Shown: positions 1-64,000 of the stretch, piece by piece
Layout: every line of letters starts with the position of its first letter
How positions within the stretch are numbered: the stretch's first letter is position 1
Assembly: GCF_000374085.1 (NCBI RefSeq)
Contig: NZ_KB893511.1
Coordinates: 263 to 64,262 of the forward strand
DNA length: 64,000 nucleotides
Source of the DNA: Spirosoma spitsbergense DSM 19989
GTDB lineage: Bacteria > Bacteroidota > Bacteroidia > Cytophagales > Spirosomataceae
Direction of reading: 5' to 3'
The notes under the pieces: model-generated
What the model was told of the DNA's origin: nothing
Databases searched by the model: none
The model's input: only the letters and a program-made list of their open reading frames with translations
Translations under genes and position numbers: made by a program

Positions 1-42
1 TCCCTAAAAGACCCTAACTGACTGAAAGTCAACTTACACCAA

Positions 43-66
43 CTCTATTGTATTATTTCAATAGAG
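43..66. promoter_or_regulatory. Candidate MarR operator
   Basis: A perfect 8-bp inverted repeat, CTCTATTG and CAATAGAG, with an 8-base spacer lies about 130 bases upstream of the likely MarR start. MarR dimers bind palindromes of about this size in their own promoters, so this is inferred to be the autoregulatory operator of the efflux operon. A second small hairpin (CACTTTT/AAAAGTG, 107-126) lies closer to the gene. No clear TAnnTTTG box was found here. Confidence 0.45.
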
Positions 67-198
67 AGAATTTTTTGGACTATAAAGAGGTGGTTGGCAT
101 GAGGAGCACTTTTCTTACTAAAAGTGAGTGGATTTTTATCGTTTAAACGAAATTTGTTTAAACAAATATTGGTTTTACCTTTGCCAGCCAACAACGAC

Positions 199-630
199 AT
201 GGAACAGCCACTCATCAATGAATATCATCGGTTGATTAAGAATATCCATAGGACGGATGGGTACATCTTCAACTATTTTGGACAAAAGCTAGCCCCGTTC
301 GATTTGTCGGTGCAGCAGTATATACTGCTGCGTCGTCTGTCTGAAGCGTATCCGGGCAGCCTTACTGCCGGGGAGTTGAAAGAGAAAATGACCGATATAA
401 ACTCCGATATAACCCGGCTGACCGACCGGCTGGTAGCCAAAAATCTATTGGTCCGGGAAGTAGATCCGCAGAATCGCCGGAAGGTCAACCTGCGACTGAC
501 GGAGGAGTCCTATACGTTCGTGGAAACGGTGGCGGCTGACTTCAAAAATTTTGAATCCATCGTCAGTCATCTGACCGACGATGAAGTAAGCATCCTGAAT
601 ACACTCCTTGAAAAAATTAGAAATCAGTGA
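199..630 (+). CDS. MarR family transcriptional regulator
   Basis: A 143-residue winged-helix regulator. The central part (LTAGELKEKM...ITRLTDRLVAKNLL, then REVDPQNRRKVNLRLT) is the MarR recognition helix and beta-wing signature. The ATG at 199 is preferred because the protein then has the usual MarR length; an in-frame GTG at 124 would add 25 residues unlike the family. It is the first gene of a cluster with a TolC porin, an HlyD adaptor and an MFS pump, and its stop lies two bases before the porin ATG. It is inferred to repress this efflux operon and release DNA on binding an aromatic or phenolic ligand. The ligand cannot be read from the sequence. Confidence 0.85.
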   Translation: MEQPLINEYHRLIKNIHRTDGYIFNYFGQKLAPFDLSVQQYILLRRLSEAYPGSLTAGELKEKMTDINSDITRLTDRLVAKNLLVREVDPQNRRKVNLRLTEESYTFVETVAADFKNFESIVSHLTDDEVSILNTLLEKIRNQ

Positions 631-632
631 AA

Positions 633-1961
633 ATGAAAAAGTATGTGATAGGAGCCAGCGTATGGCTGTTGGGTCTGGCGGTTGGAATCGCTCAGCCCGC
701 TCCAGCCCCGCTACCGCTGAACCAGGCCATTCAACTGGCTTTGCAGAATAATAAGGGAATTAAACTGGCCGACTCCCGTACGCAGGCGGCTGAATCGCGT
801 TTGCAGGAAACCAAAGACCGGAGTCTTCCGCAGGCCAGTGCCTCGCTTGCCTATTCCCGCTATAGCCTGACCGGCCCGTTTTCCCTGGGCCAGAATAGTG
901 ATGGTAAACCACTGCTCTCGATTTCGGCGGGTGCCTTTAATGCCACCATCGGAGGAGCTACCATCAGCAAAGAAATATTTGGTGGGTTTGCCGAAAAGTC
1001 GGCGGAATTATCGGCTGATTTACTGGCTAAAGCGAGCCATCTGGACGCCCAGCGGAACCGGTCGGAGTTGGTCTATACGGTTACTGACGCCTACTACAAC
1101 ATCGTTAAACTGCTGCGTTCTACCCGTGTTATCGACCAGAGTATTACTCAGTTCGACGAGAAAGAACGGGAAGCGCAGAATCTGCTGAAAGAAGGCGTTG
1201 TGACCGCGAACGAAGTACTGAAGATTCAGTTGCAGAAAAATAACCTTAAACTGAGTCGTCTCCAGGTGGAGAAAGCGCGTCAGACAGCGCTGTATAACTT
1301 TAACCTGCTGATTGGTCTTCCGGAAGGGCAGGAAGTAGCGGTTGATACCGTGCTGGCGAATCCGGTTACCGTGGCCGAACCGCTCAGCAGCTTTATGACG
1401 CAGGCCATTCAAGGTCGCCCCGAAGTGCAGGCGAACGCCCTGCGCGAGCAATCGGCGGTGGCTATGTTGCGGAATACCAAAAGTGTGATGTATCCGCACC
1501 TGGGGGTAACACTGGGCTACAACTACATCAATCCATCCGCCCACCTGATTCCCGAAGCTAATTCGTTCGTGAGTGCCTGGAATCTGGGTGCCGGACTGTC
1601 CTACAATATCGGCTCGCTCTACAACATGAAGGGAAAGTTGCACAGTGCCCAGAACGCTATCGATCAGGCAAGTTTGCAAAGCCAGCAACAAACCGACCAG
1701 ATTCGGAGCGAGGTGGTAACGGCTTACAACAATTACCAACTGGCCCTGGAGCAGCAAAATGTGATTGGTACCGCTGTGGGGCAGGCACAGGAAAACTACC
1801 GCCTGACAGAATCCCGCTTTCGGAATGGCCTGGTTGGATCGACCGATCTGCTGGAAGCCAACAGCTTTCTGCTACAGGCGCAACTCAATGTAATCAACGC
1901 AACCGTCAATGCGCAACTGGCCTACCAGCGCCTGTTGAAAGCGACTGGAAATAACCTGTAA
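633..1961 (+). CDS. TolC family outer membrane efflux protein
   Basis: A 442-residue TolC/OEP-family channel. It starts with a Sec signal peptide (MKKYVIGASVWLLGLAVGIAQ) and contains the two internally similar OEP halves, with long amphipathic helices rich in Gln, Asn and Ala and a C-terminal RLTESRFRNGLVGSTDLLEA segment typical of the family. Known role: it forms the outer-membrane and periplasmic duct of a tripartite pump. The start at 633 is two bases after the marR stop, implying translational coupling; an upstream GTG (627) is possible. With the following HlyD and MFS genes it completes an EmrAB-TolC-like system. Confidence 0.9.
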   Translation: MKKYVIGASVWLLGLAVGIAQPAPAPLPLNQAIQLALQNNKGIKLADSRTQAAESRLQETKDRSLPQASASLAYSRYSLTGPFSLGQNSDGKPLLSISAGAFNATIGGATISKEIFGGFAEKSAELSADLLAKASHLDAQRNRSELVYTVTDAYYNIVKLLRSTRVIDQSITQFDEKEREAQNLLKEGVVTANEVLKIQLQKNNLKLSRLQVEKARQTALYNFNLLIGLPEGQEVAVDTVLANPVTVAEPLSSFMTQAIQGRPEVQANALREQSAVAMLRNTKSVMYPHLGVTLGYNYINPSAHLIPEANSFVSAWNLGAGLSYNIGSLYNMKGKLHSAQNAIDQASLQSQQQTDQIRSEVVTAYNNYQLALEQQNVIGTAVGQAQENYRLTESRFRNGLVGSTDLLEANSFLLQAQLNVINATVNAQLAYQRLLKATGNNL

Positions 1962-2088
1962 TTCATTGTCATTTCTGGTCATTAGTTGTCACTTGGTTGT
2001 CATTTACTGGCTCTACCAGTGGTAATAAATAACAACTCAATGACCGCGAAGCAATGACTAAAAATGACTAGCAATAACTTCTTTTAAA
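1962..2088. repeat. Intergenic GTCATT/AATGAC inverted element
   Basis: The gap between the porin and adaptor genes is filled by a degenerate word array. GTCATT-like words occur about four times in the left half and AATGAC-like words about four times in the right half. The arms meet near 2003-2022 (ACTGG, ctcta, CCAGT). The RNA would form a long imperfect stem-loop inside the operon. The same words occur at 3204-3320, 27825-27915, 50905-51120 and 53371-53480. No protein-coding content is seen. Function is unknown. Confidence 0.7.
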
Positions 2089-2090
2089 AA

Positions 2091-3203
2091 ATGGATAAGA
2101 AAATAGTATTTCGGGTAGGGGGCGTCGTTGTGCTGGCTATGGCGCTCTTTTTTGGCTACAGCGAGTTTCGTTACCTGCAACGGCACGAAACCACCGACGA
2201 TGCACAGATTGACGGCGATGTGAACCCGGTTATTCCAAAAGCCGGTGGGTATGTGAAGGCGATTCGCTTCAAAGACAATCAGTTCGTGAAGGCGGGTGAT
2301 ACGCTAGTAGTGCTGGATGATGCGGATTACCGCATTCGGGTAGCGCAGGCCGAAGCCGCTCTGCAAAGTGCCATGGCTGCTGCCGGGGTATCCCGGTCGC
2401 AGGTGAACGTGGCCGATGCTACCATTCAAAGTTCACAGGCCAGCGTACAAACGGCTCGTAACCAGGTGGCTACGGCGCAGGCGAACGTAGCCGCTGCCCA
2501 GGCCCGCGCCCGCAAGGCTACGCAGGATTTTGAACGCTATGGTCGGTTACTGGCCGAAAAAACTGTTCCTCAGCAGCAGTTCGATGCCGCACAGGCCGAG
2601 CGTGATGCAGCTCAGGCGCAGCTACAGGCCGCCCAGGCGCAACTGCAAACGGCGCAGTCGCAGGTGAGTGCCGCCGGTACGCAAACGGGGGTGACCAGTT
2701 CGCAACGCCGGGCAACCGAAGGCCAGATTTCCGTAGCGCAGGCCGCCATCAAACAGCGTCAGGCCGACCTGGATATGGCCGAACTGCAACTGTCCTACAC
2801 GGTGGTGAAGGCACCGATTTCTGGTGTTGTTTCCAAGCGGGCCGTGCAGATTGGTCAACTGGTTCAGCCGGGTCAGGCACTGTGCTCGGTAGTGGGCAAC
2901 TCAACCCTGTGGGTGACGGCTAACTTTAAAGAAACGCAGTTGCAGCAGATGAAACCCGGCCAGATGGTTGATGTGGATGTAGACGCGTTTGAAGGCGAGA
3001 AACTGGTTGGACACGTGGGGTCATTTGCCGGTGCAACGGGTGCCAAATTCACCCTGTTGCCCCCCGATAACGCCACGGGTAACTACGTGAAAGTAGTGCA
3101 GCGGATTCCGGTTCGGATTGACCTGGACAAAAGCAGTCCGCTCTACGCCAGACTTCGCCCCGGCATGAGCGCGACGGTAGCAGTAGATTTGCAGAAAAAT
3201 TAA
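2091..3203 (+). CDS. HlyD/EmrA family membrane fusion adaptor
   Basis: A 370-residue periplasmic adaptor. An N-terminal membrane anchor (about residues 5-22) is followed by a split lipoyl half (DDAQIDGDVNPVIPKAGGYV, then FVKAGDTLVVLDD), a long Ala/Gln-rich coiled coil of heptad repeats (about 85-215), the second lipoyl half (YTVVKAPISGVVSKRAVQIG) and a beta-barrel domain. This is the EmrA/HlyD order. The length matches the family. It is inferred to link the inner-membrane MFS pump at 3326 to the TolC channel at 633. Confidence 0.92.
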   Translation: MDKKIVFRVGGVVVLAMALFFGYSEFRYLQRHETTDDAQIDGDVNPVIPKAGGYVKAIRFKDNQFVKAGDTLVVLDDADYRIRVAQAEAALQSAMAAAGVSRSQVNVADATIQSSQASVQTARNQVATAQANVAAAQARARKATQDFERYGRLLAEKTVPQQQFDAAQAERDAAQAQLQAAQAQLQTAQSQVSAAGTQTGVTSSQRRATEGQISVAQAAIKQRQADLDMAELQLSYTVVKAPISGVVSKRAVQIGQLVQPGQALCSVVGNSTLWVTANFKETQLQQMKPGQMVDVDVDAFEGEKLVGHVGSFAGATGAKFTLLPPDNATGNYVKVVQRIPVRIDLDKSSPLYARLRPGMSATVAVDLQKN

Positions 3204-3325
3204 AGAGTCATTAGTCGTCATTAGCTTGTCATTTACCAGCCATTGGTCGCTCCTGTGCACAATGACCAGAAATGACAACGAGTGACTATAAATGACAACG
3301 AATGACTATAAATGACTAGTTAGTT
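3204..3325. repeat. Intergenic GTCATT/AATGAC inverted element
   Basis: This is the second copy of the GTCATT element in the same operon. Three or four GTCATT-like words lie left of about 3250 (AGTCATTAGTCGTCATTAGC), and AATGAC-like words follow on the right up to the start of the MFS gene. The arms are not identical to those of the 1962-2088 element, so it is not a simple duplication. The element could form a long stem-loop between the adaptor and pump cistrons and modulate their relative expression; this is inference. Confidence 0.7.
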
Positions 3326-4882
3326 ATGAAGTTAGGTTTTGATAAGTGGGTCGTCGTGATAACCGTCACGACGGCCGCTCTGCTGCAAACCATCGACTCG
3401 TCCATCGTGAACGTGACGCTGAACCAGATGATGGGAAATCTGGGAGCATCGCTGGGCGATATTAGCTGGGTCGTTACGGGCTACGCAGCCGCCAGTGCCG
3501 TAATGATTACGATGTCGGGCTGGCTGACGGCCAAACTGGGTCGCCGGAATTATTTTGCCGCATCCATCATCCTGTTCACCATCTCGTCGATATTCTGCGG
3601 TACATCTACCAATGTGTGGGAACTGGTATTTTTCAGGGTGGTGCAGGGTATTGGTGGGGGAGGGTTGTTAACCACAGCCCAATCCATTCTTATTCAGACG
3701 TTTCCGAAGGAAGATCTGGGTATTGCCAATGCTATTTTCGGGATGGGTGTTATCATCGGGCCTTCCATCGGACCTACCCTCGGCGGGTACATCACCGATA
3801 ATCTGTCGTGGAATTGGGTGTTTTATATCAACATTCCCTTCGGCATTCTGGCTACGTTCCTGACGTATACGTACATTAAGGAGCCTGCCGAAAAAGTGAT
3901 GGCCGGTAAGATGGACTGGCTCGCGCTGATACTCCTGATCATGGGTATTGGGGGGTTGCAGATTATTCTGGAGAAAGGGCACGAAGAGGACTGGTTCGAT
4001 TCTACCTTCATCGTCGGCATGTCTATTGCGGCCGTTGTTGGTCTGATCGGTTTTATCTGGCGACAACTGGCTGTCAAAATGCCCATTCTGGATTTGCGTT
4101 TATTGAAACAACGTCGGTTTTCGGTTGGTACGCTGTTCAATTTTATTCTGGGCTTTGGGCTGTTTGCATCTGTTTTCATTATCCCCGTTTTCTGTCAGAC
4201 AATTCTGGGCTTTACGGCCAGCCAGACGGGCTTGCTGCTGATGCCCGGTTCCCTCGCTACGGGCATGATGATGCCCATTGTGGGGGGGCTGCTCAGTAAG
4301 AATTATATTTCGCCCATCTGGTATGCCGCCATTGGGTTTCTGATGTTCTTCGGCTTCTGTTTCGATCTGTCGGCCATTAGTCTCGTGGCTGGGCCAGACT
4401 ATTTCTTCTGGCCACTCATCATCCGGGGCATTGGTATGGGATTGATTTTTATTCCGTTGACAACCATTACGTTATCGGATTTGAAGACCGTCGAGATTCC
4501 GCAGGGTTCGGCGCTTACCAACATGATCCGTCAGTTAGGCGGTACGTTCGGAACGGCTATTATGACGACGTATATCTCCACCCGTACCATGTTTCATGCT
4601 TCTCGGTTGGGAGACAACATCTCACTATACAACCCGCTCTCGGCCGAACGGATTCGCCAGTATACCAGTCTGTTTTTGTCGAAAGGGGATGCCCTGGTGA
4701 CGGCTACCAGCAAAGCGTACGGCGTGATGCAGGGAGCCGTTATCAAACAGGCACTGGTCATGACCTATGCCGATGCGTTCCTGGTTATTGGAGCGTTTTT
4801 CCTGGTCTGTGTACCGCTTCTATTACTATTTATCGGTAAGAAGATTGAAGCGCCAGCTCATACCGAAATGGTAATGGAATAA
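3326..4882 (+). CDS. DHA2 family MFS multidrug transporter
   Basis: A 518-residue inner-membrane antiporter with about 14 transmembrane segments, as expected for the DHA2 (EmrB/QacA) family. Motif A-like GWLTAKLGRRNYF follows helix 2, and motif C-like GPSIGPTLGGYI lies in helix 5, the antiporter signature. It is the last gene of the MarR-TolC-HlyD-MFS cluster and is followed at once by a strong intrinsic terminator. It is inferred to pump hydrophobic or cationic drugs through the adaptor and TolC duct using proton motive force. Specific substrates cannot be inferred. Confidence 0.92.
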   Translation: MKLGFDKWVVVITVTTAALLQTIDSSIVNVTLNQMMGNLGASLGDISWVVTGYAAASAVMITMSGWLTAKLGRRNYFAASIILFTISSIFCGTSTNVWELVFFRVVQGIGGGGLLTTAQSILIQTFPKEDLGIANAIFGMGVIIGPSIGPTLGGYITDNLSWNWVFYINIPFGILATFLTYTYIKEPAEKVMAGKMDWLALILLIMGIGGLQIILEKGHEEDWFDSTFIVGMSIAAVVGLIGFIWRQLAVKMPILDLRLLKQRRFSVGTLFNFILGFGLFASVFIIPVFCQTILGFTASQTGLLLMPGSLATGMMMPIVGGLLSKNYISPIWYAAIGFLMFFGFCFDLSAISLVAGPDYFFWPLIIRGIGMGLIFIPLTTITLSDLKTVEIPQGSALTNMIRQLGGTFGTAIMTTYISTRTMFHASRLGDNISLYNPLSAERIRQYTSLFLSKGDALVTATSKAYGVMQGAVIKQALVMTYADAFLVIGAFFLVCVPLLLLFIGKKIEAPAHTEMVME

Positions 4883-4906
4883 ATGAGCACCAGCCAGCAG
4901 TGCCTG

Positions 4907-4939
4907 AAAAAGCTGATCCGAACAAGATCAGCTTTTTTT
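4907..4939 (+). terminator. Intrinsic terminator after efflux operon
   Basis: A perfect 12-bp inverted repeat, AAAAAGCTGATC and GATCAGCTTTTT, with a 7-base loop is followed by further T residues. It begins 25 bases after the MFS stop codon. It also argues against upstream start codons for the next gene, because an ORF starting at 4900 would run through the terminator. Confidence 0.9.
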
Positions 4940-4986
4940 GTGCCGTTTTGATTAAGATTACGCCTTCGTCAGCTTTACCAGTTACT

Positions 4987-5865
4987 ATGCAATCCATTTA
5001 CCTGTCTGTCTATCTTGTTTTATCATTTATCTCCCTGTCAGCCTTCGGGGCTAAAGTCGACACGATTGACGTACCGAGCACCCGTATGAACCGCACGCTG
5101 CGGGTGGCTGTCGTGCTGCCGGAAACTTACCGAAAAGTACGAAAAAGGTCGTTTCCCGTGCTTTACCTGCTGCACGGCGGTTCTGGTAGTTTCCGGGACT
5201 GGCTGACCAAAACACCCGATAAAACCCTATTGCAGGGGCTGGCCGACCAGTATAATATCATTATCGTGACACCCGACGGCGACCCGACCAGCTACTACTT
5301 CGACAGTCCCCAGAGTAAAACCAGCCAGTTTGAAACGTTCATCGCTAAGGAACTCATCGATAAAATCGATAACGTATATCGGACCGTCCGCGACCGTAAA
5401 GGCCGAATCATTGCGGGTCTATCAATGGGTGGGCATGGGGCGATGTTTATCTCCTCCCGCCACCCCGACCTGTACGCGGCTGCTGGCAGCATGAGCGGGG
5501 TCATGAACATTAACACCGCCACCTGGAAAGTGCCTGCCGATTTTGCCAAATCACGCGCGGAGAATTTTGCTAAATTGCTGGGGCCAGCCGCTCCCGGCAA
5601 TGCACCCTATCCCGGCTATACGATGGTTACCCTTGCTGATAAACTCAAGGCCAATGGCCTGCCGTTGATTTTTGATATTGGTGTGGATGACTTTCTGATT
5701 GACGGAAACCGGGATTTGCACCGGCAACTGGTGGAAAACAAAACCCCGCACGACTACACCGAACGGCCCGGTGCCCACACCTGGGAGTACTGGCAAAACG
5801 CATTGCCGTATCAGATGCTGTTTTTCAGCAAAATCCTGAAAGCAAACGGCATAACGATTCCTTAA
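4987..5865 (+). CDS. Secreted alpha/beta-hydrolase esterase (esterase D / PF00756 type)
   Basis: A 292-residue protein with a Sec signal peptide (about residues 1-22, ending SLSAFG). The alpha/beta-hydrolase core has an oxyanion segment LLHGGSGS, the nucleophile elbow GLSMGG (Ser about 146), a likely acid in the DIGVDDFLID region and a catalytic His in PGAHTWEYW. This is the order of the putative esterase family that includes mycolyltransferase-like and S-formylglutathione-hydrolase-like enzymes. The ATG at 4987 is chosen because it starts the signal peptide and lies after the terminator. The next esterase gene begins 11 bases after its stop, so the two are probably co-transcribed. Substrate unknown. 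Confidence 0.82.
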   Translation: MQSIYLSVYLVLSFISLSAFGAKVDTIDVPSTRMNRTLRVAVVLPETYRKVRKRSFPVLYLLHGGSGSFRDWLTKTPDKTLLQGLADQYNIIIVTPDGDPTSYYFDSPQSKTSQFETFIAKELIDKIDNVYRTVRDRKGRIIAGLSMGGHGAMFISSRHPDLYAAAGSMSGVMNINTATWKVPADFAKSRAENFAKLLGPAAPGNAPYPGYTMVTLADKLKANGLPLIFDIGVDDFLIDGNRDLHRQLVENKTPHDYTERPGAHTWEYWQNALPYQMLFFSKILKANGITIP

Positions 5866-5876
5866 TCAGTCTATCT

Positions 5877-7484
5877 ATGAAAAAAGCAAGGGTATTTGTG
5901 GGCCTCGTGGCCATTGGGTTGACTGGCTTTATGGCCTTTGTCCCCGTTAGTGACGAGCCGACTGTGGTTACCGTGACCGGCGGGCAAATAGCGGGTACTG
6001 TCAGCAAAGACGGTGCTGTACGGAGTTTTAAGGGTATTCCTTTCGCGGCACCGCCCGTTGGTACTTTACGCTGGAAAGCACCACAGCCGGTCAAACCCTG
6101 GCAGGGCGTTCGGAAAGGCGACCAGTTTGGGCCAAGTCCCATGCAGGGCACCCCCGCTCCGTTCGGGCCATGGAGTGCCGAGTATCTGATTCCTAAAGAG
6201 CCAATTAGCGAAGACTGCCTGTACCTGAACGTGTGGACCGGGGCAAAATCGGCTAATGAAAAACGGCCGCAGGAGCGCCTGCCACAGGAGCGCCTGCCGG
6301 TACTCGTCTGGATATACGGCGGAGGGTTCAACAGCGGGGGCAGTGGTGTCCCGCTGTACGACGGCGAAGCCACGGCAAAAAAGGGAGTTGTGTTTGTCAG
6401 TGCGAACTACCGCGTGGGGCCATTCGGCTTCCTGGCACTCCCGGAACTGACGAAGGAATCGGGTCACAACGCATCGGGAAATTATGGCCTCATGGACCAG
6501 ATAGCCGCCCTGCAATGGGTGAAGCAAAATATTGCCCAGTTCGGTGGCGACCCCAACAACGTAACTATTGCCGGGCAGTCGGCGGGGTCGATGGCGGTGA
6601 ACTGCCTGGTGGCATCGCCATTAGCTAAAAACCTGTTCGGAAAAGCCATTGCCGAAAGCGGAGCCGGTTTTGCCCGTCCGTACCCAACCTTACAGCAGGC
6701 GGAGGAAGCCGGTCTGAAAACCATGCAGTCGATAGGGGCCTCATCGCTGGCGGACTTACGCGCCCTGCCTGCCGACGAAATTCTGAAAAAAGGGCAGGGG
6801 GGGCGGGGCCCTATCATTGATGGCTACGTGCTGCCGCAGTCCATTGCCGCTATTTTTGCCGCTGACAAACAGAACGATGTAGCCTTACTGACCGGCTGGA
6901 ACGAAGACGAAGGCATGTCGTTTGGTCCGGCGAAAAAGGCGGACGAGTACCGCAAACAGATGGAGCAGCAGTACGGAGCCAATGCGCCGGATTTCCTGAC
7001 CCATTACCCCGGCACGACGGATACCGAAGCGGCCCGGTCGCAGCTAAACCTGTCGCGGGACATGATTTTTGGGGTTCAGAACTACGCCTGGGCTAACGTC
7101 CAGAGTAAGCAGGGCAAGCCGGTGTACGTGTACCGCTTTACCCGCAAGTTACCCGCTACCGGCGAATACGCCCGCTACGGGGCTTTCCACACGGGCGAGG
7201 TGGCCTACGCCTACGACAACCTGACGTTTATTGACCGCAAGCTCCGGCCACTGGAACCGAAAGACGACCAGCTGGCTAAAACCATTTCGACATATTGGGT
7301 TAACTTTATGAAAGGCGGTAACCCCAACGGCAAAGGCTTACCCCCGTGGCCTGCCTATTCCACCAAAGACAAACGGGTGATGATGCTGGGCGATGACGTG
7401 CAGGCCCAATCCCTCCCCGATGCCGCTTCGCTTGATTTTCTTTATGGACAGATGAGCAGAAGCCAGTCCGCCCGAACGAACTAA
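5877..7484 (+). CDS. Carboxylesterase type B family protein
   Basis: A 535-residue secreted type-B carboxylesterase, close to the usual family length. A signal or anchor helix covers residues 1-21. It has the N-terminal signature SEDCLYLNVW, the oxyanion hole YGGGFNSG, the nucleophile elbow GQSAGS (Ser about 235), an acid in the WNEDEG region and the catalytic His in AFHTGEVAY. It probably hydrolyses carboxylic esters in the periplasm or outside the cell. Residues 131-140 are a duplicated PQERL from a 15-bp tandem duplication (6267-6296). It follows another esterase by 11 bases. Confidence 0.88.
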   Translation: MKKARVFVGLVAIGLTGFMAFVPVSDEPTVVTVTGGQIAGTVSKDGAVRSFKGIPFAAPPVGTLRWKAPQPVKPWQGVRKGDQFGPSPMQGTPAPFGPWSAEYLIPKEPISEDCLYLNVWTGAKSANEKRPQERLPQERLPVLVWIYGGGFNSGGSGVPLYDGEATAKKGVVFVSANYRVGPFGFLALPELTKESGHNASGNYGLMDQIAALQWVKQNIAQFGGDPNNVTIAGQSAGSMAVNCLVASPLAKNLFGKAIAESGAGFARPYPTLQQAEEAGLKTMQSIGASSLADLRALPADEILKKGQGGRGPIIDGYVLPQSIAAIFAADKQNDVALLTGWNEDEGMSFGPAKKADEYRKQMEQQYGANAPDFLTHYPGTTDTEAARSQLNLSRDMIFGVQNYAWANVQSKQGKPVYVYRFTRKLPATGEYARYGAFHTGEVAYAYDNLTFIDRKLRPLEPKDDQLAKTISTYWVNFMKGGNPNGKGLPPWPAYSTKDKRVMMLGDDVQAQSLPDAASLDFLYGQMSRSQSARTN

Positions 7485-7735
7485 GACGCTGTTTGAGTTA
7501 ATCGCTTTGGCCTGAAAACTCGTCTTTTTCCTTTTGATTTGACCGAAACGGAGTAATTTCTATAAGTCAAGCAAGCACATTGATCTATTTTTCGTCATAA
7601 TTCCGGTATTCCCGAGCACAAATGAAAATGCGTAAGACCAGTTTGTTGCGACGTATTCCCGAATAGGCTAGCAAAGAGTTGAAGGTTACCCGGTAAACAT
7701 TTATATTACACACCCTAGTCTAAACGCTTACATTC
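7485..7735. other. Non-coding gap, nothing recognised
   Basis: These 251 bases follow the carboxylesterase and precede the DJ-1/PfpI gene. No convincing ORF, RNA gene, promoter box of the TAnnTTTG type or strong hairpin was seen. Confidence 0.4.
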
Positions 7736-8308
7736 ATGAACCGCAAAATAGTAATCGTCACCGGTGATGGTGGCGAAAGTTACGAAACCCTCTATGCCGT
7801 TCACCGCTTTCAGGAAGAAGGTGATACGGCTGTGATTGCTGCCCCCAGCAAACGCCGGCTCAATCTGGTGATGCATGATTTTGAGCCTGGCTGGGATACA
7901 TACATAGAACGCCCCGGTTACTGTCTGACCTCGGACCTGACGATACAGGACGTGGTGGCAGACGAGTACGATGCTATTCTGTTGCTGGGCGGTCGTGCCC
8001 CCGAGTACCTGCGAAACCACGCTGCCTTGCTGGAGGTAGTCCGCGAGTTCGACCGGCAGGGTAAGTGGGTTTTTGCCATTTGCCACGGCATCCAGATTCT
8101 GGTCACTGCTGGTTTGGCCAACGGTCGCAACCTGACGGCCTACGAACACGTGCGCACTGAAATTGAAATGGGCGGTGGCACGTATTCTACCCAGGAAGCT
8201 ATCCGAGATCGGAATATAGTGACGGGCCAGACCTGGCAATCGCATCCCGAATTTTATCGGGAAGTGTTTGCCTGCCTCAGAGAAGCGGAACTGGTGGAGA
8301 ACAGGTAA
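7736..8308 (+). CDS. DJ-1/PfpI family protein
   Basis: A 190-residue cytosolic protein of the class I glutamine amidotransferase-like DJ-1/PfpI superfamily. The fold signature is visible: N-terminal KIVIVTGDGGE strand-turn, DAILLLGGRAPEYLR, and the nucleophile elbow FAICHGIQIL with Cys about 116 and His 117. Members act as glyoxalases/deglycases, proteases or stress chaperones. The sequence here does not decide between these. It stands alone and converges on the minus-strand operon at 8343, with 34 bases between stop codons. Confidence 0.82.
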   Translation: MNRKIVIVTGDGGESYETLYAVHRFQEEGDTAVIAAPSKRRLNLVMHDFEPGWDTYIERPGYCLTSDLTIQDVVADEYDAILLLGGRAPEYLRNHAALLEVVREFDRQGKWVFAICHGIQILVTAGLANGRNLTAYEHVRTEIEMGGGTYSTQEAIRDRNIVTGQTWQSHPEFYREVFACLREAELVENR

Positions 8309-8342
8309 ATAGTAGAAGCAGCCCTACGGGTTCATGCGGGCT

Positions 8343-8642
8343 TTACATGGTCCGGATGAACTCTTCCAGGGCACTCAGATGGTCGGTGAAGGCCTGCTGA
8401 CCCGGTTGGGTGGCCGAGTAGGTCGTGTTGGGTTTTCGCCCGATAAACTGCTTCTGCACCGCTACATAGCCCGACTCTTCCAATGCCCGCAGGTGCGTGG
8501 CCAGGTTACCGTCGGTCAGGCCAAGCAGTTCTTTCAGGGCGTTGAAACTCATAGAGTCGTTGACCACCAGAACCGACATGATACCGAGCCGTGCCTTACT
8601 CTCAAAGGCTTTGTTGAACTGCGCCAGCAAATCGTTCTTCAT
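8343..8642 (-). CDS. Winged-helix transcriptional regulator (HTH_34/PadR-like)
   Basis: A 99-residue DNA-binding protein. The region ALKELLGLTDGNLATHLRAL is a helix-turn-helix and is followed by a beta-wing (VAVQKQFIGRKPNTTYSAT), the pattern of stand-alone winged-helix regulators common in Bacteroidota. Its ATG overlaps the stop of the upstream membrane-protein gene by four bases, so the two are translationally coupled. Such pairs usually contain a regulator of the membrane protein's own expression; this is inference. Confidence 0.8.
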   Translation of the reverse strand: MKNDLLAQFNKAFESKARLGIMSVLVVNDSMSFNALKELLGLTDGNLATHLRALEESGYVAVQKQFIGRKPNTTYSATQPGQQAFTDHLSALEEFIRTM

Positions 8643-9286
8643 GCCGTAGTCCGTTCGTATTTGTAGTACATGGTTAGCCCATAAACGATGTGTAGCACAC
8701 CAAATCCAATAGCCCAGGTGAGAAGGTTATAACCCGGCCAGAATAAAGAAATCAGCCCCAGCACAATTTCGCAATAGGCCAGTGACTCCACGTCGCGCAG
8801 GGTATATTTACTCCCGTTGAGCAGGGCCAGTCCATAAAAAATAAGCGTGGCCGGAAAGGCGAGCCAAATCAGGTTGTAATGTAGCAGCGCTAGGCAAAAT
8901 ACGCCCCCCGTGGCCAGCGGAACGGTCATAGCCCACAGGAGCCGTCTGGATGATTGGTTCCAGACGCCAAGTCCTTGCCGCCGGGCTTTACGTACCGTGA
9001 AATAGGTGCCGGCCAGCAGGGCCAGAACGAGTACAATTACGGCCACAGTGACCAGAAACGGCTGTATGTCCTGCTGATTTGTTCCTCTGTAAATAGCTTC
9101 TGGATCAGCATGCAGAATCGTAAACAAACCGGTTCGGAGTCGCGTGTACACAACGGCAGCTCCGCCCAGCGCAATCAGGCCCGCCGATACGCCGGATAAG
9201 CCACTCAGTGACAGGAATTTTGAAGAGCGCTCCATCAGGCTGCGGATTTCCGTCAGCGTTTGCAGGTGTTCGCGGGATTCGTACAT
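8639..9286 (-). CDS. Multi-spanning membrane protein of unknown function
   Basis: A 215-residue protein with about five or six hydrophobic segments (near residues 27-50, 78-97, 112-130, 136-152 and 170-205). No family with a known activity is recognised. It is coupled to the downstream winged-helix gene by a four-base overlap, and its start lies three bases after the dgkA stop, forming a three-gene minus-strand operon. The fixed pairing with a small regulator suggests a regulator/membrane-protein module. Confidence 0.7.
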   Translation of the reverse strand: MYESREHLQTLTEIRSLMERSSKFLSLSGLSGVSAGLIALGGAAVVYTRLRTGLFTILHADPEAIYRGTNQQDIQPFLVTVAVIVLVLALLAGTYFTVRKARRQGLGVWNQSSRRLLWAMTVPLATGGVFCLALLHYNLIWLAFPATLIFYGLALLNGSKYTLRDVESLAYCEIVLGLISLFWPGYNLLTWAIGFGVLHIVYGLTMYYKYERTTA

Positions 9287-9289
9287 AAT

Positions 9290-9691
9290 CTACTGGGGAA
9301 TGAGCGAATGAGTGAATGAGTGAATAAAGGGAAAATCGAGCAGGTGTCCGCCGAGGATAATCAGGCCGACCATGACCGCAACGATAGCCAGTATCAATAC
9401 GGCCCCCGATGCCATATCCTTGATGGCTTTAATTTGCGGGTGAATGCCCGGCGAAACAAAATCGCATAGTTTTTCCAGGGCGGTATTGAACGCTTCGGCG
9501 GCCCAGACCAGCCCAACCTGCGTTAGAATAATGGCCCATTCCAACCGACTGATCTGTAAATAGAAACCAGCTACTAGTACCAGAACTGCTATTAGCAGAT
9601 GGACTCTGGCGTTATTCTCGAAACGGAACAAATCCAGAATACCCTGCCCGGCAAACCGGAAACTACGCCCTACTTTTCGGAAATCAATCAT
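9290..9691 (-). CDS. dgkA: Diacylglycerol kinase (DgkA type, integral membrane)
   Basis: A 133-residue small integral-membrane kinase with three hydrophobic helices. The family signature EAFNTALEKLCDFV (residues 66-79) and IKDMASGAVL (88-97) hold the acidic and Asn residues used for Mg-ATP binding and catalysis. It phosphorylates diacylglycerol, or undecaprenol in some phyla, at the inner membrane. The last 13 residues (PFIHSFTHSLIPQ) are encoded by degenerate GAATGAGT-type repeat DNA at about 9295-9330 and look like a captured intergenic repeat. First gene of the three-gene operon 9691-8343. Confidence 0.9.
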   Translation of the reverse strand: MIDFRKVGRSFRFAGQGILDLFRFENNARVHLLIAVLVLVAGFYLQISRLEWAIILTQVGLVWAAEAFNTALEKLCDFVSPGIHPQIKAIKDMASGAVLILAIVAVMVGLIILGGHLLDFPFIHSFTHSLIPQ

Positions 9692-9782
9692 CTGGCAAAC
9701 ATACTATGGACCTGCTTATGGTTTATTTTTGAAACCTTATTTTGTATCCCGGACGTGGACGTCCAGGATAGAGGCAACTGAT

Positions 9783-10502
9783 TTACAGGGGCGATTTTGT
9801 ATCGGGCGTGCGTTCATTTTCGACGTACCAGTAAAATGCCACATACAGTACCAGCAGCACAAAGCCGTAGGCCAGGGTTAGTTTTATGCTCAAATGGTCG
9901 TGGTAAGTACGCGCAATGGCCGATGCCAGCGCGGAAGGACTGGTAATGATATCCCAGCTGTTCCAGCGGCCCATGCGCCCCAGATAAATTCCAAACCCTG
10001 ACAAAAACTGACTGATAACCAGCAAACCCCAGGTACGCCACCGGCCAACCAGTGGTCGAATCATCCGGTGTACAATCAGAATAGAATACAGGCCGGTTAG
10101 CAGCCCCGTCAGCGCAAACAGGAAGATGGTCATGGTATCAAACCACAGCAACGGACTGTCAACGTGCCTGATGTGATATAAATCGGTGATGATATAAGGG
10201 GCGTTGGGCAGAAATACGAGCCAGAGGAGCAGCCCGGCACCCAGCAGCCATCGGTTCTGTAAACCGGCCGGTGCATTGCTGGCTGCCCGTAAGTCGCGGA
10301 GTACCAGCACAACACCCAAAGGGAACCACGCCAGCGTCAGGTTCCAGGTCAACATAATGAAAAACCACCAGTTTCCCGTCAACAGCCCCCGCGTGGTTAC
10401 TAACGTTAATCCGGCAACGGTCAACAGAATCAGCGCGTGTAGCCCTCGGCCAGACTGACCACCACGGGGTACTGTATAAGCGGGCTTTATAAATAATTCC
10501 AT
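9783..10502 (-). CDS. DUF1361 domain membrane protein
   Basis: A 239-residue inner-membrane protein with about six helices. It has conserved blocks PNAPYIITDLYHI...LWFD and YLGRMGRWNSWDI that mark the DUF1361 family. Biochemical function is not established for the family. The ATG at 10502 is preferred over the longer ORF start (10535), because the upstream residues do not resemble the family. Same strand as dgkA but separated by 91 bases, so probably its own unit. Confidence 0.8.
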   Translation of the reverse strand: MELFIKPAYTVPRGGQSGRGLHALILLTVAGLTLVTTRGLLTGNWWFFIMLTWNLTLAWFPLGVVLVLRDLRAASNAPAGLQNRWLLGAGLLLWLVFLPNAPYIITDLYHIRHVDSPLLWFDTMTIFLFALTGLLTGLYSILIVHRMIRPLVGRWRTWGLLVISQFLSGFGIYLGRMGRWNSWDIITSPSALASAIARTYHDHLSIKLTLAYGFVLLVLYVAFYWYVENERTPDTKSPL

Positions 10503-10609
10503 GATTAAAAGTACTTTGTTTTGCAAAGTAAGCACACGAATAGGATACCAGTCAATAGACAGGCAAAACTATTTTTTTCCGACTTCGGTATTGGTCGGTT
10601 AGCCGGGTT

Positions 10610-10933
10610 TCAGTTCAACACGGGTTTCGTCATTACCGGCTGATGGTCGGAGGGGTACCGCTGGTCTTTGGCGTCGGTCAGTATACCGTATTTCAGCATG
10701 TTGAATGGCTTGCTGAGAAAAATGTAGTCGATGCGCTTATCCATCGGGGCATCAAATTTAAACGAATTGAACGTGCCTTGCGGGCCGTGGGGTGGTGTTT
10801 TGGTGACGGTGTGGGCATCCCGAAACAGCGTTTGGATGGGCTGGATTTGCCCGGTTTCGGGGGTAGAGTTGAAACCGCCGGTGAGAATGGCAGGCGCATC
10901 GTCGGCGATTTCCTTACTCTTTGCCACCATCAC
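10610..10933 (-). pseudogene. Truncated endonuclease/exonuclease/phosphatase family fragment
   Basis: A 107-residue remnant nearly identical in order to the C-terminal third of the intact gene at 33813-34655. Shared blocks include FNSTPET, GTFNSFKFDAPMDKRIDYIF and RYPSDHQPV. The N-terminal two thirds (signal peptide and first catalytic half) are missing, and the metal/catalytic Asp of the GDFNS motif is Gly (TGGFNSTPE). Nothing on the minus strand upstream of 10933 continues the homology. It is inferred to be a dead, partial paralogue left by duplication or recombination. Confidence 0.85.
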
Positions 10934-11501
10934 CCTTATTTAGCGAAGATTGTCGCTACCGACAATCATGGGGGTGGCAGTTTGGGCAATGCTGGTTTGG
11001 GTTATGAGCAGGTTGCCCGGCAAAGGAGTCAGCAGAAAGCGCAAAGGATCGGGTGGTATAAGGTCAGGATACGGTCATCTAGCCAAAACAGACGATGGCA
11101 GCACCGTTGGGCATTCTTACCGTTTTGGCAATTGCCTGGGGCTATTTTCTCATACGCTGCAACTATAATGAATGCAATAAAATAGATGACTTATTGAACT
11201 TGATAAAGTTCAAATAATTAGAGTTCGTGCCTTTTTTAGTAGGAAAAAATTATAAAAAGTTCCTAAAAATAGTACTTTTTATATAAGATGCTTGAATGAT
11301 TAGTTGAAATTTACTTAGTTTAGTTATATTTCTGTAGCTCGCTCAAACTAATTGATTGCTTCGGCCGTTTTCTTATCAAACAGCCAATGACCGGGCAACG
11401 GAATCAACCGATAGCGCGTAGTTGGCAGAGACTGTTTCAGCGTTATCCTGCTCTTTATGAAGGAATGCGCTGAAGCACGGATAACAAACAACTTGAAAGC
11501 A
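10934..11501. other. Gap with eroded, AT-rich DNA
   Basis: No recognisable gene is seen upstream of the truncated fragment. A 40-residue plus-strand ORF (11095-11217) encodes one hydrophobic helix, but nothing supports it as a gene. From about 11160 to 11340 the DNA becomes markedly AT-rich. It carries a perfect hairpin TTGAACTT-GATA-AAGTTCAA (11194-11213) and a weaker one (TAGGAA/TTCCTA, about 11239-11264). This looks like a degenerated junction region. Confidence 0.4.
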
Positions 11502-11873
11502 ATGAAACGTACAAACACATATATAAACCAGTTCACTTCATTGAATCAGCGGACCTCACTCCGCGAACGGGTTTCTTCATTTGTCGAACAGCACGCCGGG
11601 GTATTTCACGCCCTAACTCGTCATGGACTTCCTTATGGCGGCAACTGGATGCCTGCCGCTCAGCCGGATTCGTTCCAACCAGTGGAACTAACCGCCGAAA
11701 CAATGATTAAGGTCGAACAGGAACTGGATGACATTATCCTGCGACTCTCCCAGCTAAGCAACAACCTTGGCCAGTCTGCGGGCTCAACGCAAAGTCAGGC
11801 CGGTAACCGGTTGGCCGGTCGAACCAACGAAATCGGTATCGACCGGTTTCGTGCGCTACAGTTTGAGGCATAA
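11502..11873 (+). CDS. Small hypothetical protein
   Basis: A 123-residue soluble protein beginning MKRTNTYINQF. No signal peptide or membrane helix. The C-terminal half (about 70-95) is predicted helical (MIKVEQELDDIILRLSQLSN) and may form a coiled coil. No family is recognised. The ATG at 11502 is chosen; an in-frame upstream ATG (11457) would add 15 residues. The next small ORF follows on the same strand after 118 bases. The flanking DNA is AT-rich and rearranged, so the gene may be lineage-specific. Confidence 0.5.
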   Translation: MKRTNTYINQFTSLNQRTSLRERVSSFVEQHAGVFHALTRHGLPYGGNWMPAAQPDSFQPVELTAETMIKVEQELDDIILRLSQLSNNLGQSAGSTQSQAGNRLAGRTNEIGIDRFRALQFEA

Positions 11874-11991
11874 CGCTTCACTTAACGTACATCAGTACAG
11901 GCCAGCTTTTAGCGGACGAACGCTTTGTTCCGCTGGTCGCACACACCCGAAAAAAAGAGAGCACAGTCATACTCACTTACTCATTATCACC

Positions 11992-12306
11992 ATGAATCGT
12001 TTTTCAGTTTTATACCTGCTCAAAGAGCGGCATCAGCATATTAGTTGTCAAACCCTTGCTGAGGCCCAGTCTGTTTTGCAAACTATTTCAACCAGTAAAG
12101 GGCGGATTTCCGTTGGTATTTACGATGCCAAAACGGAGTTGTTTGACTGGGAGCCAGACCGTAAACAGGGACATTATACGGAAACTGGCATCAGTGAGCC
12201 GGGCAATGTCGATGAGCAGATCATTACCATTGCTCAGGCTCTTCGTCGGCGGGATGCCAGTTGGCAAGCGCAGAAGAGTTTACCCAGGCCCAGTTTTTTT
12301 GCCTGA
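11992..12306 (+). CDS. Small hypothetical protein
   Basis: A 104-residue soluble protein (MNRFSVLYLL...) with alternating beta-type segments (GRISVGIYDAKTELFDW) and a C-terminal helix (DEQIITIAQALRRR). No known family is recognised. The ATG at 11992 is favoured over an upstream start that overlaps the preceding gene in another frame. It ends shortly before a large inverted repeat that probably serves as a two-way terminator. Confidence 0.5.
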   Translation: MNRFSVLYLLKERHQHISCQTLAEAQSVLQTISTSKGRISVGIYDAKTELFDWEPDRKQGHYTETGISEPGNVDEQIITIAQALRRRDASWQAQKSLPRPSFFA

Positions 12307-12340
12307 TGTAAGGCCTTGATTAACCGGTTTTGTATTTGCC

Positions 12341-12434
12341 CTGTCAATTCGACCAAAGGAGAAATTCGCAATGAGGCCCTATCAAGCTTGACAAATGCGC
12401 ATTATTGGGATTTTTCCTTTGGTCAAAAGGACAG
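12341..12434. terminator. Inverted repeat between convergent genes
   Basis: Arms at 12341-12367 and 12408-12434 are reverse complements over most of 27 bases, including an uninterrupted GACCAAAGGA / TCCTTTGGTC core and a CTGTC / GACAG end. The spacer is 40 bases. The element sits between a plus-strand gene ending at 12306 and a minus-strand gene ending at 12505, so it could stop transcription from both sides. Confidence 0.55.
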
Positions 12435-12504
12435 AAATTTGGGAATTTTCACTGGAGTAACGTGAATACGGAGTTAGTTTTTGCCCTATGTGGGGCTAAA
12501 CAGC

Positions 12505-13803
12505 TTACGTAACCACTGGCCGATCCCGGCGTGTCAGGCTGTGTATGAGTAGCCAGGCCGTTAGGTAGGTGCAGCCGCAGATGGTGAACAGCACGTTGTA
12601 GCCACCGGTCAGATTGCCGACAGCCTTGTAGTTATCGAGTAATGTTCCAACCAACAAGGGAAAGAAAATACCGCCAACAGAGCCCGCCATGCCGGCAATT
12701 CCTACTACCGAACTGACCGTTTGCCGGGGAAACAAATCGGAGGCTAGGGTGAAAATATTCGTGGCCCACGCCTGGTGCAGGGCTACGGCCAGGCTAATCA
12801 GGCCCACGGCTACCCATACGTCCGTGACAAATTGAATGCTGATGACCGAAATTTCCAGCAGGGCAATGCCGAGCAATACCGTTTTGCGGGCTCGCAGCAC
12901 CCGCCAGCCCCGCCGGATCAATTGCGAGGATAGGTAACCCCCGCCAATACTGCCTACGGTGGTGGCCAGGTAGATCAGCATTAGTTCCAGACTCGGCTTT
13001 TTCAGGTCAAGGTTAAAGGTCGACGAAAAATACGAGGGTAACCAGAACAGAAAAAACCAGTAAATGGGGTCGATAAGGCCCTTGCCCACGATTAACGCCC
13101 AGGTTTGCGGGTACCGAAAGAGATGGGTCCAGCGAACGGTGGCCCCCGATTCAACCAGATCACGACCAGCGGTAATGTACGCGCGTTCGGCGGCACTAAG
13201 CCGCTTTTGGCGGGCCGGGACATCGTAAAAGATGATCCAGAAAATAAGCCATACGAAGCCGAGCGCCCCCGTAATCCAGAACACTTCCTGCCACCCGTAA
13301 TGGCTTAAAATCCAGGGCACAATGAGCAGAGCGACCACCACGCCCACACTGGTACCGGCGTTGAACAGCCCCGTTGCCAGCGCCCGCTCTTTTTGCGGAA
13401 ACCATTCGGCCACGGTTTTTACCGCTGCCGGGTAGTTACCGGCCTCCCCCAAACCCAGCCCCACGCGGGCTACGGCAAACCCAAAAGCCGACCGGGCCAG
13501 CGCGTGCAGCATACCCGCCACACTCCACCAGACAATCGTGACGGCGTACCCAATCTTGGTGCCTACTTTATCCACAAACCAGCCCATGGCCAGCAAGCCC
13601 ACGGCGTAAGCCGCCGTAAAGGCAATAACGATCCGGGCAAAGTCGCTTTCCGTCCAGCTAAACTCAATTTCCAGCAGGGGTTTGAGCAACCCGATAATCT
13701 GCCGGTCGAGGTAGTTGATGGTGGTGGCGGTAAACAAGAGCACCACAATACCCCAGCGGTAGATGCCGGTGGTGGTGGTTTTAGGGGGCCGTGAGGTGGT
13801 CAT
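12505..13803 (-). CDS. MFS transporter, ACS family (sugar-acid importer)
   Basis: A 432-residue, 12-helix transporter. The first helix ends in INYLDRQIIGLL. Motif A-like GWFVDKVGTKIGY and GLGEAGNYPAAVKTVAEWFPQKERALATG match the anion:cation symporter family that imports hexuronates, galactonate and 2-keto-3-deoxy acids with protons (ExuT/DgoT-like). It is the last gene of the minus-strand locus that encodes DgoD, DgoK and a KDPGal aldolase. It is therefore inferred to bring galactonate, or the 2-keto-3-deoxy acid made in the periplasm, into the cytoplasm. Confidence 0.88.
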   Translation of the reverse strand: MTTSRPPKTTTTGIYRWGIVVLLFTATTINYLDRQIIGLLKPLLEIEFSWTESDFARIVIAFTAAYAVGLLAMGWFVDKVGTKIGYAVTIVWWSVAGMLHALARSAFGFAVARVGLGLGEAGNYPAAVKTVAEWFPQKERALATGLFNAGTSVGVVVALLIVPWILSHYGWQEVFWITGALGFVWLIFWIIFYDVPARQKRLSAAERAYITAGRDLVESGATVRWTHLFRYPQTWALIVGKGLIDPIYWFFLFWLPSYFSSTFNLDLKKPSLELMLIYLATTVGSIGGGYLSSQLIRRGWRVLRARKTVLLGIALLEISVISIQFVTDVWVAVGLISLAVALHQAWATNIFTLASDLFPRQTVSSVVGIAGMAGSVGGIFFPLLVGTLLDNYKAVGNLTGGYNVLFTICGCTYLTAWLLIHSLTRRDRPVVT

Positions 13804-13895
13804 GCAGCGGTTAGGGTTTAGGGTCGTTTTGTCTGTTTTTCTATCATCCCAGGCCGTCCGGCCCGGAAGGAAAAGAGTACTGCATGGTAAATGAA

Positions 13896-14537
13896 TTACC
13901 TGGCAGGTATTTTTTTTACAAAGGCTGAAAAATGATGTGTCAATGCATCCCAGTTTTTTTCATCAATCAACGTTTTATTAAACAGATGGCTTCCTATCCC
14001 GAAACCACTGGCACCAGCTTCTAAAAAATCGCCCATGTTTTGTAGCGTAATACCACCAGTTGGGAGTAGTTTAATCTGATTCAGGGGCGCTTTTATATCC
14101 CGAATATAGCCGGGACCGAGCTGAGTAGTTGGGAATACTTTTACCATACTCGCTCCCAGCGACCAGGCTTTGTAAATTTCGGAAGGAGTAAAGGCACCGG
14201 GGAAAATAGGGATGCCTTTTTTTACGCAGGTTTTTAGTACTTTTTTGTTGATAACCGGCGTAACAATAAACTGCGCCCCGGCAGTTAAGGCCAGTTCTAA
14301 ATCGGCTTCGGAGCAGACGGTGCCCGCGCCAACGTTCAGCGTGTCGGGGTACTGCTTGCGGGCCTCCCTGATCATGGTTTCGGCATCGGGAGTGTTCATG
14401 GTTATCTCAACGGTGGTTAGCCCCGCTGCCTGATAAACTGGTAGTATCTGGCTAACAGCTACTACCGAAATATGCCGGATTATGCCCACAATGGGGATTT
14501 TGTTAAATAAAGGCCATGAGAAGGCAGAATCACTCAT
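13896..14537 (-). CDS. dgoA: 2-dehydro-3-deoxy-6-phospho-galactonate/gluconate aldolase
   Basis: A 213-residue class I aldolase of the KDPG/KDPGal/KHG family with a TIM-barrel fold. It shows VEITMNTPDAETMI near the N-terminus, NVGAGTVCS, IPIFPGAFTPSEI and the Schiff-base lysine in ASMVKVFPTTQLGPGYI, followed by LLPTGGI. It cleaves the 6-phospho-2-keto-3-deoxy acid to pyruvate and glyceraldehyde 3-phosphate. Its ATG overlaps the dgoK stop by four bases, so the galactose-type substrate (DgoA role) is favoured over Entner-Doudoroff Eda. The sequence alone cannot separate these two. Confidence 0.85.
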   Translation of the reverse strand: MSDSAFSWPLFNKIPIVGIIRHISVVAVSQILPVYQAAGLTTVEITMNTPDAETMIREARKQYPDTLNVGAGTVCSEADLELALTAGAQFIVTPVINKKVLKTCVKKGIPIFPGAFTPSEIYKAWSLGASMVKVFPTTQLGPGYIRDIKAPLNQIKLLPTGGITLQNMGDFLEAGASGFGIGSHLFNKTLIDEKNWDALTHHFSAFVKKIPAR

Positions 14538-15544
14538 TCTGTAGGTTGTTTGATAAGTTGGTACTGAAACAGGAGTAGTTGCCCCATACTGGCCGCCCGG
14601 TCAACCAGGTCGGCGGGGGCGGTGTAGGTACGGTGCGCAAGCTGCAATTCGCTAATGGCGAGTTCGTACAGGGATGACAAATTACTGCCCCCGCACAAAA
14701 TGAGCGGGGCTTCGCTGGTCGATTGAAGCTGGTTTAGCTCAGTGCCAATCAACAGGCCACTCAGGTAAAAGGAATTTTCTTCCTTGCTGATTTTATCAAA
14801 TAACTGATTGGTTCTGACGCTGAACAACGTATTCAGGATATTCGATGATATTGATTGATGAACTCCTTTTTGAAATGCTTTAATAGCTGTATCCGGTAAA
14901 TCAGCATAAGCGAAATAATCAACTGAATCTTTCAAAATACTATGCCGACGCATTACATCGAAAATCTCACCAGTCATGTACGTGTCAAAATGGATTAACT
15001 TTTCATGCTGAATGTATAAATGTTTGGAGTGCGTTCCCGGAAAAATGCAGAGCGCATCCTGACTAGTATGACCCGATAACGCAAGCAATTTCATCAGACC
15101 GATAAGCTGCGTCTCCTCGCCCCGCATCACGTCCTGTTCACTGCGAACGCCCGAAATAAGAAATAAATCGTGTCGAAAATCGGGGTTGCTTTCGAATCGT
15201 TGAATACTGGCATGACTTCCGTCGGTGGGGAACGGCAGGGTGGCATACGGCACTTCGGCCATGCCGATAGACGACGAAGCCATGCCCGATACCATCACCG
15301 GCACATCCGTCAGGGTGACCGATAACTGCGTTTCCAGGCGGCTGATATGCTTTTGCAATACCTGCCTGAAAAAATCTTCCCGTGAAAGACCCTGCTCCCG
15401 GGCCGCACTTTTCCAGTCATCGAACATAGCCGATATACCCGTATCTGCCCGTACTTCGCCCGTGCAGACGTGCGTGGTTATGTTCATAAGCTGCAACCGG
15501 AACGATGACGTTCCCCAGTCGCAGCACAGCAGGTGGTTTTTCAT
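14534..15544 (-). CDS. dgoK: 2-dehydro-3-deoxygalactonokinase
   Basis: A 336-residue kinase of the DgoK family. The sequence shows the N-terminal nucleotide-binding loop CDWGTSSFRLQL, VMVSGMASSSIGMAEVPY, QDVMRGEETQLIGL, FPGTHSKHLY, and YLSGLLIGTEL near the C-terminus, all in the order of E. coli DgoK. It phosphorylates 2-keto-3-deoxygalactonate at O6 with ATP in the cytoplasm. The start at 15544 (MKNHLLCCDWG) matches the family; an ATG at 15565 would add seven residues. It overlaps the aldolase gene by four bases and follows the PQQ dehydrogenase closely, supporting one operon. Confidence 0.92.
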   Translation of the reverse strand: MKNHLLCCDWGTSSFRLQLMNITTHVCTGEVRADTGISAMFDDWKSAAREQGLSREDFFRQVLQKHISRLETQLSVTLTDVPVMVSGMASSSIGMAEVPYATLPFPTDGSHASIQRFESNPDFRHDLFLISGVRSEQDVMRGEETQLIGLMKLLALSGHTSQDALCIFPGTHSKHLYIQHEKLIHFDTYMTGEIFDVMRRHSILKDSVDYFAYADLPDTAIKAFQKGVHQSISSNILNTLFSVRTNQLFDKISKEENSFYLSGLLIGTELNQLQSTSEAPLILCGGSNLSSLYELAISELQLAHRTYTAPADLVDRAASMGQLLLFQYQLIKQPTE

Positions 15545-15576
15545 CCGGTTTTCAGGGGATTGCATTGTTTTAACTG

Positions 15577-17832
15577 TCAGTTGATGGATGATGAAGGAAG
15601 CGCGAACGCTACATACGAGCCCCCGGATTTTAGCCCGTATCGGGTGCCTCCGCAGGCAATAGCTACATACTGTTTTCCGGCAACGCTGTATGTAATGGGC
15701 GTAGCAAAGCCTCCGGCAGGCAGTTTTTGTTCCCAGATTACTTTACCCGTTTTCCGGTCGAACGCGCGCAGTTTCTGATCGTAAGTAGCAGCAATGAACA
15801 GAAGCCCGCCCGCCGTAACAAGCGGCCCGCCGTGATTTTCGGTACCGGTCTGGGTTAAGCCTTGTTTCACCAATTCCGGGTATTCACCCAGGGGTACTTG
15901 CCAGCGGTACTCGCCCGTATTGAGGTCGATGGCGTTGAGCGTGCCCCAGGGCGGTTTTATGGCTGGATAGCCGTCCTGATCCCGAAACTGGATATTGCCG
16001 TTGTTCAGGTATGGCGAAACATACGGAAAATCGGCGTTTGGTGCGGTGGCAAGGGCATTTGTTGCCTGGTGCATATCGGCAGATGATGGGGTGGCAGGTT
16101 CAGTATGCAACAGGAAATTGACGATGGCTTCGCGGTCATCTTTAGGAAGATGGCTAAAGGAAGGCATCCGTCCCCGTCCCGTCGTCAGCAGGGCGTTAAT
16201 CTGGCTTCGGTCCAGGCGGTTGCCCACATTGGCCAGATTCGGATACGCCTGATTGGTGCTGGCAACGGTAGTCTCTTTCGTGTTGATGGCGTGGCAGGCT
16301 GCACAGTTTGTGTTGAACAGTGCAGCGCCCCGGGTGAGGGTTACGCCACCGGGCGATGCCTGCGTGTTCCGCATTTTGAGCCACCACAGCATGTTGTTGC
16401 CGTTGACGTAGAAAACCCCCTCCGGGTCGGCAGCGGTGCCACCCCATTCGGCTCCGCCCCCTACGCCAAAAATAAGGGAGCCTTCTTCGCTGGGCGGCAG
16501 CCATTTATTGCCCTGTTTACTGTTTTTAAACCGTTCCAGCACATACGCCCGTGCTTCGGGCGTGCGGTTGGTGATGGTTCCCTCGTCGAGGTGCTGCAAG
16601 GCGAACGGGGCCGGTTTGGTCGGTACGGGTTGCGTGGGCCAGGGCTTTTCGCCGGGCAGGGCAGGGGAGGTGGGCGCAGCCATTTCGCGAATTGGAAACA
16701 GCGGTTTGCCCGTCTCGCGCTCGAAGACAAACACGTATCCATCTTTGGTGGCCTGGGCTACGGCATCGACTTTACGGGGCCGACCGTCGGGACCCTGATG
16801 CGTTACGGTCAGCAGGTTGGGCGGGCAGGGAATATCCCGGTCCCAGAGGTCGTGGTGAACGGTCTGAAAATGCCAGATGCGTTTGCCCGTTTTGGCATCG
16901 AGGGCTAAAATACAGTTGGCAAACAGGTTTTTGCCCGCCCGGTCTCCGCCATAAAAATCGACCGAAGGCGAGCCGGTTCCGGTAAAGACGATACCCCGTT
17001 TTTCGTCGACCACCATACCGGCCCAGCAGTTGGCTCCGCCAATTTTTTTGTAGGAGTCTTTCATCCAGGTTTCGTAACCGTACTCGCCCGGTAGTGGAAT
17101 GGTGTGAAAGGTCCAGGCCAGTTTGCCCGTGCGCACGCTGAACGCCCGAATGTTGCCCGGTGGCGCGTCGCCCCCTTCGCTCATGCTGGAACCAACGATA
17201 ATCAGGTCCTTGTAAATGACGCCCGGTGTCGTATTGCGGATGGATAGGTTACTCACGTCATGACCGAGGGTTTTTGCATCGCCCAGTCCTTCGTGCAAAT
17301 CCACTTCGCCGTTTTGACCAAAGCTGTTTATCAATTTACCCGTTTGGGCATTCACGGCGTAGAGCGAAGCCCCGGACGAGTACAGAATACGTTTATCCGT
17401 GCCGCTGCTCCGGGAGCCGCTGCTCCAGTACGTTACCCCCCGTAGTGGGTGAAAACGGGGTTGTTTGTCCGGATTGGCATACGGGTCAAATGTCCAGCGT
17501 TGCCTGCCCGTAGCGGCATCAACGGCAAAGAGTTTATGGCGGGGCGTAGTGCCATATAGTACGCCATCGACCACAATGGGCTGGCACTGAATATCCATAC
17601 CCCGTTTGGTGGAATCGTTATTCTCGCCCGTGTCAAACGTCCAGGCCAATTGTAAATTTTTAACGGTTTGGGTATTAACCTGCGTTAGGGGTGAATAACG
17701 GTTTCCAGCCGCATTACCGCCATAGGTTGGCCAGTCCTGCCGGGCCGGGTCCGGTTTGTGACTTGAAACCAGACCCAAACCACCAATCAATAGGGTAATA
17801 GCAACGGAAAATTGGTAAGCAGTACGGTTCAT
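15577..17832 (-). CDS. PQQ-dependent dehydrogenase with inserted cytochrome c domain
   Basis: A 751-residue exported quinoprotein. A Sec signal (residues 1-24) leads into beta-propeller repeats with DWPTYGGNAAGNRYSPLTQ, characteristic of PQQ glucose/alcohol dehydrogenases. A cytochrome c module interrupts the propeller: heme motif CAACH at 510-514, axial Met candidate in GRGRMPSF. The propeller then resumes (ENHGGPLVTAGGLLF, FDRKTGKVIW) to the end. It is inferred to oxidise an aldose in the periplasm, passing electrons through its own heme. Position next to a mutarotase-like gene and before dgoK suggests galactose or a similar sugar. Its start overlaps the upstream gene by four bases. Confidence 0.88.
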   Translation of the reverse strand: MNRTAYQFSVAITLLIGGLGLVSSHKPDPARQDWPTYGGNAAGNRYSPLTQVNTQTVKNLQLAWTFDTGENNDSTKRGMDIQCQPIVVDGVLYGTTPRHKLFAVDAATGRQRWTFDPYANPDKQPRFHPLRGVTYWSSGSRSSGTDKRILYSSGASLYAVNAQTGKLINSFGQNGEVDLHEGLGDAKTLGHDVSNLSIRNTTPGVIYKDLIIVGSSMSEGGDAPPGNIRAFSVRTGKLAWTFHTIPLPGEYGYETWMKDSYKKIGGANCWAGMVVDEKRGIVFTGTGSPSVDFYGGDRAGKNLFANCILALDAKTGKRIWHFQTVHHDLWDRDIPCPPNLLTVTHQGPDGRPRKVDAVAQATKDGYVFVFERETGKPLFPIREMAAPTSPALPGEKPWPTQPVPTKPAPFALQHLDEGTITNRTPEARAYVLERFKNSKQGNKWLPPSEEGSLIFGVGGGAEWGGTAADPEGVFYVNGNNMLWWLKMRNTQASPGGVTLTRGAALFNTNCAACHAINTKETTVASTNQAYPNLANVGNRLDRSQINALLTTGRGRMPSFSHLPKDDREAIVNFLLHTEPATPSSADMHQATNALATAPNADFPYVSPYLNNGNIQFRDQDGYPAIKPPWGTLNAIDLNTGEYRWQVPLGEYPELVKQGLTQTGTENHGGPLVTAGGLLFIAATYDQKLRAFDRKTGKVIWEQKLPAGGFATPITYSVAGKQYVAIACGGTRYGLKSGGSYVAFALPSSSIN

Positions 17833-18812
17833 GGAGCAGTAGTCTGGTAAAATTCGTATTTGATTGTCCAGGTCACTTCTTCACCGGGTTTGGCTCTCAG
17901 GTGAATGTATGGCTCCGGGCAGGAGGTAGTAGCGCAGGCCCAATACACTAATTTCTCCAGGGGACGGTTGCTGGTGGCGTGTACCCCGGCTCCGGTTTTC
18001 AGGTTTTCGATGCGCATGTCATACGAGTCGGCCGTTAGGCCGAAGCCCTGTAATCCCGCGCTGTACACCTGCTCCCGTTCATTCAGGTTGCGGGTGTAGA
18101 TCAGGGTTTTATCCTGGGTAACAATGGTCGTGCCAAAGCCTTTACCCTGGCCCGTTACGGCAAACGGAAACCGGATGGCTACGGTGGGCCCGGTGGGTTG
18201 CTGGTCGATTATCCAGAAGTTATGGTTATAAACACTGGTTTCGATTAGCTTCTGCCCCGTGTTTTTTAGTCGGTGTTCCAGCACGAGTTCGGGCTTGCCC
18301 TTCACCAATTTTACGGTTTTGCTGTAGCGGTACCCGTAGCCGCTGGCATCGGTCAGCTCATGCGTAAATGTTACCGCGTCGGTGAACCGTGCCTGCTTCT
18401 GCGTTTTCACTGTTCGTTTCCCATAGTCGGCCACGGTATGCACGGTAGCAAAAGCATACGGCTTCTCATCGACTCTCCGCAAAGCCCCCACGCCGATTTT
18501 TACGAACGTATCACCGGGTTTGGCTTCGGTAAAGCCCAGCGGGGTAAACTCTTCGGCGGGGCCGTTGATCGCGTCGTGGAAATAAGGGTCGTAGTGTTGA
18601 AACCATTGCTCAATGTAACTATGCCCGTTCCAGTCAAGGTTTTTAAACGCCCCGGCCCAGTCGAAGCGGGTACCCCGGTAATACCCCTGCGCGGTATCGG
18701 GCAGGTACAGCGTGGTGGTAATCAGGCCGTTGGAAAGCGTGATCTGGGGCGGTTCGGCGGTCGGTTTTTGGCTGGTTAGCAAAAGCAGCCAGATAAGAAG
18801 CATTGGAGCCAT
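17829..18812 (-). CDS. Secreted aldose 1-epimerase-like (galactose mutarotase fold) protein
   Basis: A 327-residue exported protein with a short Sec signal (about 1-18). The rest is beta-rich. RFDWAGAF, EQWFQHYDPYFHDAINGPAEEF, YSKTVKLVKGKPELVLEHRLKNTG and TSVYNHNFWIID resemble the sugar-binding face of mutarotase-like proteins. It overlaps the PQQ dehydrogenase gene by four bases, so the two are made together. A role supplying the correct sugar anomer, or sugar binding, for the dehydrogenase is inferred. The family call is by pattern and not certain. Confidence 0.6.
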   Translation of the reverse strand: MAPMLLIWLLLLTSQKPTAEPPQITLSNGLITTTLYLPDTAQGYYRGTRFDWAGAFKNLDWNGHSYIEQWFQHYDPYFHDAINGPAEEFTPLGFTEAKPGDTFVKIGVGALRRVDEKPYAFATVHTVADYGKRTVKTQKQARFTDAVTFTHELTDASGYGYRYSKTVKLVKGKPELVLEHRLKNTGQKLIETSVYNHNFWIIDQQPTGPTVAIRFPFAVTGQGKGFGTTIVTQDKTLIYTRNLNEREQVYSAGLQGFGLTADSYDMRIENLKTGAGVHATSNRPLEKLVYWACATTSCPEPYIHLRAKPGEEVTWTIKYEFYQTTAP

Positions 18813-18826
18813 AACAGTTGTTTTTT

Positions 18827-18860
18827 CCTTCCAGCGCAGGCCCGGGCCTGCGCTGGAAGG
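18827..18860. promoter_or_regulatory. Perfect 34-bp palindrome between susD and downstream genes
   Basis: Two 17-base arms with no spacer are exact reverse complements (CCTTCCAGCGCAGGCCC and GGGCCTGCGCTGGAAGG). The element lies in the 57 bases between the susD stop (18870) and the mutarotase-like start (18812). No U-run follows on the transcribed strand. It is inferred to be an RNA hairpin that stabilises the upstream susCD message or attenuates downstream expression, rather than a full terminator. A repressor site is an alternative. Confidence 0.75.
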
Positions 18861-18869
18861 CTGCAGAAA

Positions 18870-20345
18870 TTAATTCAAATTCGGGTTGATCGATGTATCT
18901 GTGTAGGGCAGCGGGAACCAGTAATTAGCCTTGGTGATGGGTTTGATGGGCTGTAAATCGTCGGGACTTTTGGCGGCATTGGCGGCTTCAACGCGCTCCA
19001 GCCGGATCAAATCGAACCAGCGGGTGCGCTCGCAGGCAAACTCCCAGGCCCGCTCCTGTACCACCGCATCGGCAAACTGCGTGGCTGTCAAGCCGTCGCC
19101 CGGCGTTAGTGCCTTCGTTCCGGCGGGCAAGCCCCGCAGCCGGATCTGATTCAGCGCGTCGTAAGCGGCCTGGTCGGGGCCGCCCGTTCCCCGTGCTTTG
19201 GCTTCGGCATAAACAGTCAGCACGTGGGCGTAGCGCATCATGACCGACGGTAGCGAACTACTGGAGGTCACTACGTTTCCTTTGATGTACCATTTCTTGT
19301 AGTATGGGTGCCGGGTAAGGCTTTGCTGCCAGGGAATCTTAGTAGCTCCCAGCCCAAACTCCGTGCGGAACGTGGCGTCTTTGCGGGGGCCTTCGGGGAA
19401 ATTTTTAAAGAAATTCAGTTCCGAGAACATATCGTCCCAGCCGCCTTCTTCGCCGGGCATGGCTGTATTGCCATAGGTGGCGTTGGCCGTACCGCTACCG
19501 CCCGCAAACCCACTAATCTGAAAAACGGCTTCGGGCGTGCCCAATACGGTTGGGTCATTTTCGAAAACAGCCGCAAAGGTGGGTAGCAACTGAAACCCGT
19601 ATCTGGCACTGTTCTCAATGACCTCTTTGGCTTTGGCCGCTGCCAGGTCGTACTTGTCGGTTTGTTTGAGGGGCCAGCCCGCCATTGTCAGGTAAACATC
19701 AGCCAGAAACGCTTTAGCGGCTCCGGCGTTGGGACGGCCTGGGTCGCGCTTGGTATTGGGCAGCATGGTTTCGGCCTTTTTCAGATCAGCCACGATCAGG
19801 TTATAGACCTGTTCGGGTGATGATTTTTTGATGGTCAGCAAACTGTCCGAATACTCGCCCGACATCACTAACGGAATATTCCCGTAAAAACGGGTCAGCC
19901 AGTAGTACGAAAAGCCCCGGATAAAATAGGCTTCGCCCGCAATGATGTCGATGGTAGCTTTGGTGCCAACGGTTTTTGAATAGTTGTTGATCACGTTATT
20001 GGCCCCCTGAATAGCTTTGTAGCAGCCATTATACACCGCCCCCGACCGCTGATTGGTGGTCGATACGTTGAACTGGTCGAACTCGCGCCAGTCGGCTTTG
20101 TTGCTGGCGGGGTGTGTCGTTACATCGTCGGCACCCAGTACGGCACCATTGGCCGAGGGGTGAATGAATCCCATCGACCACTGCGAGGCCAGCCCTTTAT
20201 AGGAGCCCGTCAGGGCCGATTCCAGCCCGGCCTGCGTGGACAGGACGTTGGGGCCGTATAGCAGCCCGGTGGTGTCTTCTTCGAGGTATCCTTTGCAGCC
20301 TGCTACCAGCATAACAGCCAGGAAAATGATCGCTATCTTTTTCAT
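18870..20345 (-). CDS. SusD/RagB family outer membrane lipoprotein
   Basis: A 491-residue SusD-like lipoprotein. A lipobox LAVMLVAGC is followed by TPR-like helices: GANNVINNY, GEAYFIRGFSYYWLTRFYGNIPLV, AAKAFLADVYLTMAGWP and a C-terminal RWFDLIRLERVEAAN, PIKPITKANYWFPLPYTD typical of the family. It sits on the outer face of the outer membrane, capping the SusC channel encoded 19 bases upstream. The ligand is inferred from context to be a galactose-type glycan or sugar acid. Confidence 0.92.
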   Translation of the reverse strand: MKKIAIIFLAVMLVAGCKGYLEEDTTGLLYGPNVLSTQAGLESALTGSYKGLASQWSMGFIHPSANGAVLGADDVTTHPASNKADWREFDQFNVSTTNQRSGAVYNGCYKAIQGANNVINNYSKTVGTKATIDIIAGEAYFIRGFSYYWLTRFYGNIPLVMSGEYSDSLLTIKKSSPEQVYNLIVADLKKAETMLPNTKRDPGRPNAGAAKAFLADVYLTMAGWPLKQTDKYDLAAAKAKEVIENSARYGFQLLPTFAAVFENDPTVLGTPEAVFQISGFAGGSGTANATYGNTAMPGEEGGWDDMFSELNFFKNFPEGPRKDATFRTEFGLGATKIPWQQSLTRHPYYKKWYIKGNVVTSSSSLPSVMMRYAHVLTVYAEAKARGTGGPDQAAYDALNQIRLRGLPAGTKALTPGDGLTATQFADAVVQERAWEFACERTRWFDLIRLERVEAANAAKSPDDLQPIKPITKANYWFPLPYTDTSINPNLN

Positions 20346-20364
20346 GTCTTTGATGTTTTGAGAG

Positions 20365-23355
20365 TTAGAAGCCTAGGTTCAGGCCAAGGGTATAGTTTTT
20401 GGCGTTTGGATACGAGCCGTAGTCGATGCCAATAGCCGTATCCAGGTTTGAACCAACGTTGCTCGACTCCGGATCGGGACCTTTATAGGTGGTAAACGTC
20501 AGCAGGTTGGTCGCGCTGAAAAACACCCGGATGGTGCCCTTGTTTTTGGTAAACGCCGTTGGAAGATTATACGACAGGCTCACGTTTTTCAGCCGGACAA
20601 AACTACCGTCTTCGATGAAGCGGCTGGATTGGGTAAAGGGCTGGTAGGTTCTGGTAAACGCGGGTATATCCGACGTTTCGTTGCCGGGCCGGTAATAATC
20701 CCGGATTTCGGACAGGATAAACTGCCGCGCATCGCCCGAACCCGACAAGGCAGCCGCCCGCGTGTAGTTTAGCTTGTCGACCCCAAATACGGCGTTGAAG
20801 AATACATTCAGCGTCAGCCCTTTATACGTAAACGTGTTGTTCCAGCCCCCGGTTAGTTTAGGAAATGCCCGGCCAATAATCTGGAAATCGTCGGTTGTAA
20901 TCGAGTTGTCGCCGTTGCGGTCCTCGTAGCGCGGGTCGCCCGGTACGCGGCCAAATTTGGCGGCCAGGTCGGCTTCGTTGGGTTTAAACGTACCGAGATA
21001 ATTCAGGCCCCAGTACGAGCCGAGTGGTTCGCCGGGCATGAGCATGAACTCGTTGGTCGTTGACATACCCGCCCCCACGCCCGTACCCGTACCTAACCGG
21101 GCCAGACCGCCCAGACTGATGACCCTGTTTTTCAGCGTGGACAGGTTCAGATTGGTTTCCCACTGGAAATCAGTACTACGAACCGGCGTGCCGCCCAGGG
21201 TAAACTCGAATCCTTTGTTTTCAACCTCGCCGATGTTTCGGGTTTGCGTGCCGCCACCGGCATAACTCGGCAGGGCCGCATTAAGCAGCAGGTCGGTGGT
21301 GTTTTTGTGGAAGTAATCGGCTTCAATGTGAATCCGGCCGTTCATGAATTCCATTTCTACCCCCACGTCCGTTTGGCGGGTGGTTTCCCATTTCAGGTTT
21401 TGGTTGCCCTGGTTGCCCTGATTCACACCGGCCACAGCCGCCGTATTGTTAAAGGCGACGAACACCGTGTTGTAGGGCGACAGCGTGGCGTACGGGTTGA
21501 TGGCCTGACTGCCGGTCATACCCCAGCTACCCCGAAGCTTGAGGTTGCTGAATACGTTTAGGTCTTTAATGAACTTCTCCTCCGAAAGCCGCCAGCCCAG
21601 GGCCACCGACGGGAACACGCTGTACTTGTTATCCGGTCCGAACTTGGACGACCCATCCCGCCGGACGGCAGCCGTAACCAGGTATCGGTCTTTGTAGGCG
21701 TAATTGACCCGGCCCAGCAGTGAGAATAGCGTCCATTTCTGATAGCCCGATGCGACCGAAGCCGCCGAGTTTCCGCCGATATTGTCGAACCCCAACTGCG
21801 GAAACCGCAGGCCGGTGGCTGTAGCGGTGAAGTTTCGGTTGGTGAATTGCTGCGTTTCCAGCACGCCCACCGCCGTAATGGAATGATTGCCGACGTTCAG
21901 ATTGTAGGTCAGGTTGTTAGTGTTTTGTAGCGTTACTAAATCTGCCGAATAGCGGTTGGCGTTGGGGTTATTGTTCGAGAGCCGCTGGCCGGTAAAGTTC
22001 AGGTTCTGGGCGTTCAGGTAATTGACGGCATACTGGACATCAAAAGACAACCCTTTTATGGGCAGCCTGTAATTCAGTCCCCCAATCACGTTAAACGTAG
22101 CCCGGTCGGCATTGATGGACTGGTCGTAGAGGTGATCCAGCGGATTACGGGCTACTGAACCAATGGGGTCCGTAAAGGTGGGCTGTCCGTCGGTTCCGTA
22201 GGCGGGGGTAGTGGGGGCCCAGGCCAGTACCTGAATCAGGGCACCGCCCCCGTTGGTGTTATGATTCTGGGTTTTTGTGCCCGACAGATTCAGTCTCAGG
22301 CTCAGTTTGTCGTTGAGCTGCGTTGTCAGATTGGTCCGGAGAATATACCGTTTGAAGTCGCTGTTCTCCACGATGCCTTTCTGCCCCACGTAGTTCCCCG
22401 AAATCAGGAATGTCGATTTATCACTACCGCCCGAAACCGTTACCTGATGCTGCTGTCCGCTTCCTCTCCGAAAAATTAAACTCTGCCAGTCGGTGCCGCC
22501 GTTCTGCTTGTAATCCGCTACCTGAGCCGCCGAAAAGGGTGGGGTGGAGCCGGTAGCCGTAGCGCGGGTGTTTACTATCTCCGCAAACTCCCCAGCGGGC
22601 AGCACATCGTAGCGTTTGATCACGTTCGATACGCTCGCCTGTCCTTCATACATCACTTTGATGCCTTTTGCGCCCCGTTTGGTCGTGATAATGACCACGC
22701 CATTGGCACCCCGACTGCCGTAAATAGAGGTCGAGGCCGCATCTTTCAGCACCTGAATCGTGGCAATGTCACTGGGGTTTATGAAGTTGAAATCGGCGCC
22801 CACGTAGCCATCAATCACGTAAAGTGGGTTGTTGTCGCCTAAAACGGAGTTGGCGCCCCGAACCCGGATGCGGGCATCGCCCCCCGGTGCGCCGTTGGCC
22901 TGGGTTACCTGCACACCAGCCGCCCGACCCTGTAGTACCTGATCCAGGCGCGTGATGGGCTGCTGGGCAAATTCTTTCGTAGAAATGGCCGTCAGCGCGC
23001 CCGTCACGTCGGTTTTTTTCTGGGTTCCGTAACCGACTACGACTACTTCATTGAGCGTTTTCAGGTCCTCCGACAGTTGCACATTCACATCCGTTCGTCC
23101 ATTGACCGGCACGGTTTGACTGGTATAGCCAATATTCGAGAAGATAAGCGAAGCCGTACCCGGAGCATTCAGTACGAAGTTTCCGGCGGCATCGGTGGCG
23201 GTTCCGGTGGTGGTGCCTGCCACCTGCACATTTACGCCGGGTAGCCCTTCGTTGTCAGGGCCGGTTACCTTTCCGGTAATGCGACTGGTTTGCGCAAAAG
23301 CGTAGCTCTGGCCGAGCAGCAGCAGCAGAACAACGAGTTTTACAGGGTTTTTCAT
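20365..23355 (-). CDS. SusC/RagA TonB-linked outer membrane transporter
   Basis: A 996-residue TonB-dependent transporter. A signal peptide (about 1-21) is followed by a carboxypeptidase-like domain (ITGKVTGPDNEGLPGVNVQV), a TonB-box region (LNEVVVVGYGTQKKTDVTGA), the plug (QPITRLDQVLQGRAAGVQV, IRVRGANSVLG) and a barrel ending in NYTLGLNLGF. Length and order match the SusC family. It is paired with the SusD 19 bases downstream and lies after the galactonate dehydratase gene, so it is probably part of the same sugar-acid locus. Confidence 0.94.
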   Translation of the reverse strand: MKNPVKLVVLLLLLGQSYAFAQTSRITGKVTGPDNEGLPGVNVQVAGTTTGTATDAAGNFVLNAPGTASLIFSNIGYTSQTVPVNGRTDVNVQLSEDLKTLNEVVVVGYGTQKKTDVTGALTAISTKEFAQQPITRLDQVLQGRAAGVQVTQANGAPGGDARIRVRGANSVLGDNNPLYVIDGYVGADFNFINPSDIATIQVLKDAASTSIYGSRGANGVVIITTKRGAKGIKVMYEGQASVSNVIKRYDVLPAGEFAEIVNTRATATGSTPPFSAAQVADYKQNGGTDWQSLIFRRGSGQQHQVTVSGGSDKSTFLISGNYVGQKGIVENSDFKRYILRTNLTTQLNDKLSLRLNLSGTKTQNHNTNGGGALIQVLAWAPTTPAYGTDGQPTFTDPIGSVARNPLDHLYDQSINADRATFNVIGGLNYRLPIKGLSFDVQYAVNYLNAQNLNFTGQRLSNNNPNANRYSADLVTLQNTNNLTYNLNVGNHSITAVGVLETQQFTNRNFTATATGLRFPQLGFDNIGGNSAASVASGYQKWTLFSLLGRVNYAYKDRYLVTAAVRRDGSSKFGPDNKYSVFPSVALGWRLSEEKFIKDLNVFSNLKLRGSWGMTGSQAINPYATLSPYNTVFVAFNNTAAVAGVNQGNQGNQNLKWETTRQTDVGVEMEFMNGRIHIEADYFHKNTTDLLLNAALPSYAGGGTQTRNIGEVENKGFEFTLGGTPVRSTDFQWETNLNLSTLKNRVISLGGLARLGTGTGVGAGMSTTNEFMLMPGEPLGSYWGLNYLGTFKPNEADLAAKFGRVPGDPRYEDRNGDNSITTDDFQIIGRAFPKLTGGWNNTFTYKGLTLNVFFNAVFGVDKLNYTRAAALSGSGDARQFILSEIRDYYRPGNETSDIPAFTRTYQPFTQSSRFIEDGSFVRLKNVSLSYNLPTAFTKNKGTIRVFFSATNLLTFTTYKGPDPESSNVGSNLDTAIGIDYGSYPNAKNYTLGLNLGF

Positions 23356-23468
23356 TAGAGTTGGGGGTTTTCTGGTTTAGTAAGGAATAGAGATTGGGAT
23401 GCGTTATCGGGGGTTGGTCATAGAATGCCGGGAATACCGGTGATGCTTAACCGCTGGCAGGGGTTCAT

Positions 23469-24701
23469 TTACCAGTCCACCACCGAGCCATCCAGTTCGT
23501 TGTACGACTCCGGGTTTTTCCAGTCGTGGCCGATTTTGTCTTTCATCAGGGCCTCGTCCAGTTCAACGCCCAGTCCGGGTCCCTTCGGAATCATAACGGT
23601 GCCGTCTTTCTGGAGCTGGAACGGCTTTTTCAGGTAGCCTTCGCCCAGCGTCACCTGCTCCTGCACCAGGAAGTTAGGAATGCTGGCGGCCAGATTCAGG
23701 CCCACGGCCAGCGAGATTGGTCCCATCGGGTTGTGCGGAGCGATGGGCACATAATAGGCTTCGGCCATGCCTGCTATCAGGCGCCCTTCGGTGATGCCGC
23801 CCGCGTGGCACAGGTCGGGCTGGATGATGCTGGCGGCTCCTTTTTCGAGGATTTCGCGGAAGCCCCATTTGGTAAAAATACGTTCGCCGGTGGCAATGGG
23901 AAGGTGGGTGCCCCGGGCAATGTCCACCATCGTGTCTACGTTCTGCGCCTGGCAGGGCTCCTCCACAAACATGGGCTTGTACGGCTCCAGCTCTTTAATC
24001 AGCACCTTTGCCAACTGGGGCGAAACAGCCCCGTGAAAGTCAATGGCGATGTCCATATCGTCGCCCCCGGCATCGCGCAGGGACGCGAAATTGTCCACCG
24101 CGTATTTAATGAATTTCGGATTCTCGACAATATTGGCCGGGTGCTGTTTGGCTATGCCGGTTTTGATAACGGTGAATCCGAGCGCTTTTTGCTGCTTGAT
24201 CTGTTCCGCATTACTGGCCCGGCCGTACACGCGTACCCGGTCGCGGGTGGGGCCGCCGAGGAGTTCATAGACGGGTACGTTGAGTAGTTTGCCTTTGATG
24301 TCCCAGAGGGCGTGGTCGATGCCGCTGAGAGCCGAGGTCAGGATGGGGCCACCCCGGTAAAAGGCGTGGCGGTAAATGGCCTGCCAGTGATGTACTACCG
24401 CCCGCGGGTCTTTGCCAATCAAATACGGCTCCACTTCTTTAATGGCCGCCTGAATAGTCAGCGCGCGGCCTTCGAGCAGCGGTTCGCCCAAGCCGTACAC
24501 ACCCGCGTCGGTGTGGATTTTGAGGAAAATCCAGCGGGGTTTCACCAGAAACGTTTCGAGCTTCGTGATTTTCACCTTGCCATACTCCCGAAACGGTTCG
24601 GGTTTGGCGGCATAGACTGATTCGGGCAAAACGGTGGCGATGCCAGCCACCCCCAGGACAGATTGAATGGCATTACGCCGGGAAATTCGGGTTGATTTCA
24701 T
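23469..24701 (-). CDS. dgoD: Galactonate dehydratase-like enolase-superfamily enzyme with Tat signal
   Basis: A 410-residue mandelate-racemase-type enzyme. From residue 42 (KVKITKLETFLVKPRWIFL) it closely follows E. coli DgoD. The family acid/base and metal residues are present: D221 and H223 in DFHG, E247 in VEEP, E273 in GER, and H323 in APHNP. A 30-40 residue N-terminal extension begins with SRRNAIQ and a hydrophobic stretch ending VYAA, a twin-arginine export signal absent from cytoplasmic DgoD. It is inferred to dehydrate D-galactonate to 2-keto-3-deoxygalactonate in the periplasm. dgoK and aldolase genes follow downstream. Confidence 0.88.
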   Translation of the reverse strand: MKSTRISRRNAIQSVLGVAGIATVLPESVYAAKPEPFREYGKVKITKLETFLVKPRWIFLKIHTDAGVYGLGEPLLEGRALTIQAAIKEVEPYLIGKDPRAVVHHWQAIYRHAFYRGGPILTSALSGIDHALWDIKGKLLNVPVYELLGGPTRDRVRVYGRASNAEQIKQQKALGFTVIKTGIAKQHPANIVENPKFIKYAVDNFASLRDAGGDDMDIAIDFHGAVSPQLAKVLIKELEPYKPMFVEEPCQAQNVDTMVDIARGTHLPIATGERIFTKWGFREILEKGAASIIQPDLCHAGGITEGRLIAGMAEAYYVPIAPHNPMGPISLAVGLNLAASIPNFLVQEQVTLGEGYLKKPFQLQKDGTVMIPKGPGLGVELDEALMKDKIGHDWKNPESYNELDGSVVDW

Positions 24702-24724
24702 GAGGAAGTTGGGTTTGTAAGTGC

Positions 24725-24813
24725 ATGGTTTATCGCTTATGGCGGTGCGGCTGGAGCCAGCAAGTGCGTCAGCGTTAAGACCGAACCACCATAAACCATA
24801 AATCAGAAACCAT
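24725..24813. repeat. Intergenic GTTTATGG/CCATAAAC inverted element
   Basis: The gap between two dehydratase genes contains GGTTTAT and TTATGGCGGT words on the left (24725-24746) and ACCACCATAAACCAT words on the right (24785-24813), which are reverse complements with mismatches. The same words appear at 52541-52596 and 57787-57888. This would form an RNA stem-loop between two cistrons of the operon. Function unknown. Confidence 0.6.
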
Positions 24814-24814
24814 T

Positions 24815-26170
24815 CTAAGGCCTTATCAGCGTGCCATCCATTTTTCGCACCTGCCAGTTGGATTTGGTGCCGATGGGGTACTTGGCGGCTTCTTTTTCAT
24901 TGATGTCCACACCCAGGCCCGGTACTTCGTTTACCGACATATAGCCTTTGTTCATGGTGGGGCAACCGCTGAAAACTTCCTGCATTTTGTCGGAAAAACT
25001 GACTGCTTCCTGAATGCCGAAGTTCCAGATGGCCAGGTCGATGTGGGCGTGGGCCGAGTGCCCCACCGGCGATACGTCGCCGGGGCCATGCCAGGCGGTG
25101 CGGACGTTGAAGAACTCACCCAGCCGGGCTATTTTCATGGCGGGAGTAATGCCGCCAATCTGCGAGACGTGGCACCGGATGAAATCGAACAGTCGGTTCA
25201 CCATTGGTTCTTTAAACTCGTTGATGTTGTTGAACAGCTCACCCATGGCAATGGGCACCGTGGTCGACTGGCGCAACTGTTGGAACCACTCCATGTTTTC
25301 GGGCGAGAAGGGGTCTTCGATGAAGAAAGGCCGGTAGTCTTCCAGTTTCTTGATCATGTTGATGGCTTCCATTGGCTGCACCCGCTCGTGGATGTCGTGG
25401 AGCAGTTCAATTTCGTCGCCACACGCTTTCCTGACCACCTCGAACATCTTCGGTACCGATTTCAGGTAGAGCGGTACGTTCATGTAGTTGTCGGTTTCGC
25501 CCCCGAAGTTGGCTGCTTTGAAGTCGGGTTTATCGGCGGTGGCGCCAACGGCTCCGTAGCCGCCCTGCTGAATGCGGATGTGCCGGAAACCGCGCTCCAT
25601 AATCTTCTTCACATCCTCGGCCACGGCTTCGGGTGTGTTGCCGTTGGCATGGGTGTAGCACGGAATGGCAAAGCGGGATTTCCCCCCCAGCAGCTGATAA
25701 ACTGGCATGTTGGCCCGTTTGCCTTTAATGTCCCACAAGGCCTGGTCCAGTCCGCTGAGGGCATTGTTGAGCACGGGGCCGTTGCGCCAGTAGGAACTGA
25801 CGTACACGCCATTCCACATGTCTTCGATATTATCCACGTCTTTTCCGACGCAGAAGTCGTTGAGGTATGCGTTGATGGCCGTAACAACGGCCACTGCCCG
25901 CTGGGTAAACGTAGCGCAGCCTAAGCCGTACAGGCCCGGCTCTGTGGTTTCCACTTTCACCACAATCAGGTTGGAGCCCTGCGGGGCGGTGGCAATGGCT
26001 TTCACGCTCTTGATTTTGACAGGCGCCAGCCCTTTGGCGTATTGGGGCGTACTTCGCTGTTCGCGCGCTTCGGCGGTAGAGAGGCCGCCAAACAGGTTCA
26101 ACGCTCCGGCTGAGGAGCCCAGGCCAAGCAGTTTGAGGGTATTACGACGGGAGAGTTCGGGGTTATTCAT
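24815..26170 (-). CDS. Mandelate racemase/muconate lactonizing family dehydratase (RspA/ManD-like) with Tat signal
   Basis: A 451-residue enolase-superfamily enzyme of the mannonate/gluconate dehydratase (RspA-ManD) type. The catalytic frame is D259 and H261 in HDIHERVQP, E285 in IEDPFSPEN, E311 in GELFNN and H361 in AWHGPGDVSPVG. It begins with SRRNTLKLLG and a hydrophobic stretch ending TAEA, a twin-arginine signal. The ATG at 26170 is chosen because it places this signal at the N-terminus; the longer ORF reads through a hairpin. It is inferred to dehydrate a second aldonate (mannonate, gluconate or similar) in the periplasm. Exact substrate unknown. Confidence 0.85.
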   Translation of the reverse strand: MNNPELSRRNTLKLLGLGSSAGALNLFGGLSTAEAREQRSTPQYAKGLAPVKIKSVKAIATAPQGSNLIVVKVETTEPGLYGLGCATFTQRAVAVVTAINAYLNDFCVGKDVDNIEDMWNGVYVSSYWRNGPVLNNALSGLDQALWDIKGKRANMPVYQLLGGKSRFAIPCYTHANGNTPEAVAEDVKKIMERGFRHIRIQQGGYGAVGATADKPDFKAANFGGETDNYMNVPLYLKSVPKMFEVVRKACGDEIELLHDIHERVQPMEAINMIKKLEDYRPFFIEDPFSPENMEWFQQLRQSTTVPIAMGELFNNINEFKEPMVNRLFDFIRCHVSQIGGITPAMKIARLGEFFNVRTAWHGPGDVSPVGHSAHAHIDLAIWNFGIQEAVSFSDKMQEVFSGCPTMNKGYMSVNEVPGLGVDINEKEAAKYPIGTKSNWQVRKMDGTLIRP

Positions 26171-26201
26171 GGTTTGTTTAGGGTTTATACTGTACGGTTT
26201 A

Positions 26202-26263
26202 TGGGTGCGTGGTGCGGCTTTACAGCCGATGAACTTGTATACACTGACCGCACCACGCACCCA
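26202..26263 (-). promoter_or_regulatory. 16-bp hairpin after susD
   Basis: Exact 16-base arms (TGGGTGCGTGGTGCGG and its reverse complement) flank a 30-base loop, just after the susD stop at 26276 and upstream of the dehydratase start at 26170. As at 18827-18860, a strong stem without a clear U-run separates a SusC/SusD pair from enzymes downstream. It is inferred to uncouple abundant SusCD mRNA from the enzyme part by stabilising its 3-prime end or by partial termination. Confidence 0.7.
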
Positions 26264-26275
26264 CAAACTTTTTAC

Positions 26276-27808
26276 TTATTTATCCCACCACACGCGGGTA
26301 TCCAGATCATTGGGTCCCTGCCGCTTGACGGCCTCGTTTAGCTGGGCTGAGTTGACCACAATCTCACTATCGGGATAGGGCAGCCGACGGATGAAATCAC
26401 CTTTGATCTCGGAGCCGGGGTAGGGGTTTTTCGTCAACGCCGGGAAGCCACTGCGCCGGAAGTTAGCCCAGGCTTCGGAGCCATCCAGGAAGGACGCTAC
26501 CCAGTACTGCGTGTTGATTTGCTCCAGCGCTTTGCCCATATCCAGCGGATGGGTGTCCAGGTAAGCTTTGATGGCGGCTTCCGGAACCGGGCTTTTGTAC
26601 GACGCCATCTGCTCCATATTGGCCCGAATGCCCTTCGCAAAATAGTCGGCTGCCATACCGGTTACCCAGCCGCGCACGGCAGCTTCGGCCAGCAGCAACT
26701 GCACCTGGGCGTAGGTGATGTGAAATTCGGGCGCGTCCAGGGCCAGTACCGTGGCCAGGTTGACCTGCGAGTAATCCCATAAACTCGCCACGCCGTTTGC
26801 TGCGAAGGTGGACGTTATCGTTACGTCATTATAGCCCACGGGCATCCCTATCTGCACCGCAGGGTCCGACGATGCGCGTGCCGCTACCTGTTCGGGCCCG
26901 CCCTTGGCCCCCACATAGCGCACCGCAAACACGGGCAAGCGGGGGTCGTTGTTATTTTTCAGGTAATTCACAAACGGCGCCGTGAGGTAGAAATTGGTTT
27001 TCTCCCGGGCGGCCAGGTGGTTGGCAATGTAGTTGTTGTAAATGGCCGTGTGCCGGATAATGGAGTTGTCGGCGTTGGACTGGAACACCCCGCCCGCAAC
27101 GGCTTTCTTGACATAGGCCTGCCCCGTTGTGCCATCCACTTTGGTCAGGCGCATGGCGGCCCGGAGCATGAACGAATAGCCGAGTTTTTTCCAGTTGGCC
27201 ACATTCCCCCCGTACAGGATATCCGTCACAACCGCAGGCTGCTTCGGGTCGAGGGCGGCCGATGCTTCTTCCAGTTCCTTCAGGATGTCTTTATAAATGT
27301 CCTGCTGCGGGTCGTATTTGGGCGTGATAATCTCCGTAGTGTACCCCTGCCCGGCCTCTGTATACGGAATGTCCCCGTAGGTATCGGTCAGAATCATGAA
27401 GGCGTATGCTTTCCAGATACGGGCCGCGTTGTAGGTGTTTACCTGGAGCGGGTCGCCTTTGGTCTGGTCCAGCACGGCAATCAACTGCTTCACGACGTTG
27501 CGGTAGAAATTAGTCCAGACCAGGGGCGTGTTGCCGTTGTTATTCTGGTTGTAATTTCCGCCCGACAGCGAACTGCCGTAGGGCGTAATAATCTGCTGCA
27601 CAATGGGAAGCGTGTAGGTCAGCATGCCCAGCGTAGAACCACCGTCGAGGTAGGTAGTGCTCACGATCGCTTTGTTCAACACTAATGATGGAGCCAGGGA
27701 AGTAGGGTCCACTTTGTTCGTATTGAGTTCGGTAAAGCCGTCGTCGCAGGCTGTCAGCAGACTCAGCGACAGGACGAGACCAAACAGGTATTTGAGGTTT
27801 GTTTTCAT
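26276..27808 (-). CDS. SusD/RagB family outer membrane lipoprotein
   Basis: A 510-residue SusD-like lipoprotein of the SusD-like-2 type. Lipobox LSLLTAC; then NTNKVDPTSLAPSLVLNKAI, AARIWKAYAFMILTDTYGDIPY and WKKLGYSFMLRAAMRL; C-terminal GSEAWANFRRSGFPAL and PGSEIKGDFIRRLPYPDSE are typical. The ATG at 27808 starts the lipoprotein signal; the longer ORF runs into an intergenic inverted repeat. It partners the SusC gene 113 bases upstream. The substrate is inferred from context as a saccharide that feeds the aldonate pathway. Confidence 0.92.
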   Translation of the reverse strand: MKTNLKYLFGLVLSLSLLTACDDGFTELNTNKVDPTSLAPSLVLNKAIVSTTYLDGGSTLGMLTYTLPIVQQIITPYGSSLSGGNYNQNNNGNTPLVWTNFYRNVVKQLIAVLDQTKGDPLQVNTYNAARIWKAYAFMILTDTYGDIPYTEAGQGYTTEIITPKYDPQQDIYKDILKELEEASAALDPKQPAVVTDILYGGNVANWKKLGYSFMLRAAMRLTKVDGTTGQAYVKKAVAGGVFQSNADNSIIRHTAIYNNYIANHLAAREKTNFYLTAPFVNYLKNNNDPRLPVFAVRYVGAKGGPEQVAARASSDPAVQIGMPVGYNDVTITSTFAANGVASLWDYSQVNLATVLALDAPEFHITYAQVQLLLAEAAVRGWVTGMAADYFAKGIRANMEQMASYKSPVPEAAIKAYLDTHPLDMGKALEQINTQYWVASFLDGSEAWANFRRSGFPALTKNPYPGSEIKGDFIRRLPYPDSEIVVNSAQLNEAVKRQGPNDLDTRVWWDK

Positions 27809-27824
27809 GATTTTTACTGGCTGG

Positions 27825-27915
27825 GTCAGTAGGTAGTGACTGGTTGTCATGCCTGGTCTACGGCTGGTAATGTCCACAAATGACGATTTATGACAAGCAA
27901 TAACTACCTACTGAC
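27825..27915. repeat. Inverted repeat between susC and susD
   Basis: Arms 27825-27850 and 27890-27915 are reverse complements at about 21 of 26 positions. The outer 13 bases (GTCAGTAGGTAGT) match exactly, and the inner end carries TTGTCAT/ATGACAA. The loop is 39 bases. It resembles the GTCATT elements elsewhere in the window. Lying between a susC and its susD, it would form a stem-loop within the message. Confidence 0.7.
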
Positions 27916-27921
27916 GATTTT

Positions 27922-30900
27922 TTAAAACTTCACATTCAGATTAAATCCGATACTCCGCGTGGGCGGCAGACCCGGCCAGAAATCCAGGCCGACGCCGTTG
28001 TCCGACGATACCAGGGCTTCTTCGGGGTCCATGTTCTCGGTCCATTTCTTGATGATCAGGACGTTGTTGGCTACGGCGTTCAGGCGTAATCCCTTCACGA
28101 AGAAACCGCCGGGTAGTAGTTTGGTGAAATCGTAGCCGAGCGAAATCTGCCGCAGTTTCCAGAAGCCGGCGCTGGTCACAAAATCTTCGTGAATACCCAG
28201 CGGGTTGATGGATTCGTAGAAGGGCTGCACCGCCGTCTGGGTTTTGTTGACTTCCCCGTTCGCGTTTACCCCGTCGCCAATCACAAAGCCCACATCGCGG
28301 CCCGGCAGAGTTCGCTTCGAAAGACCGTGCCGCATGTAGTTGATATTTCGACCCGCAATCATGTTGAAGCCCAGTTTGAAGTCGATCAGAACTGACAACG
28401 ACAGGCCCTTGTAGGCGAACGTGTTGGTGATACCGCCGAAATATTTGGGCAGGGCATTCCCCACGTTCTGGAGGGTGTTGTTCCGCAGGGGTAACCCACT
28501 CCGGGCATCGAATACCTGACGGCCCTGGGCATCGCGCAGGTATTTAAACGTATATAACTGGCCGAGTGGTTTGCCCACCACCATGTTCAGCGTCCGGCCC
28601 CCGCCCCCGCCAACAGTAATGACCGAATCGCCCGGCGACAGCCCCAACTGCAGTACTTTAGAAGTGTTATAGGAGGCATTGGCACTCACATCCCAGCGGA
28701 ACGAACCGGTGGTAACGGGCGAAAACGTCAGCAACACCTCCAGCCCCTGGTTCATGCTCCGGCCCACATTGATGAGTTTGCTGGTGTAGGACGAGGCATC
28801 CGAAATCTGGGCCGCCAGAATCTGGTCGTCCGTGGTTTTGTGGTAATAGGTAAAATCAAAACCTACCTTGTTCTGGAACAGCTTCAGCTCAAGGCCCACT
28901 TCGGCTTCCTGAATGCGGAGCGGACGCAGGTTTTTGTTGGGCACCACGCTGGCATTGATTCCCCCCAGCGGCACAAGCGCACCCGACGGGTTAGGAAACG
29001 GGTTGTTGTCAACGGCATAATACAGAGCATTGGAATAGGGGTTCACGTTGTCTGAACCCACCTGCGCGTAAGCCGCCCGCAACTTTCCGAATGTCAGCCA
29101 CGATGGCATGTTGTCGAAGGCCTGTGAGAACACAAAACTACCCGTAACGGATGGGTACAGAATGCTGCGATTTTCGGGAGCCAGCGTCGAAAACCAATCG
29201 TTTCGGGCCGTGGCGCTCAGGTACAGAAACTCTTTGTAGGAGATGGTAGCGGCCCCAAAGAGCGAGTTAATTTTCTTCTCGGCCAACTGGTAGATGGGAT
29301 TTTTAATCCGCCCATTGGCTACCGTATACAAGCCCGGCTGCACAAAATCCTGCACCGTCACGCTGTTGTAATCATTGCGGGCGTAGCGGGCATTGCCACC
29401 TAGGGTCACATCCACGCCAATCTTTCCGAACGTTTTGTTGAAGCCCAGAATAAAGTCGAGGTTTCGCTCCAGATTCTGGCGCACATCCTGCGTATAAGAC
29501 CCGTTCACGTAGCCAACGGGGGCTCTCGGGATGGGGGCGTAGCCGTTGGGGATGTTGTAGTCCTGATTCCGTATGTAGGAGTCTTGGGCCAGGCGTCCCT
29601 GCAGGTAAAGCCAGTCGGTAAACTGGTATTTTAGGGCAATATTGCCAAAAAGCCGGTCGCGGTTGATGGTCTCGAAGTGCCGGTTCATGGAATAGTACGG
29701 ATTGTTGCGCACCAGAAAGCGGGAAAATACAAACTCATCGCCGTTGGCTTCGGTCTGATTGTCGCGCAGGGCCTCGAAGGGCATGGAGTTGGCCAGCGTG
29801 AAGACGACGGTCGAGACCGAAAAATCCTGGGTGTTCAGCTGGGGCGGGTTAATGTTATTCTCCTTCGAGTAATTGATGTTGCCCGACGCGGTCAGCCGGC
29901 TGGTGATGTTCTGGGTGAAGCCGAGGTTAATCACCTTCCGGTTAAAGGTGTTGTTCTCCATGATTCCCTTGCTGTCGGTATTGCCGAAGGAAAGGCTAAA
30001 CCCGCCGTTTTGCCCGTTATTGGACACCGTAACGGTATTGGTGAAGTTGGTGCCCACGCGGTAAAACTTTTTCACGCGGTTGTAAACCGGCTCATAAGGG
30101 TACGTCTTGTTATCGAACAGCACCTGCGTCATGCCCGGCTGAAACTTCTCGCCAAAACTCCAGACCCCCGATGTGGGTCTGGTCGTTGTGGGTCGTTTGC
30201 CCCCTTCGCCCTGCCCGTATTCGTACTGAAAATCGGTGAAATCCAAAGGCGTGTCGGTGGTGAAGTTTGCGTTGTAGGTAACACCAAACCCTTTGCCGCT
30301 TCCCCGGTTTTTGGTCGTAATCATCACCACGCCGTCTTTGGCGCGGGAGCCATACAGAGCGGCAGCCGTGGCTCCTTTCAGCACGGTCATGGTTTCGATA
30401 TCGTCGGGGTTGATGCTGCTCAGGCCATCGCCCCCGTCGGAACTGTTGGCAGCCCGCGAGCCGAAATCCCCGCCCAGGGCGTAGTTGGAGTTATCGATCG
30501 GTACGCCGTTTACCACAATCAGCGGGGAGTTGTTGCCGCTAAACGACGACTGCCCCCGAATACGAATTTTAGCCGTTCCGGCGGGGCCGGTTCCCATTGT
30601 GGTAATGTTCACGCCCGCCATTTTACCCTGCAACCCGCTCACAAAGTTAGGCGTGCGGTTCACGTTGATCTGTTCGGCGTTGACCGTTGCCGTGGCGTAG
30701 CCCAGCGTTTTGGATTCGCGTTTGATACCCAGGGCGGTAACGATTACCTCGTCGATCGCCTGGGCATCTTCCACTAATTTTACGTCGATAATGGAGCGGT
30801 TGTTGACCGGCACCGTTTGACTGAGGTAGCTGATGTACGAAAAAACCAGCGACGCATTGCCGGGCGCGTTGATGGTGTACTTCCCATCGGCATCGGTCGT

Positions 30901-31053
30901 GGTACCGGTGGTGGTGCCTCCCACCAGTACGTTTACGCCCGGCAATCCCTGGTTATCGGCTCCGGTAACCATGCCGGTAACGCGGTTTGTCTGGGCGTAT
31001 CCAAAGCCCACACATAGCAGCAACAAGACTAGTAATCCAGTAAACTTTTTCAT
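27922..31053 (-). CDS. SusC/RagA TonB-linked outer membrane transporter
   Basis: A 1043-residue SusC-family transporter. Signal peptide (about 1-20), carboxypeptidase-like domain (VTGMVTGADNQGLPGVNVLV), plug start (AIDEVIVTALGIKRESKTLGYA), SGLQGKMAGVNI, KIRIRGQSSFSG, TMTVLKGATAAALYGSRAKDGV, and a barrel ending RSIGFNLNVKF. The order and length match the family. It is the first transporter of the locus. A LacI-type palindrome lies 17 bases upstream of its ATG, so it is likely regulated by the adjacent LacI protein. Confidence 0.94.
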   Translation of the reverse strand: MKKFTGLLVLLLLCVGFGYAQTNRVTGMVTGADNQGLPGVNVLVGGTTTGTTTDADGKYTINAPGNASLVFSYISYLSQTVPVNNRSIIDVKLVEDAQAIDEVIVTALGIKRESKTLGYATATVNAEQINVNRTPNFVSGLQGKMAGVNITTMGTGPAGTAKIRIRGQSSFSGNNSPLIVVNGVPIDNSNYALGGDFGSRAANSSDGGDGLSSINPDDIETMTVLKGATAAALYGSRAKDGVVMITTKNRGSGKGFGVTYNANFTTDTPLDFTDFQYEYGQGEGGKRPTTTRPTSGVWSFGEKFQPGMTQVLFDNKTYPYEPVYNRVKKFYRVGTNFTNTVTVSNNGQNGGFSLSFGNTDSKGIMENNTFNRKVINLGFTQNITSRLTASGNINYSKENNINPPQLNTQDFSVSTVVFTLANSMPFEALRDNQTEANGDEFVFSRFLVRNNPYYSMNRHFETINRDRLFGNIALKYQFTDWLYLQGRLAQDSYIRNQDYNIPNGYAPIPRAPVGYVNGSYTQDVRQNLERNLDFILGFNKTFGKIGVDVTLGGNARYARNDYNSVTVQDFVQPGLYTVANGRIKNPIYQLAEKKINSLFGAATISYKEFLYLSATARNDWFSTLAPENRSILYPSVTGSFVFSQAFDNMPSWLTFGKLRAAYAQVGSDNVNPYSNALYYAVDNNPFPNPSGALVPLGGINASVVPNKNLRPLRIQEAEVGLELKLFQNKVGFDFTYYHKTTDDQILAAQISDASSYTSKLINVGRSMNQGLEVLLTFSPVTTGSFRWDVSANASYNTSKVLQLGLSPGDSVITVGGGGGRTLNMVVGKPLGQLYTFKYLRDAQGRQVFDARSGLPLRNNTLQNVGNALPKYFGGITNTFAYKGLSLSVLIDFKLGFNMIAGRNINYMRHGLSKRTLPGRDVGFVIGDGVNANGEVNKTQTAVQPFYESINPLGIHEDFVTSAGFWKLRQISLGYDFTKLLPGGFFVKGLRLNAVANNVLIIKKWTENMDPEEALVSSDNGVGLDFWPGLPPTRSIGFNLNVKF

Positions 31054-31069
31054 GGGTACAGGGTATTTG

Positions 31070-31084
31070 GTTTAACGGTTAAAC
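31070..31084. promoter_or_regulatory. LacI-type operator upstream of susC
   Basis: GTTTAACGGTTAAAC is a 15-base palindrome with perfect 7-base arms around a central G. It lies 17-31 bases upstream of the susC ATG at 31053. It resembles the sites at 32427-32442 and 33523-33538 but is one base shorter at the centre. LacI-family proteins bind such palindromes, and a LacI gene lies 1.4 kb upstream on the same strand. The assignment is inferred. Confidence 0.6.
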
Positions 31085-31157
31085 GTGTTTGGTTTACGGT
31101 GGCGCGGGGCGCTTCCTGCCTGATGCGTACCTTCAGCCCGCTCTGTGATACCGAAGT

Positions 31158-32402
31158 TTACCAGTTATGAATGGCTCCGTCGGGGCTCTTCAGAATGGGG
31201 TGCGGGTACTTTGTATTCTCGCTTACTTCCAGTACGAGCGTGGCTTTCTTCGGGTCGAATTTTACGCCCAGGCCCGGTTCGGGATTAAGGTAGAGTTTGC
31301 CGTTTTTGAACTGGATAAAATCTTCATTGAAGTAAGCCGGGCGTTCGGGTTCGCCCCCGCCCAGTTCCATCAGGCAACGCATGGGGCTGCTGGATCCCAA
31401 CGTGTGCACCAGGGCAGCCGTTGACAGCGGGCCGGTAAAGTGCGGAATCATACCTACATAGTGCGTTTCGCACAGAGAAGCCAGCTTCTTGAACTCCGAG
31501 ATGCCGCCCGTGTTGGGCAGCGTAAAGCGGGTGTAGTCAATAAGCCGGTTCTCGATCAGCTCATTCGAGTCCCACCGGTCACCGAATTGCTCACCCACGG
31601 CGATTGGGACGGTGGTCATACTGCGCACGGTTTTGTAAACCGCCGGGTTCTCCGAACGGATAATGTCTTCCACGAAATACGGCTCCAGGTTTTCGAGGGC
31701 GCGGCATATTTTTACCCCTTCGGTGGTATCAAAGCGGGTGTGGAGGTCAACGGCCCAGTTGCCGCCCCCGCCCACAGCCGCGTCGATGCGTTTGCATAAG
31801 TCGATGGTCTTTTTGGCATTTTCGTAGTAATCAAAGGGTTCGGTACCGTTGCCACCGGTGGGGCCAATGCGGTAGGCCCGCAGGCCGGCTTTGATGCAGT
31901 CCTGCGCCCGACCTTCTTCGGTGGTGGCTTTCGAAGCCCGGAACCCGGTGGCGTAGCACTCGATGTAATCCCGCGTGGCTCCGCCGAGGAGTTCATAGAC
32001 TGGCACACCGAGGGCTTTTCCTTTCAAATCCCACAGCGCCATATCGATAGCTCCCTGGGCGTGAATTTTCTCGCGGCCCGGCGGGTAAAACATGCCCCGG
32101 TAGAGCCGCTGCCAGATGTCTTCGATGCGAAATGGATTCTCGCCGATAATCATCTGCGCCAGTTGTTCCACCATGTCTCTGGAGCCGCCCTCGCCAATGC
32201 CCACAATGCCCCCATCGGTCTGAATCTCGACAATGCCACGCGCCTGGTTGAAAAGCGGCTTGTTGTAACCGGGGGCAGCATAGTACCGGATTTTAGTGAT
32301 TTTAAGTTTGGGCGGTGCAGTCGCGGCCGATAGTAGCGGAAGACCGGTTAGAGCCGCCGTTGAGCCAAGCAGGGCTGATTGTAAAAAACGTCTTCGTTGC
32401 AT
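31158..32402 (-). CDS. Mandelate racemase/muconate lactonizing family enzyme with Tat signal
   Basis: A 414-residue enolase-superfamily enzyme. It starts MQRRRFLQSALLG and continues to LLSAATA, a twin-arginine signal. The barrel holds D219 and H221 in AVDLHTRFD, E245 in YFVEDIIRSE, E271 in AVGEQFG and H321 in MIPHFTGPL, the MR/MLE acid/base and metal residues. It is inferred to dehydrate, or less likely epimerise, a sugar acid in the periplasm. It is the first structural gene after lacI, with a LacI-type operator 25 bases upstream of its start. The substrate is undefined. Confidence 0.82.
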   Translation of the reverse strand: MQRRRFLQSALLGSTAALTGLPLLSAATAPPKLKITKIRYYAAPGYNKPLFNQARGIVEIQTDGGIVGIGEGGSRDMVEQLAQMIIGENPFRIEDIWQRLYRGMFYPPGREKIHAQGAIDMALWDLKGKALGVPVYELLGGATRDYIECYATGFRASKATTEEGRAQDCIKAGLRAYRIGPTGGNGTEPFDYYENAKKTIDLCKRIDAAVGGGGNWAVDLHTRFDTTEGVKICRALENLEPYFVEDIIRSENPAVYKTVRSMTTVPIAVGEQFGDRWDSNELIENRLIDYTRFTLPNTGGISEFKKLASLCETHYVGMIPHFTGPLSTAALVHTLGSSSPMRCLMELGGGEPERPAYFNEDFIQFKNGKLYLNPEPGLGVKFDPKKATLVLEVSENTKYPHPILKSPDGAIHNW

Positions 32403-32426
32403 AGATGTTAGGGTAAGGAATAGTCA

Positions 32427-32442
32427 GCTTAATCGTTTAAGC
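32427..32442. promoter_or_regulatory. LacI-type operator between lacI and dehydratase gene
   Basis: GCTTAATCGTTTAAGC is palindromic at 14 of 16 positions with a central CG, the usual form of LacI-family operators. It lies between the lacI stop (32456) and the dehydratase start (32402). It matches the site in the lacI promoter at GCTTAATCG. Repression of the structural genes by the LacI protein is inferred. Confidence 0.6.
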
Positions 32443-32455
32443 AAATAGGTAAAAT

Positions 32456-33496
32456 CTAGATTTGACGGATAAGTTTTGGTTTCGACGAGTTTCGGGCCAC
32501 CAATTCGGCGTTCATCAGTATCTGTGCGGGTTCTTTGGGAGACTCTTTCAGCTTTTTTACCAGCAGGCTAACAGATGTTTGGCCCAGCAGGTCAATGGGT
32601 TGTTTCAGATAGGTAATAGGGCAGTAATAGAGATCAAAAGCTTCAGCCTGCCCAAAACTGACAATGGCTACATCATCGGGTACGTTCAACTTTTGTTCGT
32701 TCAGGTAAATCAGTCCATTTATAGCTAAACCGTAGGTGGCAAAAATCAGGGCATCAACGGGTTTATCGGTCTTCGTTAATTCATCAATAGCCACCTTTGC
32801 TTCCTGTTCGATGTGAGTAAATCTGATTTTTTTCAGATACCCTTTCTGAAACGGCAGCCCTCCATCCTTCAGCGCGTCCTGATACCCCCGTATCCGCTCC
32901 TGCATGTGAAACATGGCCGATTTGTAGGCAATCATACCAATGCGCCGGTAGCCGTTGGTAATCAGGTGACTGGCTCCATCGTAAGCAGCCCGGTAATGAT
33001 CGGTCGAAACAAAATCAGTTTGCATATCCGGAAAATACCGATCCAGCAGTACAAACGGAATGTTCTTTTCTTTCAGTAACTGCACCTGTTCTGCCGAGTC
33101 TTCGGCCGATACAATAATAAATCCATCCACCTGCCTGTTTATCAATACATTCAGCAAATCCCGCGACTTGTCGGCGTTCTCGTCCGAACTGCCAATAATA
33201 ACCGTATAGCCGTTTCGTTTGGCTTCGTCTTCTACAATCCGGGCAATATTAGCGAAAAAGGGATTCGATATATCGGCGATAATCAGGCCGATGGTCTGCG
33301 TTTTTCCGCTTCGTAAACTCTTCGCTACGTGATTGGGCTGGTAATTCAGGGCAATGGCTATCGCCCTGATTTTAGCGGCAATTTCCGGCCCTACCCGACT
33401 CTCTTTCTCTTTGCCGTTCAGCACATACGATACCAGAGCCGTAGAAACGCCCGCTTCCTGAGCTATATCCTTTAACGACGTCCTTTTTGCACTCAT
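32456..33496 (-). CDS. LacI family transcriptional regulator
   Basis: A 346-residue repressor. The N-terminal helix-turn-helix and hinge (SLKDIAQEAGVSTALVSYVL through NYQPNHVAKSLRSG) are followed by a periplasmic-binding-protein-like effector domain (TIGLIIADISNPFFANI, VDGFIIVSAED, RRIGMIAY, VDALIFATYG, DDVAIVSFGQ). The ATG at 33496 is preferred over a GTG one codon upstream. It is the first gene of the sugar-acid locus. Operator-like palindromes lie in its own promoter, before the first dehydratase and before the first susC, implying autoregulation and control of the locus. A sugar acid or pathway intermediate is the likely inducer (inferred). Confidence 0.92.
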   Translation of the reverse strand: MSAKRTSLKDIAQEAGVSTALVSYVLNGKEKESRVGPEIAAKIRAIAIALNYQPNHVAKSLRSGKTQTIGLIIADISNPFFANIARIVEDEAKRNGYTVIIGSSDENADKSRDLLNVLINRQVDGFIIVSAEDSAEQVQLLKEKNIPFVLLDRYFPDMQTDFVSTDHYRAAYDGASHLITNGYRRIGMIAYKSAMFHMQERIRGYQDALKDGGLPFQKGYLKKIRFTHIEQEAKVAIDELTKTDKPVDALIFATYGLAINGLIYLNEQKLNVPDDVAIVSFGQAEAFDLYYCPITYLKQPIDLLGQTSVSLLVKKLKESPKEPAQILMNAELVARNSSKPKLIRQI

Positions 33497-33513
33497 CACA
33501 TATTAATTATGGA

Positions 33514-33541
33514 CAAACTTATGCTTAATCGGTTAAACAAA
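33514..33541 (-). promoter_or_regulatory. lacI promoter with overlapping LacI-type operator
   Basis: On the minus strand, TAAGTTTG (33514-33521) fits the Bacteroidota -7 box TAnnTTTG, 18 bases before the lacI ATG. A TTTG (33538-33541) lies upstream, with a 16-base spacer that is shorter than the usual 19-21. The imperfect palindrome GCTTAATCGGTTAAAC (33523-33538) fills the space between the boxes, the classical position for a repressor. Autoregulation is inferred. Confidence 0.55.
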
Positions 33542-33812
33542 AAAAACTTTTTACATTTTTTTACAGGTTATTAAAAGAAAGACAGGTATTCCTTACCCGT
33601 AGCCCGACAAATTCTCCCTGGCCGGGCGGGGCAACTACTTATTTAACGCAAACCGTGAATTCAACTTTTGATTGTCAGATGATTACCCTACTGTAGGTGC
33701 GTACTGTTCGTAGAAATAGCAGTCATCATACGAATTCATCACATCATAAGTATGTGAATTTTTTGGCAACTGGGCAGTAATCTCTAAGCCCGTGTTAGCT
33801 TATAAAAGACAT
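33542..33812. other. Non-coding gap upstream of lacI
   Basis: No ORF or RNA gene is recognised between the lacI promoter and the endonuclease/phosphatase-family gene end at 33813. Near 33730-33765 there is an imperfect hairpin (AATTCATCACAT / ATGTGAATT) followed by a T-run on the plus strand. It could act as a terminator for plus-strand transcription, but no plus-strand gene is nearby. Confidence 0.35.
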
Positions 33813-34655
33813 TTAGTTCAGCATTAACTTCACCAATACCGGCTGATGGTCGGAGGGGTATCGCTGCTCTTTGGCATCGGTCAATACGCCGTATTTGAGC
33901 ACATCGAACTGCTTGCTGACAAAAATGTAGTCGATGCGTTTGTCCATCGGGGCATCAAATTTAAACGAATTGAAGGTGCCTTCCGGGCCATAGGGGGGCG
34001 TGGCTGTTGCGGCATGGGTATCCCGCAACAGCGTTTGGATGGTTAAGATTTGTTCCGTTTCGGGGGTTGAGTTAAAATCACCCGTCAGAATAACCGGCTC
34101 ATTCTTCGCAATCTCTTTTATTTTTTCGACCATCAGTTTTCCCGATTGCCGACGGGCTTCAATTCCCTGGTGGTCGAAGTGAACACTGAAAAAGAAAAAA
34201 TCTTTTTGGGTTTTTGTATCCCTGAATTTCGCCCAGGAGCAAATTCGGTTGCAGCAGGTAGCGTCCCAGCCTTTGCCCGGTTTGTCAGGCGTTTCGCTGA
34301 GCCAGAAATTCCCTGATGTCAATACCCTGAATCGATCTTTTCGGTAGAAAATGGCCGAGTGTTCACCCGCTTCTTTGCCGTCATCGCGCCCGGCCCCCAA
34401 AAAAGAGTATTCTTTTAATTCAGCAATATCATTCAACTGATCCCGCAAACCTTCCTGCGTACCAAACAGGTCAAATTCGTGAAAGGCAATCAGGGCCTTT
34501 ACATTCTCTTTCCGGTTCGGCCAGGCATTGATACCATCCCCTTTGTTGTTGTAGCGCAGATTATAGGTAGCTACCGTAAGTGAAGCCGATGACTGGGCAA
34601 ATGTGGGCTGACCAATAAGCACAGTACCCAGCAAGAAAAGAATCAGACGTGGCAT
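33813..34655 (-). CDS. Secreted endonuclease/exonuclease/phosphatase family protein
   Basis: A 280-residue exported protein (Sec signal about 1-20, ending PTFAQ) of the DNase I-like metallophosphatase fold. Motifs in order: TVATYNLRYN, FGTQEGLRDQL, HSAIFYRKDRF, FSVHFDHQG, LTGDFNSTPE, KRIDYIFVS and YPSDHQPVL, giving the metal ligands and catalytic Asp/His residues. Members cleave phosphodiesters or phosphomonoesters, such as nucleic acids, inositol phosphates or sphingomyelin; the substrate here is unknown. A truncated and mutated paralogue is at 10610-10933. The gene follows a decayed susCD pair on the same strand. Confidence 0.88.
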   Translation of the reverse strand: MPRLILFLLGTVLIGQPTFAQSSASLTVATYNLRYNNKGDGINAWPNRKENVKALIAFHEFDLFGTQEGLRDQLNDIAELKEYSFLGAGRDDGKEAGEHSAIFYRKDRFRVLTSGNFWLSETPDKPGKGWDATCCNRICSWAKFRDTKTQKDFFFFSVHFDHQGIEARRQSGKLMVEKIKEIAKNEPVILTGDFNSTPETEQILTIQTLLRDTHAATATPPYGPEGTFNSFKFDAPMDKRIDYIFVSKQFDVLKYGVLTDAKEQRYPSDHQPVLVKLMLN

Positions 34656-34714
34656 TTGTAGTGGGTTTAAGCGTGTATCAGAAACTTACTTCGGACGAAT
34701 AATTAAAAAACGAA

Positions 34715-34774
34715 CTATTCCGGTCACTGCCTTGCCGAGACTTAAATTGTCCTGCCAGGCAGTGATCGGAATAG
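34715..34774. terminator. 18-bp inverted repeat in intergenic region
   Basis: Arms 34715-34732 and 34757-34774 match at 17 of 18 positions (CTATTCCGGTCACTGCCT versus the complement of AGGCAGTGATCGGAATAG), with a 24-base loop. It lies in the 348-base gap between the endonuclease-family start (34655) and the end of the decayed susD (35004). No gene is recognised in the rest of this gap. It may end transcription coming from the old susCD unit. Confidence 0.55.
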
Positions 34775-35003
34775 GGTAAAGGTAAAATTTAATATTCTAC
34801 TTACGGAGAACGTTCGCCAGTTAGGTCAATTCGCCAGACGTATCTTTTTTCAACCGTTTCGATACCATTCAACCTGGCTACCCCAGGCAGGTAACTTTTG
34901 CGAATCAAACAGCACGCAGTTGGTAGCGTACCTAATCTACAATGGCATAAGGAACAGATAGGTTGTTCAGGAAAGATTTTCTGCCCGAAAGCCAATGCCC
35001 GGT

Positions 35004-36769
35004 TTACCAGCCCGGGTTTTGACCGAGCTTGGGATTGGTAATAACATCCGCTGCCGGAATGGGGTAATAATAGTTCTTATCTTCCCACTTTCTGGGGATA
35101 TTATTCAGCAAGGTCAGTTCTCCGGAAGTATCGCCGGTCAACAGCTGCGAATTGGGTTTACCCGCTATCAGGGGGGATACTTCCACGTACGTAACGCCGG
35201 CAACCTTGGCTGGTAATTTTTTGTAAAACGCTACGTCCAGAATACCGTCCTCGTTTAAATCCAGTGGCGTATCCAGTGCGGGAACATACATACCGTTCCA
35301 CTCCATTTGCATGAGCTCACCCCGTTTCCATCGAACGATGTCGTCAAAGCGGAACCCTTCGAGGCATAGTTCGATGCCGCGTTCCCGGCGAACTTCCAGC
35401 AGGGAAGGGTCAGTGATACCCGGAAAATAGTTTGCCTGTAAATAGGGGTCGGCAACCGTTGGTTTGGCCGTTGTCCCTCCCGTTATACCGGCTCTTTTTC
35501 GTAACGCTCCCACACTCAGGGCCCAGTCCGCATCCGTAAGCGTACCCAGTTCAGCTTTGGCTTCGGCATAGGCCAACAGTACTTCGGCATAGCGAATTAT
35601 AGTAACGGAGTTGATATTCAAATCACGGGTATCCTAGTACATGTCATCCAAGGCCCATTTTATGGGCATATAACCCGTATACGTATAGGAAAATAAAGGG
35701 GGAGCCGGTACTAAAACGCCCGAATTTATGCGTTTATAATCGCCGGTACGAATGGTTTGCTGGAGCCGTTTGTCGCGCCCCTTTACTTCGTCTTTAAACA
35801 GCGTTGTTTTATAAGCCGGGTCGTTGGTAAAGGGTGTACCATCAATTTTTAGGTACGTGTTGATGAAGGTTCTGATAAAGCTCGCTTTGTCGCCGTAGGT
35901 GCCGCTGGTCCAGTACCAGTTGCCATCGTTGAGGTTGTTCAGCGCCAGGTCGCAAACGGCAGACAGCATAATTTCTGTGCCAATTGGGGCAGGGTTGATG
36001 AACACCTGACGGTATGATCTATCGATACCGGCTCCGTCATACAGTTTATATCCCCCTTCGTCAATCACTTTCTTTGCGGCTACGGCCGCCTGATTCAGCA
36101 AACCCGCTGACGAATTACCAAGATTCAATTTCGTATGGTATTTCCTGAAGGTTCCTTCATCAGGCTTACCCGTGCCTTGAAGGCATAAGCCACGTATTTG
36201 GTAATTAAGCTGCGGGTTGGTTCACTTGGTGTTGTAATATTCTGGCAGGCATAATCCAGGTCGGCCAGTACTGAATCCATCACCATAACCCGCGAATCGC
36301 GCTCTTTATACAGTATTTCGGTATCCGATACATCGAGTGGTTTGTTAATCCAGGGCACATCTCCAAATCGTTTTACTTTATCGAAGTAAAACCAGGCTCT
36401 AAAAAACCGGGCAATGCCCAGATAGTTCTTTCTGACCGTTACCGGAACGTTGGGGCTATTGCAGTTGTGAATGAAATAGTTGATGTTTCTCAAATCAGAC
36501 CACGACCAGCCCGTGCTTACCTGCGCGCTGTAGTTTCCGGGTGTAATAAAAGCCGGACTATCTTTCCGCGCCAGGTAGTCGGACATGGCATCGGCCCGGT
36601 GCAGGTTTTTCCCGTTCAGGATGTTATAGAATGAGTTGGTGTAGAGCACCAGGCCATTTTCGCTGCTGAAAATGGGGCCTTTGGTCGTGGTCGCTTCCGG
36701 GAGTTCCTCCAGGCTGCACCCCGTAAGCAAAAGGGTAAACAGAAGGATGAGGGTATATTTTGCGTTCAT
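35004..36769 (-). pseudogene. susD family gene broken by a frameshift and an amber codon
   Basis: Conceptual translation gives a full-length SusD lipoprotein: lipobox LLLTGC; ARFFRAWFYFDKVKRFGDVPW; LNLGNSSAGLLNQAAVAAKKVI; IIRYAEVLLAYAEAKAELG; GFRFDDIVRWKRGELM; YYYPIPAADVITNP. Two lesions break it. After ...ARVSL (near 36150) the frame shifts by one base, consistent with a single-base deletion before EGTFRKYH. At 35634-35636 an in-frame TAG separates DDMY from DTRDLN. The result is three disconnected ORFs. Sequencing error could explain one lesion, but the adjoining susC is also a remnant. Confidence 0.85.
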
Positions 36770-36790
36770 GATTGTACGTTGTTTGGACGG

Positions 36791-37385
36791 TTAGAATGTG
36801 ATGGACAAACCGCAGGTTACACTTTTCAAAATGGGGTAGTTGTAGCCATCGCCGGAGTTGCCGCCCGGATTGAACACCTGGTCAGACGCTACCGCGCTCT
36901 CTACGTCTATATCGCGGGTGATCTTATAGAGGGGTGAGAAGGACAGTATGTTCTCCGCCGACAGGTAGACCCGGGCCGCCGAAGAGCTAATTTTTGACAC
37001 CAGGGCTCGGGGTAAGTTGTAGCCGAACTGAATGTTTTTCAGGCGCATGTACGCTACGTTTTGCAGGTATTTTGTTTGTGGGGCTGCCAGCGTTCCGTTG
37101 GCGTTGCTGGCAATACGGGACACGTACCGGGGGAAATAGGCGTTCACGTTGTCTTCGGTCCAGATGTTACCAAGCTGGCTTTTGGGAATGTCGCCGTACG
37201 GTCTGTTATACTGCCCCCAGAACAGGCTGGCTTCCCGGCTGGGGTACCAGTCCTGTTTGCCAACGCCCTGCACAAAGGCCGAAAAGAAAAAGTTGTTCCA
37301 GTCCGCCCCCAGCATAACCCCGTAGGTATAGCGGGGCGTTGAGTTGCCGATAATGGAGCGGTCGCCGGGGTACAAGCAGGAAATC
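36791..37385 (-). pseudogene. C-terminal remnant of a SusC transporter
   Basis: About 195 residues match the end of a SusC/RagA barrel: PGDRSIIGNSTPRYTYGV, FSAFVQGVGKQDWYP, SLFWGQYNRPYGD, YMRLKNIQFGYNLP, RVYLSAENILSFSP and a final VTCGLSITF. The signal peptide, plug and most of the barrel are missing. Upstream, near 37385, the homology stops and a different protein in another frame begins. It is the former partner of the broken susD 21 bases downstream. A large internal deletion is inferred. Confidence 0.85.
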
Positions 37386-37799
37386 GCCCTCATCCCGCAC
37401 ACGTTCCGGACTCCTGTAATCGAAATTGCCACCGGTAAAGGAAGGAACCATCGCCTGCGTCACAGGTTGCCCGTTAAGCATTGATTTGGCCACTCTGATT
37501 TCTACCTCGATCACACCCTTTTTGCTGCCATAACCTAATGAACGGGGTTCATTCCAGGCAAACCAGGCTCCTGCCAGACTCTATCCGGCCAGCATCAGTC
37601 CAGTCACCGTCTGGACGGGCCTTAGATACCCTTGCCCTGCCAGAAACCAGGCGACTCCACCCACCAGTAAACTCTCCGACAGGCCGGGGCTTTGTCCGGG
37701 ATTGGCACTGTTAAGATGGTCGATGACGATCAGGGTCATGATAAAGACCAATGGGGCGGTGCAAAGGCCCAGAACGAAGGCAGTTAAAAAACGCTCCAT
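37386..37799 (-). pseudogene. Truncated membrane protein gene with internal amber, fused to susC remnant
   Basis: From the ATG at 37799, 72 residues include two hydrophobic segments (about 4-26 and 43-72: FLTAFVLGLCTAPLVFIMTL; LVGGVAWFLAGQGYL) and end at TAG (37581-37583). The same frame stays open beyond it (SLAGAWFAWNEPRSLGYG, then KGVIEVEIRVAK, SFTGGNFDYRSPERVRDEGD) until about 37386, where SusC sequence starts in another frame. It reads as one gene interrupted by an amber codon and cut by a deletion junction. A separate 72-residue small membrane protein is the alternative. No family recognised. Confidence 0.6.
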
Positions 37800-37838
37800 A
37801 AATAATGGGGGTATTGATTGGAGAATGACGTCTCCGCG

Positions 37839-38951
37839 CTATTCTGACTCTTTTTTTTTGTTCGTACGGCGACCGTATTGGTAGGAATGTCGCTTATCCG
37901 CAGCATCCCGGTCGAGATCATTTTCGATCATCGCAAACGAAGCCAGATCAGCCTCGCGCAAGGCTTTGCCTTTATAGTAAATCTGGTGGCTATCTTTTGC
38001 ATAGCCCGATGCAAGGACACTGAATGACGCGGGATCGCATCCTTTTATGCGTTTGTCCTCGTAAAAAATGGCCTTGTTATCCCGGCTATATTCATCATTC
38101 AGGTAAGCGAAAGAGGCTTTATCGGCGTTAAGAATCAGGTTTTTCTGGAAGTACACATGCGTACTGTCGACCGTGTAATTCAGGTTATAGGCCTGGAGCA
38201 ATGAAAAGGTCACCGGATCGGCATCCGTTAACGGGCTATCCTTATAAAAAGCGTGGGTTTTGTCCTTCGCGTACAGCCCATCGACCACGGTAAAAGATGC
38301 CGGGTCTGCTTCTTTAACGACGATTGCCTGAGGGATTTGTTGCCCACTCGAATCGGCGTGAGTAATCCAGCAATAATACACCTGCCTGTCATCTTTTGCG
38401 AACGCCTGACTTAATACTACAAACGAATCACCATCACTGCTCGAAATGGGTTTTAAACCAAAATAACCTGCTTTACTATCTTTCGCGAAGCGATACTGAA
38501 GGGGTACAAACGACACCACATCGTTCACCGTAAAGCCTATCCCCTGATAATATGCCCGAAATTTATCTTTGGCATATTGGTCGGTCATCGCCCGAAAGGA
38601 ACCCGCATCGGCATCCGGTACCCGTTTGGTCTTATTCTTCCGAACGGTGAAATAGGTCTGGCCATCCAGAAAATTATCGCAATAAAAAACGATCGATTTG
38701 TCCTTCGCGTACTGATCGTCGAGGGCTGTAAAACTGGAGCCGTCTATCCCGGTAAGGGCCACCCCCCGGTAATACCCCTGATGATCATCGCGGGCAAAAA
38801 CGTCGTTCAGGGCCTTAAATGAGGTATAATCGGCTTCCTGGATAGGGATATCCCTGAAATACACCGCGCCATTCTTTTTCTCGTAGTTGTTTTTGCAGGA
38901 CGCCAGAAGTCCCCAACTGAGAACGGACAGCAGGATGCGAAATAGTTTCAT
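37839..38951 (-). CDS. DKNYY-repeat lipoprotein
   Basis: A 370-residue predicted lipoprotein (signal LSVLSWGLLASC). The rest is a run of about eight DKNYY-type repeats, each of roughly 40 residues. They follow the form YAKDK..VYY.G..L..AD..SF..L, for example YAKDKTHAFYKDSPLTDADPVTF and YAKDSHQIYYKGKALREADLASF. The DKNYY family is widespread but has no defined biochemical role. The ATG at 38951 is chosen because the longer ORF starts with TTG. The charged C-terminus (HSYQYGRRTNKKKESE) departs from the repeat. It stands upstream of the decayed block on the same strand. Confidence 0.82.
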   Translation of the reverse strand: MKLFRILLSVLSWGLLASCKNNYEKKNGAVYFRDIPIQEADYTSFKALNDVFARDDHQGYYRGVALTGIDGSSFTALDDQYAKDKSIVFYCDNFLDGQTYFTVRKNKTKRVPDADAGSFRAMTDQYAKDKFRAYYQGIGFTVNDVVSFVPLQYRFAKDSKAGYFGLKPISSSDGDSFVVLSQAFAKDDRQVYYCWITHADSSGQQIPQAIVVKEADPASFTVVDGLYAKDKTHAFYKDSPLTDADPVTFSLLQAYNLNYTVDSTHVYFQKNLILNADKASFAYLNDEYSRDNKAIFYEDKRIKGCDPASFSVLASGYAKDSHQIYYKGKALREADLASFAMIENDLDRDAADKRHSYQYGRRTNKKKESE

Positions 38952-39276
38952 TATCAAATGTATAACCGAGTGGACATTGTATCAATAGTCGCTATTCTTC
39001 GGTGATATTCAGGGTTTTATTGAGTGTGCGGTGATTATCCCGTTAAATAGACTAATAACCCTGGCGGTGGAAGGCATGACGACGCCCAAACGAACGAAAT
39101 CGGTAGGCTTTCGGCAAAGATTATTCCACGACTCGTGCGATTAGACCAGCCAATGGCAGTCTGCCAGTAATGAACTGATAAGGAGCACAGAAAAATAGTC
39201 AATAGCGCAGCATTGAGTAAATTTTAGTCAAAATGACCTTAGGGTAAGAGCATTCGCTCAGCCTAATTATCCCCTT
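38952..39276. other. Divergent intergenic region, no gene recognised
   Basis: A gap of 325 bases separates the minus-strand DKNYY gene and the plus-strand ThuA-like gene, so promoters for both should lie here. No clear TAnnTTTG box with a -33 partner, palindrome or RNA gene was found. Short candidate boxes exist (for example near 39115), but they do not fit the spacing. Confidence 0.35.
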
Positions 39277-40182
39277 ATGAAAACACAACGCCGGACATTT
39301 ATCAAACAGGCAACGGGTTTACTGGCCGCTTCCTGTTTGCTTAACCCAGTAGAATCCCTGGCCAGTCGGGTAAAACCGGTCGTAGGGAAAGCTAAAAAAC
39401 CTCTGGTCGTGTTCGTGACTGGCGACCATGAGTACAGTGGCGAACTGACGCTGCCATTTATAGCGGCTGAACTGGAAAAAAACTACGGGATGCGGACGAA
39501 AGTCCTCAAAGCCTACCCCGATTATAACGGAGAGAAAGATATTCCCGGCCTGGAAAGTCTGCGCGATGCCGACCTCGCCGTGTTTTACCTGCGCTGGCGG
39601 CAACTCCCCCAGGAGCAGCTAAACTACATTGATGAGTACCTGAAATCGGGGAAACCCGTCATGGGGTTTCGCACTACTACCCATGCCTTCAATTTTCCCG
39701 AGGGCGACCCCCGGCAGCGGTGGAACGCGTTTGGGGAATTTGCCTTTGGCGCCCCTCCGGGCTGGGGTGGTAAGGCGCAGCATACCCACTACGGGCACAA
39801 GAGTACAACGGATGTGACCATCGTACCGGCAGCGGCCAGTAACCCGATTCTGACGGGCGTGGCTCCGTCATTCCACGCGGCTTCGTGGTTGTATCGTACC
39901 CTGCCCGACTACCCCGCCAAGGGGTCTGTGCCCCTGCTGATGGGCAAATCCGTTAACCCCGATAAAGCGGCCATCGACAACCCGGTGGCCTGGACGTGGC
40001 AGAATCAGTGGGGCGGTAAAGCATTTATGACCACGCTGGGACATCCGGAGGACTTTAAAGAGGAGCCGTTCCAGCGGTTAGTGATCAATGCCATCCATTG
40101 GGAACTGGGTTTGCCCGTGCCGAAACGGTGGAAGGGCAAAATCGATATCAACGTGCCTTACGGCCATCCTTCAAAATCATAA
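39277..40182 (+). CDS. ThuA-like domain protein with Tat signal
   Basis: A 301-residue exported protein. The N-terminus MKTQRRTFIKQATGLLAASC is a twin-arginine signal. The rest has the ThuA/glutamine-amidotransferase-like fold: PLVVFVTGDHEYSGELTLP, YDADLAVFYLRWR-like strand (DADLAVFYLRWRQLP), GKPVMGFRTTTHAF, ILTGVAPSF, and PVAWTWQNQWGGKAFMTTLGHPEDF. ThuA-like domains are linked to trehalose/sugar metabolism and often sit beside PVC-type cytochrome proteins, as here (next gene starts five bases after this stop). The catalytic role of the family is not settled. Confidence 0.82.
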   Translation: MKTQRRTFIKQATGLLAASCLLNPVESLASRVKPVVGKAKKPLVVFVTGDHEYSGELTLPFIAAELEKNYGMRTKVLKAYPDYNGEKDIPGLESLRDADLAVFYLRWRQLPQEQLNYIDEYLKSGKPVMGFRTTTHAFNFPEGDPRQRWNAFGEFAFGAPPGWGGKAQHTHYGHKSTTDVTIVPAAASNPILTGVAPSFHAASWLYRTLPDYPAKGSVPLLMGKSVNPDKAAIDNPVAWTWQNQWGGKAFMTTLGHPEDFKEEPFQRLVINAIHWELGLPVPKRWKGKIDINVPYGHPSKS

Positions 40183-40186
40183 ACGT

Positions 40187-43100
40187 ATGAAATGGCTCAT
40201 TGCCCGGAAAAACAGCCTTGTTGCGCAGCTCATTGTTATCGGTCTGCTGCTGAGTTTTTTTACTGCCCTAAAGTTTAACACCACCGCGTTTGTTCCCGTC
40301 AAAAAAAAGGAGCACATCGTTTTGCTGGGGGGTAATCTGGGGTCGAGGATGGTCAATTTCGATCATTTTGAGACCGACATGCAGGTTCGATACCCCGATA
40401 GCTCGCTGTTCATCCGCAACATGTGCGACCCCGGCGATACGCCCGGTTTCCGGCCTCGTTCGGCCCGTTTCTCGCCCTGGGCTTTCCCTGGTGCCGAGAA
40501 ATTTCAGACCGAATACGCCAATCCGTCCGACAGTCAGGGAGCGTTTCCATCACCCGATGAATGGCTGACTCAACTCAGGGCGGATGTCATCATCGCGTTC
40601 TTCGGTAACAGCGAGTCGTTTCAGGGACCGGCTGGTCTGGAAAACTACCGCGCCGAACTGGATGCGTTTATCAAACATACCCTCGCTCAGAAGTACAATG
40701 GAGCTGGTGCGCCCAAACTGGTGATCGTGTCGCCCATTGCGTACGAAGATTTGTCGGATTCGCTGGATGTACCTGGTGGACAAACCGAAAATGCAAACCT
40801 GGCCCTGTACACGAAAGCCATGCAGGACGTGGTCGAAAAAAATAACCAGAATACGGGATCAGTCTACTTCGTTGATGCCTTTACGCCCTCACAAAGCTGG
40901 TACAACGCCAGCACGGCCCCGCTGACCATTGACGGTTCGCAGTTGAACAATGCGGGTTACCGGAAACTAGGTGCCTTGCTGGCCGATCAGGTATTCGGGA
41001 AGGCAGAACCCAAAGCCGGGACCAACCGGGATCTGGTGTACCAGGCCGTGCTGGAAAAAAACTGGATGTGGCTCAACGACTACAAAATCCCCAATGGTGT
41101 ACACGTATACGGTCGTCGGTTCAAGCCGTTTGGTCCCGATAATTACCCCGCCGAGATCGAGAAAATCCGGCAGATGACCATCATCCGGGATTCGGCGGTC
41201 TGGATAGCGGCCACGCAGGGCAAAAAAATAGATCTGGCAGCGGCCGATAAGAACACCCTTACCCTGCCGCCTGTCAATACTAATTTCAATCCCGAAGCTA
41301 ACGGCAGCCTGACCTATCTATACGGCAAGGATGCTCTTAACGAACTCAAAGCGGCTCCCGGCTACCAGATTGAGTTGTTTGCGTCGGAAGTGGAGTTTCC
41401 TGACTTGGCGAACCCCGTTCAGATGACGTTCGATAACAAAGGGCGATTGTGGGTAGTAACCATGCCATCGTACCCGCATTATAAGCCCGGTGATGCCAAG
41501 CCCAACGACAAAATCCTGATCCTGGAAGACACCGACAACGATGGCAAGGCGGATAAGCAAACCATTTTTCTGGATGGGCTGCACGTGCCGGTAGGCTTTG
41601 AGCTTACCCCCGAAGGCGTGTACCTGTCGCAGGGCACAAACCTGAAACTCTATACCGACACCAATGGGGATGACAAGGCCGATAAGGTCGAAATTATCCT
41701 GAGTGGCTTCGACGACCATGATACCCACCACGAAATAAGCGCTTACGTGGCTGACCCCTCGGGGGCCATTTACATGGGCGAAGGCGTTTTCCTGCATACC
41801 AATGTCGAAACCGCCTATGGTACCGTCCGGGCTACCAACGGTGGTTTTTACCGCTACGCGCCCCAACTGCACAAACTGGAACGCACGGCTCAGCTAGCCA
41901 TTCCAAATCCGTGGGGCATCGCCTTCGATACATGGGGACAACCCATCTTTGCCGAAACCTCCAGCCCCGATGTACGGTGGATGCTGCCAGGAACCGTACT
42001 GCCCCGCTACGGCGAGTCGACGGATAAGTCGTTTCAGTTGATCGAGGATTCGCAGCGGGTGCGCCCCACTTCGGGTCTGGAGTTTGTATCCAGTCGCCAC
42101 TTTCCGGACGATGTGCAGGGTAACTTCCTGATCAACAATACTATCGGGTTTCTGGGTATGAAAATGCACACCCTGAAAGACCAGGGAACGGGCTTCAAAA
42201 GTAATTTCGTGATGGACCTGATAAAAGGCAATGACCGGAATTTCCGCCCCGTCGATATGGAGTTTGCACCGGATGGTTCGCTTTACTTCATCGACTGGCA
42301 TAACATCCTGATCGGGCACATGCAGCACAACGCCCGCGACCCGTTGCGGGACCACGTACACGGTCGGGTGTACCGGGTTACGTACCCATCACGCCCACTG
42401 GTAACACCCGCAAAGGTGTACGGAGCCAGCATTGACGAGTTACTGGATAACCTGAAATTACCCGAATACCGCACCCGTTACCGCACCCAGCGCGAACTGA
42501 GGGGCCGGAAGGCATCGGAGGTGCTACCCAAAATTACGCAGTGGGTAGCCGCACTGAATAAAAACGACCCTAATTATGAACACAACCGGCTGGAAGCGCT
42601 CTGGGCCACCTGGGGGCTGGATAAGGTTGACCAGACGCTGTTGCGGCAGGTGTTGAAGTCGCCCGATTTTCACGCCCGGGCCGCAGCTGTGCGGGTGGTT
42701 CGGTATACCGGCCACCAGGTGAAGGATCAGGCCGATTTACTGATGCAGGCTGCCCGCGACGACAACGGTCGGGTTCGGCTGGAAGCCATTGTAGCCGCTT
42801 CCTGGATCGGAAAAGAGAAAGGATTACCCATTCTGGTCGAAGCCAAAAAGAAACCACTGGACGAATGGATGCTACCCGCCTACGAAACGGCGGTAGCGCA
42901 CCTCAACGGTGAATCGGTTCGGAAAAAGACCGAAGCGGTGGTGAAATCGAATCTGAAAGGGAAAGAACTGGCACTTTACACACAGGGGAAAGAGATTTAT
43001 GGTCGGGATGGCTACTGCGCCACCTGTCACCAGCCCGATGGGAAGGGACTGTCGGCCTCCCAGTTCCCGCCCATTGCCAATAGCCCCTGGGTGCAGGGAA

Positions 43101-43378
43101 ATGAAGACCGCCTGATAAAAATCGTGTTGAAAGGGTTGATGGGGCCGATGGAGATTGAGGGTAAGAAATACTCCGGTCAGGTACCCATGACGCCCTTTGG
43201 GGGCCTGCTGAAAGATGATGAAGTGGCCGCCGTGCTGACCTATGTTCGGAAGTCGTTCGGCAACGATGCGTCGGCCATTACGCCCGAACAGGTGAAAAAA
43301 GTACGGGCCGCCACCGAGCGTAAAAAGGATTTTTACTCCCCCAGCCAGTTGCTGAAAGAGTACCCGATGGGGAAATGA
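40187..43378 (+). CDS. SGNH hydrolase / PVC-type beta-propeller dehydrogenase / HEAT / cytochrome c fusion
   Basis: A 1063-residue exported multidomain protein. An N-terminal membrane or signal helix (about 12-30) is followed by an SGNH/GDSL-like hydrolase domain (about 38-300: IVLLGGNLGSRM, VIIAFFGNSESF). Next comes a PVC-type membrane-bound dehydrogenase propeller (about 380-780: VQMTFDNKGRLWVVTMPSYP, NPWGIAFDTWGQPIF). A HEAT-like helical region (about 790-950) and a C-terminal cytochrome c follow (GYCATCHQPDGKGLS, axial Met in VPMTPFGG). The ATG at 40187 is chosen; the longer ORF overlaps the ThuA gene. It is inferred to hydrolyse and oxidise a glycan or sugar in the periplasm. Substrate unknown. 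Confidence 0.85.
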   Translation: MKWLIARKNSLVAQLIVIGLLLSFFTALKFNTTAFVPVKKKEHIVLLGGNLGSRMVNFDHFETDMQVRYPDSSLFIRNMCDPGDTPGFRPRSARFSPWAFPGAEKFQTEYANPSDSQGAFPSPDEWLTQLRADVIIAFFGNSESFQGPAGLENYRAELDAFIKHTLAQKYNGAGAPKLVIVSPIAYEDLSDSLDVPGGQTENANLALYTKAMQDVVEKNNQNTGSVYFVDAFTPSQSWYNASTAPLTIDGSQLNNAGYRKLGALLADQVFGKAEPKAGTNRDLVYQAVLEKNWMWLNDYKIPNGVHVYGRRFKPFGPDNYPAEIEKIRQMTIIRDSAVWIAATQGKKIDLAAADKNTLTLPPVNTNFNPEANGSLTYLYGKDALNELKAAPGYQIELFASEVEFPDLANPVQMTFDNKGRLWVVTMPSYPHYKPGDAKPNDKILILEDTDNDGKADKQTIFLDGLHVPVGFELTPEGVYLSQGTNLKLYTDTNGDDKADKVEIILSGFDDHDTHHEISAYVADPSGAIYMGEGVFLHTNVETAYGTVRATNGGFYRYAPQLHKLERTAQLAIPNPWGIAFDTWGQPIFAETSSPDVRWMLPGTVLPRYGESTDKSFQLIEDSQRVRPTSGLEFVSSRHFPDDVQGNFLINNTIGFLGMKMHTLKDQGTGFKSNFVMDLIKGNDRNFRPVDMEFAPDGSLYFIDWHNILIGHMQHNARDPLRDHVHGRVYRVTYPSRPLVTPAKVYGASIDELLDNLKLPEYRTRYRTQRELRGRKASEVLPKITQWVAALNKNDPNYEHNRLEALWATWGLDKVDQTLLRQVLKSPDFHARAAAVRVVRYTGHQVKDQADLLMQAARDDNGRVRLEAIVAASWIGKEKGLPILVEAKKKPLDEWMLPAYETAVAHLNGESVRKKTEAVVKSNLKGKELALYTQGKEIYGRDGYCATCHQPDGKGLSASQFPPIANSPWVQGNEDRLIKIVLKGLMGPMEIEGKKYSGQVPMTPFGGLLKDDEVAAVLTYVRKSFGNDASAITPEQVKKVRAATERKKDFYSPSQLLKEYPMGK

Positions 43379-43493
43379 GTTTGTTGTTTGTCGTTTGCGG
43401 TTTGTCGTTGTGTTTCCCCGCCGGGACTGACGCAGATAACGAAGATGCGTCGACAAACAACAAACGATAAACGATAGATAACAAACTCAACAC
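43379..43493. repeat. Intergenic TTTGTCG/CGACAAA inverted element
   Basis: The gap holds TTTGTTGTTTGTCGTTTG-type words on the left (43380-43412) and CGACAAACAACAAACG-type words on the right (43451-43475), which are reverse complements with mismatches. The word differs from the GTCATT and GTTTATGG elements, but the design is the same: a degenerate word array and its reverse complement in one intergenic region. It would give a stem-loop before the isomerase cistron. Confidence 0.65.
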
Positions 43494-44348
43494 ATGCCTT
43501 CTCCTATTGGTTTTAACCTGTTAGTCTGGACAGCCGCTATATCCGAAAAAATGAATCCCATTGCCGACCGGCTCAAAACGATTGGCTACGATGGGGTCGA
43601 ATGTTTTATCGATACGCAGGATGTGGCTGTGTACCGCCAGTTCGGCGATCACCTGAAGCAACTGGGTCTGCTTAGTACCTGCGTGACGGTAGTTGGCCCC
43701 GATACCAACCCCGCCAGCGATTCCGCCAGTGTTCGGGCGCAGGCCGTTGCCCATTTGAAGGGGGCCATCGACCGGGCTCATGCGCTGGGTGCATCCGTTC
43801 TGTGCGGTCCGTTTCACTCCGCCTTTGCCACCTTTACGCGCCGGGAGCCGCAACCGGACGAATATATGCATAGTGCCGAAGTCCTGCATAAAGTGGGCGA
43901 TTATGCCCGGCAGGCGGGTATCATGCTGGCACCCGAAGCCCTTAACCGGTTTGAGTGTTACCTCTGCAATACCATGACTCAATTGCTGGAACTGGTGCAC
44001 CAGACCGATCACCCCAACGTGCGGGCTATGTTCGACACGCACCACGCCAACATGGAGGAGAAGCATTTTCCGGATGCCCTCCGAACCATTGCGCCGGTGC
44101 TGGCCCACGTGCATATCAGCGAGAACGACCGGGGTACGCCCGGCTCCGGCCATATTCCCTGGGACGATACTTTCCGGACGTTGGCCGAACTGGACTACAA
44201 CGGCTGGATGACCATTGAAGCCTTTACCCGAAACGATGTTGATTTCGCTAACTCTATCAACGTCTGGCGGGAGTTCAGCAAGCCTTGGGACATCGCCGAG
44301 AATGGCCTCAAATTCATCAAAATGATGCAGGAAAAGTACGCCGTTTAG
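43494..44348 (+). CDS. Sugar phosphate isomerase/epimerase (xylose isomerase-like TIM barrel)
   Basis: A 284-residue cytosolic TIM-barrel protein. It opens GFNLLVWTAAISE and shows the metal ligands and catalytic residues of the D-tagatose 3-epimerase / hydroxypyruvate isomerase group: Glu in LAPEALNRFECYL, Asp-His in AMFDTHHANMEE, His in LAHVHISENDRGTPGSGHI, and Glu in WMTIEAFTRN. Epimerisation or isomerisation of a keto-sugar is inferred. It lies after the ThuA/PVC cytochrome genes on the same strand, and its last four bases overlap the end of the convergent SDR gene. Confidence 0.88.
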   Translation: MPSPIGFNLLVWTAAISEKMNPIADRLKTIGYDGVECFIDTQDVAVYRQFGDHLKQLGLLSTCVTVVGPDTNPASDSASVRAQAVAHLKGAIDRAHALGASVLCGPFHSAFATFTRREPQPDEYMHSAEVLHKVGDYARQAGIMLAPEALNRFECYLCNTMTQLLELVHQTDHPNVRAMFDTHHANMEEKHFPDALRTIAPVLAHVHISENDRGTPGSGHIPWDDTFRTLAELDYNGWMTIEAFTRNDVDFANSINVWREFSKPWDIAENGLKFIKMMQEKYAV

Positions 44349-45073
44349 AGTTGCGCCAGTCGGCCACCGTCAGCCACCAGCGTAGTGCCGTTTATAAAGG
44401 CCGCTTCGGATGAGGCCAGAAAGCAAATGGCTGCCGCAATGTTTTCGGGTGTGCCGACCTGCCCCGTAATTGTTTCGGCACCACTTTTAACGTTGGGATT
44501 ATCCCAAAGCATGGGGGTATCGACCGCACCCGGTGCCACGGCATTGATGCGGGCCTGCTCATAGGGGATTTCGAGACTCAAACCGCGAACGAAGGCTTCC
44601 ATGGCCCCTTTGCTGGCCGCGTAGGGCACCACATTGGGCGTGGTCTGGTGGGCGTGTACGGAACTGACCGCTACGACGGCCCCGCCCTTCATGTGAGGCA
44701 GGCAAAGCTGGCAAAGGCGAAACAAAGCCCGCAGGTTTACGTGCATCACGCGGTCCCAGTCGGCAGGGTCAAGCGTTAGGATTGGCTCGAAGGTCATAAC
44801 CCCCGCGTCGCTGATGAGTACGTCTACCCGCTGCCAGGTAGCCAGCGTCTGCTCAACGGCCGATACCAGTTGGGCGTCGTCGGCAAGGTCCGTTTTAATG
44901 AAAATAGCGGCACTACCCATCGCCTTGATCTCGGCTACCACTTCGTCGCCATCGGCTTCGTCGCGGCCTATACAGGCTACGTTAGCCCCTTCCCGGCCTA
45001 ATTGTACGGCAGTGGCCCGACCAATGCCGGACGTGGCTCCGGTCACGATGGCTACTTTGTTGTCAAATCTCAT
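44345..45073 (-). CDS. SDR family oxidoreductase
   Basis: A 242-residue classical short-chain dehydrogenase. The Rossmann motif is TGATSGIGRATA; CIGRDEADGDEV suggests NADP(H) use, though this is only suggestive. DAGV (in ISDAGVMTF) is close to the NNAG motif with Ser instead of Asn. The catalytic Ser is in AVSSVHAHQT and the Tyr-Lys pair in PYAASKGAM. It probably interconverts a secondary alcohol and ketone, such as a sugar or polyol. It converges on the isomerase gene with a four-base overlap, so they are not in one operon. Confidence 0.9.
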   Translation of the reverse strand: MRFDNKVAIVTGATSGIGRATAVQLGREGANVACIGRDEADGDEVVAEIKAMGSAAIFIKTDLADDAQLVSAVEQTLATWQRVDVLISDAGVMTFEPILTLDPADWDRVMHVNLRALFRLCQLCLPHMKGGAVVAVSSVHAHQTTPNVVPYAASKGAMEAFVRGLSLEIPYEQARINAVAPGAVDTPMLWDNPNVKSGAETITGQVGTPENIAAAICFLASSEAAFINGTTLVADGGRLAQL

Positions 45074-45218
45074 GCTTAAATAGTTAAATAAGGTTGCATG
45101 GGTAGTAACGCCCCGTAAATGCGTAAGGTTTGGTACCGGTTGGCAACCAAAGGGTGAGAAGTAGCAACAGAGTTGCCTGATTGTCGATGATTTACTCCGA
45201 CCTGCCAGCAGGTGCTTA

Positions 45219-47858
45219 TCAGAACGGGTAGCCGATACCGAAGTTGATAACCAGCGGATTGGAGCCGCTGAAAAGCTGTTTGAAGGAGAACTGGGGCAGA
45301 ATAAAACGCTCGTCTACCTGTCGGTTTTTTATCGTGCTAAAATACTGCCGGGCAGGGTCCCACACTTTGACTCCCCCATCGAAACGGATAACGAAAAAGG
45401 AGAAATCAAACCGCAAACCAACGCCTGTACCTACTGCAATCTGCGGAATAAATGTGTCCAGCGCGAAAGCAGTACCTGGCCGGTTGACGTTATTCCTGAT
45501 TGTCCAGACATTGCCTGCATCCACAAAAATGGCCCCATTTACATCGGCTCCGAGGTGAAACAGTCGTCCGCGTAGTTCAGCCGAACCCTCGATAATCATA
45601 TCACCCGGTTTTTCTACGATGTACTGAAATTGTTCATTTCCTGGATATTCGGGATTGAACGCGGGCTTTCCATCAACTGTTTGCGGCCATTCGGAGCCGG
45701 GGCCAAGACGACGTGGAAACCAGGCCCGGATGCCGCTGCTACCGCCAGCAAAAAATAGTTTTTCGTAAGGAGCCGTCTTATTGGACCCATACCCATAAAC
45801 TAAACCGGTATTGATTCGAAACGCCAGCGTTGTACGCGTTCGTAAAGGAATATAATGGCGGTAATCTACGTTAAAGCGCAGGTACTTGTAAAACTGCAGA
45901 CCCGTTGAATCAGTGGTGTTGAAAATACGGCGCAGCTGCGAATCCGTAAAAAAATTCAAGGTCGTACCCCCCGATTCGATTACCGTACGCAGGAAATTAG
46001 CGCGTCGGTTTTGCCCTGGTGTAACGGTATTATAGGTATACGCAAAGCTGAAACTCGAACTCAGCGACCGTCTAAAACTAAGATAAACGGTACTACCCTG
46101 CTCTTTTAGCATTGCAAGCTGATCCTGAAATGCGTTGCTTATCGCCTGACTGTTACCATCGCCAGCGTTGATTAGATTGATATCCGCAATCAGAAAACTA
46201 AACTGTTTGGCAGGAGTAGTTTGCCAGTTATAGGCCATCGTGGCCCGCAGTAATGACCGTCTAAAGTCGGGTCGGAACGTGTTATTGAAACTCAGGCTAA
46301 TCTGGGTGCGGGGTGCATACCGATTGAACTGAAAGCGGAATCGTCCCGGTAACAGAATCTGGGGAAAAATCAATGAACTACTAACGCCCAGTTCCTGAGA
46401 CCGATAAACTGCTTGGCTCGGATTATTCGGGTCGTTAACGAAGCCTGTTTGTGCTTCCAGTCCGTACCGTACAGATGTTTCGAAGGTTTCCAGCCCGCCA
46501 AACAGGTTGCGTACCCGAAAGATCAGGCTCCCAAATCCACCTGGGTATCCCTGCCCCTGATACAGCAGACTTGTTGCTCCACCCTCGGCGGTGGCTTCGT
46601 ATTTATCCAGCGGGGTGGCCGTAATGAGCGTTCGCAACCGGCGGTTGGTGGTGTCGGTGAAATTGAGGTTAACGAACTTGAACTGGTTGAGTAGAAACAA
46701 CTGTCGCTGGGTATCGCGGTAGTCGCTCTGGCTGTACAACTGGCCCGGCCGGAGCAGAATTTTCGACTCCAGCAGCCGCGTCGAGATATCCCGGCCACCC
46801 AGCAGATAGGTAACGCCATTTCGCCTGACTGTATCCAGCGGAGTGGTCAACACCACCGGTGCGGTCGGATCGGGCGAATCAACGGGACTGATGCGTACTT
46901 CCACCTCACCGATGTGATAAATCGGGTGGGCCGACAGACCCGGTGGATTGACAATCTGCAGGGCTACGTCCACATTCCGTCGGGTCGAATCGCCGGGTTC
47001 GAGTTTATCGTAGAACCGACGGTCATTGCCCCGGCGTATGGTATCTACGTTGGTGGCCCGGATGTACTGGCGCGAGAACGCGTAGTAGCCCTGGTCACGC
47101 AGTTGCGATTCTATCCGTACCCGCTCGCCGGTCATGTTCTCGAAATCGAACCGGTCGCCGGTTTTCAGCAGCGATTTATCGAATGATTTCCGAACCAGGG
47201 AATCGACGCGTGGGTCGTCAATCTGGTAGGTGATGTTTCGCAGGTAAAAACCTTCGTTCTCCGTTATCAGGTAGTTTATCCGAATTTGCCGTCGGCGGAG
47301 GGTATCCAGTGCATACGCTGTCTGGGCGTTGAAAAAGCCCTTGTCGAACAGGTATTTCTGCATTTTGGCGGTATTGGCTTTCGCATCGCTTTCGGCAAAA
47401 TAGGAGGGAGGCTCGCCCAGACTCCGCATCAGCCAGTTTCCTTCTTCGGCTTTCAGGCGCAGGTGTTTCAGTTGACGCCCATACCGTCGGTTGAGCTTCT
47501 TCAATGCCTGCGGTTGGTCTGATAGACGCTGGCTTTCCTGCTCAAATTCGTTAGTTTTGGCCTCCAGCTCCTGCACCGCTTTCTGGTGGTCGTACCGGCT
47601 CAGTCCCAGTTCATAAAGCCAGAGCGGGGGCGTGATGGGCAGGCCCAGAATCCGGCGGTTCGGCTTTTGGGGGATCAGGCTTTCGAGGGATTCACTGGAA
47701 ATAGTGCGGTTGCCACGCACGGTTTGAGCGGTCAGTATATAGGCGTTGGGACGTAACTTTTTAATACTCAGGCAACCGGATAAACTGAAAATCAATGTAC
47801 AATGAATAATGTACACGGTATAATGACGAAAGCCACGACGCTGCTTTTTATTGTTCAT
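45219..47858 (-). CDS. tamL: TamL/BamA-family outer membrane assembly lipoprotein
   Basis: An 879-residue Omp85-type protein. The ATG at 47858 starts a lipoprotein signal with lipobox FSLSGC, matching TamL, the lipidated TamA homologue of Bacteroidota. POTRA repeats follow (KYLFDKGFFNAQTAYAL, IESQLRDQGYYAFSRQYI), then a 16-strand barrel ending in NPLVINFGIGYPF, with the conserved GGSSGIRAW motif region (FAGGSSGIRAWFPR). It is inferred to insert beta-barrel proteins into the outer membrane. Part of its signal peptide (HYTVYIIHCTLI) is encoded by intergenic-type ATTCATT/TACATT repeat DNA. Divergent from the methyltransferase gene (46-base gap). Confidence 0.88.
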   Translation of the reverse strand: MNNKKQRRGFRHYTVYIIHCTLIFSLSGCLSIKKLRPNAYILTAQTVRGNRTISSESLESLIPQKPNRRILGLPITPPLWLYELGLSRYDHQKAVQELEAKTNEFEQESQRLSDQPQALKKLNRRYGRQLKHLRLKAEEGNWLMRSLGEPPSYFAESDAKANTAKMQKYLFDKGFFNAQTAYALDTLRRRQIRINYLITENEGFYLRNITYQIDDPRVDSLVRKSFDKSLLKTGDRFDFENMTGERVRIESQLRDQGYYAFSRQYIRATNVDTIRRGNDRRFYDKLEPGDSTRRNVDVALQIVNPPGLSAHPIYHIGEVEVRISPVDSPDPTAPVVLTTPLDTVRRNGVTYLLGGRDISTRLLESKILLRPGQLYSQSDYRDTQRQLFLLNQFKFVNLNFTDTTNRRLRTLITATPLDKYEATAEGGATSLLYQGQGYPGGFGSLIFRVRNLFGGLETFETSVRYGLEAQTGFVNDPNNPSQAVYRSQELGVSSSLIFPQILLPGRFRFQFNRYAPRTQISLSFNNTFRPDFRRSLLRATMAYNWQTTPAKQFSFLIADINLINAGDGNSQAISNAFQDQLAMLKEQGSTVYLSFRRSLSSSFSFAYTYNTVTPGQNRRANFLRTVIESGGTTLNFFTDSQLRRIFNTTDSTGLQFYKYLRFNVDYRHYIPLRTRTTLAFRINTGLVYGYGSNKTAPYEKLFFAGGSSGIRAWFPRRLGPGSEWPQTVDGKPAFNPEYPGNEQFQYIVEKPGDMIIEGSAELRGRLFHLGADVNGAIFVDAGNVWTIRNNVNRPGTAFALDTFIPQIAVGTGVGLRFDFSFFVIRFDGGVKVWDPARQYFSTIKNRQVDERFILPQFSFKQLFSGSNPLVINFGIGYPF

Positions 47859-47904
47859 TATCCATTCCGGACCGCCGGACCGCTCATCATTCATTACTAA
47901 ACGC

Positions 47905-48672
47905 ATGCTTTCTAAAAATAAGCTTAAATATATCCAGTCGCTGCACCAGAAAAAATACCGGCAGCAGCAGGGAGCCTTTCTGGTAGAAGGGGCCAAGAGC
48001 GTGCAGGAGGTGTTGCGGTCCGGCTTCGAAGTTGAACTCGTGGTTGCCACCGACCTATTCTACAAAGAAAACGCACACCTGACAGACCACCAACGAACAC
48101 CCGTCGAAATCGCGTCAGTGGCCGACCTCGAACGGGCCGGCACGCTGGAAAGCAACAACGCAGCCCTCGCTGTGGTCAGAACGAAAGAAAACCGCCCGCT
48201 ATTGGCTGAACCGGGTGAGATTGCGTTAATACTGGACGATGTACGCGACCCCGGCAACCTGGGCACCATTCTGCGCATTGCCGACTGGTACGGCATTCAG
48301 AAGATTCTCTGCTCCGAAACCACGGCGGATGTGTATAATCCCAAAGTTATTTCGGCCAGCAAAGGCTCGTTTACCCGCGTTAACTGGTGGTATGGGGATA
48401 TCGTATCCGTGTTGAGTCAACTGACAGGAACGCCCGAACCCCGTCTGGCGGTGTACGGGGCGTTTCTGGACGGCGAGGATGTACACAAACTAACGGCCAG
48501 CCCGGCAGGTGGTTATCTGATTATGGGCAATGAATCGAATGGCATCCGGCCCGCCGTGGCGCAGTACGTGACCAAACGGATCACCATTCCCCGCTACGGT
48601 GAGGCCGAATCGCTGAATGTGGGTATCGCTACAGCCGTGCTGCTGGATAACCTCCGGCGGGGTGCGTCGTGA
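47905..48672 (+). CDS. TrmH/SpoU family RNA methyltransferase
   Basis: A 255-residue 2-O-ribose methyltransferase with the SPOUT trefoil knot. An N-terminal L30e-like substrate-binding domain (YIQSLHQKKYRQQQGAFLVE) precedes motif 1 (LDDVRDPGNLGTILRIADWY), motif 2 (GYLIMGNESNGIRP) and motif 3 (SLNVGIATAVLLDNL). It modifies rRNA or tRNA using S-adenosylmethionine; the target nucleotide is not known. The ATG at 47905 (MLSKNKLKY) is preferred over an upstream in-frame codon within repeat-like DNA. Confidence 0.9.
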   Translation: MLSKNKLKYIQSLHQKKYRQQQGAFLVEGAKSVQEVLRSGFEVELVVATDLFYKENAHLTDHQRTPVEIASVADLERAGTLESNNAALAVVRTKENRPLLAEPGEIALILDDVRDPGNLGTILRIADWYGIQKILCSETTADVYNPKVISASKGSFTRVNWWYGDIVSVLSQLTGTPEPRLAVYGAFLDGEDVHKLTASPAGGYLIMGNESNGIRPAVAQYVTKRITIPRYGEAESLNVGIATAVLLDNLRRGAS

Positions 48673-48755
48673 TGTCATATGCTTACATCTGATAAAGCCA
48701 GGTTTCTTAAAATCCTGGGTAAGTGGTTATTGAGGTTCCAGGAAACTTCACTTTG

Positions 48756-48773
48756 TCGGTTTTTTAAAACCGA
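48756..48773. terminator. Short hairpin downstream of the methyltransferase gene
   Basis: TCGGTTTT and AAAACCGA flank two bases, giving an 8-bp stem about 80 bases after the methyltransferase stop. A second small hairpin (CCAGG...CCTGG) precedes it near 48697-48717. Both could help to end this transcript. No other feature is seen in the 224-base gap before the AraC gene. Confidence 0.35.
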
Positions 48774-48896
48774 TATTACCACACAACCGATAGACACAAC
48801 GCGCCCAGAATGACGATAAACGTGAACTGCTTAAAAATTGATGCGAAAGTCCTATCTTTTGGATGCTGATAAATTCATCAGCGAAATGAGCTGTCT

Positions 48897-49763
48897 ATGA
48901 AACCACTTTTGTTTCGTATCCCAACGGTGGATGACCGCTCGATTCGGGTGCAGGAAGATAATGATGTCAGCTTTTACGACCGGCTTCATTATCATCCCGA
49001 AATCCAGTTGACCCTTATCAAACAGGGCGAAGGTACGCTGCTGGTCGGTAACCGGATTGATCGTTTTGGTCCGTACGATTTGTTGCTGATAGGCGATAAC
49101 CTGACCCACGTGCTGCGCAATCATTCGGACAATTATCAGCCCGGTACAAAACGGCGTTCGGTGGCGTACTCCATTTTTTTTCGGAAGGAAACTCTACAGC
49201 ATACGCTCTTTTCGCTGCCTGAGCTAGGGCCCGTCAATCAGTTGCTCCAGGAAGCAAAACACGGTGTTCGGATTCGGCTTCAGGAGGGTAATGCCATCAC
49301 CGGGCAGATGGAATCACTCCCACAGCTGCGTCCGTTTGAGCAGTTGATGGTATTACTGACGACCCTGGATTTTCTGGCGACCCATCCCCAGCGCGAAATT
49401 TTATCGACGATGACGTACGAGCGGCCCCGCCGGCCCGATGACCACCAGCGGCTCGATCAGGTGTTTGGTTATCTGCTGGAACAGTATGCATCGCCCATCA
49501 CCCTCGAAGCCGTTGCCGATGTTGCCAACCTGACTCCCGGTGCTTTCTGCCGGTTCTTCAAGATTCATACCCGCAAAACGTTCTCCGGGGTGCTCAACGA
49601 AATACGCATCGAGAATGCCTGCCGGTTACTGCATCAATCGAATCAGAGTATCAGCCAGATTGCCCTCGTTTGCGGGTACACGAGCCTGTCCAACTTCAAT
49701 CGTCAGTTCAAGGCGATTACCAGCCTTACACCCGGCCAATACCTGAAAACGGTTGAGGGGTAG
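48897..49763 (+). CDS. AraC family transcriptional regulator
   Basis: A 288-residue regulator. The N-terminal cupin-like sensing domain (FYDRLHYHPEIQLTLIKQGEG, LLLIGDNLTHVL) is followed by two helix-turn-helix motifs at the C-terminus (ITLEAVADVANLTPGAFCRFF and ISQIALVCGYTSLSNFNRQF), ending SLTPGQYLKTV. This is the classical AraC/XylS order. Its target is not evident: the next gene, on the opposite strand, encodes an AI-2E family transporter, and the upstream gene is a housekeeping methyltransferase. Confidence 0.9.
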   Translation: MKPLLFRIPTVDDRSIRVQEDNDVSFYDRLHYHPEIQLTLIKQGEGTLLVGNRIDRFGPYDLLLIGDNLTHVLRNHSDNYQPGTKRRSVAYSIFFRKETLQHTLFSLPELGPVNQLLQEAKHGVRIRLQEGNAITGQMESLPQLRPFEQLMVLLTTLDFLATHPQREILSTMTYERPRRPDDHQRLDQVFGYLLEQYASPITLEAVADVANLTPGAFCRFFKIHTRKTFSGVLNEIRIENACRLLHQSNQSISQIALVCGYTSLSNFNRQFKAITSLTPGQYLKTVEG

Positions 49764-49840
49764 AAATGCGTGGAGTATACTATCGGCTGGCTACTTATCC
49801 CGCACCCTCTTTGCTTCGCTCGCAGGCATGCCTGGAACCG

Positions 49841-50902
49841 TTACTTCTGCGCTGTTTTTTCAACGGTTGCTTCTGCCTTTGCTGCTTCTCTCTCCTGCTT
49901 CCGGTTTTCCCGTTCGAATACGTGGATTAATACGATGAAGTAGGAAACCAGCAACGGGCCAACGACTAACCCCAGGATACCGAAAATGGGCACGCCCAGC
50001 ACAATACCGGCCAGCGTGACAAGGGGGTGAATATTGCCCATGCGTTTGGCCAGCATAATGCGGAGCAGGTTGTCGATGTTGATGATAATGATGACGCCTA
50101 CCACCAGAATCCCAACGCCCTGCGCCGTGTTACCCTGCGAAAGCTGAATCAGTCCGGCAGGCCCCCATACCAGTGGCGTACCCAAAACCGGAATAAAAGC
50201 TACGAAGAAGGCAACTGTTCCCCAGAAAAAAGGATCGGGCACGCCAAAAATCCAGAGTGTCGTTCCGGTTAGAACCCCCTGTACGAAACTCACCAGAGCC
50301 TGTCCCAGTACGTTGGCATTCACGTTGTTACGGAGCGATTCGCCCAGTTCTTCCTGCGTTTCTTTTTTAAAGGGAAGGTATTTTCGTAACCCCTTCAAAA
50401 AATCTTCCTGCTGCACGAACATAAAGTACAGGGTAAACAGCATCAGACCAATAATAACAACAAAGTCCAGGGCACTACCGGCAATGGACGGTAGAATCCG
50501 AGTGGCATACGTACCTGCCTGTTTGGCAATGCTACTGATGTTCTGCTGGCTGGTAATCTGATACCCCGTGAGGTCTTCTACCTTTTTTACCAGACCCAGA
50601 ATATCCTCCGTGTGCTGGCTATAGTACTGAATTCTGTCGACCAGCAACAGACTCAATGTGGCAAATGGCATGATGATGACAATGAAAGAGAAGGCAATAA
50701 GCAGCGCGGCCACGAGCGGGCGCTTCCAGTGCCGCCTGATGGCAAGGGCGCTAAACCAGGGCCTCAGAACTACGTATAGAATTCCCGCTCCCAGGAAGGC
50801 CGAGATGTAGCCATTCAGGCCAAACACGATGAAACCGGCAATAATGAACAGGCTGGCAATCAATAGAATGCGTTGCTGCTGGGGCGTATAGATATTGGTC
50901 AT
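49841..50902 (-). CDS. AI-2E (PerM/TqsA) family transporter
   Basis: A 353-residue inner-membrane protein with about seven or eight hydrophobic segments. N-terminal double helices (ILLIASLFIIAGFIVFGL), a central soluble-like segment (YSQHTEDILGLVKKVEDLTG) and the conserved block FFWGTVAFFVAFIPVLGTPLVWGPAGLIQL place it in the AI-2E family, which exports small molecules such as autoinducer-2 or ions. The acidic/Lys-rich tail (RENRKQEREAAKAEAT) is cytoplasmic. Substrate unknown. It is monocistronic, with a large GTCATT-type repeat region upstream. Confidence 0.86.
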   Translation of the reverse strand: MTNIYTPQQQRILLIASLFIIAGFIVFGLNGYISAFLGAGILYVVLRPWFSALAIRRHWKRPLVAALLIAFSFIVIIMPFATLSLLLVDRIQYYSQHTEDILGLVKKVEDLTGYQITSQQNISSIAKQAGTYATRILPSIAGSALDFVVIIGLMLFTLYFMFVQQEDFLKGLRKYLPFKKETQEELGESLRNNVNANVLGQALVSFVQGVLTGTTLWIFGVPDPFFWGTVAFFVAFIPVLGTPLVWGPAGLIQLSQGNTAQGVGILVVGVIIIINIDNLLRIMLAKRMGNIHPLVTLAGIVLGVPIFGILGLVVGPLLVSYFIVLIHVFERENRKQEREAAKAEATVEKTAQK

Positions 50903-50904
50903 TG

Positions 50905-51120
50905 GGGAACGTTATTTACCAGTCATTTTCCGGACGTTATTCACTGTTAACTAGTAAGCACTTTGTCATTCATAGTCATGTATTGTCATTAATAGCCACT
51001 TGTTGTTAAAACGGTATCTATCCGTATTTTACAATAAATGACTGCTGAATGACACTACCTGGCAACGTATGACTACTTACTTAACAGGATATAAATGACG
51101 CGCCGTAGATGACTACTTAA
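50905..51120. repeat. Large intergenic GTCATT/AATGAC element
   Basis: The 243-base gap between the AI-2E and serine dehydratase genes contains GTCATT/GTTATT-type words up to about 51000 and AATGAC/TATGAC-type words from about 51040 to 51115. Nested complementary stretches include AGTCATTTTCC, GTCATTAATAGCCACTT and TAAATGACTGCTGAATGAC. It is the largest member of the element family in this window. No ORF, and no convincing promoter, is seen in it. Confidence 0.65.
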
Positions 51121-51145
51121 TGGCTGTACAGGACAAATTGTTTTC

Positions 51146-52528
51146 TCAGCACTCCGTTGCGCTTAGAGCCAGGCCGGCCTGTGAGGTTTCCTTGTATCGT
51201 TTGGACATATCCCTGCCCGTTGCCTTCATTACCCTGATAACGGCATCGAGCGAGATTTTCTGGAATGATGCTGCCCCCGATGTGGCCAGCAGATAGGCGT
51301 TATACGATTTCACGGCACCCATCGCGTTGCGCTCGATACACGGTATCTGGACGTAGCCGCCAATGGGGTCACAGGTCATTCCCAGATGATGTTCAATGGC
51401 AATTTCGGCGGCTGCTTCAATCGCGCCAATGGTACCGCTGGGTTGGGCGCAGTGGGTCAGGAAGGCGGCTCCCATCGCCGAAGCCGTACCAATTTCGCCC
51501 ATGCAGCCCATCTCGGCTCCCGAAATACTGGCGTTATGTTTCACCAGAAAACCAATAACCGCGGCCGCCAGCATCCCGCTTCGCATGGTAGCTTTTTTGT
51601 AATGAAAATGGTGCTGGACCAGGTATGTCAGTCCCGGAATAACCCCCGATGCGCCCGATGTGGGAGCCGTAACAACAATACCGCCTGCTGCATTCTCCTC
51701 CGACGCGGCCAGACAATACGCATTCAGGAAGATTAGAAAACTGTCGGAAGATTGGCTCATACCCTTCGCCTGCTGGAACAGAATCGGGGCTTTTCGGCTC
51801 AATTTGATGGTGCCCGGCAGGATACCTTTTTGCCGAAGTCCCCGCCGAACGGCTTTGTGCATAAAGTCCAGAAGCTGATCGATCCGCTGGTTAACCTCCG
51901 CGCGACTGCGGCCGGTCAGGGCCATCTCGTTGGCCATCAGCAATTCATCCAGCGAAAGGGCACTGGCAGTGAGTTGCGCTTTAAGCTCGGTCATGGTACT
52001 GTATGGATAGGGTACCTGCTGCGCATCAGCAGCGGTTTCGGCTTCCCCCTTTCGAAGGATAAACCCGCCCCCGATGGAATAATATTCTTCCTGAGCCAGT
52101 ATTTCTTTGCCGTCATTTAGGGTCAGGACGAGCGTATTAGCATAGGGAGATTCGTACCGTTTCCGCTCGAAATGAATGTGTTGTGGTCCTACGGCTATTG
52201 GTTGGTTTCCTGCCTGGATTGGGTAGGTTAGGGTGGGATCGTGCAGCAGTTTCATCAGCGCATCCGGGTCGGTCGTTTCAGGTTGCCATCCCAGAAGTCC
52301 GGCTACTACCGCCCGGTCGGTACCGTGCCCCTTTCCCGTAGCACTCAATGAGCCGTAGAGATAAACATGAATTGTACTCGCCCGCGTCTGCACCGAGTTT
52401 GGTAGCTGGGCCAGTCGTTGCCGGAAATCGAAAGCGGCTTTCATCGGGCCAATCGTGTGCGAACTCGATGGACCCGGACCCACTTTGAACAGGTCAAAAA
52501 TGGACGTAGTAATGGGGGAGGAAAGCAT
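51146..52528 (-). CDS. sdaA: L-serine ammonia-lyase (iron-sulfur type)
   Basis: A 460-residue single-chain L-serine dehydratase that converts L-serine to pyruvate and ammonia. The N-terminal beta domain carries GPGPSSSHTIGPMKAA. The alpha domain has SISGAEMGCMGEIGTASAMG, MTCDPIGGYVQIPCIERNA and a C-terminal region, supplying the cysteines for the 4Fe-4S cluster. The ATG at 52528 (MLSSPITTSIFDLF) matches the family start; a longer ORF would read through the inverted repeat at 52541-52596. Monocistronic. Confidence 0.92.
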   Translation of the reverse strand: MLSSPITTSIFDLFKVGPGPSSSHTIGPMKAAFDFRQRLAQLPNSVQTRASTIHVYLYGSLSATGKGHGTDRAVVAGLLGWQPETTDPDALMKLLHDPTLTYPIQAGNQPIAVGPQHIHFERKRYESPYANTLVLTLNDGKEILAQEEYYSIGGGFILRKGEAETAADAQQVPYPYSTMTELKAQLTASALSLDELLMANEMALTGRSRAEVNQRIDQLLDFMHKAVRRGLRQKGILPGTIKLSRKAPILFQQAKGMSQSSDSFLIFLNAYCLAASEENAAGGIVVTAPTSGASGVIPGLTYLVQHHFHYKKATMRSGMLAAAVIGFLVKHNASISGAEMGCMGEIGTASAMGAAFLTHCAQPSGTIGAIEAAAEIAIEHHLGMTCDPIGGYVQIPCIERNAMGAVKSYNAYLLATSGAASFQKISLDAVIRVMKATGRDMSKRYKETSQAGLALSATEC

Positions 52529-52540
52529 ATTGATGCGCTC

Positions 52541-52596
52541 GTTTATGGTATTACGTTGAAGGTTGCCCGCCAATCAGGTGGCAAATTACCATAAAC
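52541..52596. repeat. GTTTATGGTA/TACCATAAAC hairpin before sdaA
   Basis: Exact 10-base arms GTTTATGGTA (52541-52550) and TACCATAAAC (52587-52596) lie 13 bases upstream of the serine dehydratase ATG. They use the same word as the elements at 24725-24813 and 57787-57888. In the mRNA this hairpin would sit in the 5-prime leader and could affect translation. Function inferred only. Confidence 0.6.
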
Positions 52597-52619
52597 CGAC
52601 TACTGCAAACCAAAACACG

Positions 52620-53396
52620 TTATTTATCTAACCCCTGAATCTGACCCAGATAGTCGGTTGGCAGCAGGATACGCTGTACCAGCGACCGAAGCCCGAGCTT
52701 ATTCAAAATACCGTATACCCCAAGCGAATGAGGTAACAAACGGCTTTGGGGTAAATCCAGCAGCTGATTTACCTGATTGGGAACGAGCATTCCCTGCACC
52801 TGCCGCAGTAAATTATAGCGCCAGTTTCCTAATTGCTCCTGGTATCGCTGAAATAGCTTATCGGTAAATTCGCTGCGAACCAAATCCTGGTTGAGGTGTG
52901 CTTCCCGGTCAGTTCTCCAGTCAGCGTACGTGGTCGGTAAGTTTGGAACGTGCATCCCAATACCTACTTCCCGAAAGGTAGCAAACAGTTCTTCGCGTTC
53001 CGGGTTGGTGAGTGGCCGGTGCAGGGTCTCGTAGGCACGTTCGGAATAGCCGATCAGCATGTACAATACGTCACGGTAAGCCCAGTCGGGAATCTGATAC
53101 CCTCTTTTCTGCTCGACACCCGAATGCAGGGCGCCCATCCGGGCAACTGTTTGACGAGCCTTATCGTCGGGAAGAAATACGATGTCCTGGGCGTAACGGA
53201 CCGTTGAAAACAGACGGGCAATCGGATCGGCTGGGAGTTTACCCGTGTAAAACAGCCAGTCTACAGCCCGGTTCAGTGCAAACTCAGCCGCCGACCCGGC
53301 AAAAACCAGCAGAATTACGTCGGCATCACCCCATATTTGGCGGACAATAGAGCCGGGCTTAACGAAATAAGGGATTGATTGGTCATTCGTGGTCAT
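52620..53396 (-). CDS. MpaB-like oxygenase (DUF2236) family protein
   Basis: A 258-residue helical protein matching the oxygenase MpaB/DUF2236 family: FVKPGSIVRQIWGDADVIL, FAGSAAEFALNRAV, MGALHSGVEQKRGYQIPD and GIGMHVPNLPTTYADW. The family includes heme-dependent latex-clearing and mycophenolate-cleaving enzymes with His/Arg heme ligands. Activity of most bacterial members is unknown. Its first residues (MTTNDQS) are encoded in the edge of a GTCATT repeat element, so the true start could be slightly downstream, although no better ATG precedes the conserved part. Confidence 0.78.
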   Translation of the reverse strand: MTTNDQSIPYFVKPGSIVRQIWGDADVILLVFAGSAAEFALNRAVDWLFYTGKLPADPIARLFSTVRYAQDIVFLPDDKARQTVARMGALHSGVEQKRGYQIPDWAYRDVLYMLIGYSERAYETLHRPLTNPEREELFATFREVGIGMHVPNLPTTYADWRTDREAHLNQDLVRSEFTDKLFQRYQEQLGNWRYNLLRQVQGMLVPNQVNQLLDLPQSRLLPHSLGVYGILNKLGLRSLVQRILLPTDYLGQIQGLDK

Positions 53397-53485
53397 TATT
53401 CGTCATTCAAAGTCATTAATTGTCATGGATAGCCATTTGCCAATCAGTGACTATATAATGACCACTCCATGACAACCAAAGACTA
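53371..53485. repeat. GTCATT/AATGAC element overlapping a gene start
   Basis: GGTCATTCGTGGTCATTATTCGTCATTC-like words run from 53381 to about 53427, and AGTGACTATATAATGACCAC-like words follow to about 53480. The left arm overlaps the first codons of the MpaB-like gene. This is the same word family as at 1962, 3204 and 50905. The arms pair imperfectly. Confidence 0.65.
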
Positions 53486-53491
53486 TACCTT

Positions 53492-54220
53492 CTACATCGC
53501 TACTACAACGAATTCAACGCGCCGATTCTTTCGTTTGTTCATTTCGGTGTCATTGGGAGCCGCTGGCCGGGAGTCCCCATAGCCAGTATGGTGCAGGCGT
53601 TTCTCGGGTATGCCATTCCTGACCAGGTAGCTGGTTATGACTTTAGCCCGATTCTCGGACAGAGCCTGGTTCAGTCGCCGGTCGCCGACATTATCGGTAT
53701 GACCGGCAATTTCGATAACCAGTTTTGGGGTGTTCACCAGTGTTTTTACCAGCTTGTCCAGTTGCGGATAGGATTCGGGGCGCAGGACGTAACTGCTCTG
53801 GTCGAAGTACACATTATCCAGCCGGAAAGCCTGATTGACCTGTAAATTCCGGAACACACTGTCTTTGGGTTCTTCTTTTTCGAGCCGGATAATATAGTCG
53901 TAGTTGGCACAGGTATCGCACGAAACCACCATCAGTTCTTCGGCTTCATAGTACCCTGGCGAACGGGCTATCACGTTCAGGGTATCGGTACGGGTCAGCA
54001 TGAACGAAAAAGAGTTACCGCCCTGCTCACTTTTACCTTCCCATCTCTTGTTGGCCTGCAAGGCCCGAATCGTATACGTAGCGGGTAGTGCTGCCGATGT
54101 TTTATCATCTGCCGCCGAGATGGTAAACAACGTTTTCTGTGTTTTAACGGCGTCCGACTGCTGAGCGCCTGCGTTCGACAGCAGTAGCAGGCTAAAGAAC
54201 AGGGTTAGTACAACGCGCAT
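53492..54220 (-). CDS. OmpA family protein
   Basis: A 242-residue exported protein (Sec signal about 1-19, ending NAGAQ). The middle part is beta-rich with a CDTCANYDYIIRLEKEE segment. The C-terminal third is an OmpA peptidoglycan-binding domain: VIEIAGHTDNVGDRRLNQAL, SENRAKVITSYLVRNGIP, LHHTGYGDSRPA, NKRKNRRVEFVV. It is inferred to anchor at the cell wall in the periplasm. A single gene between unrelated neighbours. Confidence 0.88.
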   Translation of the reverse strand: MRVVLTLFFSLLLLSNAGAQQSDAVKTQKTLFTISAADDKTSAALPATYTIRALQANKRWEGKSEQGGNSFSFMLTRTDTLNVIARSPGYYEAEELMVVSCDTCANYDYIIRLEKEEPKDSVFRNLQVNQAFRLDNVYFDQSSYVLRPESYPQLDKLVKTLVNTPKLVIEIAGHTDNVGDRRLNQALSENRAKVITSYLVRNGIPEKRLHHTGYGDSRPAAPNDTEMNKRKNRRVEFVVVAM

Positions 54221-54296
54221 GTTGGGTTAATAGGATGGCGAATACCGACTCTGTTGCAAATAAAATGCCAGCCTCGCAATGGGCTGGCATTCAGGG

Positions 54297-54512
54297 TTAG
54301 GCAGCTTTCAACTGGATATCTGCCTGAATATTCAAGACCTTTAACAGCTCCTCCAACTGTTTAATATACTGACCTCGTAATCGTTCATAGCCTTCAACAG
54401 CTAAAAAGTCGGGTACGGATTGTTGCTGATGTAACTGGCTTAACTCATTAAGCCGCTCAATCCGGCTCAAAACATCAGTGATTTCGCTATACAGATTGGA
54501 AGAGTGATTCAT
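54297..54512 (-). CDS. Small helical protein next to a nucleotidyltransferase-like gene
   Basis: A 71-residue protein starting MNHSSNLYSEITDVL; almost all of it is predicted helical (LSRIERLNELSQLHQQQS, YIKQLEELLKVLNIQ). No family is recognised. Its start lies inside the end of the upstream nucleotidyltransferase-like gene (26-base overlap), so the two are translationally linked. Small helical partners with this arrangement are common in MNT/HEPN-like and other toxin-antitoxin pairs. That reading is inference only. Confidence 0.6.
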   Translation of the reverse strand: MNHSSNLYSEITDVLSRIERLNELSQLHQQQSVPDFLAVEGYERLRGQYIKQLEELLKVLNIQADIQLKAA

Positions 54513-54978
54513 TGTTCCAGTCAATTTGAATAAAACCTTTCGGGAATTTTTGTCGGGTAAGCCGTCCCGGTTTAGTCATTGTAAACTGGAAGAACCACTC
54601 CATCTGGTCTGAACTATATAGAAAGTGGTCAGGCTCATCCTGACTAATAAACCGCACCATATACAAATCTAACCCATCAAACTGATCTCTCAATGCTCGT
54701 AAAGCATTTTCAAACTGACGGTGTGCCTGTGCCGGCAGAACAACTACTACGTCGAGGTCTTTCGGTTGTTCTTTCTGCGTAACAAAACTTCCATCGATCC
54801 ATAAGGTATATCTTATGATAGAAAGATTGTTGAGCTCAGCAGCAAAGGCATGTAACTGATTGATTAAAAAACGTCGGGAATTGTTCCATCCAAATATATC
54901 AACAAACAGTTGCTAGTCTGTTTCGATCAAGTCATAAGGAACCAGATGGCCTCTATCGTCGAAGTTAAGCTTGCTCAC
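54487..54978 (-). pseudogene. Nucleotidyltransferase-like (DUF6932-type) gene with in-frame amber codon
   Basis: Starting at GTG 54978, seven bases after the lepA stop, the frame reads MSKLNFDDRGHLVPYDLIE, hits TAG at codon 22 (54913-54915), and continues to 54487 as QLFVDIFGWNNSRRFL, then LWIDGSFVTQKEQPKDLDVV and DLYMVRF. The GSFVT...P.DLDVVVV segment is the nucleotidyltransferase signature of DUF6932-like proteins, and residues on both sides of the amber belong to the same family pattern. No ATG or GTG directly follows the amber, so it is probably inactive unless readthrough or an unusual start occurs. A sequencing error is possible. Confidence 0.65.
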
Positions 54979-54984
54979 AAACGT

Positions 54985-56772
54985 TTAATTGATTTTCAAA
55001 ACGGCCATGAAGGCTTCCTGCGGGATTTCGACATTGCCGACCTGGCGCATTCGTTTCTTACCCTTCTTCTGCTTGTCGAGCAGCTTGCGTTTCCGCGAAA
55101 TATCACCCCCGTAACATTTGGCCAATACGTCTTTACGAAGTGCCTTTACCGTTTCGCGGGCAATGATTTTCTGACCGATAGCTGCTTGAATAGCAATTTC
55201 GAATTGCTGACGGGGTAGTAATTCCCTAAGTTTTTCACAAAGCTTTTTACCCCATTCGTACGCTTTGTCGCGGTGAACGATGGCCGACAGCGCGTCTACG
55301 GGTTCACTATTGAGCATGACATCTAACTTCACCATATTCGACTCGCGGTTGCCAATGAACTCGTAATCGAGGGAGGCATACCCGCGCGAAATGGTTTTGA
55401 GCTTATCGAAGAAGTCAAAGACAACTTCGGCCAGGGGCATCTCAAACTGTAACTCCACGCGGTCCTGGGTCAGGTATACCTGATTTTTGAGCAGACTGCG
55501 CTTATCCATACACAGGCCAATGATAGCCCCTACATAATCGGCCTTACTGATAATCTGCGCCCTGATAAAGGGTTCTTCGATCCAGCGAATGGTGCTGGGG
55601 TCAGGCATTTCGGCCGGAGCTGATACGTGTAGTATTTCGTCTTTCGTCGTAACCACTTCAAACCGTACGGATGGTACGGTGGTGATAACGGTCATGTCAA
55701 ATTCACGCTCCAGTCGCTCCTGCACGATTTCCATGTGCAACATACCCAGGAAGCCACACCGGAAACCAAAGCCCAGCGCTGCCGATGTTTCAGGCTCCCA
55801 GATGAGGGCTGCGTCGTTGAGTTGAAGTTTCTCCATGGCATCGCGCAAATCCTCGAACTCGCTGGTTTCTACCGGGTAGATACCGGCAAATACCATCGGC
55901 TTCACTTCCGAAAACCCCTGAATAGCCTCTTTCGCCGGACGGTCGAGCTGGGTGATGGTGTCTCCTACTTTCACTTCTTTGGCTACTTTGATACCCGAAA
56001 TCAGGTAACCTACATCGCCACATTCAATTACGTTGCGGGGAACCTGAACCAGGCCCAGGGTACCTACCTCGTCGGCAATGTACTCTTTGCCGGTATTCAT
56101 GAACTTGACCCGATCTCCTTTACGAATCCGGCCGTTCTTAACCCGGAAAATAACTTCGATGCCCCGGTATGAATTGAAATGCGAATCGAAAATAAGCGCT
56201 TTCAATTCACCTTCAGGGTCGCCTTTAGGGGCCGGAATCCGCTCCACAATGGCGGCCAGAATTTCGGGGACACCAATGCCTTCTTTTCCGCTGGCCGGAA
56301 TAATATCATCCCGATCGCAACCGAGCAGATCGACCATTTCATCTTTTACTTCTTCGGGCATGGCACCCGGCAGGTCAATTTTATTCAGTACCGGTATAAT
56401 GACCAGGTCGTTATTCATGGCCAGGTACAGGTTCGATATGGTCTGAGCCTCAATACCCTGCGCGGCATCAACGAGCAGCAACGCTCCTTCACAAGCGGCA
56501 ATGGACCGCGACACTTCGTATGAAAAGTCAACGTGACCGGGCGTGTCGATGAGGTTGAGCGTATATACTTCGCCGTTGTGCGTATAGTTCATCTGGATGG
56601 CGTGGCTCTTGATGGTGATGCCGCGCTCGCGTTCCAGGTCCATGTTATCGAGCAGTTGGGCCTGCATGTCGCGGGCACCCACTGTGTTGGTAAATTCTAA
56701 TAAACGGTCGGCCAGGGTGCTCTTCCCGTGGTCGATGTGAGCAATAATGCAAAAATTACGGATATGTTTCAC
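54985..56772 (-). CDS. lepA: Elongation factor 4 (LepA)
   Basis: A 595-residue translational GTPase with the family's full length. G1 [16 protein letters not shown]2 region [12 protein letters not shown]3 [12 protein letters not shown]4 LNKIDLPGA, then LepA-specific C-terminal domain ([36 protein letters not shown]-like [20 protein letters not shown]) and final [15 protein letters not shown]. It binds ribosomes and influences initiation and back-translocation under stress. A TATTTTTG box lies about 50 bases upstream of the ATG. Confidence 0.97.
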
Positions 56773-56822
56773 GTTGGACTATCGAATCGTCGCTACGACG
56801 GAGGAATCTGCGAATTAAAAGG

Positions 56823-56830
56823 CAAAAATA
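56823..56830 (-). promoter_or_regulatory. Candidate lepA -7 promoter box
   Basis: TATTTTTG on the minus strand fits the Bacteroidota -7 consensus TAnnTTTG and lies 51 bases upstream of the lepA ATG. A TTTG upstream has a spacer of about 23-24 bases, longer than usual, so confidence is moderate. Confidence 0.45.
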
Positions 56831-56884
56831 CGCAAAAAAGTCGGGCCGGTTCGCCAAAGCGGTTGCGGTTGGACTGTAAAGCAG

Positions 56885-56921
56885 AAAAAAAACAAACGCC
56901 GGCCTCATATGGGACCGGCGT
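56885..56921 (-). terminator. Intrinsic terminator of the tRNA-like RNA
   Basis: On the minus strand, ACGCCGG and CCGGCGT form a 7-bp GC-rich stem (56896-56921) followed by TTTGTTTTTTTT. It is one of the clearest terminators in the window. It ends the transcript that starts near 57191, keeping it separate from lepA. Confidence 0.88.
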
Positions 56922-56979
56922 GTCTAATTACACTTCATCAACAAACTAAACTTGTTCTGACCGCCAGGGCGATCAGTAG

Positions 56980-57138
56980 CTGTAGGAGGGGGACTCGAAC
57001 CGCCCACGGTGCAGTTAGCTACAGTACAAATCCTGGTGGTCAACCCCAGTCGCCCTTACAGGCGGCATTATGCTGCGTTTATCCTTTATCACCACCCCCG
57101 AGACAGGAGGGCACGTCTGCCAATTTCGACATCCTACA
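56980..57138 (-). ncRNA. tRNA-like structured RNA with 90-nt variable region
   Basis: Read on the minus strand, 159 bases fold as a tRNA-like cloverleaf. The acceptor stem is TGTAGGA/TCCTACA (7 bp), then TG. The D-arm has GAAATTGGCAGAC as in tRNA-Leu. The anticodon stem is CCCTC/GGGGG around the 7-nt loop CTGTCTC (anticodon position GTC). After a 90-nt variable region comes the T-arm with TTCGAGT, whose stem has one C-C mismatch, and a G at the discriminator position. CCA is not encoded. The variable region can form TGGTG/CACCA, CGCC/GGCG and TGTAG/CTGCA stems. A promoter and a terminator flank it. It fits no standard tRNA or tmRNA: the variable region is too long and no tag ORF is seen. Confidence 0.65.
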
Positions 57139-57144
57139 GTGTGA

Positions 57145-57193
57145 GGAAAAAAGTCAAGAAGACCGGCGTGTGACCCCGCTCGATCAACTTGAC
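57145..57193 (-). ncRNA. 5-prime leader hairpin of the tRNA-like transcript
   Basis: The leader starts at the predicted transcription start and has a GTCAAG/CTTGAC stem (57188-57193 with 57153-57158), followed on the minus strand by a run of six T residues. The loop contains ACACGCCGGTC, identical to the 5-prime half of the downstream terminator stem. It can therefore pair with the 3-prime half (CCGGCGT) and close the whole RNA. It looks like an attenuator or a processing stem; this is inference. Confidence 0.5.
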
Positions 57194-57197
57194 AATA

Positions 57198-57230
57198 CAA
57201 AGATAGTATAGCGCATACATTTATTGCAAA
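57198..57230 (-). promoter_or_regulatory. Promoter of the tRNA-like RNA
   Basis: On the minus strand, TTTG (57227-57230), a 21-base spacer and TATCTTTG (57198-57205) match the Bacteroidota housekeeping promoter (TTTG, 19-21 bases, TAnnTTTG). Transcription should start near 57191. Confidence 0.75.
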
Positions 57231-57277
57231 TTTTGCATAAAAATTTCTAAAAATTTACAATGTTATCATAATACGCG

Positions 57278-57285
57278 TATTTTTG
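57278..57285 (+). promoter_or_regulatory. Promoter box of the Lrp/AsnC gene
   Basis: TATTTTTG fits the -7 consensus TAnnTTTG and lies 27 bases before the Lrp ATG at 57313. A weak TTTA lies about 20 bases upstream. It is divergent from the promoter of the tRNA-like RNA (57198-57230), leaving about 45 AT-rich bases between them. Confidence 0.5.
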
Positions 57286-57312
57286 TTGCCATTCATCAAA
57301 AAACAAACTAAA

Positions 57313-57786
57313 ATGAGCGAAAAAAATTTAGAAATTGATAATACAGACCTGAAAATCCTGAATTTATTGATGCAGGATGCCAATATGGCTTATACTGAAA
57401 TTGGGAAACGTATTTTCGTATCGGGGGGGACCGTGCACGTTCGCATGAATAAATTAAAGCAGATGGGCATTGTTTGCGGCTCCCAATTGGTGATCGACCA
57501 CGCCAAGCTGGGGTGGGACATCAGTGCTTTTCTGGGCATTTATCTAGAAAAAAGCTCGCTGTACGAAGATGTATCAGGTCAGTTGGAAAAGATTCCGGAG
57601 GTAGTCAATGTTCATTATACGACTGGCATTTATAGTATCTTCGCTAAAATTGTATGCCGCGACACGCAGCACCTGCGCGAAGTACTCCACGATAAGATTC
57701 AGAAAGTGAACGGCATTCAGCGCACCGAAACGTTTATCTCGCTCGAAGAAAGCGTCAACCGACCCATACCGTTTGCGGAAAGTTAG
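57313..57786 (+). CDS. Lrp/AsnC family transcriptional regulator
   Basis: A 157-residue regulator. The N-terminal helix-turn-helix (DNTDLKILNLLMQDANMAYTE through GGTVHVRMNKLKQMGIV) is followed by an RAM/effector domain (WDISAFLGIYLEK, VVNVHYTTGIYSIFAKIVCR, GIQRTETFISLEES). This is the standard two-domain Lrp/AsnC order; such proteins form octamers and sense amino acids. The ATG at 57313 (MSEKNLEID) is preferred over an in-frame start ten codons upstream, because that codon overlaps the promoter box. Its target is unknown. It is divergent from the tRNA-like RNA. Confidence 0.9.
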   Translation: MSEKNLEIDNTDLKILNLLMQDANMAYTEIGKRIFVSGGTVHVRMNKLKQMGIVCGSQLVIDHAKLGWDISAFLGIYLEKSSLYEDVSGQLEKIPEVVNVHYTTGIYSIFAKIVCRDTQHLREVLHDKIQKVNGIQRTETFISLEESVNRPIPFAES

Positions 57787-57888
57787 TTTATGGTATATTG
57801 TTTATGGTTGGCTAAAGCGTCTACATGTCGGTGCGTCAGTCCCGTCGGGGAACTGCAACCATAAACCATGAACGGTGAACCGTAAACC
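57787..57888. repeat. Intergenic GTTTATGG/CCATAAAC element
   Basis: TTTATGGTTG (57801-57810) and CAACCATAAA (57856-57865) are exact 10-base reverse complements. They are embedded in longer degenerate arrays (TTTATGGTATATTGTTTATGG on the left; ACCATAAACCATGAACGG and GAACCGTAAACC on the right). The same words occur at 24725-24813 and 52541-52596. The region lies between the Lrp and hslV genes and contains no other feature. Confidence 0.65.
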
Positions 57889-57928
57889 AGTTTTGGTGCG
57901 TTATACCTCCCAATAACTTCTCAATTTC

Positions 57929-58468
57929 ATGCAACCTATAATTCATGCAACAACGGTAGTCGGTATTCGGCACAATGGTCAGGTAGCCCTCGGTGCCGAT
58001 GGTCAGGCTACAATGGGCAATACCGTTGCCAAAAGTAATGTTCGGAAAGTGCGCGTGCTGATGAACGGTAAAGTGCTGGCGGGTTTTGCCGGTTCTACTG
58101 CCGATGCGTTTACCCTCATAGAACGCTTTGAAGAAAAACTGAACGCCTACGGGGGCAACCTCAAACGGGCTGCCATTGAACTGGCAAAAGACTGGCGTAC
58201 CGATCGTTACCTTCGGAAACTGGAAGCCATGCTTATTGTAGCCTCAAAGGATGATTTGCTGCTGGTATCGGGAACGGGCGATGTTATTGAGCCTGACAGC
58301 GACGTGGCGGCTATTGGCTCCGGAGGCATGTATGCCCAATCAGCTGCGCTGGCCCTCAAGAAACACGCGGCCGAGCTATCCGCCACGGACATGGTTCGTG
58401 AAAGTTTACACATTGCCGCCGACGTGTGTATTTACACAAACCATAATCTGGTCGTTGAAACGTTATAA
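57929..58468 (+). CDS. hslV: ATP-dependent protease peptidase subunit HslV
   Basis: A 179-residue proteasome-beta-like peptidase. [20 protein letters not shown] carries the N-terminal nucleophile Thr after a seven-residue leader; [48 protein letters not shown] and [16 protein letters not shown] follow the family order. Known HslV assembles with the HslU ATPase in the cytoplasm. No hslU gene lies in this window: the neighbours are an Lrp gene and a histidine kinase. It may use an unlinked HslU. Confidence 0.94.
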
Positions 58469-58507
58469 GGATGCGTCGGGTAAAGTAAGTGGTTGACCCG
58501 TGCTGAA

Positions 58508-58539
58508 TTGCTTTGATTAGGTATCCTTTTTTACATTTG
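58508..58539 (+). promoter_or_regulatory. Promoter of the histidine kinase gene
   Basis: TTG (58508-58510), a 21-base spacer and TACATTTG (58532-58539) match the Bacteroidota promoter, 25 bases upstream of the kinase ATG. Confidence 0.55.
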
Positions 58540-58564
58540 CTGCCGAAACCTGCTCCTCCCACGC

Positions 58565-60043
58565 ATGAATCTTGCTGCTCAATTTGCCCCCAGACTAATG
58601 AACCGGCGCATTGCGCTGGGATTCATTAGTGCGATGGTACTTATTGCATCGGGATTTGCTATATCATTTTACAGCTACAATCAATATAGCCAGGATACTG
58701 GCCGAATCAGGCATACGTATGAAGTAACTGGCACACTTGAGCGAATTTTATCGCTGGTAAAAGACGTTGAAACGGGATCGAGAGGCTACATTATCACCCG
58801 CGATACTACCTATCTGGAACCTTACCACAAGGCGCTTAAACTGTTGCCGGGCGAGATTACCCGTTTACGAACCATAACCACCGATAATCGAGTTCAGATT
58901 AGTCGTCGTAATCTCCTTGGAAAACTCGTTAAAGACAAACTGGCCGTGACCAGAGCCCGGCTGGATGTCAGACCTTTTGATAAGAACAGTCTGGCTGTAC
59001 GAGCAGAGGGAAAGCGCCGGATGGACGTTTTGCGTAAGCACGTGGCCCTGATGATCGACACGGAGAATGCCATGATGGATATCCGGAATCGCCAGGCGGC
59101 CCGCTCTTTCCGGAACACACTCATCATTATTTTTGCCCTGTCTTTACTAACGTTTATGAGTCTGGCCGTTTCCCACCGTTTGCTTGAACAGGAGTTGACC
59201 CGGCGGCAAAAAACGCTGGATCAGCTTCGGGAATATGAAGATCAACTGAAAGGGCAGATCCGGCAACTGGAAACATCCAATGAAGAACTGGAGCGGTTTG
59301 CATTCGTGGCCAGTCATGATCTACAGGAGCCGTTGCGAAAAATCCAATCGTTTGCCGACCTAATCACCGATCGCTATAGTAACCTGTTCGATGAGGATAG
59401 TATGTTGTTTATGGGAAAAATATCGGGTTCTGCCCGGCGGATGTCCAAGTTGATTAAAGATTTGCTCAACTTTTCGCGTATTTCAAATCACCAGGAAGTA
59501 TTCAAAACGGTTGAACTGAATGCCATTGTCCGGCGTATTCTGGACGATCAGGAATTGCGGCTTAAAGGGATAGATGTGCAATTGGAAGTAGGAGATCTGC
59601 CTGTTGTTCAGGCCGTTGCCAGTCAGATGGACCATCTGTTCAATAACTTAATTTCTAACGCACTGAAATTTACCAGGGTGGGGGTTCAGCCTTTGCTTCG
59701 CATTCAGTCCCGTTTGGTGAATGGAGAAGAGTATACTGGTTTACATCCTAATCGCCCTTATTTCGAGATTACCATAACCGACAACGGAATTGGGTTTGAA
59801 GAGAAGTATCTAGACCACATTTTTAAAGTTTTTCAACGATTACACGGTAAAACCTCTTTTGAAGGCACGGGCATAGGTCTTGCCATTTGCAAGCGGGTGG
59901 TCATGAGCCATCATGGGCACATAACAGCCCGTAGTCGGCCCAATGAAGGGACAACGTTTGTGGTGGTTTTACCGGAAAATCAATTTATTCAACCTTATGA
60001 CAGAGCAACTTCAACCGAAGCCCATTCATATCCTGCTGGTTGA
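58565..60043 (+). CDS. CHASE3 sensor histidine kinase
   Basis: A 492-residue inner-membrane sensor. Two transmembrane segments (about 17-37 and 184-202) flank a CHASE3 extracytoplasmic domain (VETGSRGYIITRDTTYLEPY). A coiled coil (212-245) leads to HisKA with H251 in FAFVASHDLQEPLRKIQSF, and an HATPase: N box HLFNNLISNALKFT, G1 ITDNGIGF, F box region HIFKVFQRLHG, G2 GTGIGLAICKRVV. It overlaps the response regulator gene by 47 bases, so they form a coupled two-component unit, resembling bacteriophytochrome-like kinases with Rcp1-type partners. The signal is unknown. Confidence 0.92.
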   Translation: MNLAAQFAPRLMNRRIALGFISAMVLIASGFAISFYSYNQYSQDTGRIRHTYEVTGTLERILSLVKDVETGSRGYIITRDTTYLEPYHKALKLLPGEITRLRTITTDNRVQISRRNLLGKLVKDKLAVTRARLDVRPFDKNSLAVRAEGKRRMDVLRKHVALMIDTENAMMDIRNRQAARSFRNTLIIIFALSLLTFMSLAVSHRLLEQELTRRQKTLDQLREYEDQLKGQIRQLETSNEELERFAFVASHDLQEPLRKIQSFADLITDRYSNLFDEDSMLFMGKISGSARRMSKLIKDLLNFSRISNHQEVFKTVELNAIVRRILDDQELRLKGIDVQLEVGDLPVVQAVASQMDHLFNNLISNALKFTRVGVQPLLRIQSRLVNGEEYTGLHPNRPYFEITITDNGIGFEEKYLDHIFKVFQRLHGKTSFEGTGIGLAICKRVVMSHHGHITARSRPNEGTTFVVVLPENQFIQPYDRATSTEAHSYPAG

Positions 60044-60461
60044 TGACGACGAAGATGACCGCTATCTGACGCGGGAAGCGTTTCATCAGCATTATCCTTC
60101 CAGCCGTATTTCATTTGCCGAAGATGGCGAAGATCTCCTGGATTTTCTGAACTACAAGGGCCGCTATGCCGGGGCCGCTCATACATTACCGGAGCTTATT
60201 CTGCTTGATCTGAATATGCCCCGTAAGGATGGACGGGAAGCACTGCGCGAAATCAAAAAGAACGATCAGTTTCGGCACATTCCCATTGTAGTGCTTACCA
60301 CCTCAGATGCTAAAGATGACGTGGAGACATCCTACTTTAATGGGGCTAACAGCTTCATTACCAAGCCTCCAACGTTTCAACGGCTAAGTGAGGTCACCAA
60401 AGCCATTGGCCAGTATTGGTTTAGCGTGGTAACCGTTTGTGAACACCAGGAGGAGTCGTAA
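59997..60461 (+). CDS. Single-domain response regulator (Rcp1-like)
   Basis: A 154-residue receiver domain with no output domain. Acidic pocket D16-D18 in HILLVDDDEDDRYLT, phospho-acceptor D71 in ILLDLNMPRKDG, Thr in VVLTTSDAKDD and Lys in SFITKPPTF. It resembles Rcp1-type regulators paired with phytochrome-like kinases. The ATG at 59997 lies inside the 3-prime end of the kinase gene; a start further upstream in the ORF is unlikely. It probably relays the kinase signal to another protein, as in a phosphorelay. Confidence 0.9.
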   Translation: MTEQLQPKPIHILLVDDDEDDRYLTREAFHQHYPSSRISFAEDGEDLLDFLNYKGRYAGAAHTLPELILLDLNMPRKDGREALREIKKNDQFRHIPIVVLTTSDAKDDVETSYFNGANSFITKPPTFQRLSEVTKAIGQYWFSVVTVCEHQEES

Positions 60462-60489
60462 GGGGCGTAGACGTCATCGATCAACTGAT

Positions 60490-62034
60490 TTACTTCCCCT
60501 TTAACTCCACCATTCCCACAAAAACCTTTTCCAGTTCGCTGGTCACGGCGCGGTTTTGGCCGGGTGTATATTTGTTAACCAGTACGCAGAAACTCATCGG
60601 CTCGCCATCATCGGCTTTGAAATAACCGGCATAAGCTCTTACTCCTTCGATAGAGCCACTCTTGGCCCGAATGTTACCCGCTGCGGCTGTGCCACGGGCC
60701 AGGCTGCGTACCGTACCCGTCTGGCCCACTACCGGAATCGTTTCATAAAATTGTGAAAATGTTTTTTCCCGGCCTACAGCGCTCAGAATACCCGTCATGT
60801 TGTCGGCGGTGAGTGCCCCTACCGCCGACAGGCCACTGCCATCCTTGATCCGAAATCCATCCAGATTAACGCCTTTCTTTTTCCAGAACTGCGTTAGTAT
60901 GTCGATACTGGCTTCTGTAGTTCGAATTGTTTTATCAAGAGCAAGGGCCGCTGTTCGCAGGAGGGCTTCCGCGTAGAGATTGATACTCTGGTAGTTCGTT
61001 TGCTGTATCAGGTTGGTTAGTATGGGAGATTTATACTGATTAAGCAGTGTACGTTTGCCGTTTGCCGGGATAGTAGTGGATAGGCCACCACCTATTGAAA
61101 CGGCCGGATTAATGATCGGTACATTATTCTGTATTAGCTGATTCTGTAAGGCGTAGGCGGCAAAATAAGCCGGATCAGGCAGGGAGCCTTTTACACTGAA
61201 CTCGTTGGCCGGTGCGCCCAGAGGTACTTTACCCGTTAGCCACTGCTGGTTTGTGAAGGGGGCGCCGTAAATATTGACCTGATCGCCCGTACGGGGCGCA
61301 TCGGTCGTAACGGTATTGTTGAAGGTAAGATAGGGCAGGAGCGGGTCGGTACGCAGTACGGTGGCAGGGGTATTCATACTTCGGCCCGGCTGGAAAAAGA
61401 CCCGAAACAGATTCTCGTTGATGTTCAGGGCACTCAGACTGGCTCCGTAGTAATTACCCAGATCGCCAAAGGGCCAGGTATCGGGGGTGGTCAGGTCACT
61501 GTATAAACTGGCATCGCCAACCACCATGCCCTGAATCCGGCGGATACCCGCTGCCCGAACGGCTGTAGACCAACTGGTAAGCAACCCGGATAAGTCGGCG
61601 AAATTGGTAAATCGCCAGCTCCCCAGCGATGGGTCGCCGGTACCGCGTATATACAGATTACCCGTTAATACGCTGTCTTTTATAGTGCCGTCGTATTCCA
61701 GCGACGTGGTATACGTATACTGGCTTCCCAGTACCGATAAGGCCGTGGCGGTCGTAATGAGTTTGAGAGTGGACGCTGAAGGCAGGCTCAGCCGGGCGTT
61801 GTAGCCAACGAACTCCTGCCCATCGCGCACCCGCCGAACCGATAGGGCAACCGTTCCGAAACGGGCTGCCGGACCAGCCTGAAAGGCTTCCACTATCCTG
61901 ATAAGACGCTGTACGCCTGCTGAATCGGCCGGTGGTTCGGTTTGCGGCAAAGCACTGGCCAGTGTATAGCAAACGAATGAACAGGTAAGTGCGATGAAGA
62001 AGCGTAACGGGTAAAAACGGGGAATAAAGCGCAT
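60490..62034 (-). CDS. dacB: D-alanyl-D-alanine carboxypeptidase/endopeptidase (PBP4, DacB)
   Basis: A 514-residue exported class C penicillin-binding protein. Signal helix about 8-28. The SxxK motif is S88-T-L-K91 in LPSASTLKLITTA; SxN-type SGLSAVGAL and the KTG-equivalent KSGSIEGVRAYAGY lie in the C-terminal half, with a large inserted domain after SxxK as usual for PBP4. It trims D-Ala-D-Ala crosslinks in the periplasm. The ATG at 62034 starts the signal; a longer ORF adds 15 unlike residues. A TAAGTTTG box lies 43 bases upstream. Confidence 0.9.
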   Translation of the reverse strand: MRFIPRFYPLRFFIALTCSFVCYTLASALPQTEPPADSAGVQRLIRIVEAFQAGPAARFGTVALSVRRVRDGQEFVGYNARLSLPSASTLKLITTATALSVLGSQYTYTTSLEYDGTIKDSVLTGNLYIRGTGDPSLGSWRFTNFADLSGLLTSWSTAVRAAGIRRIQGMVVGDASLYSDLTTPDTWPFGDLGNYYGASLSALNINENLFRVFFQPGRSMNTPATVLRTDPLLPYLTFNNTVTTDAPRTGDQVNIYGAPFTNQQWLTGKVPLGAPANEFSVKGSLPDPAYFAAYALQNQLIQNNVPIINPAVSIGGGLSTTIPANGKRTLLNQYKSPILTNLIQQTNYQSINLYAEALLRTAALALDKTIRTTEASIDILTQFWKKKGVNLDGFRIKDGSGLSAVGALTADNMTGILSAVGREKTFSQFYETIPVVGQTGTVRSLARGTAAAGNIRAKSGSIEGVRAYAGYFKADDGEPMSFCVLVNKYTPGQNRAVTSELEKVFVGMVELKGK

Positions 62035-62076
62035 TGGGGAACAGTTAGGCGATTCGGAGGGTATTTCGTACTTTTG

Positions 62077-62084
62077 CAAACTTA
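62077..62084 (-). promoter_or_regulatory. Candidate dacB -7 promoter box
   Basis: On the minus strand, TAAGTTTG fits TAnnTTTG and lies 43 bases before the dacB ATG. No good -33 partner at the right distance was seen. Confidence 0.35.
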
Positions 62085-62172
62085 CGAAAAGTGCACTATC
62101 CTACTTGCCTTGAAATGATGCTCCTTTCATTATACTTCGGATAGAGGATATTGATTAGTTAAAGTTGTACGC

Positions 62173-63618
62173 ATGAAATTATCATTTTTAGGGGCAGCCC
62201 GGCAAGTAACAGGTAGTATGTACCTGCTGGAGTTGGAGGATGATTACCGCATCCTGATTGACTGTGGTTCTGACATGGAGCGATCCGGTCCACGGGAGGC
62301 CGGTTCGAATGGGCAGGCAACCCCCGTTGTTACGCACCCCGGCCTGTTTCCCTTCGAAGCTTCGAGTATAAATCTGGTTCTGCTGACACACGCGCACATG
62401 GACCATTCGGGAAACTTGCCAAACCTGTTTCGTGAGGGATACGAAGGGCAGATTTTGTGTACCGAACCTACGTTTGCCTTAGCCAATGTACTGCTTAAAG
62501 ATGCGGCTTCGCTCAATCAAAAGCGTATAAATGAGCTGAATGTAAGCAAAAAACAACGCGTTAAAGATCGGCAGGTACAGATGCAGAAGGATCTGTATTT
62601 AGACCTGCAGGTTCGGGAAACGATGGAAAACGTAGTTCCCATTGGGTTCAACCGGAAGTTCAGAGTAACTGATAACGTAGACGTTACGTTTATGCCTGCT
62701 GGTCACCTGCTGGGCGCAGCACACATTCTGATCAACGTTACGGAAAATGGTGAACGCAAAAGTATTTGTTTTTCGGGCGATATTGGCCGTAAAAACTACC
62801 CGCTTCTGGTTGACCCGTCTACCGTTCCGCCCGTCGATTATCTGGTGTGTGAAAGCACGTATGGCAACCGGCTTCATGAAAATACGATGTCGCCCGAAGA
62901 TGCGCTGGCTGATATTATTCAGCAGGCCTGCATTGACATTCCGGGGCGACTTATCATCCCATCCTTCAGCGTTGGCCGAACCCAGGCATTGCTGTACACC
63001 CTGAACCGGCTCTATACCGAACGGGGGTTTCCACCCATCAAGGTTTTTTCGGATAGCCCCATGGGGTACGAAAGTACCAAGGTGTACATGCAGCACATAA
63101 AAATGCTGAATGGCGAGGCTCGCGAATTTTACAAGGAAAATGAATCCCTGTTCGATTTTGAAAACTTTCAGTTTTTGGAATCATCAAAAGCCAGTAAAGC
63201 CGTCTCTAACTACGGAGAGCCATGTATCATTATCTCATCGTCGGGAATGGTGCAGGGTGGCCGGGTTGAGTACCATGTAGCCGAAAATATCAGTAACCCC
63301 TACGCCACCATACTCATAATCGGCTATTGCGCCGAAGGAACGCTGGGATGGCGGTTGATGAACGGACAATCGACGCTCACGATCAAAGGGAAAGAGCATC
63401 AGGTACTGGCCAATGTGAAGAAAATCGACGTGTTTAGTGGACACGGAGATCGAAACGATCTGATTAATTTTGTACAAATGCAGTCACCCGAAACACTCCG
63501 GTCTATTTTTCTCGTCCACGGCGAGTATGAGAGCATGGAGTCGTTCAAGATAACCCTGGCCGAAGAAGGGTATCCGCAGGTGATTATCCCGAAAAAAGGC
63601 GAGAGCTTTGAATTATAA
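62173..63618 (+). CDS. MBL-fold/beta-CASP metallo-hydrolase (predicted ribonuclease)
   Basis: A 481-residue cytosolic protein. The metallo-beta-lactamase motif is H73-A-H75-M-D77-H78 (LLTHAHMDHSG). Further ligands and beta-CASP motifs are in MPAGHLLGAAHILINV, CFSGDIGRKNYPLL, ESTYGNRLH, PSFSVGRTQALLYTL and SSGMVQGGRVEYH, with a C-terminal RNA-specificity region (INFVQMQSPETLRSIFLVHGE). This is the order of CPSF-like RNA-processing nucleases. Action on RNA is inferred from the family. It is monocistronic; a strong inverted repeat separates it from accA. Confidence 0.9.
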   Translation: MKLSFLGAARQVTGSMYLLELEDDYRILIDCGSDMERSGPREAGSNGQATPVVTHPGLFPFEASSINLVLLTHAHMDHSGNLPNLFREGYEGQILCTEPTFALANVLLKDAASLNQKRINELNVSKKQRVKDRQVQMQKDLYLDLQVRETMENVVPIGFNRKFRVTDNVDVTFMPAGHLLGAAHILINVTENGERKSICFSGDIGRKNYPLLVDPSTVPPVDYLVCESTYGNRLHENTMSPEDALADIIQQACIDIPGRLIIPSFSVGRTQALLYTLNRLYTERGFPPIKVFSDSPMGYESTKVYMQHIKMLNGEAREFYKENESLFDFENFQFLESSKASKAVSNYGEPCIIISSSGMVQGGRVEYHVAENISNPYATILIIGYCAEGTLGWRLMNGQSTLTIKGKEHQVLANVKKIDVFSGHGDRNDLINFVQMQSPETLRSIFLVHGEYESMESFKITLAEEGYPQVIIPKKGESFEL

Positions 63619-63624
63619 GTAATG

Positions 63625-63721
63625 GGAGTGAGGAGCGAGGAGTGTGGAGCCATCCGGCAGCAAAAATAAATTAACCGTTTTTTTACCGCCGGATGGCTCC
63701 TCACTCCCCGCTCCTCACTCC
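63625..63721. repeat. 34-bp stem inverted repeat of GGAGTGAG words
   Basis: Arms 63625-63658 and 63688-63721 match at 32 of 34 positions, with a 29-base AT-rich loop. Each arm combines GGAGTGAGGAGC-like words with a unique GAGCCATCCGGC. It lies between the beta-CASP gene stop and accA and is the tightest of the word-array elements. It may work as a bidirectional terminator, but the arms are built as repeats. Confidence 0.8.
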
Positions 63722-63733
63722 TGACTCCTATCT

Positions 63734-64000
63734 ATGAGAACATACCTGGATTTTGAGAAACCGATTGCTGACCTCGAAGCACGGCTGGAAGAGACGAAAA
63801 AACTGGCCCAAACCAGTAACGTCGATGTGAGCGAAGCGGTTTCTATACTGGAGCAGAGTATCGACAGACTGCGCCGGGAGATTTTTCAGAACCTCACGCG
63901 CTGGCAGCGGGTACAGCTTTCCCGGCACCCCGACCGCCCGTATACCCTCGACTATATTTCGCTCATGTGCAATCAGTTCATCGAATTGCACGGCGACCGA
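63734..64000 (+). CDS. accA: Acetyl-CoA carboxylase carboxyltransferase subunit alpha (partial)
   Basis: The first 89 codons of AccA, cut by the window end, in an open frame without a stop. MRTYLDFEKPIADLEARLEE, a coiled-coil segment and LTRWQRVQLSRHPDRPYTLDYI, FIELHGDR match the conserved N-terminus. With AccD it transfers the carboxyl group from carboxybiotin to acetyl-CoA, giving malonyl-CoA for fatty acid synthesis. Confidence 0.93.
   Translation, partial: MRTYLDFEKPIADLEARLEETKKLAQTSNVDVSEAVSILEQSIDRLRREIFQNLTRWQRVQLSRHPDRPYTLDYISLMCNQFIELHGDR

Follow-up and report, generated by a model that had tools for sequence, protein, structure and literature searches.

A conserved tRNA-shaped RNA beside an AsnC-like regulator in Spirosoma and its relatives, a candidate carrier for tRNA-dependent asparagine synthesis

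The window analyzed here is a 64,000-nucleotide stretch of contig NZ_KB893511.1 of Spirosoma spitsbergense DSM 19989. At 56885-57230, a sequence-only reading had noticed a tRNA-like RNA whose parts seem to belong to different tRNAs, with the D arm of a tRNA-Leu, the GUC anticodon of a tRNA-Asp, and a variable region of about 90 nt. This raises the question of whether such an RNA is real and, if so, what a cell would use it for. The features on which the following argument draws are these:

57139-56979, minus strand: tRNA-like RNA from position -1 to C74 (123.5 bits with covariance model R1)
57132-57138, minus strand: 5' strand of the acceptor stem, TGTAGGA, in which U1 pairs with A72
57113-57129, minus strand: D arm TCGAAATTGGCAGACGT, tRNALeu-like by comparison with tRNALeu(tag); its stem covaries in relatives
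57095-57111, minus strand: anticodon arm CCCTC-CTGTCTC-GGGGG
57106-57100, minus strand: anticodon loop CTGTCTC, with GUC (positions 34-36) at 57104-57102, U37 at 57101, and C38 at 57100
57006-57094, minus strand: variable region from U44 to U48 (our numbering), 89 nt
56988-57005, minus strand: T arm with loop TTCGAGT and one bulged C in the stem
56979-56987, minus strand: 3' strand of the acceptor stem, TCCTACA, followed by G73 and C74
57227-57230, minus strand: TTTG, -33-like element of a putative Bacteroidota-type promoter
57198-57205, minus strand: TATCTTTG, -7-like element of the form TAnnTTTG
56886-56921 (stem 56921-56896), minus strand: intrinsic-terminator-like hairpin and T run
56772-54985, minus strand: lepA, further downstream of the RNA on the same strand
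57313-57786, plus strand: divergent AsnC-like regulator gene, upstream of the RNA

A conserved cloverleaf with a long variable arm

The acceptor stem of the window RNA comprises 7 bp (TGTAGGA/TCCTACA) and is followed by an encoded C74, as it also is in 31 ordinary tRNA genes read from the same genome. The D arm does resemble that of the genome's tRNALeu(tag) (TCGAAATTGGCAGACGT in the window RNA, GCGAAATTGGTAGACGTG in the tRNA) and has a T-T mismatch at pair 10-25. The anticodon loop departs from that of the genome's tRNAAsp (CTGTCAC) at position 37 only, and the T loop TTCGAGT is present as described. The variable region, put at about 90 nt in the sequence-only reading, measures 89 nt (57094-57006) and runs from a 4-bp stem through a 5' bulge, a short stem, and a GGATAAA/CTAAC internal loop to a lineage-specific tip.

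Calls of the -33-like and -7-like elements follow the consensus of Bacteroidota-type promoters. In 29 of 40 loci, a TAnnTTTG element lies within the 130 nt that precede the RNA, compared with a mean of 5.6 (sd 2.1, maximum 12) in shuffles. Of the strong promoter and terminator that had been claimed, the promoter-like and terminator-like sites are found; their strength is a judgement from the consensus, and the promoter can be called strong only in that qualified sense.

Established detection tools pass over this RNA. ARAGORN reports no tRNA anywhere in the window and no long form of the RNA in the loci scanned, and a search of Rfam 15 (E<=10, 3001 bases) returned four matches, all irrelevant and below gathering scores. 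Neither tool gave a tmRNA match, and the anticodon arm is complete, on which grounds tmRNA was rejected; the two share tRNA-like ends, and some phage contigs carry both, but our RNA has no recognized tag frame. In folding energy, the tRNA-like part is ordinary relative to shuffles (z 0.19), and the whole predicted transcript of 310 nt folds better than shuffles (z -2.23, 2/100). Because folding of a single sequence does not prove a fold, comparative evidence had to decide.

A DNA search found matches in 48 of 59 genomes, the window's own included, and in 35 of 36 Spirosoma genomes by our row count, at 88-99% identity and some of them partial. In alignments of 16 and later 11 diverse copies, onto which the cloverleaf and variable arm were drawn by hand, 98.3% of the pair cells of the 11 sequences are paired and 14 of the 27 pairs vary on both sides, and none of 500 shuffles matches either value. 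One of five covariation measures (further pair types) was equalled by 41 of 500 shuffles, and shifting the structure along the alignment lowers pairing to 52-60%. Among 56 matches to the model, 97.1% of pair cells are paired and 21 of 29 pairs change (0/500 shuffles), in a set that includes one ordinary tRNA-Met and two copies cut at contig ends and whose alignment was fitted to the model.

This covariation supports the acceptor, D, anticodon, variable, and T stems alike. The variable arms of the family share a conserved base of 4 bp, a 5' bulge, and an internal loop of the GGAUAAA/CUAAC type, with a tip that differs by lineage; the extra stems foreseen in this region covary both at the base and further in, and the short second stem is paired in 81.6% of cells. 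The RNA is thus a real, tRNA-shaped, conserved family, and the comparative model proposed with the sequence-only reading bears out its central claim.

Hosts, phages, and gene neighborhood

Across the phylum, the covariance model finds the family in 40 of 395 genomes by our count, 3 of them from another class (f66). Among the phylum matches listed, family members score at least 89 bits and are 110-197 nt long, ordinary class II tRNAs score at most 67.5 bits, and a single 78-nt form in genome G047 (71.2 bits) falls between both groups. A survey of the class gave 68 of 395 genomes and 46 of 196 genera (E<=1e-18; weakest 77.8 bits). The named hosts among the matches listed are Spirosoma, Dyadobacter, Algoriphagus, Cyclobacterium, Pedobacter, Mucilaginibacter, Chitinophaga, Saprospiraceae, and one Ignavibacteriales assembly, and all 80 named loci among these matches score with the covariance model. 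Several genomes hold two to five copies close together. Five tandem copies occur in Phaeodactylibacter xiamenensis (L182, 311-1053).

The RNA is also found in phages. A 30-base pattern matched 54 contigs of a viral collection, and all of them score with the covariance model, 52 as full-length forms of at least 73 bits; these fall into a long type (145-174 nt) and a short type without the insert (92-97 nt). Because large parts of the D and anticodon arms, among them positions 34-38, are prescribed by the pattern, the sequences found with it (named hosts and phages) were used only for the 1-72 pair, positions 73-74, length, and neighborhood. In 28 of the 54 phage contigs, the RNA lies 3-12 nt from another tRNA gene on the same strand; 21 of the 54 stretches carry five or more other tRNA genes, some with a tmRNA and more than 20 tRNA genes. 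Phages hence carry, in company with their tRNAs, an RNA family unrecognized by Rfam 15 in our search. Among annotated phages, the long form was unmatched and the short form gave one 75.9% match, in an unannotated record. A literature search of titles and abstract beginnings returned no paper recognizably about this RNA.

The short phage forms and the 78-nt form of G047 lack the insert, and in the long forms the insert belongs to a covarying variable arm. We therefore rejected a group I or other intron, and with it the suggestion of an intron-bearing tRNA. The G047 form (L099:7001-7078) has an ordinary short variable loop, U1-A72, G73, and the loop CTATCTC, and is labeled tRNA-Asp(atc) by ARAGORN; its genome also carries AsnA, GatB, and AsnC.

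Some phage copies show further peculiarities. In short viral contigs such as L242, L244, L255, L263, L268, and L269, the short form has, at a distance of 8-12 nt, an apparently initiator-like tRNA-Met(cat) gene starting with CGCGGGG, and other tRNAs are few or absent. Copies such as those in L240, L243, L261, and L279 have a longer D loop with an apparent extra hairpin before GG. A phage tRNA at L252:3081-3153 is listed by ARAGORN with an anticodon of two bases (tRNA-???).

Upstream of the window RNA, the divergent gene encodes a protein with Lrp/AsnC domains. It scores 161.6 bits against the AsnC model NF008384, compared with 73.7 for the next family and 47.4 for Lrp. This is below the model's cut-off of 227, yet far above the scores of the nine other models listed, and the regulator is AsnC-like; because of this score, a pure Lrp/leucine story was dropped. 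Of 41 loci, consisting of the window and 40 others that were retrieved, 25 have an AsnC-like gene immediately upstream of the RNA in divergent orientation, by our count across 13 families and two classes; in the other 16 the RNA lies away from asnC. Among the matches listed, 54 of the 75 named loci that are long enough to judge show the divergent arrangement, a further 5 being too short. No AsnC-like gene was found in the 54 viral stretches, which are parts of contigs. The suspected tie to the divergent Lrp-type gene thus persists in AsnC-like form, and the suggested control of lepA does not: lepA is near the RNA in 1 of 40 loci from other genomes (L118), so that a lepA leader was rejected.

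Eight loci (L079, L080, L084, L100, L101, L102, L103, and L118) have suf-like genes near the RNA, mostly beside the AsnC-like gene; from their size and order, we take these to be sufB, sufC, or sufD.

Identity nucleotides and decoding

Nucleotides were counted in 52 host copies (37 loci) that had been found through similarity to the RNA as a whole; the loop contributed to these searches and was not fixed in them. All 52 have U1-A72, G73, C74, U35, C36, C38, and A at 20a (our numbering), and 48 have G34; the other four lack only G34 among the five aspartate determinants. The likeness of the GUC loop, C38, and G73 to tRNA-Asp had been recognized correctly from the sequence, and it becomes the key clue in combination with U1-A72, which had gone unmentioned.

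According to PMC9976931, G73, G34, U35, C36, and C38 are the strong aspartate determinants, with G1-C72 and G2-C71 also crucial for identity; U1-A72 confers amidation of Asp-tRNAAsn, G1-C72 and U20a block it in tRNAAsp, and A73 marks bacterial tRNALeu. PMC4206432 likewise has bacterial GatCAB recognize U1-A72. Measured against these rules, the window RNA and 48 of 52 copies carry all five aspartate determinants. Of the features of bacterial tRNAAsp, G1-C72 is missing and G10 is found in only 9/52, and the A73 of tRNALeu is replaced by G73 throughout. For GatCAB, the host copies combine U1-A72 with the absence of G1-C72 and of U20a; since the genome's own tRNAAsn apparently has U at 20a, the latter criterion may carry no weight here. 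Among the 31 ordinary tRNAs read from the window's genome, U1-A72 occurs in tRNAAsn only, tRNAGln having A1-U72 (our reading). The pair is absent in 1 of 108 named host copies among the matches listed, and A1-U72 takes its place in 9 of the 52 phage forms of full length.

The host copies carry U (46) or C (6) at position 37 and never a purine, and U33 is kept in 40 and lost in 12. Among the controls, all 31 host tRNAs combine U33 with a purine at 37, and 237 of 240 distinct phage tRNAs likewise carry a purine there. That the RNA works as a decoding tRNA, as an unusual Asp or Asn isoacceptor, is suggested by GUC in 48 of 52 host copies, by the canonical elbow and T loop, and by ARAGORN, which calls the short phage forms tRNA-Asp. 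The lack of purine 37 and the loss of U33 argue against this, as does an ordinary tRNAAsp both in the window's genome and in 9 of the 21 phage stretches with at least five other tRNAs, and we regard a decoding role as very improbable.

Judged by its nucleotides, the RNA would be a tRNALeu-like body equipped with an aspartate-charging set and the GatCAB pair, and unlikely to decode, in keeping with the earlier view that it is neither a tmRNA nor any ordinary isoacceptor. It resembles tRNALeu (class II) in D-arm sequence and at the variable-arm base (U44, 4-bp stem, GU48), but has G73 instead of A73, no leucine anticodon, and an insert of tens of nucleotides. With tRNAAsp(GUC) it shares G73, C38, and the loop save position 37, but differs in U1-A72, the class II shape, and the pyrimidine at 37. 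Selenocysteine tRNA was rejected in the absence of a UCA anticodon, as was a loop acting as an anti-Shine-Dalgarno mimic, because its CCUCC lies partly within a stem and changes in relatives.

Asparagine genes and a proposed carrier role

Eighty genomes, 40 RNA-positive and 40 RNA-negative, were chosen by hand before the protein searches. An AsnC ortholog (E<=1e-50) is present in 40/40 RNA-positive and 5/40 RNA-negative genomes, at a threshold set after the list had been viewed and with G038 just outside at 9.5e-45. GatB, the only GatCAB subunit searched, occurs in 40/40 and 9/40, respectively. The reverse holds for AsnB close to the biosynthetic equivalog NF006949, found in 0/40 RNA-positive and 27/40 RNA-negative genomes (a count that includes G110, with an identity of only 41%), and AsnA occurs in 2/40 (G222 and G218) and 8/40. 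AsnRS is present in all 80 genomes and GlnRS is over its cut-off in 30/40 and 33/40; GlnRS together with GatB occurs in 30/40 and 2/40 (G025 and G041). For six RNA-negative genomes (G037, G038, G041, G042, G051, and G057), the negative call comes from the DNA search only, and such a search can overlook divergent copies; omitting these six genomes leaves AsnC in 4/34, GatB in 3/34, AsnB in 26/34, AsnA in 8/34, and GlnRS with GatB in 1/34 negatives. The RNA-negative set includes G047 with its reduced form, and Fisher p values for these co-occurrences ignore shared ancestry.

Within family f22, five genomes have the RNA and GatB and no AsnB, and three have AsnB and neither the RNA nor GatB; the three RNA-negative genomes retain AsnC. 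In family f23, two genomes are without the RNA, GatB, and AsnC together. The sole RNA-less Spirosoma genome is also without AsnC and keeps GatB, and an assembly gap is possible there. Neither AsnA nor the searched AsnB was found in ten RNA-negative genomes. Seven of the nine RNA-negative genomes with GatB are without GlnRS, so that GatCAB is probably needed for glutamine in these.

The window's genome has AsnRS, GlnRS, GatB, and tRNAAsp and is without AsnA and AsnB; its best AsnB-like protein has a lasso-peptide cyclase model as its sole NCBIfam match (E<=1e-60), below cut-off. Many RNA-positive genomes contain AsnB-like amidotransferases over the broad TIGR01536 cut-off. Six of them were classified and score far under the cut-off of the AsnB equivalog, and some of these proteins could still make asparagine.

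Probably, the RNA serves tRNA-dependent asparagine synthesis as a dedicated carrier tRNA. It would be made from its own promoter, processed as a tRNA, and charged with aspartate by aspartyl-tRNA synthetase via G34, U35, C36, C38, and G73. GatCAB would then recognize U1-A72 and amidate the bound aspartate to asparagine, which would be released by a further step and feed AsnRS. The pyrimidine at 37, the relaxed U33, and the long variable arm may keep the charged RNA from decoding, and we propose that no asparagine is thereby inserted at aspartate codons. The divergent AsnC-like regulator would adjust transcription of the RNA to the asparagine supply. An AsnC-type regulator likewise stands divergent from the function it probably controls in the asnC-asnA pair of E. 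coli, where the partner is asparagine synthetase A and not an RNA.

The closest known system is tRNAAsn in tRNA-dependent asparagine formation by AspRS and GatCAB (the transamidosome), which shares U1-A72, G73, G34, U35, the co-occurrence with GatCAB, and the predicted conversion of Asp to Asn on the RNA. The RNA differs from tRNAAsn in having C36 instead of U36, a pyrimidine at 37, a long variable arm, and apparently no part in decoding; it would yield free asparagine, whereas tRNAAsn delivers Asn-tRNAAsn to the ribosome.

Several observations count against the carrier proposal. G34, an aspartate determinant, is replaced in 4/52 host copies; the G1-C72 of tRNAAsp is absent, and G10 is rare (9/52). 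U1-A72 itself is not universal, given the A1-U72 pair of nine phage forms and the one named copy without it. G222 and G218 have AsnA besides the RNA, the RNA was not found in G025 and G041 despite GlnRS and GatB, and it lies away from asnC in 16/41 loci. Unloading asparagine at a metabolic rate would, moreover, require a further enzyme.

Staphylococcus has non-decoding tRNAGly isoacceptors that serve cell-wall synthesis. They resemble our RNA as tRNAs kept for an extra-ribosomal task and differ in amino acid and pathway. By this precedent, and given the aspartate determinants and the poorly decoding loop, the RNA might be an Asp-tRNA that serves outside decoding and passes its aspartate to a lipid, a peptide, or the cell wall, its link with GatCAB being incidental. 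Such a donor would leave the U1-A72 pair invariant in the host set, the AsnC-like regulator, and the exclusion of AsnB unexplained, and we think it improbable.

The charging enzyme offers a further, weak clue. We take the place of the His of the M. smegmatis Asp/Asn enzyme (4rmf) to matter for Asp/Asn discrimination by AspRS. Seven of eight AspRS regions yielded a protein; in these seven genomes, two of them RNA-negative, the residue at this place is K, K, K, F, L, L, and L, which would fit a discriminating enzyme in need of a GUC-bearing acceptor.

PMC4206432 notes that genera with AsnRS, GlnRS, and GatCAB and no asparagine synthetase, Bacteroidetes included, raise the question of their asparagine source, and proposes that asparagine is made in them on tRNAAsn by a non-discriminating AspRS. 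If so, the RNA could be a regulator of asparagine metabolism whose tRNA shape binds AspRS or GatCAB and whose charging state or free level signals the supply of Asp and Asn, yielding no metabolic asparagine itself. The U1-A72 pair of the genome's own tRNAAsn and the adjoining regulator would suit such a circuit. The mutual exclusion with AsnB, however, suggests a supply role; phage contigs carry the RNA by tRNA genes, with the AsnC-like gene absent from the 54 partial stretches; and K, F, or L replaces the M. smegmatis His. We hold a purely regulatory function to be rather unlikely.

The carrier proposal offers a concrete candidate answer to the question of asparagine supply in synthetase-less bacteria with AsnRS, GlnRS, and GatCAB, as posed in PMC4206432. 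If true, metabolism would be the sole task of this tRNA, whose own sequence changes would guard against misreading of aspartate codons. We lean slightly toward the broader picture of a tRNA that has passed from decoding to serving as a reusable carrier for free asparagine, under an asparagine-sensing regulator and in place of synthetases, with phage copies, those of 92-97 nt included, sustaining asparagine during infection; the phages would thereby gain an asparagine supply in the infected cell.

In three contigs, synthetase genes lie at some distance from the RNA (G132:C6, G167:C12, and G065:C2): a putative AspRS gene, a probable assignment from a weak match of the asnS model, stands about 25 kb away in two of them, and AsnRS about 6 kb away in the third.
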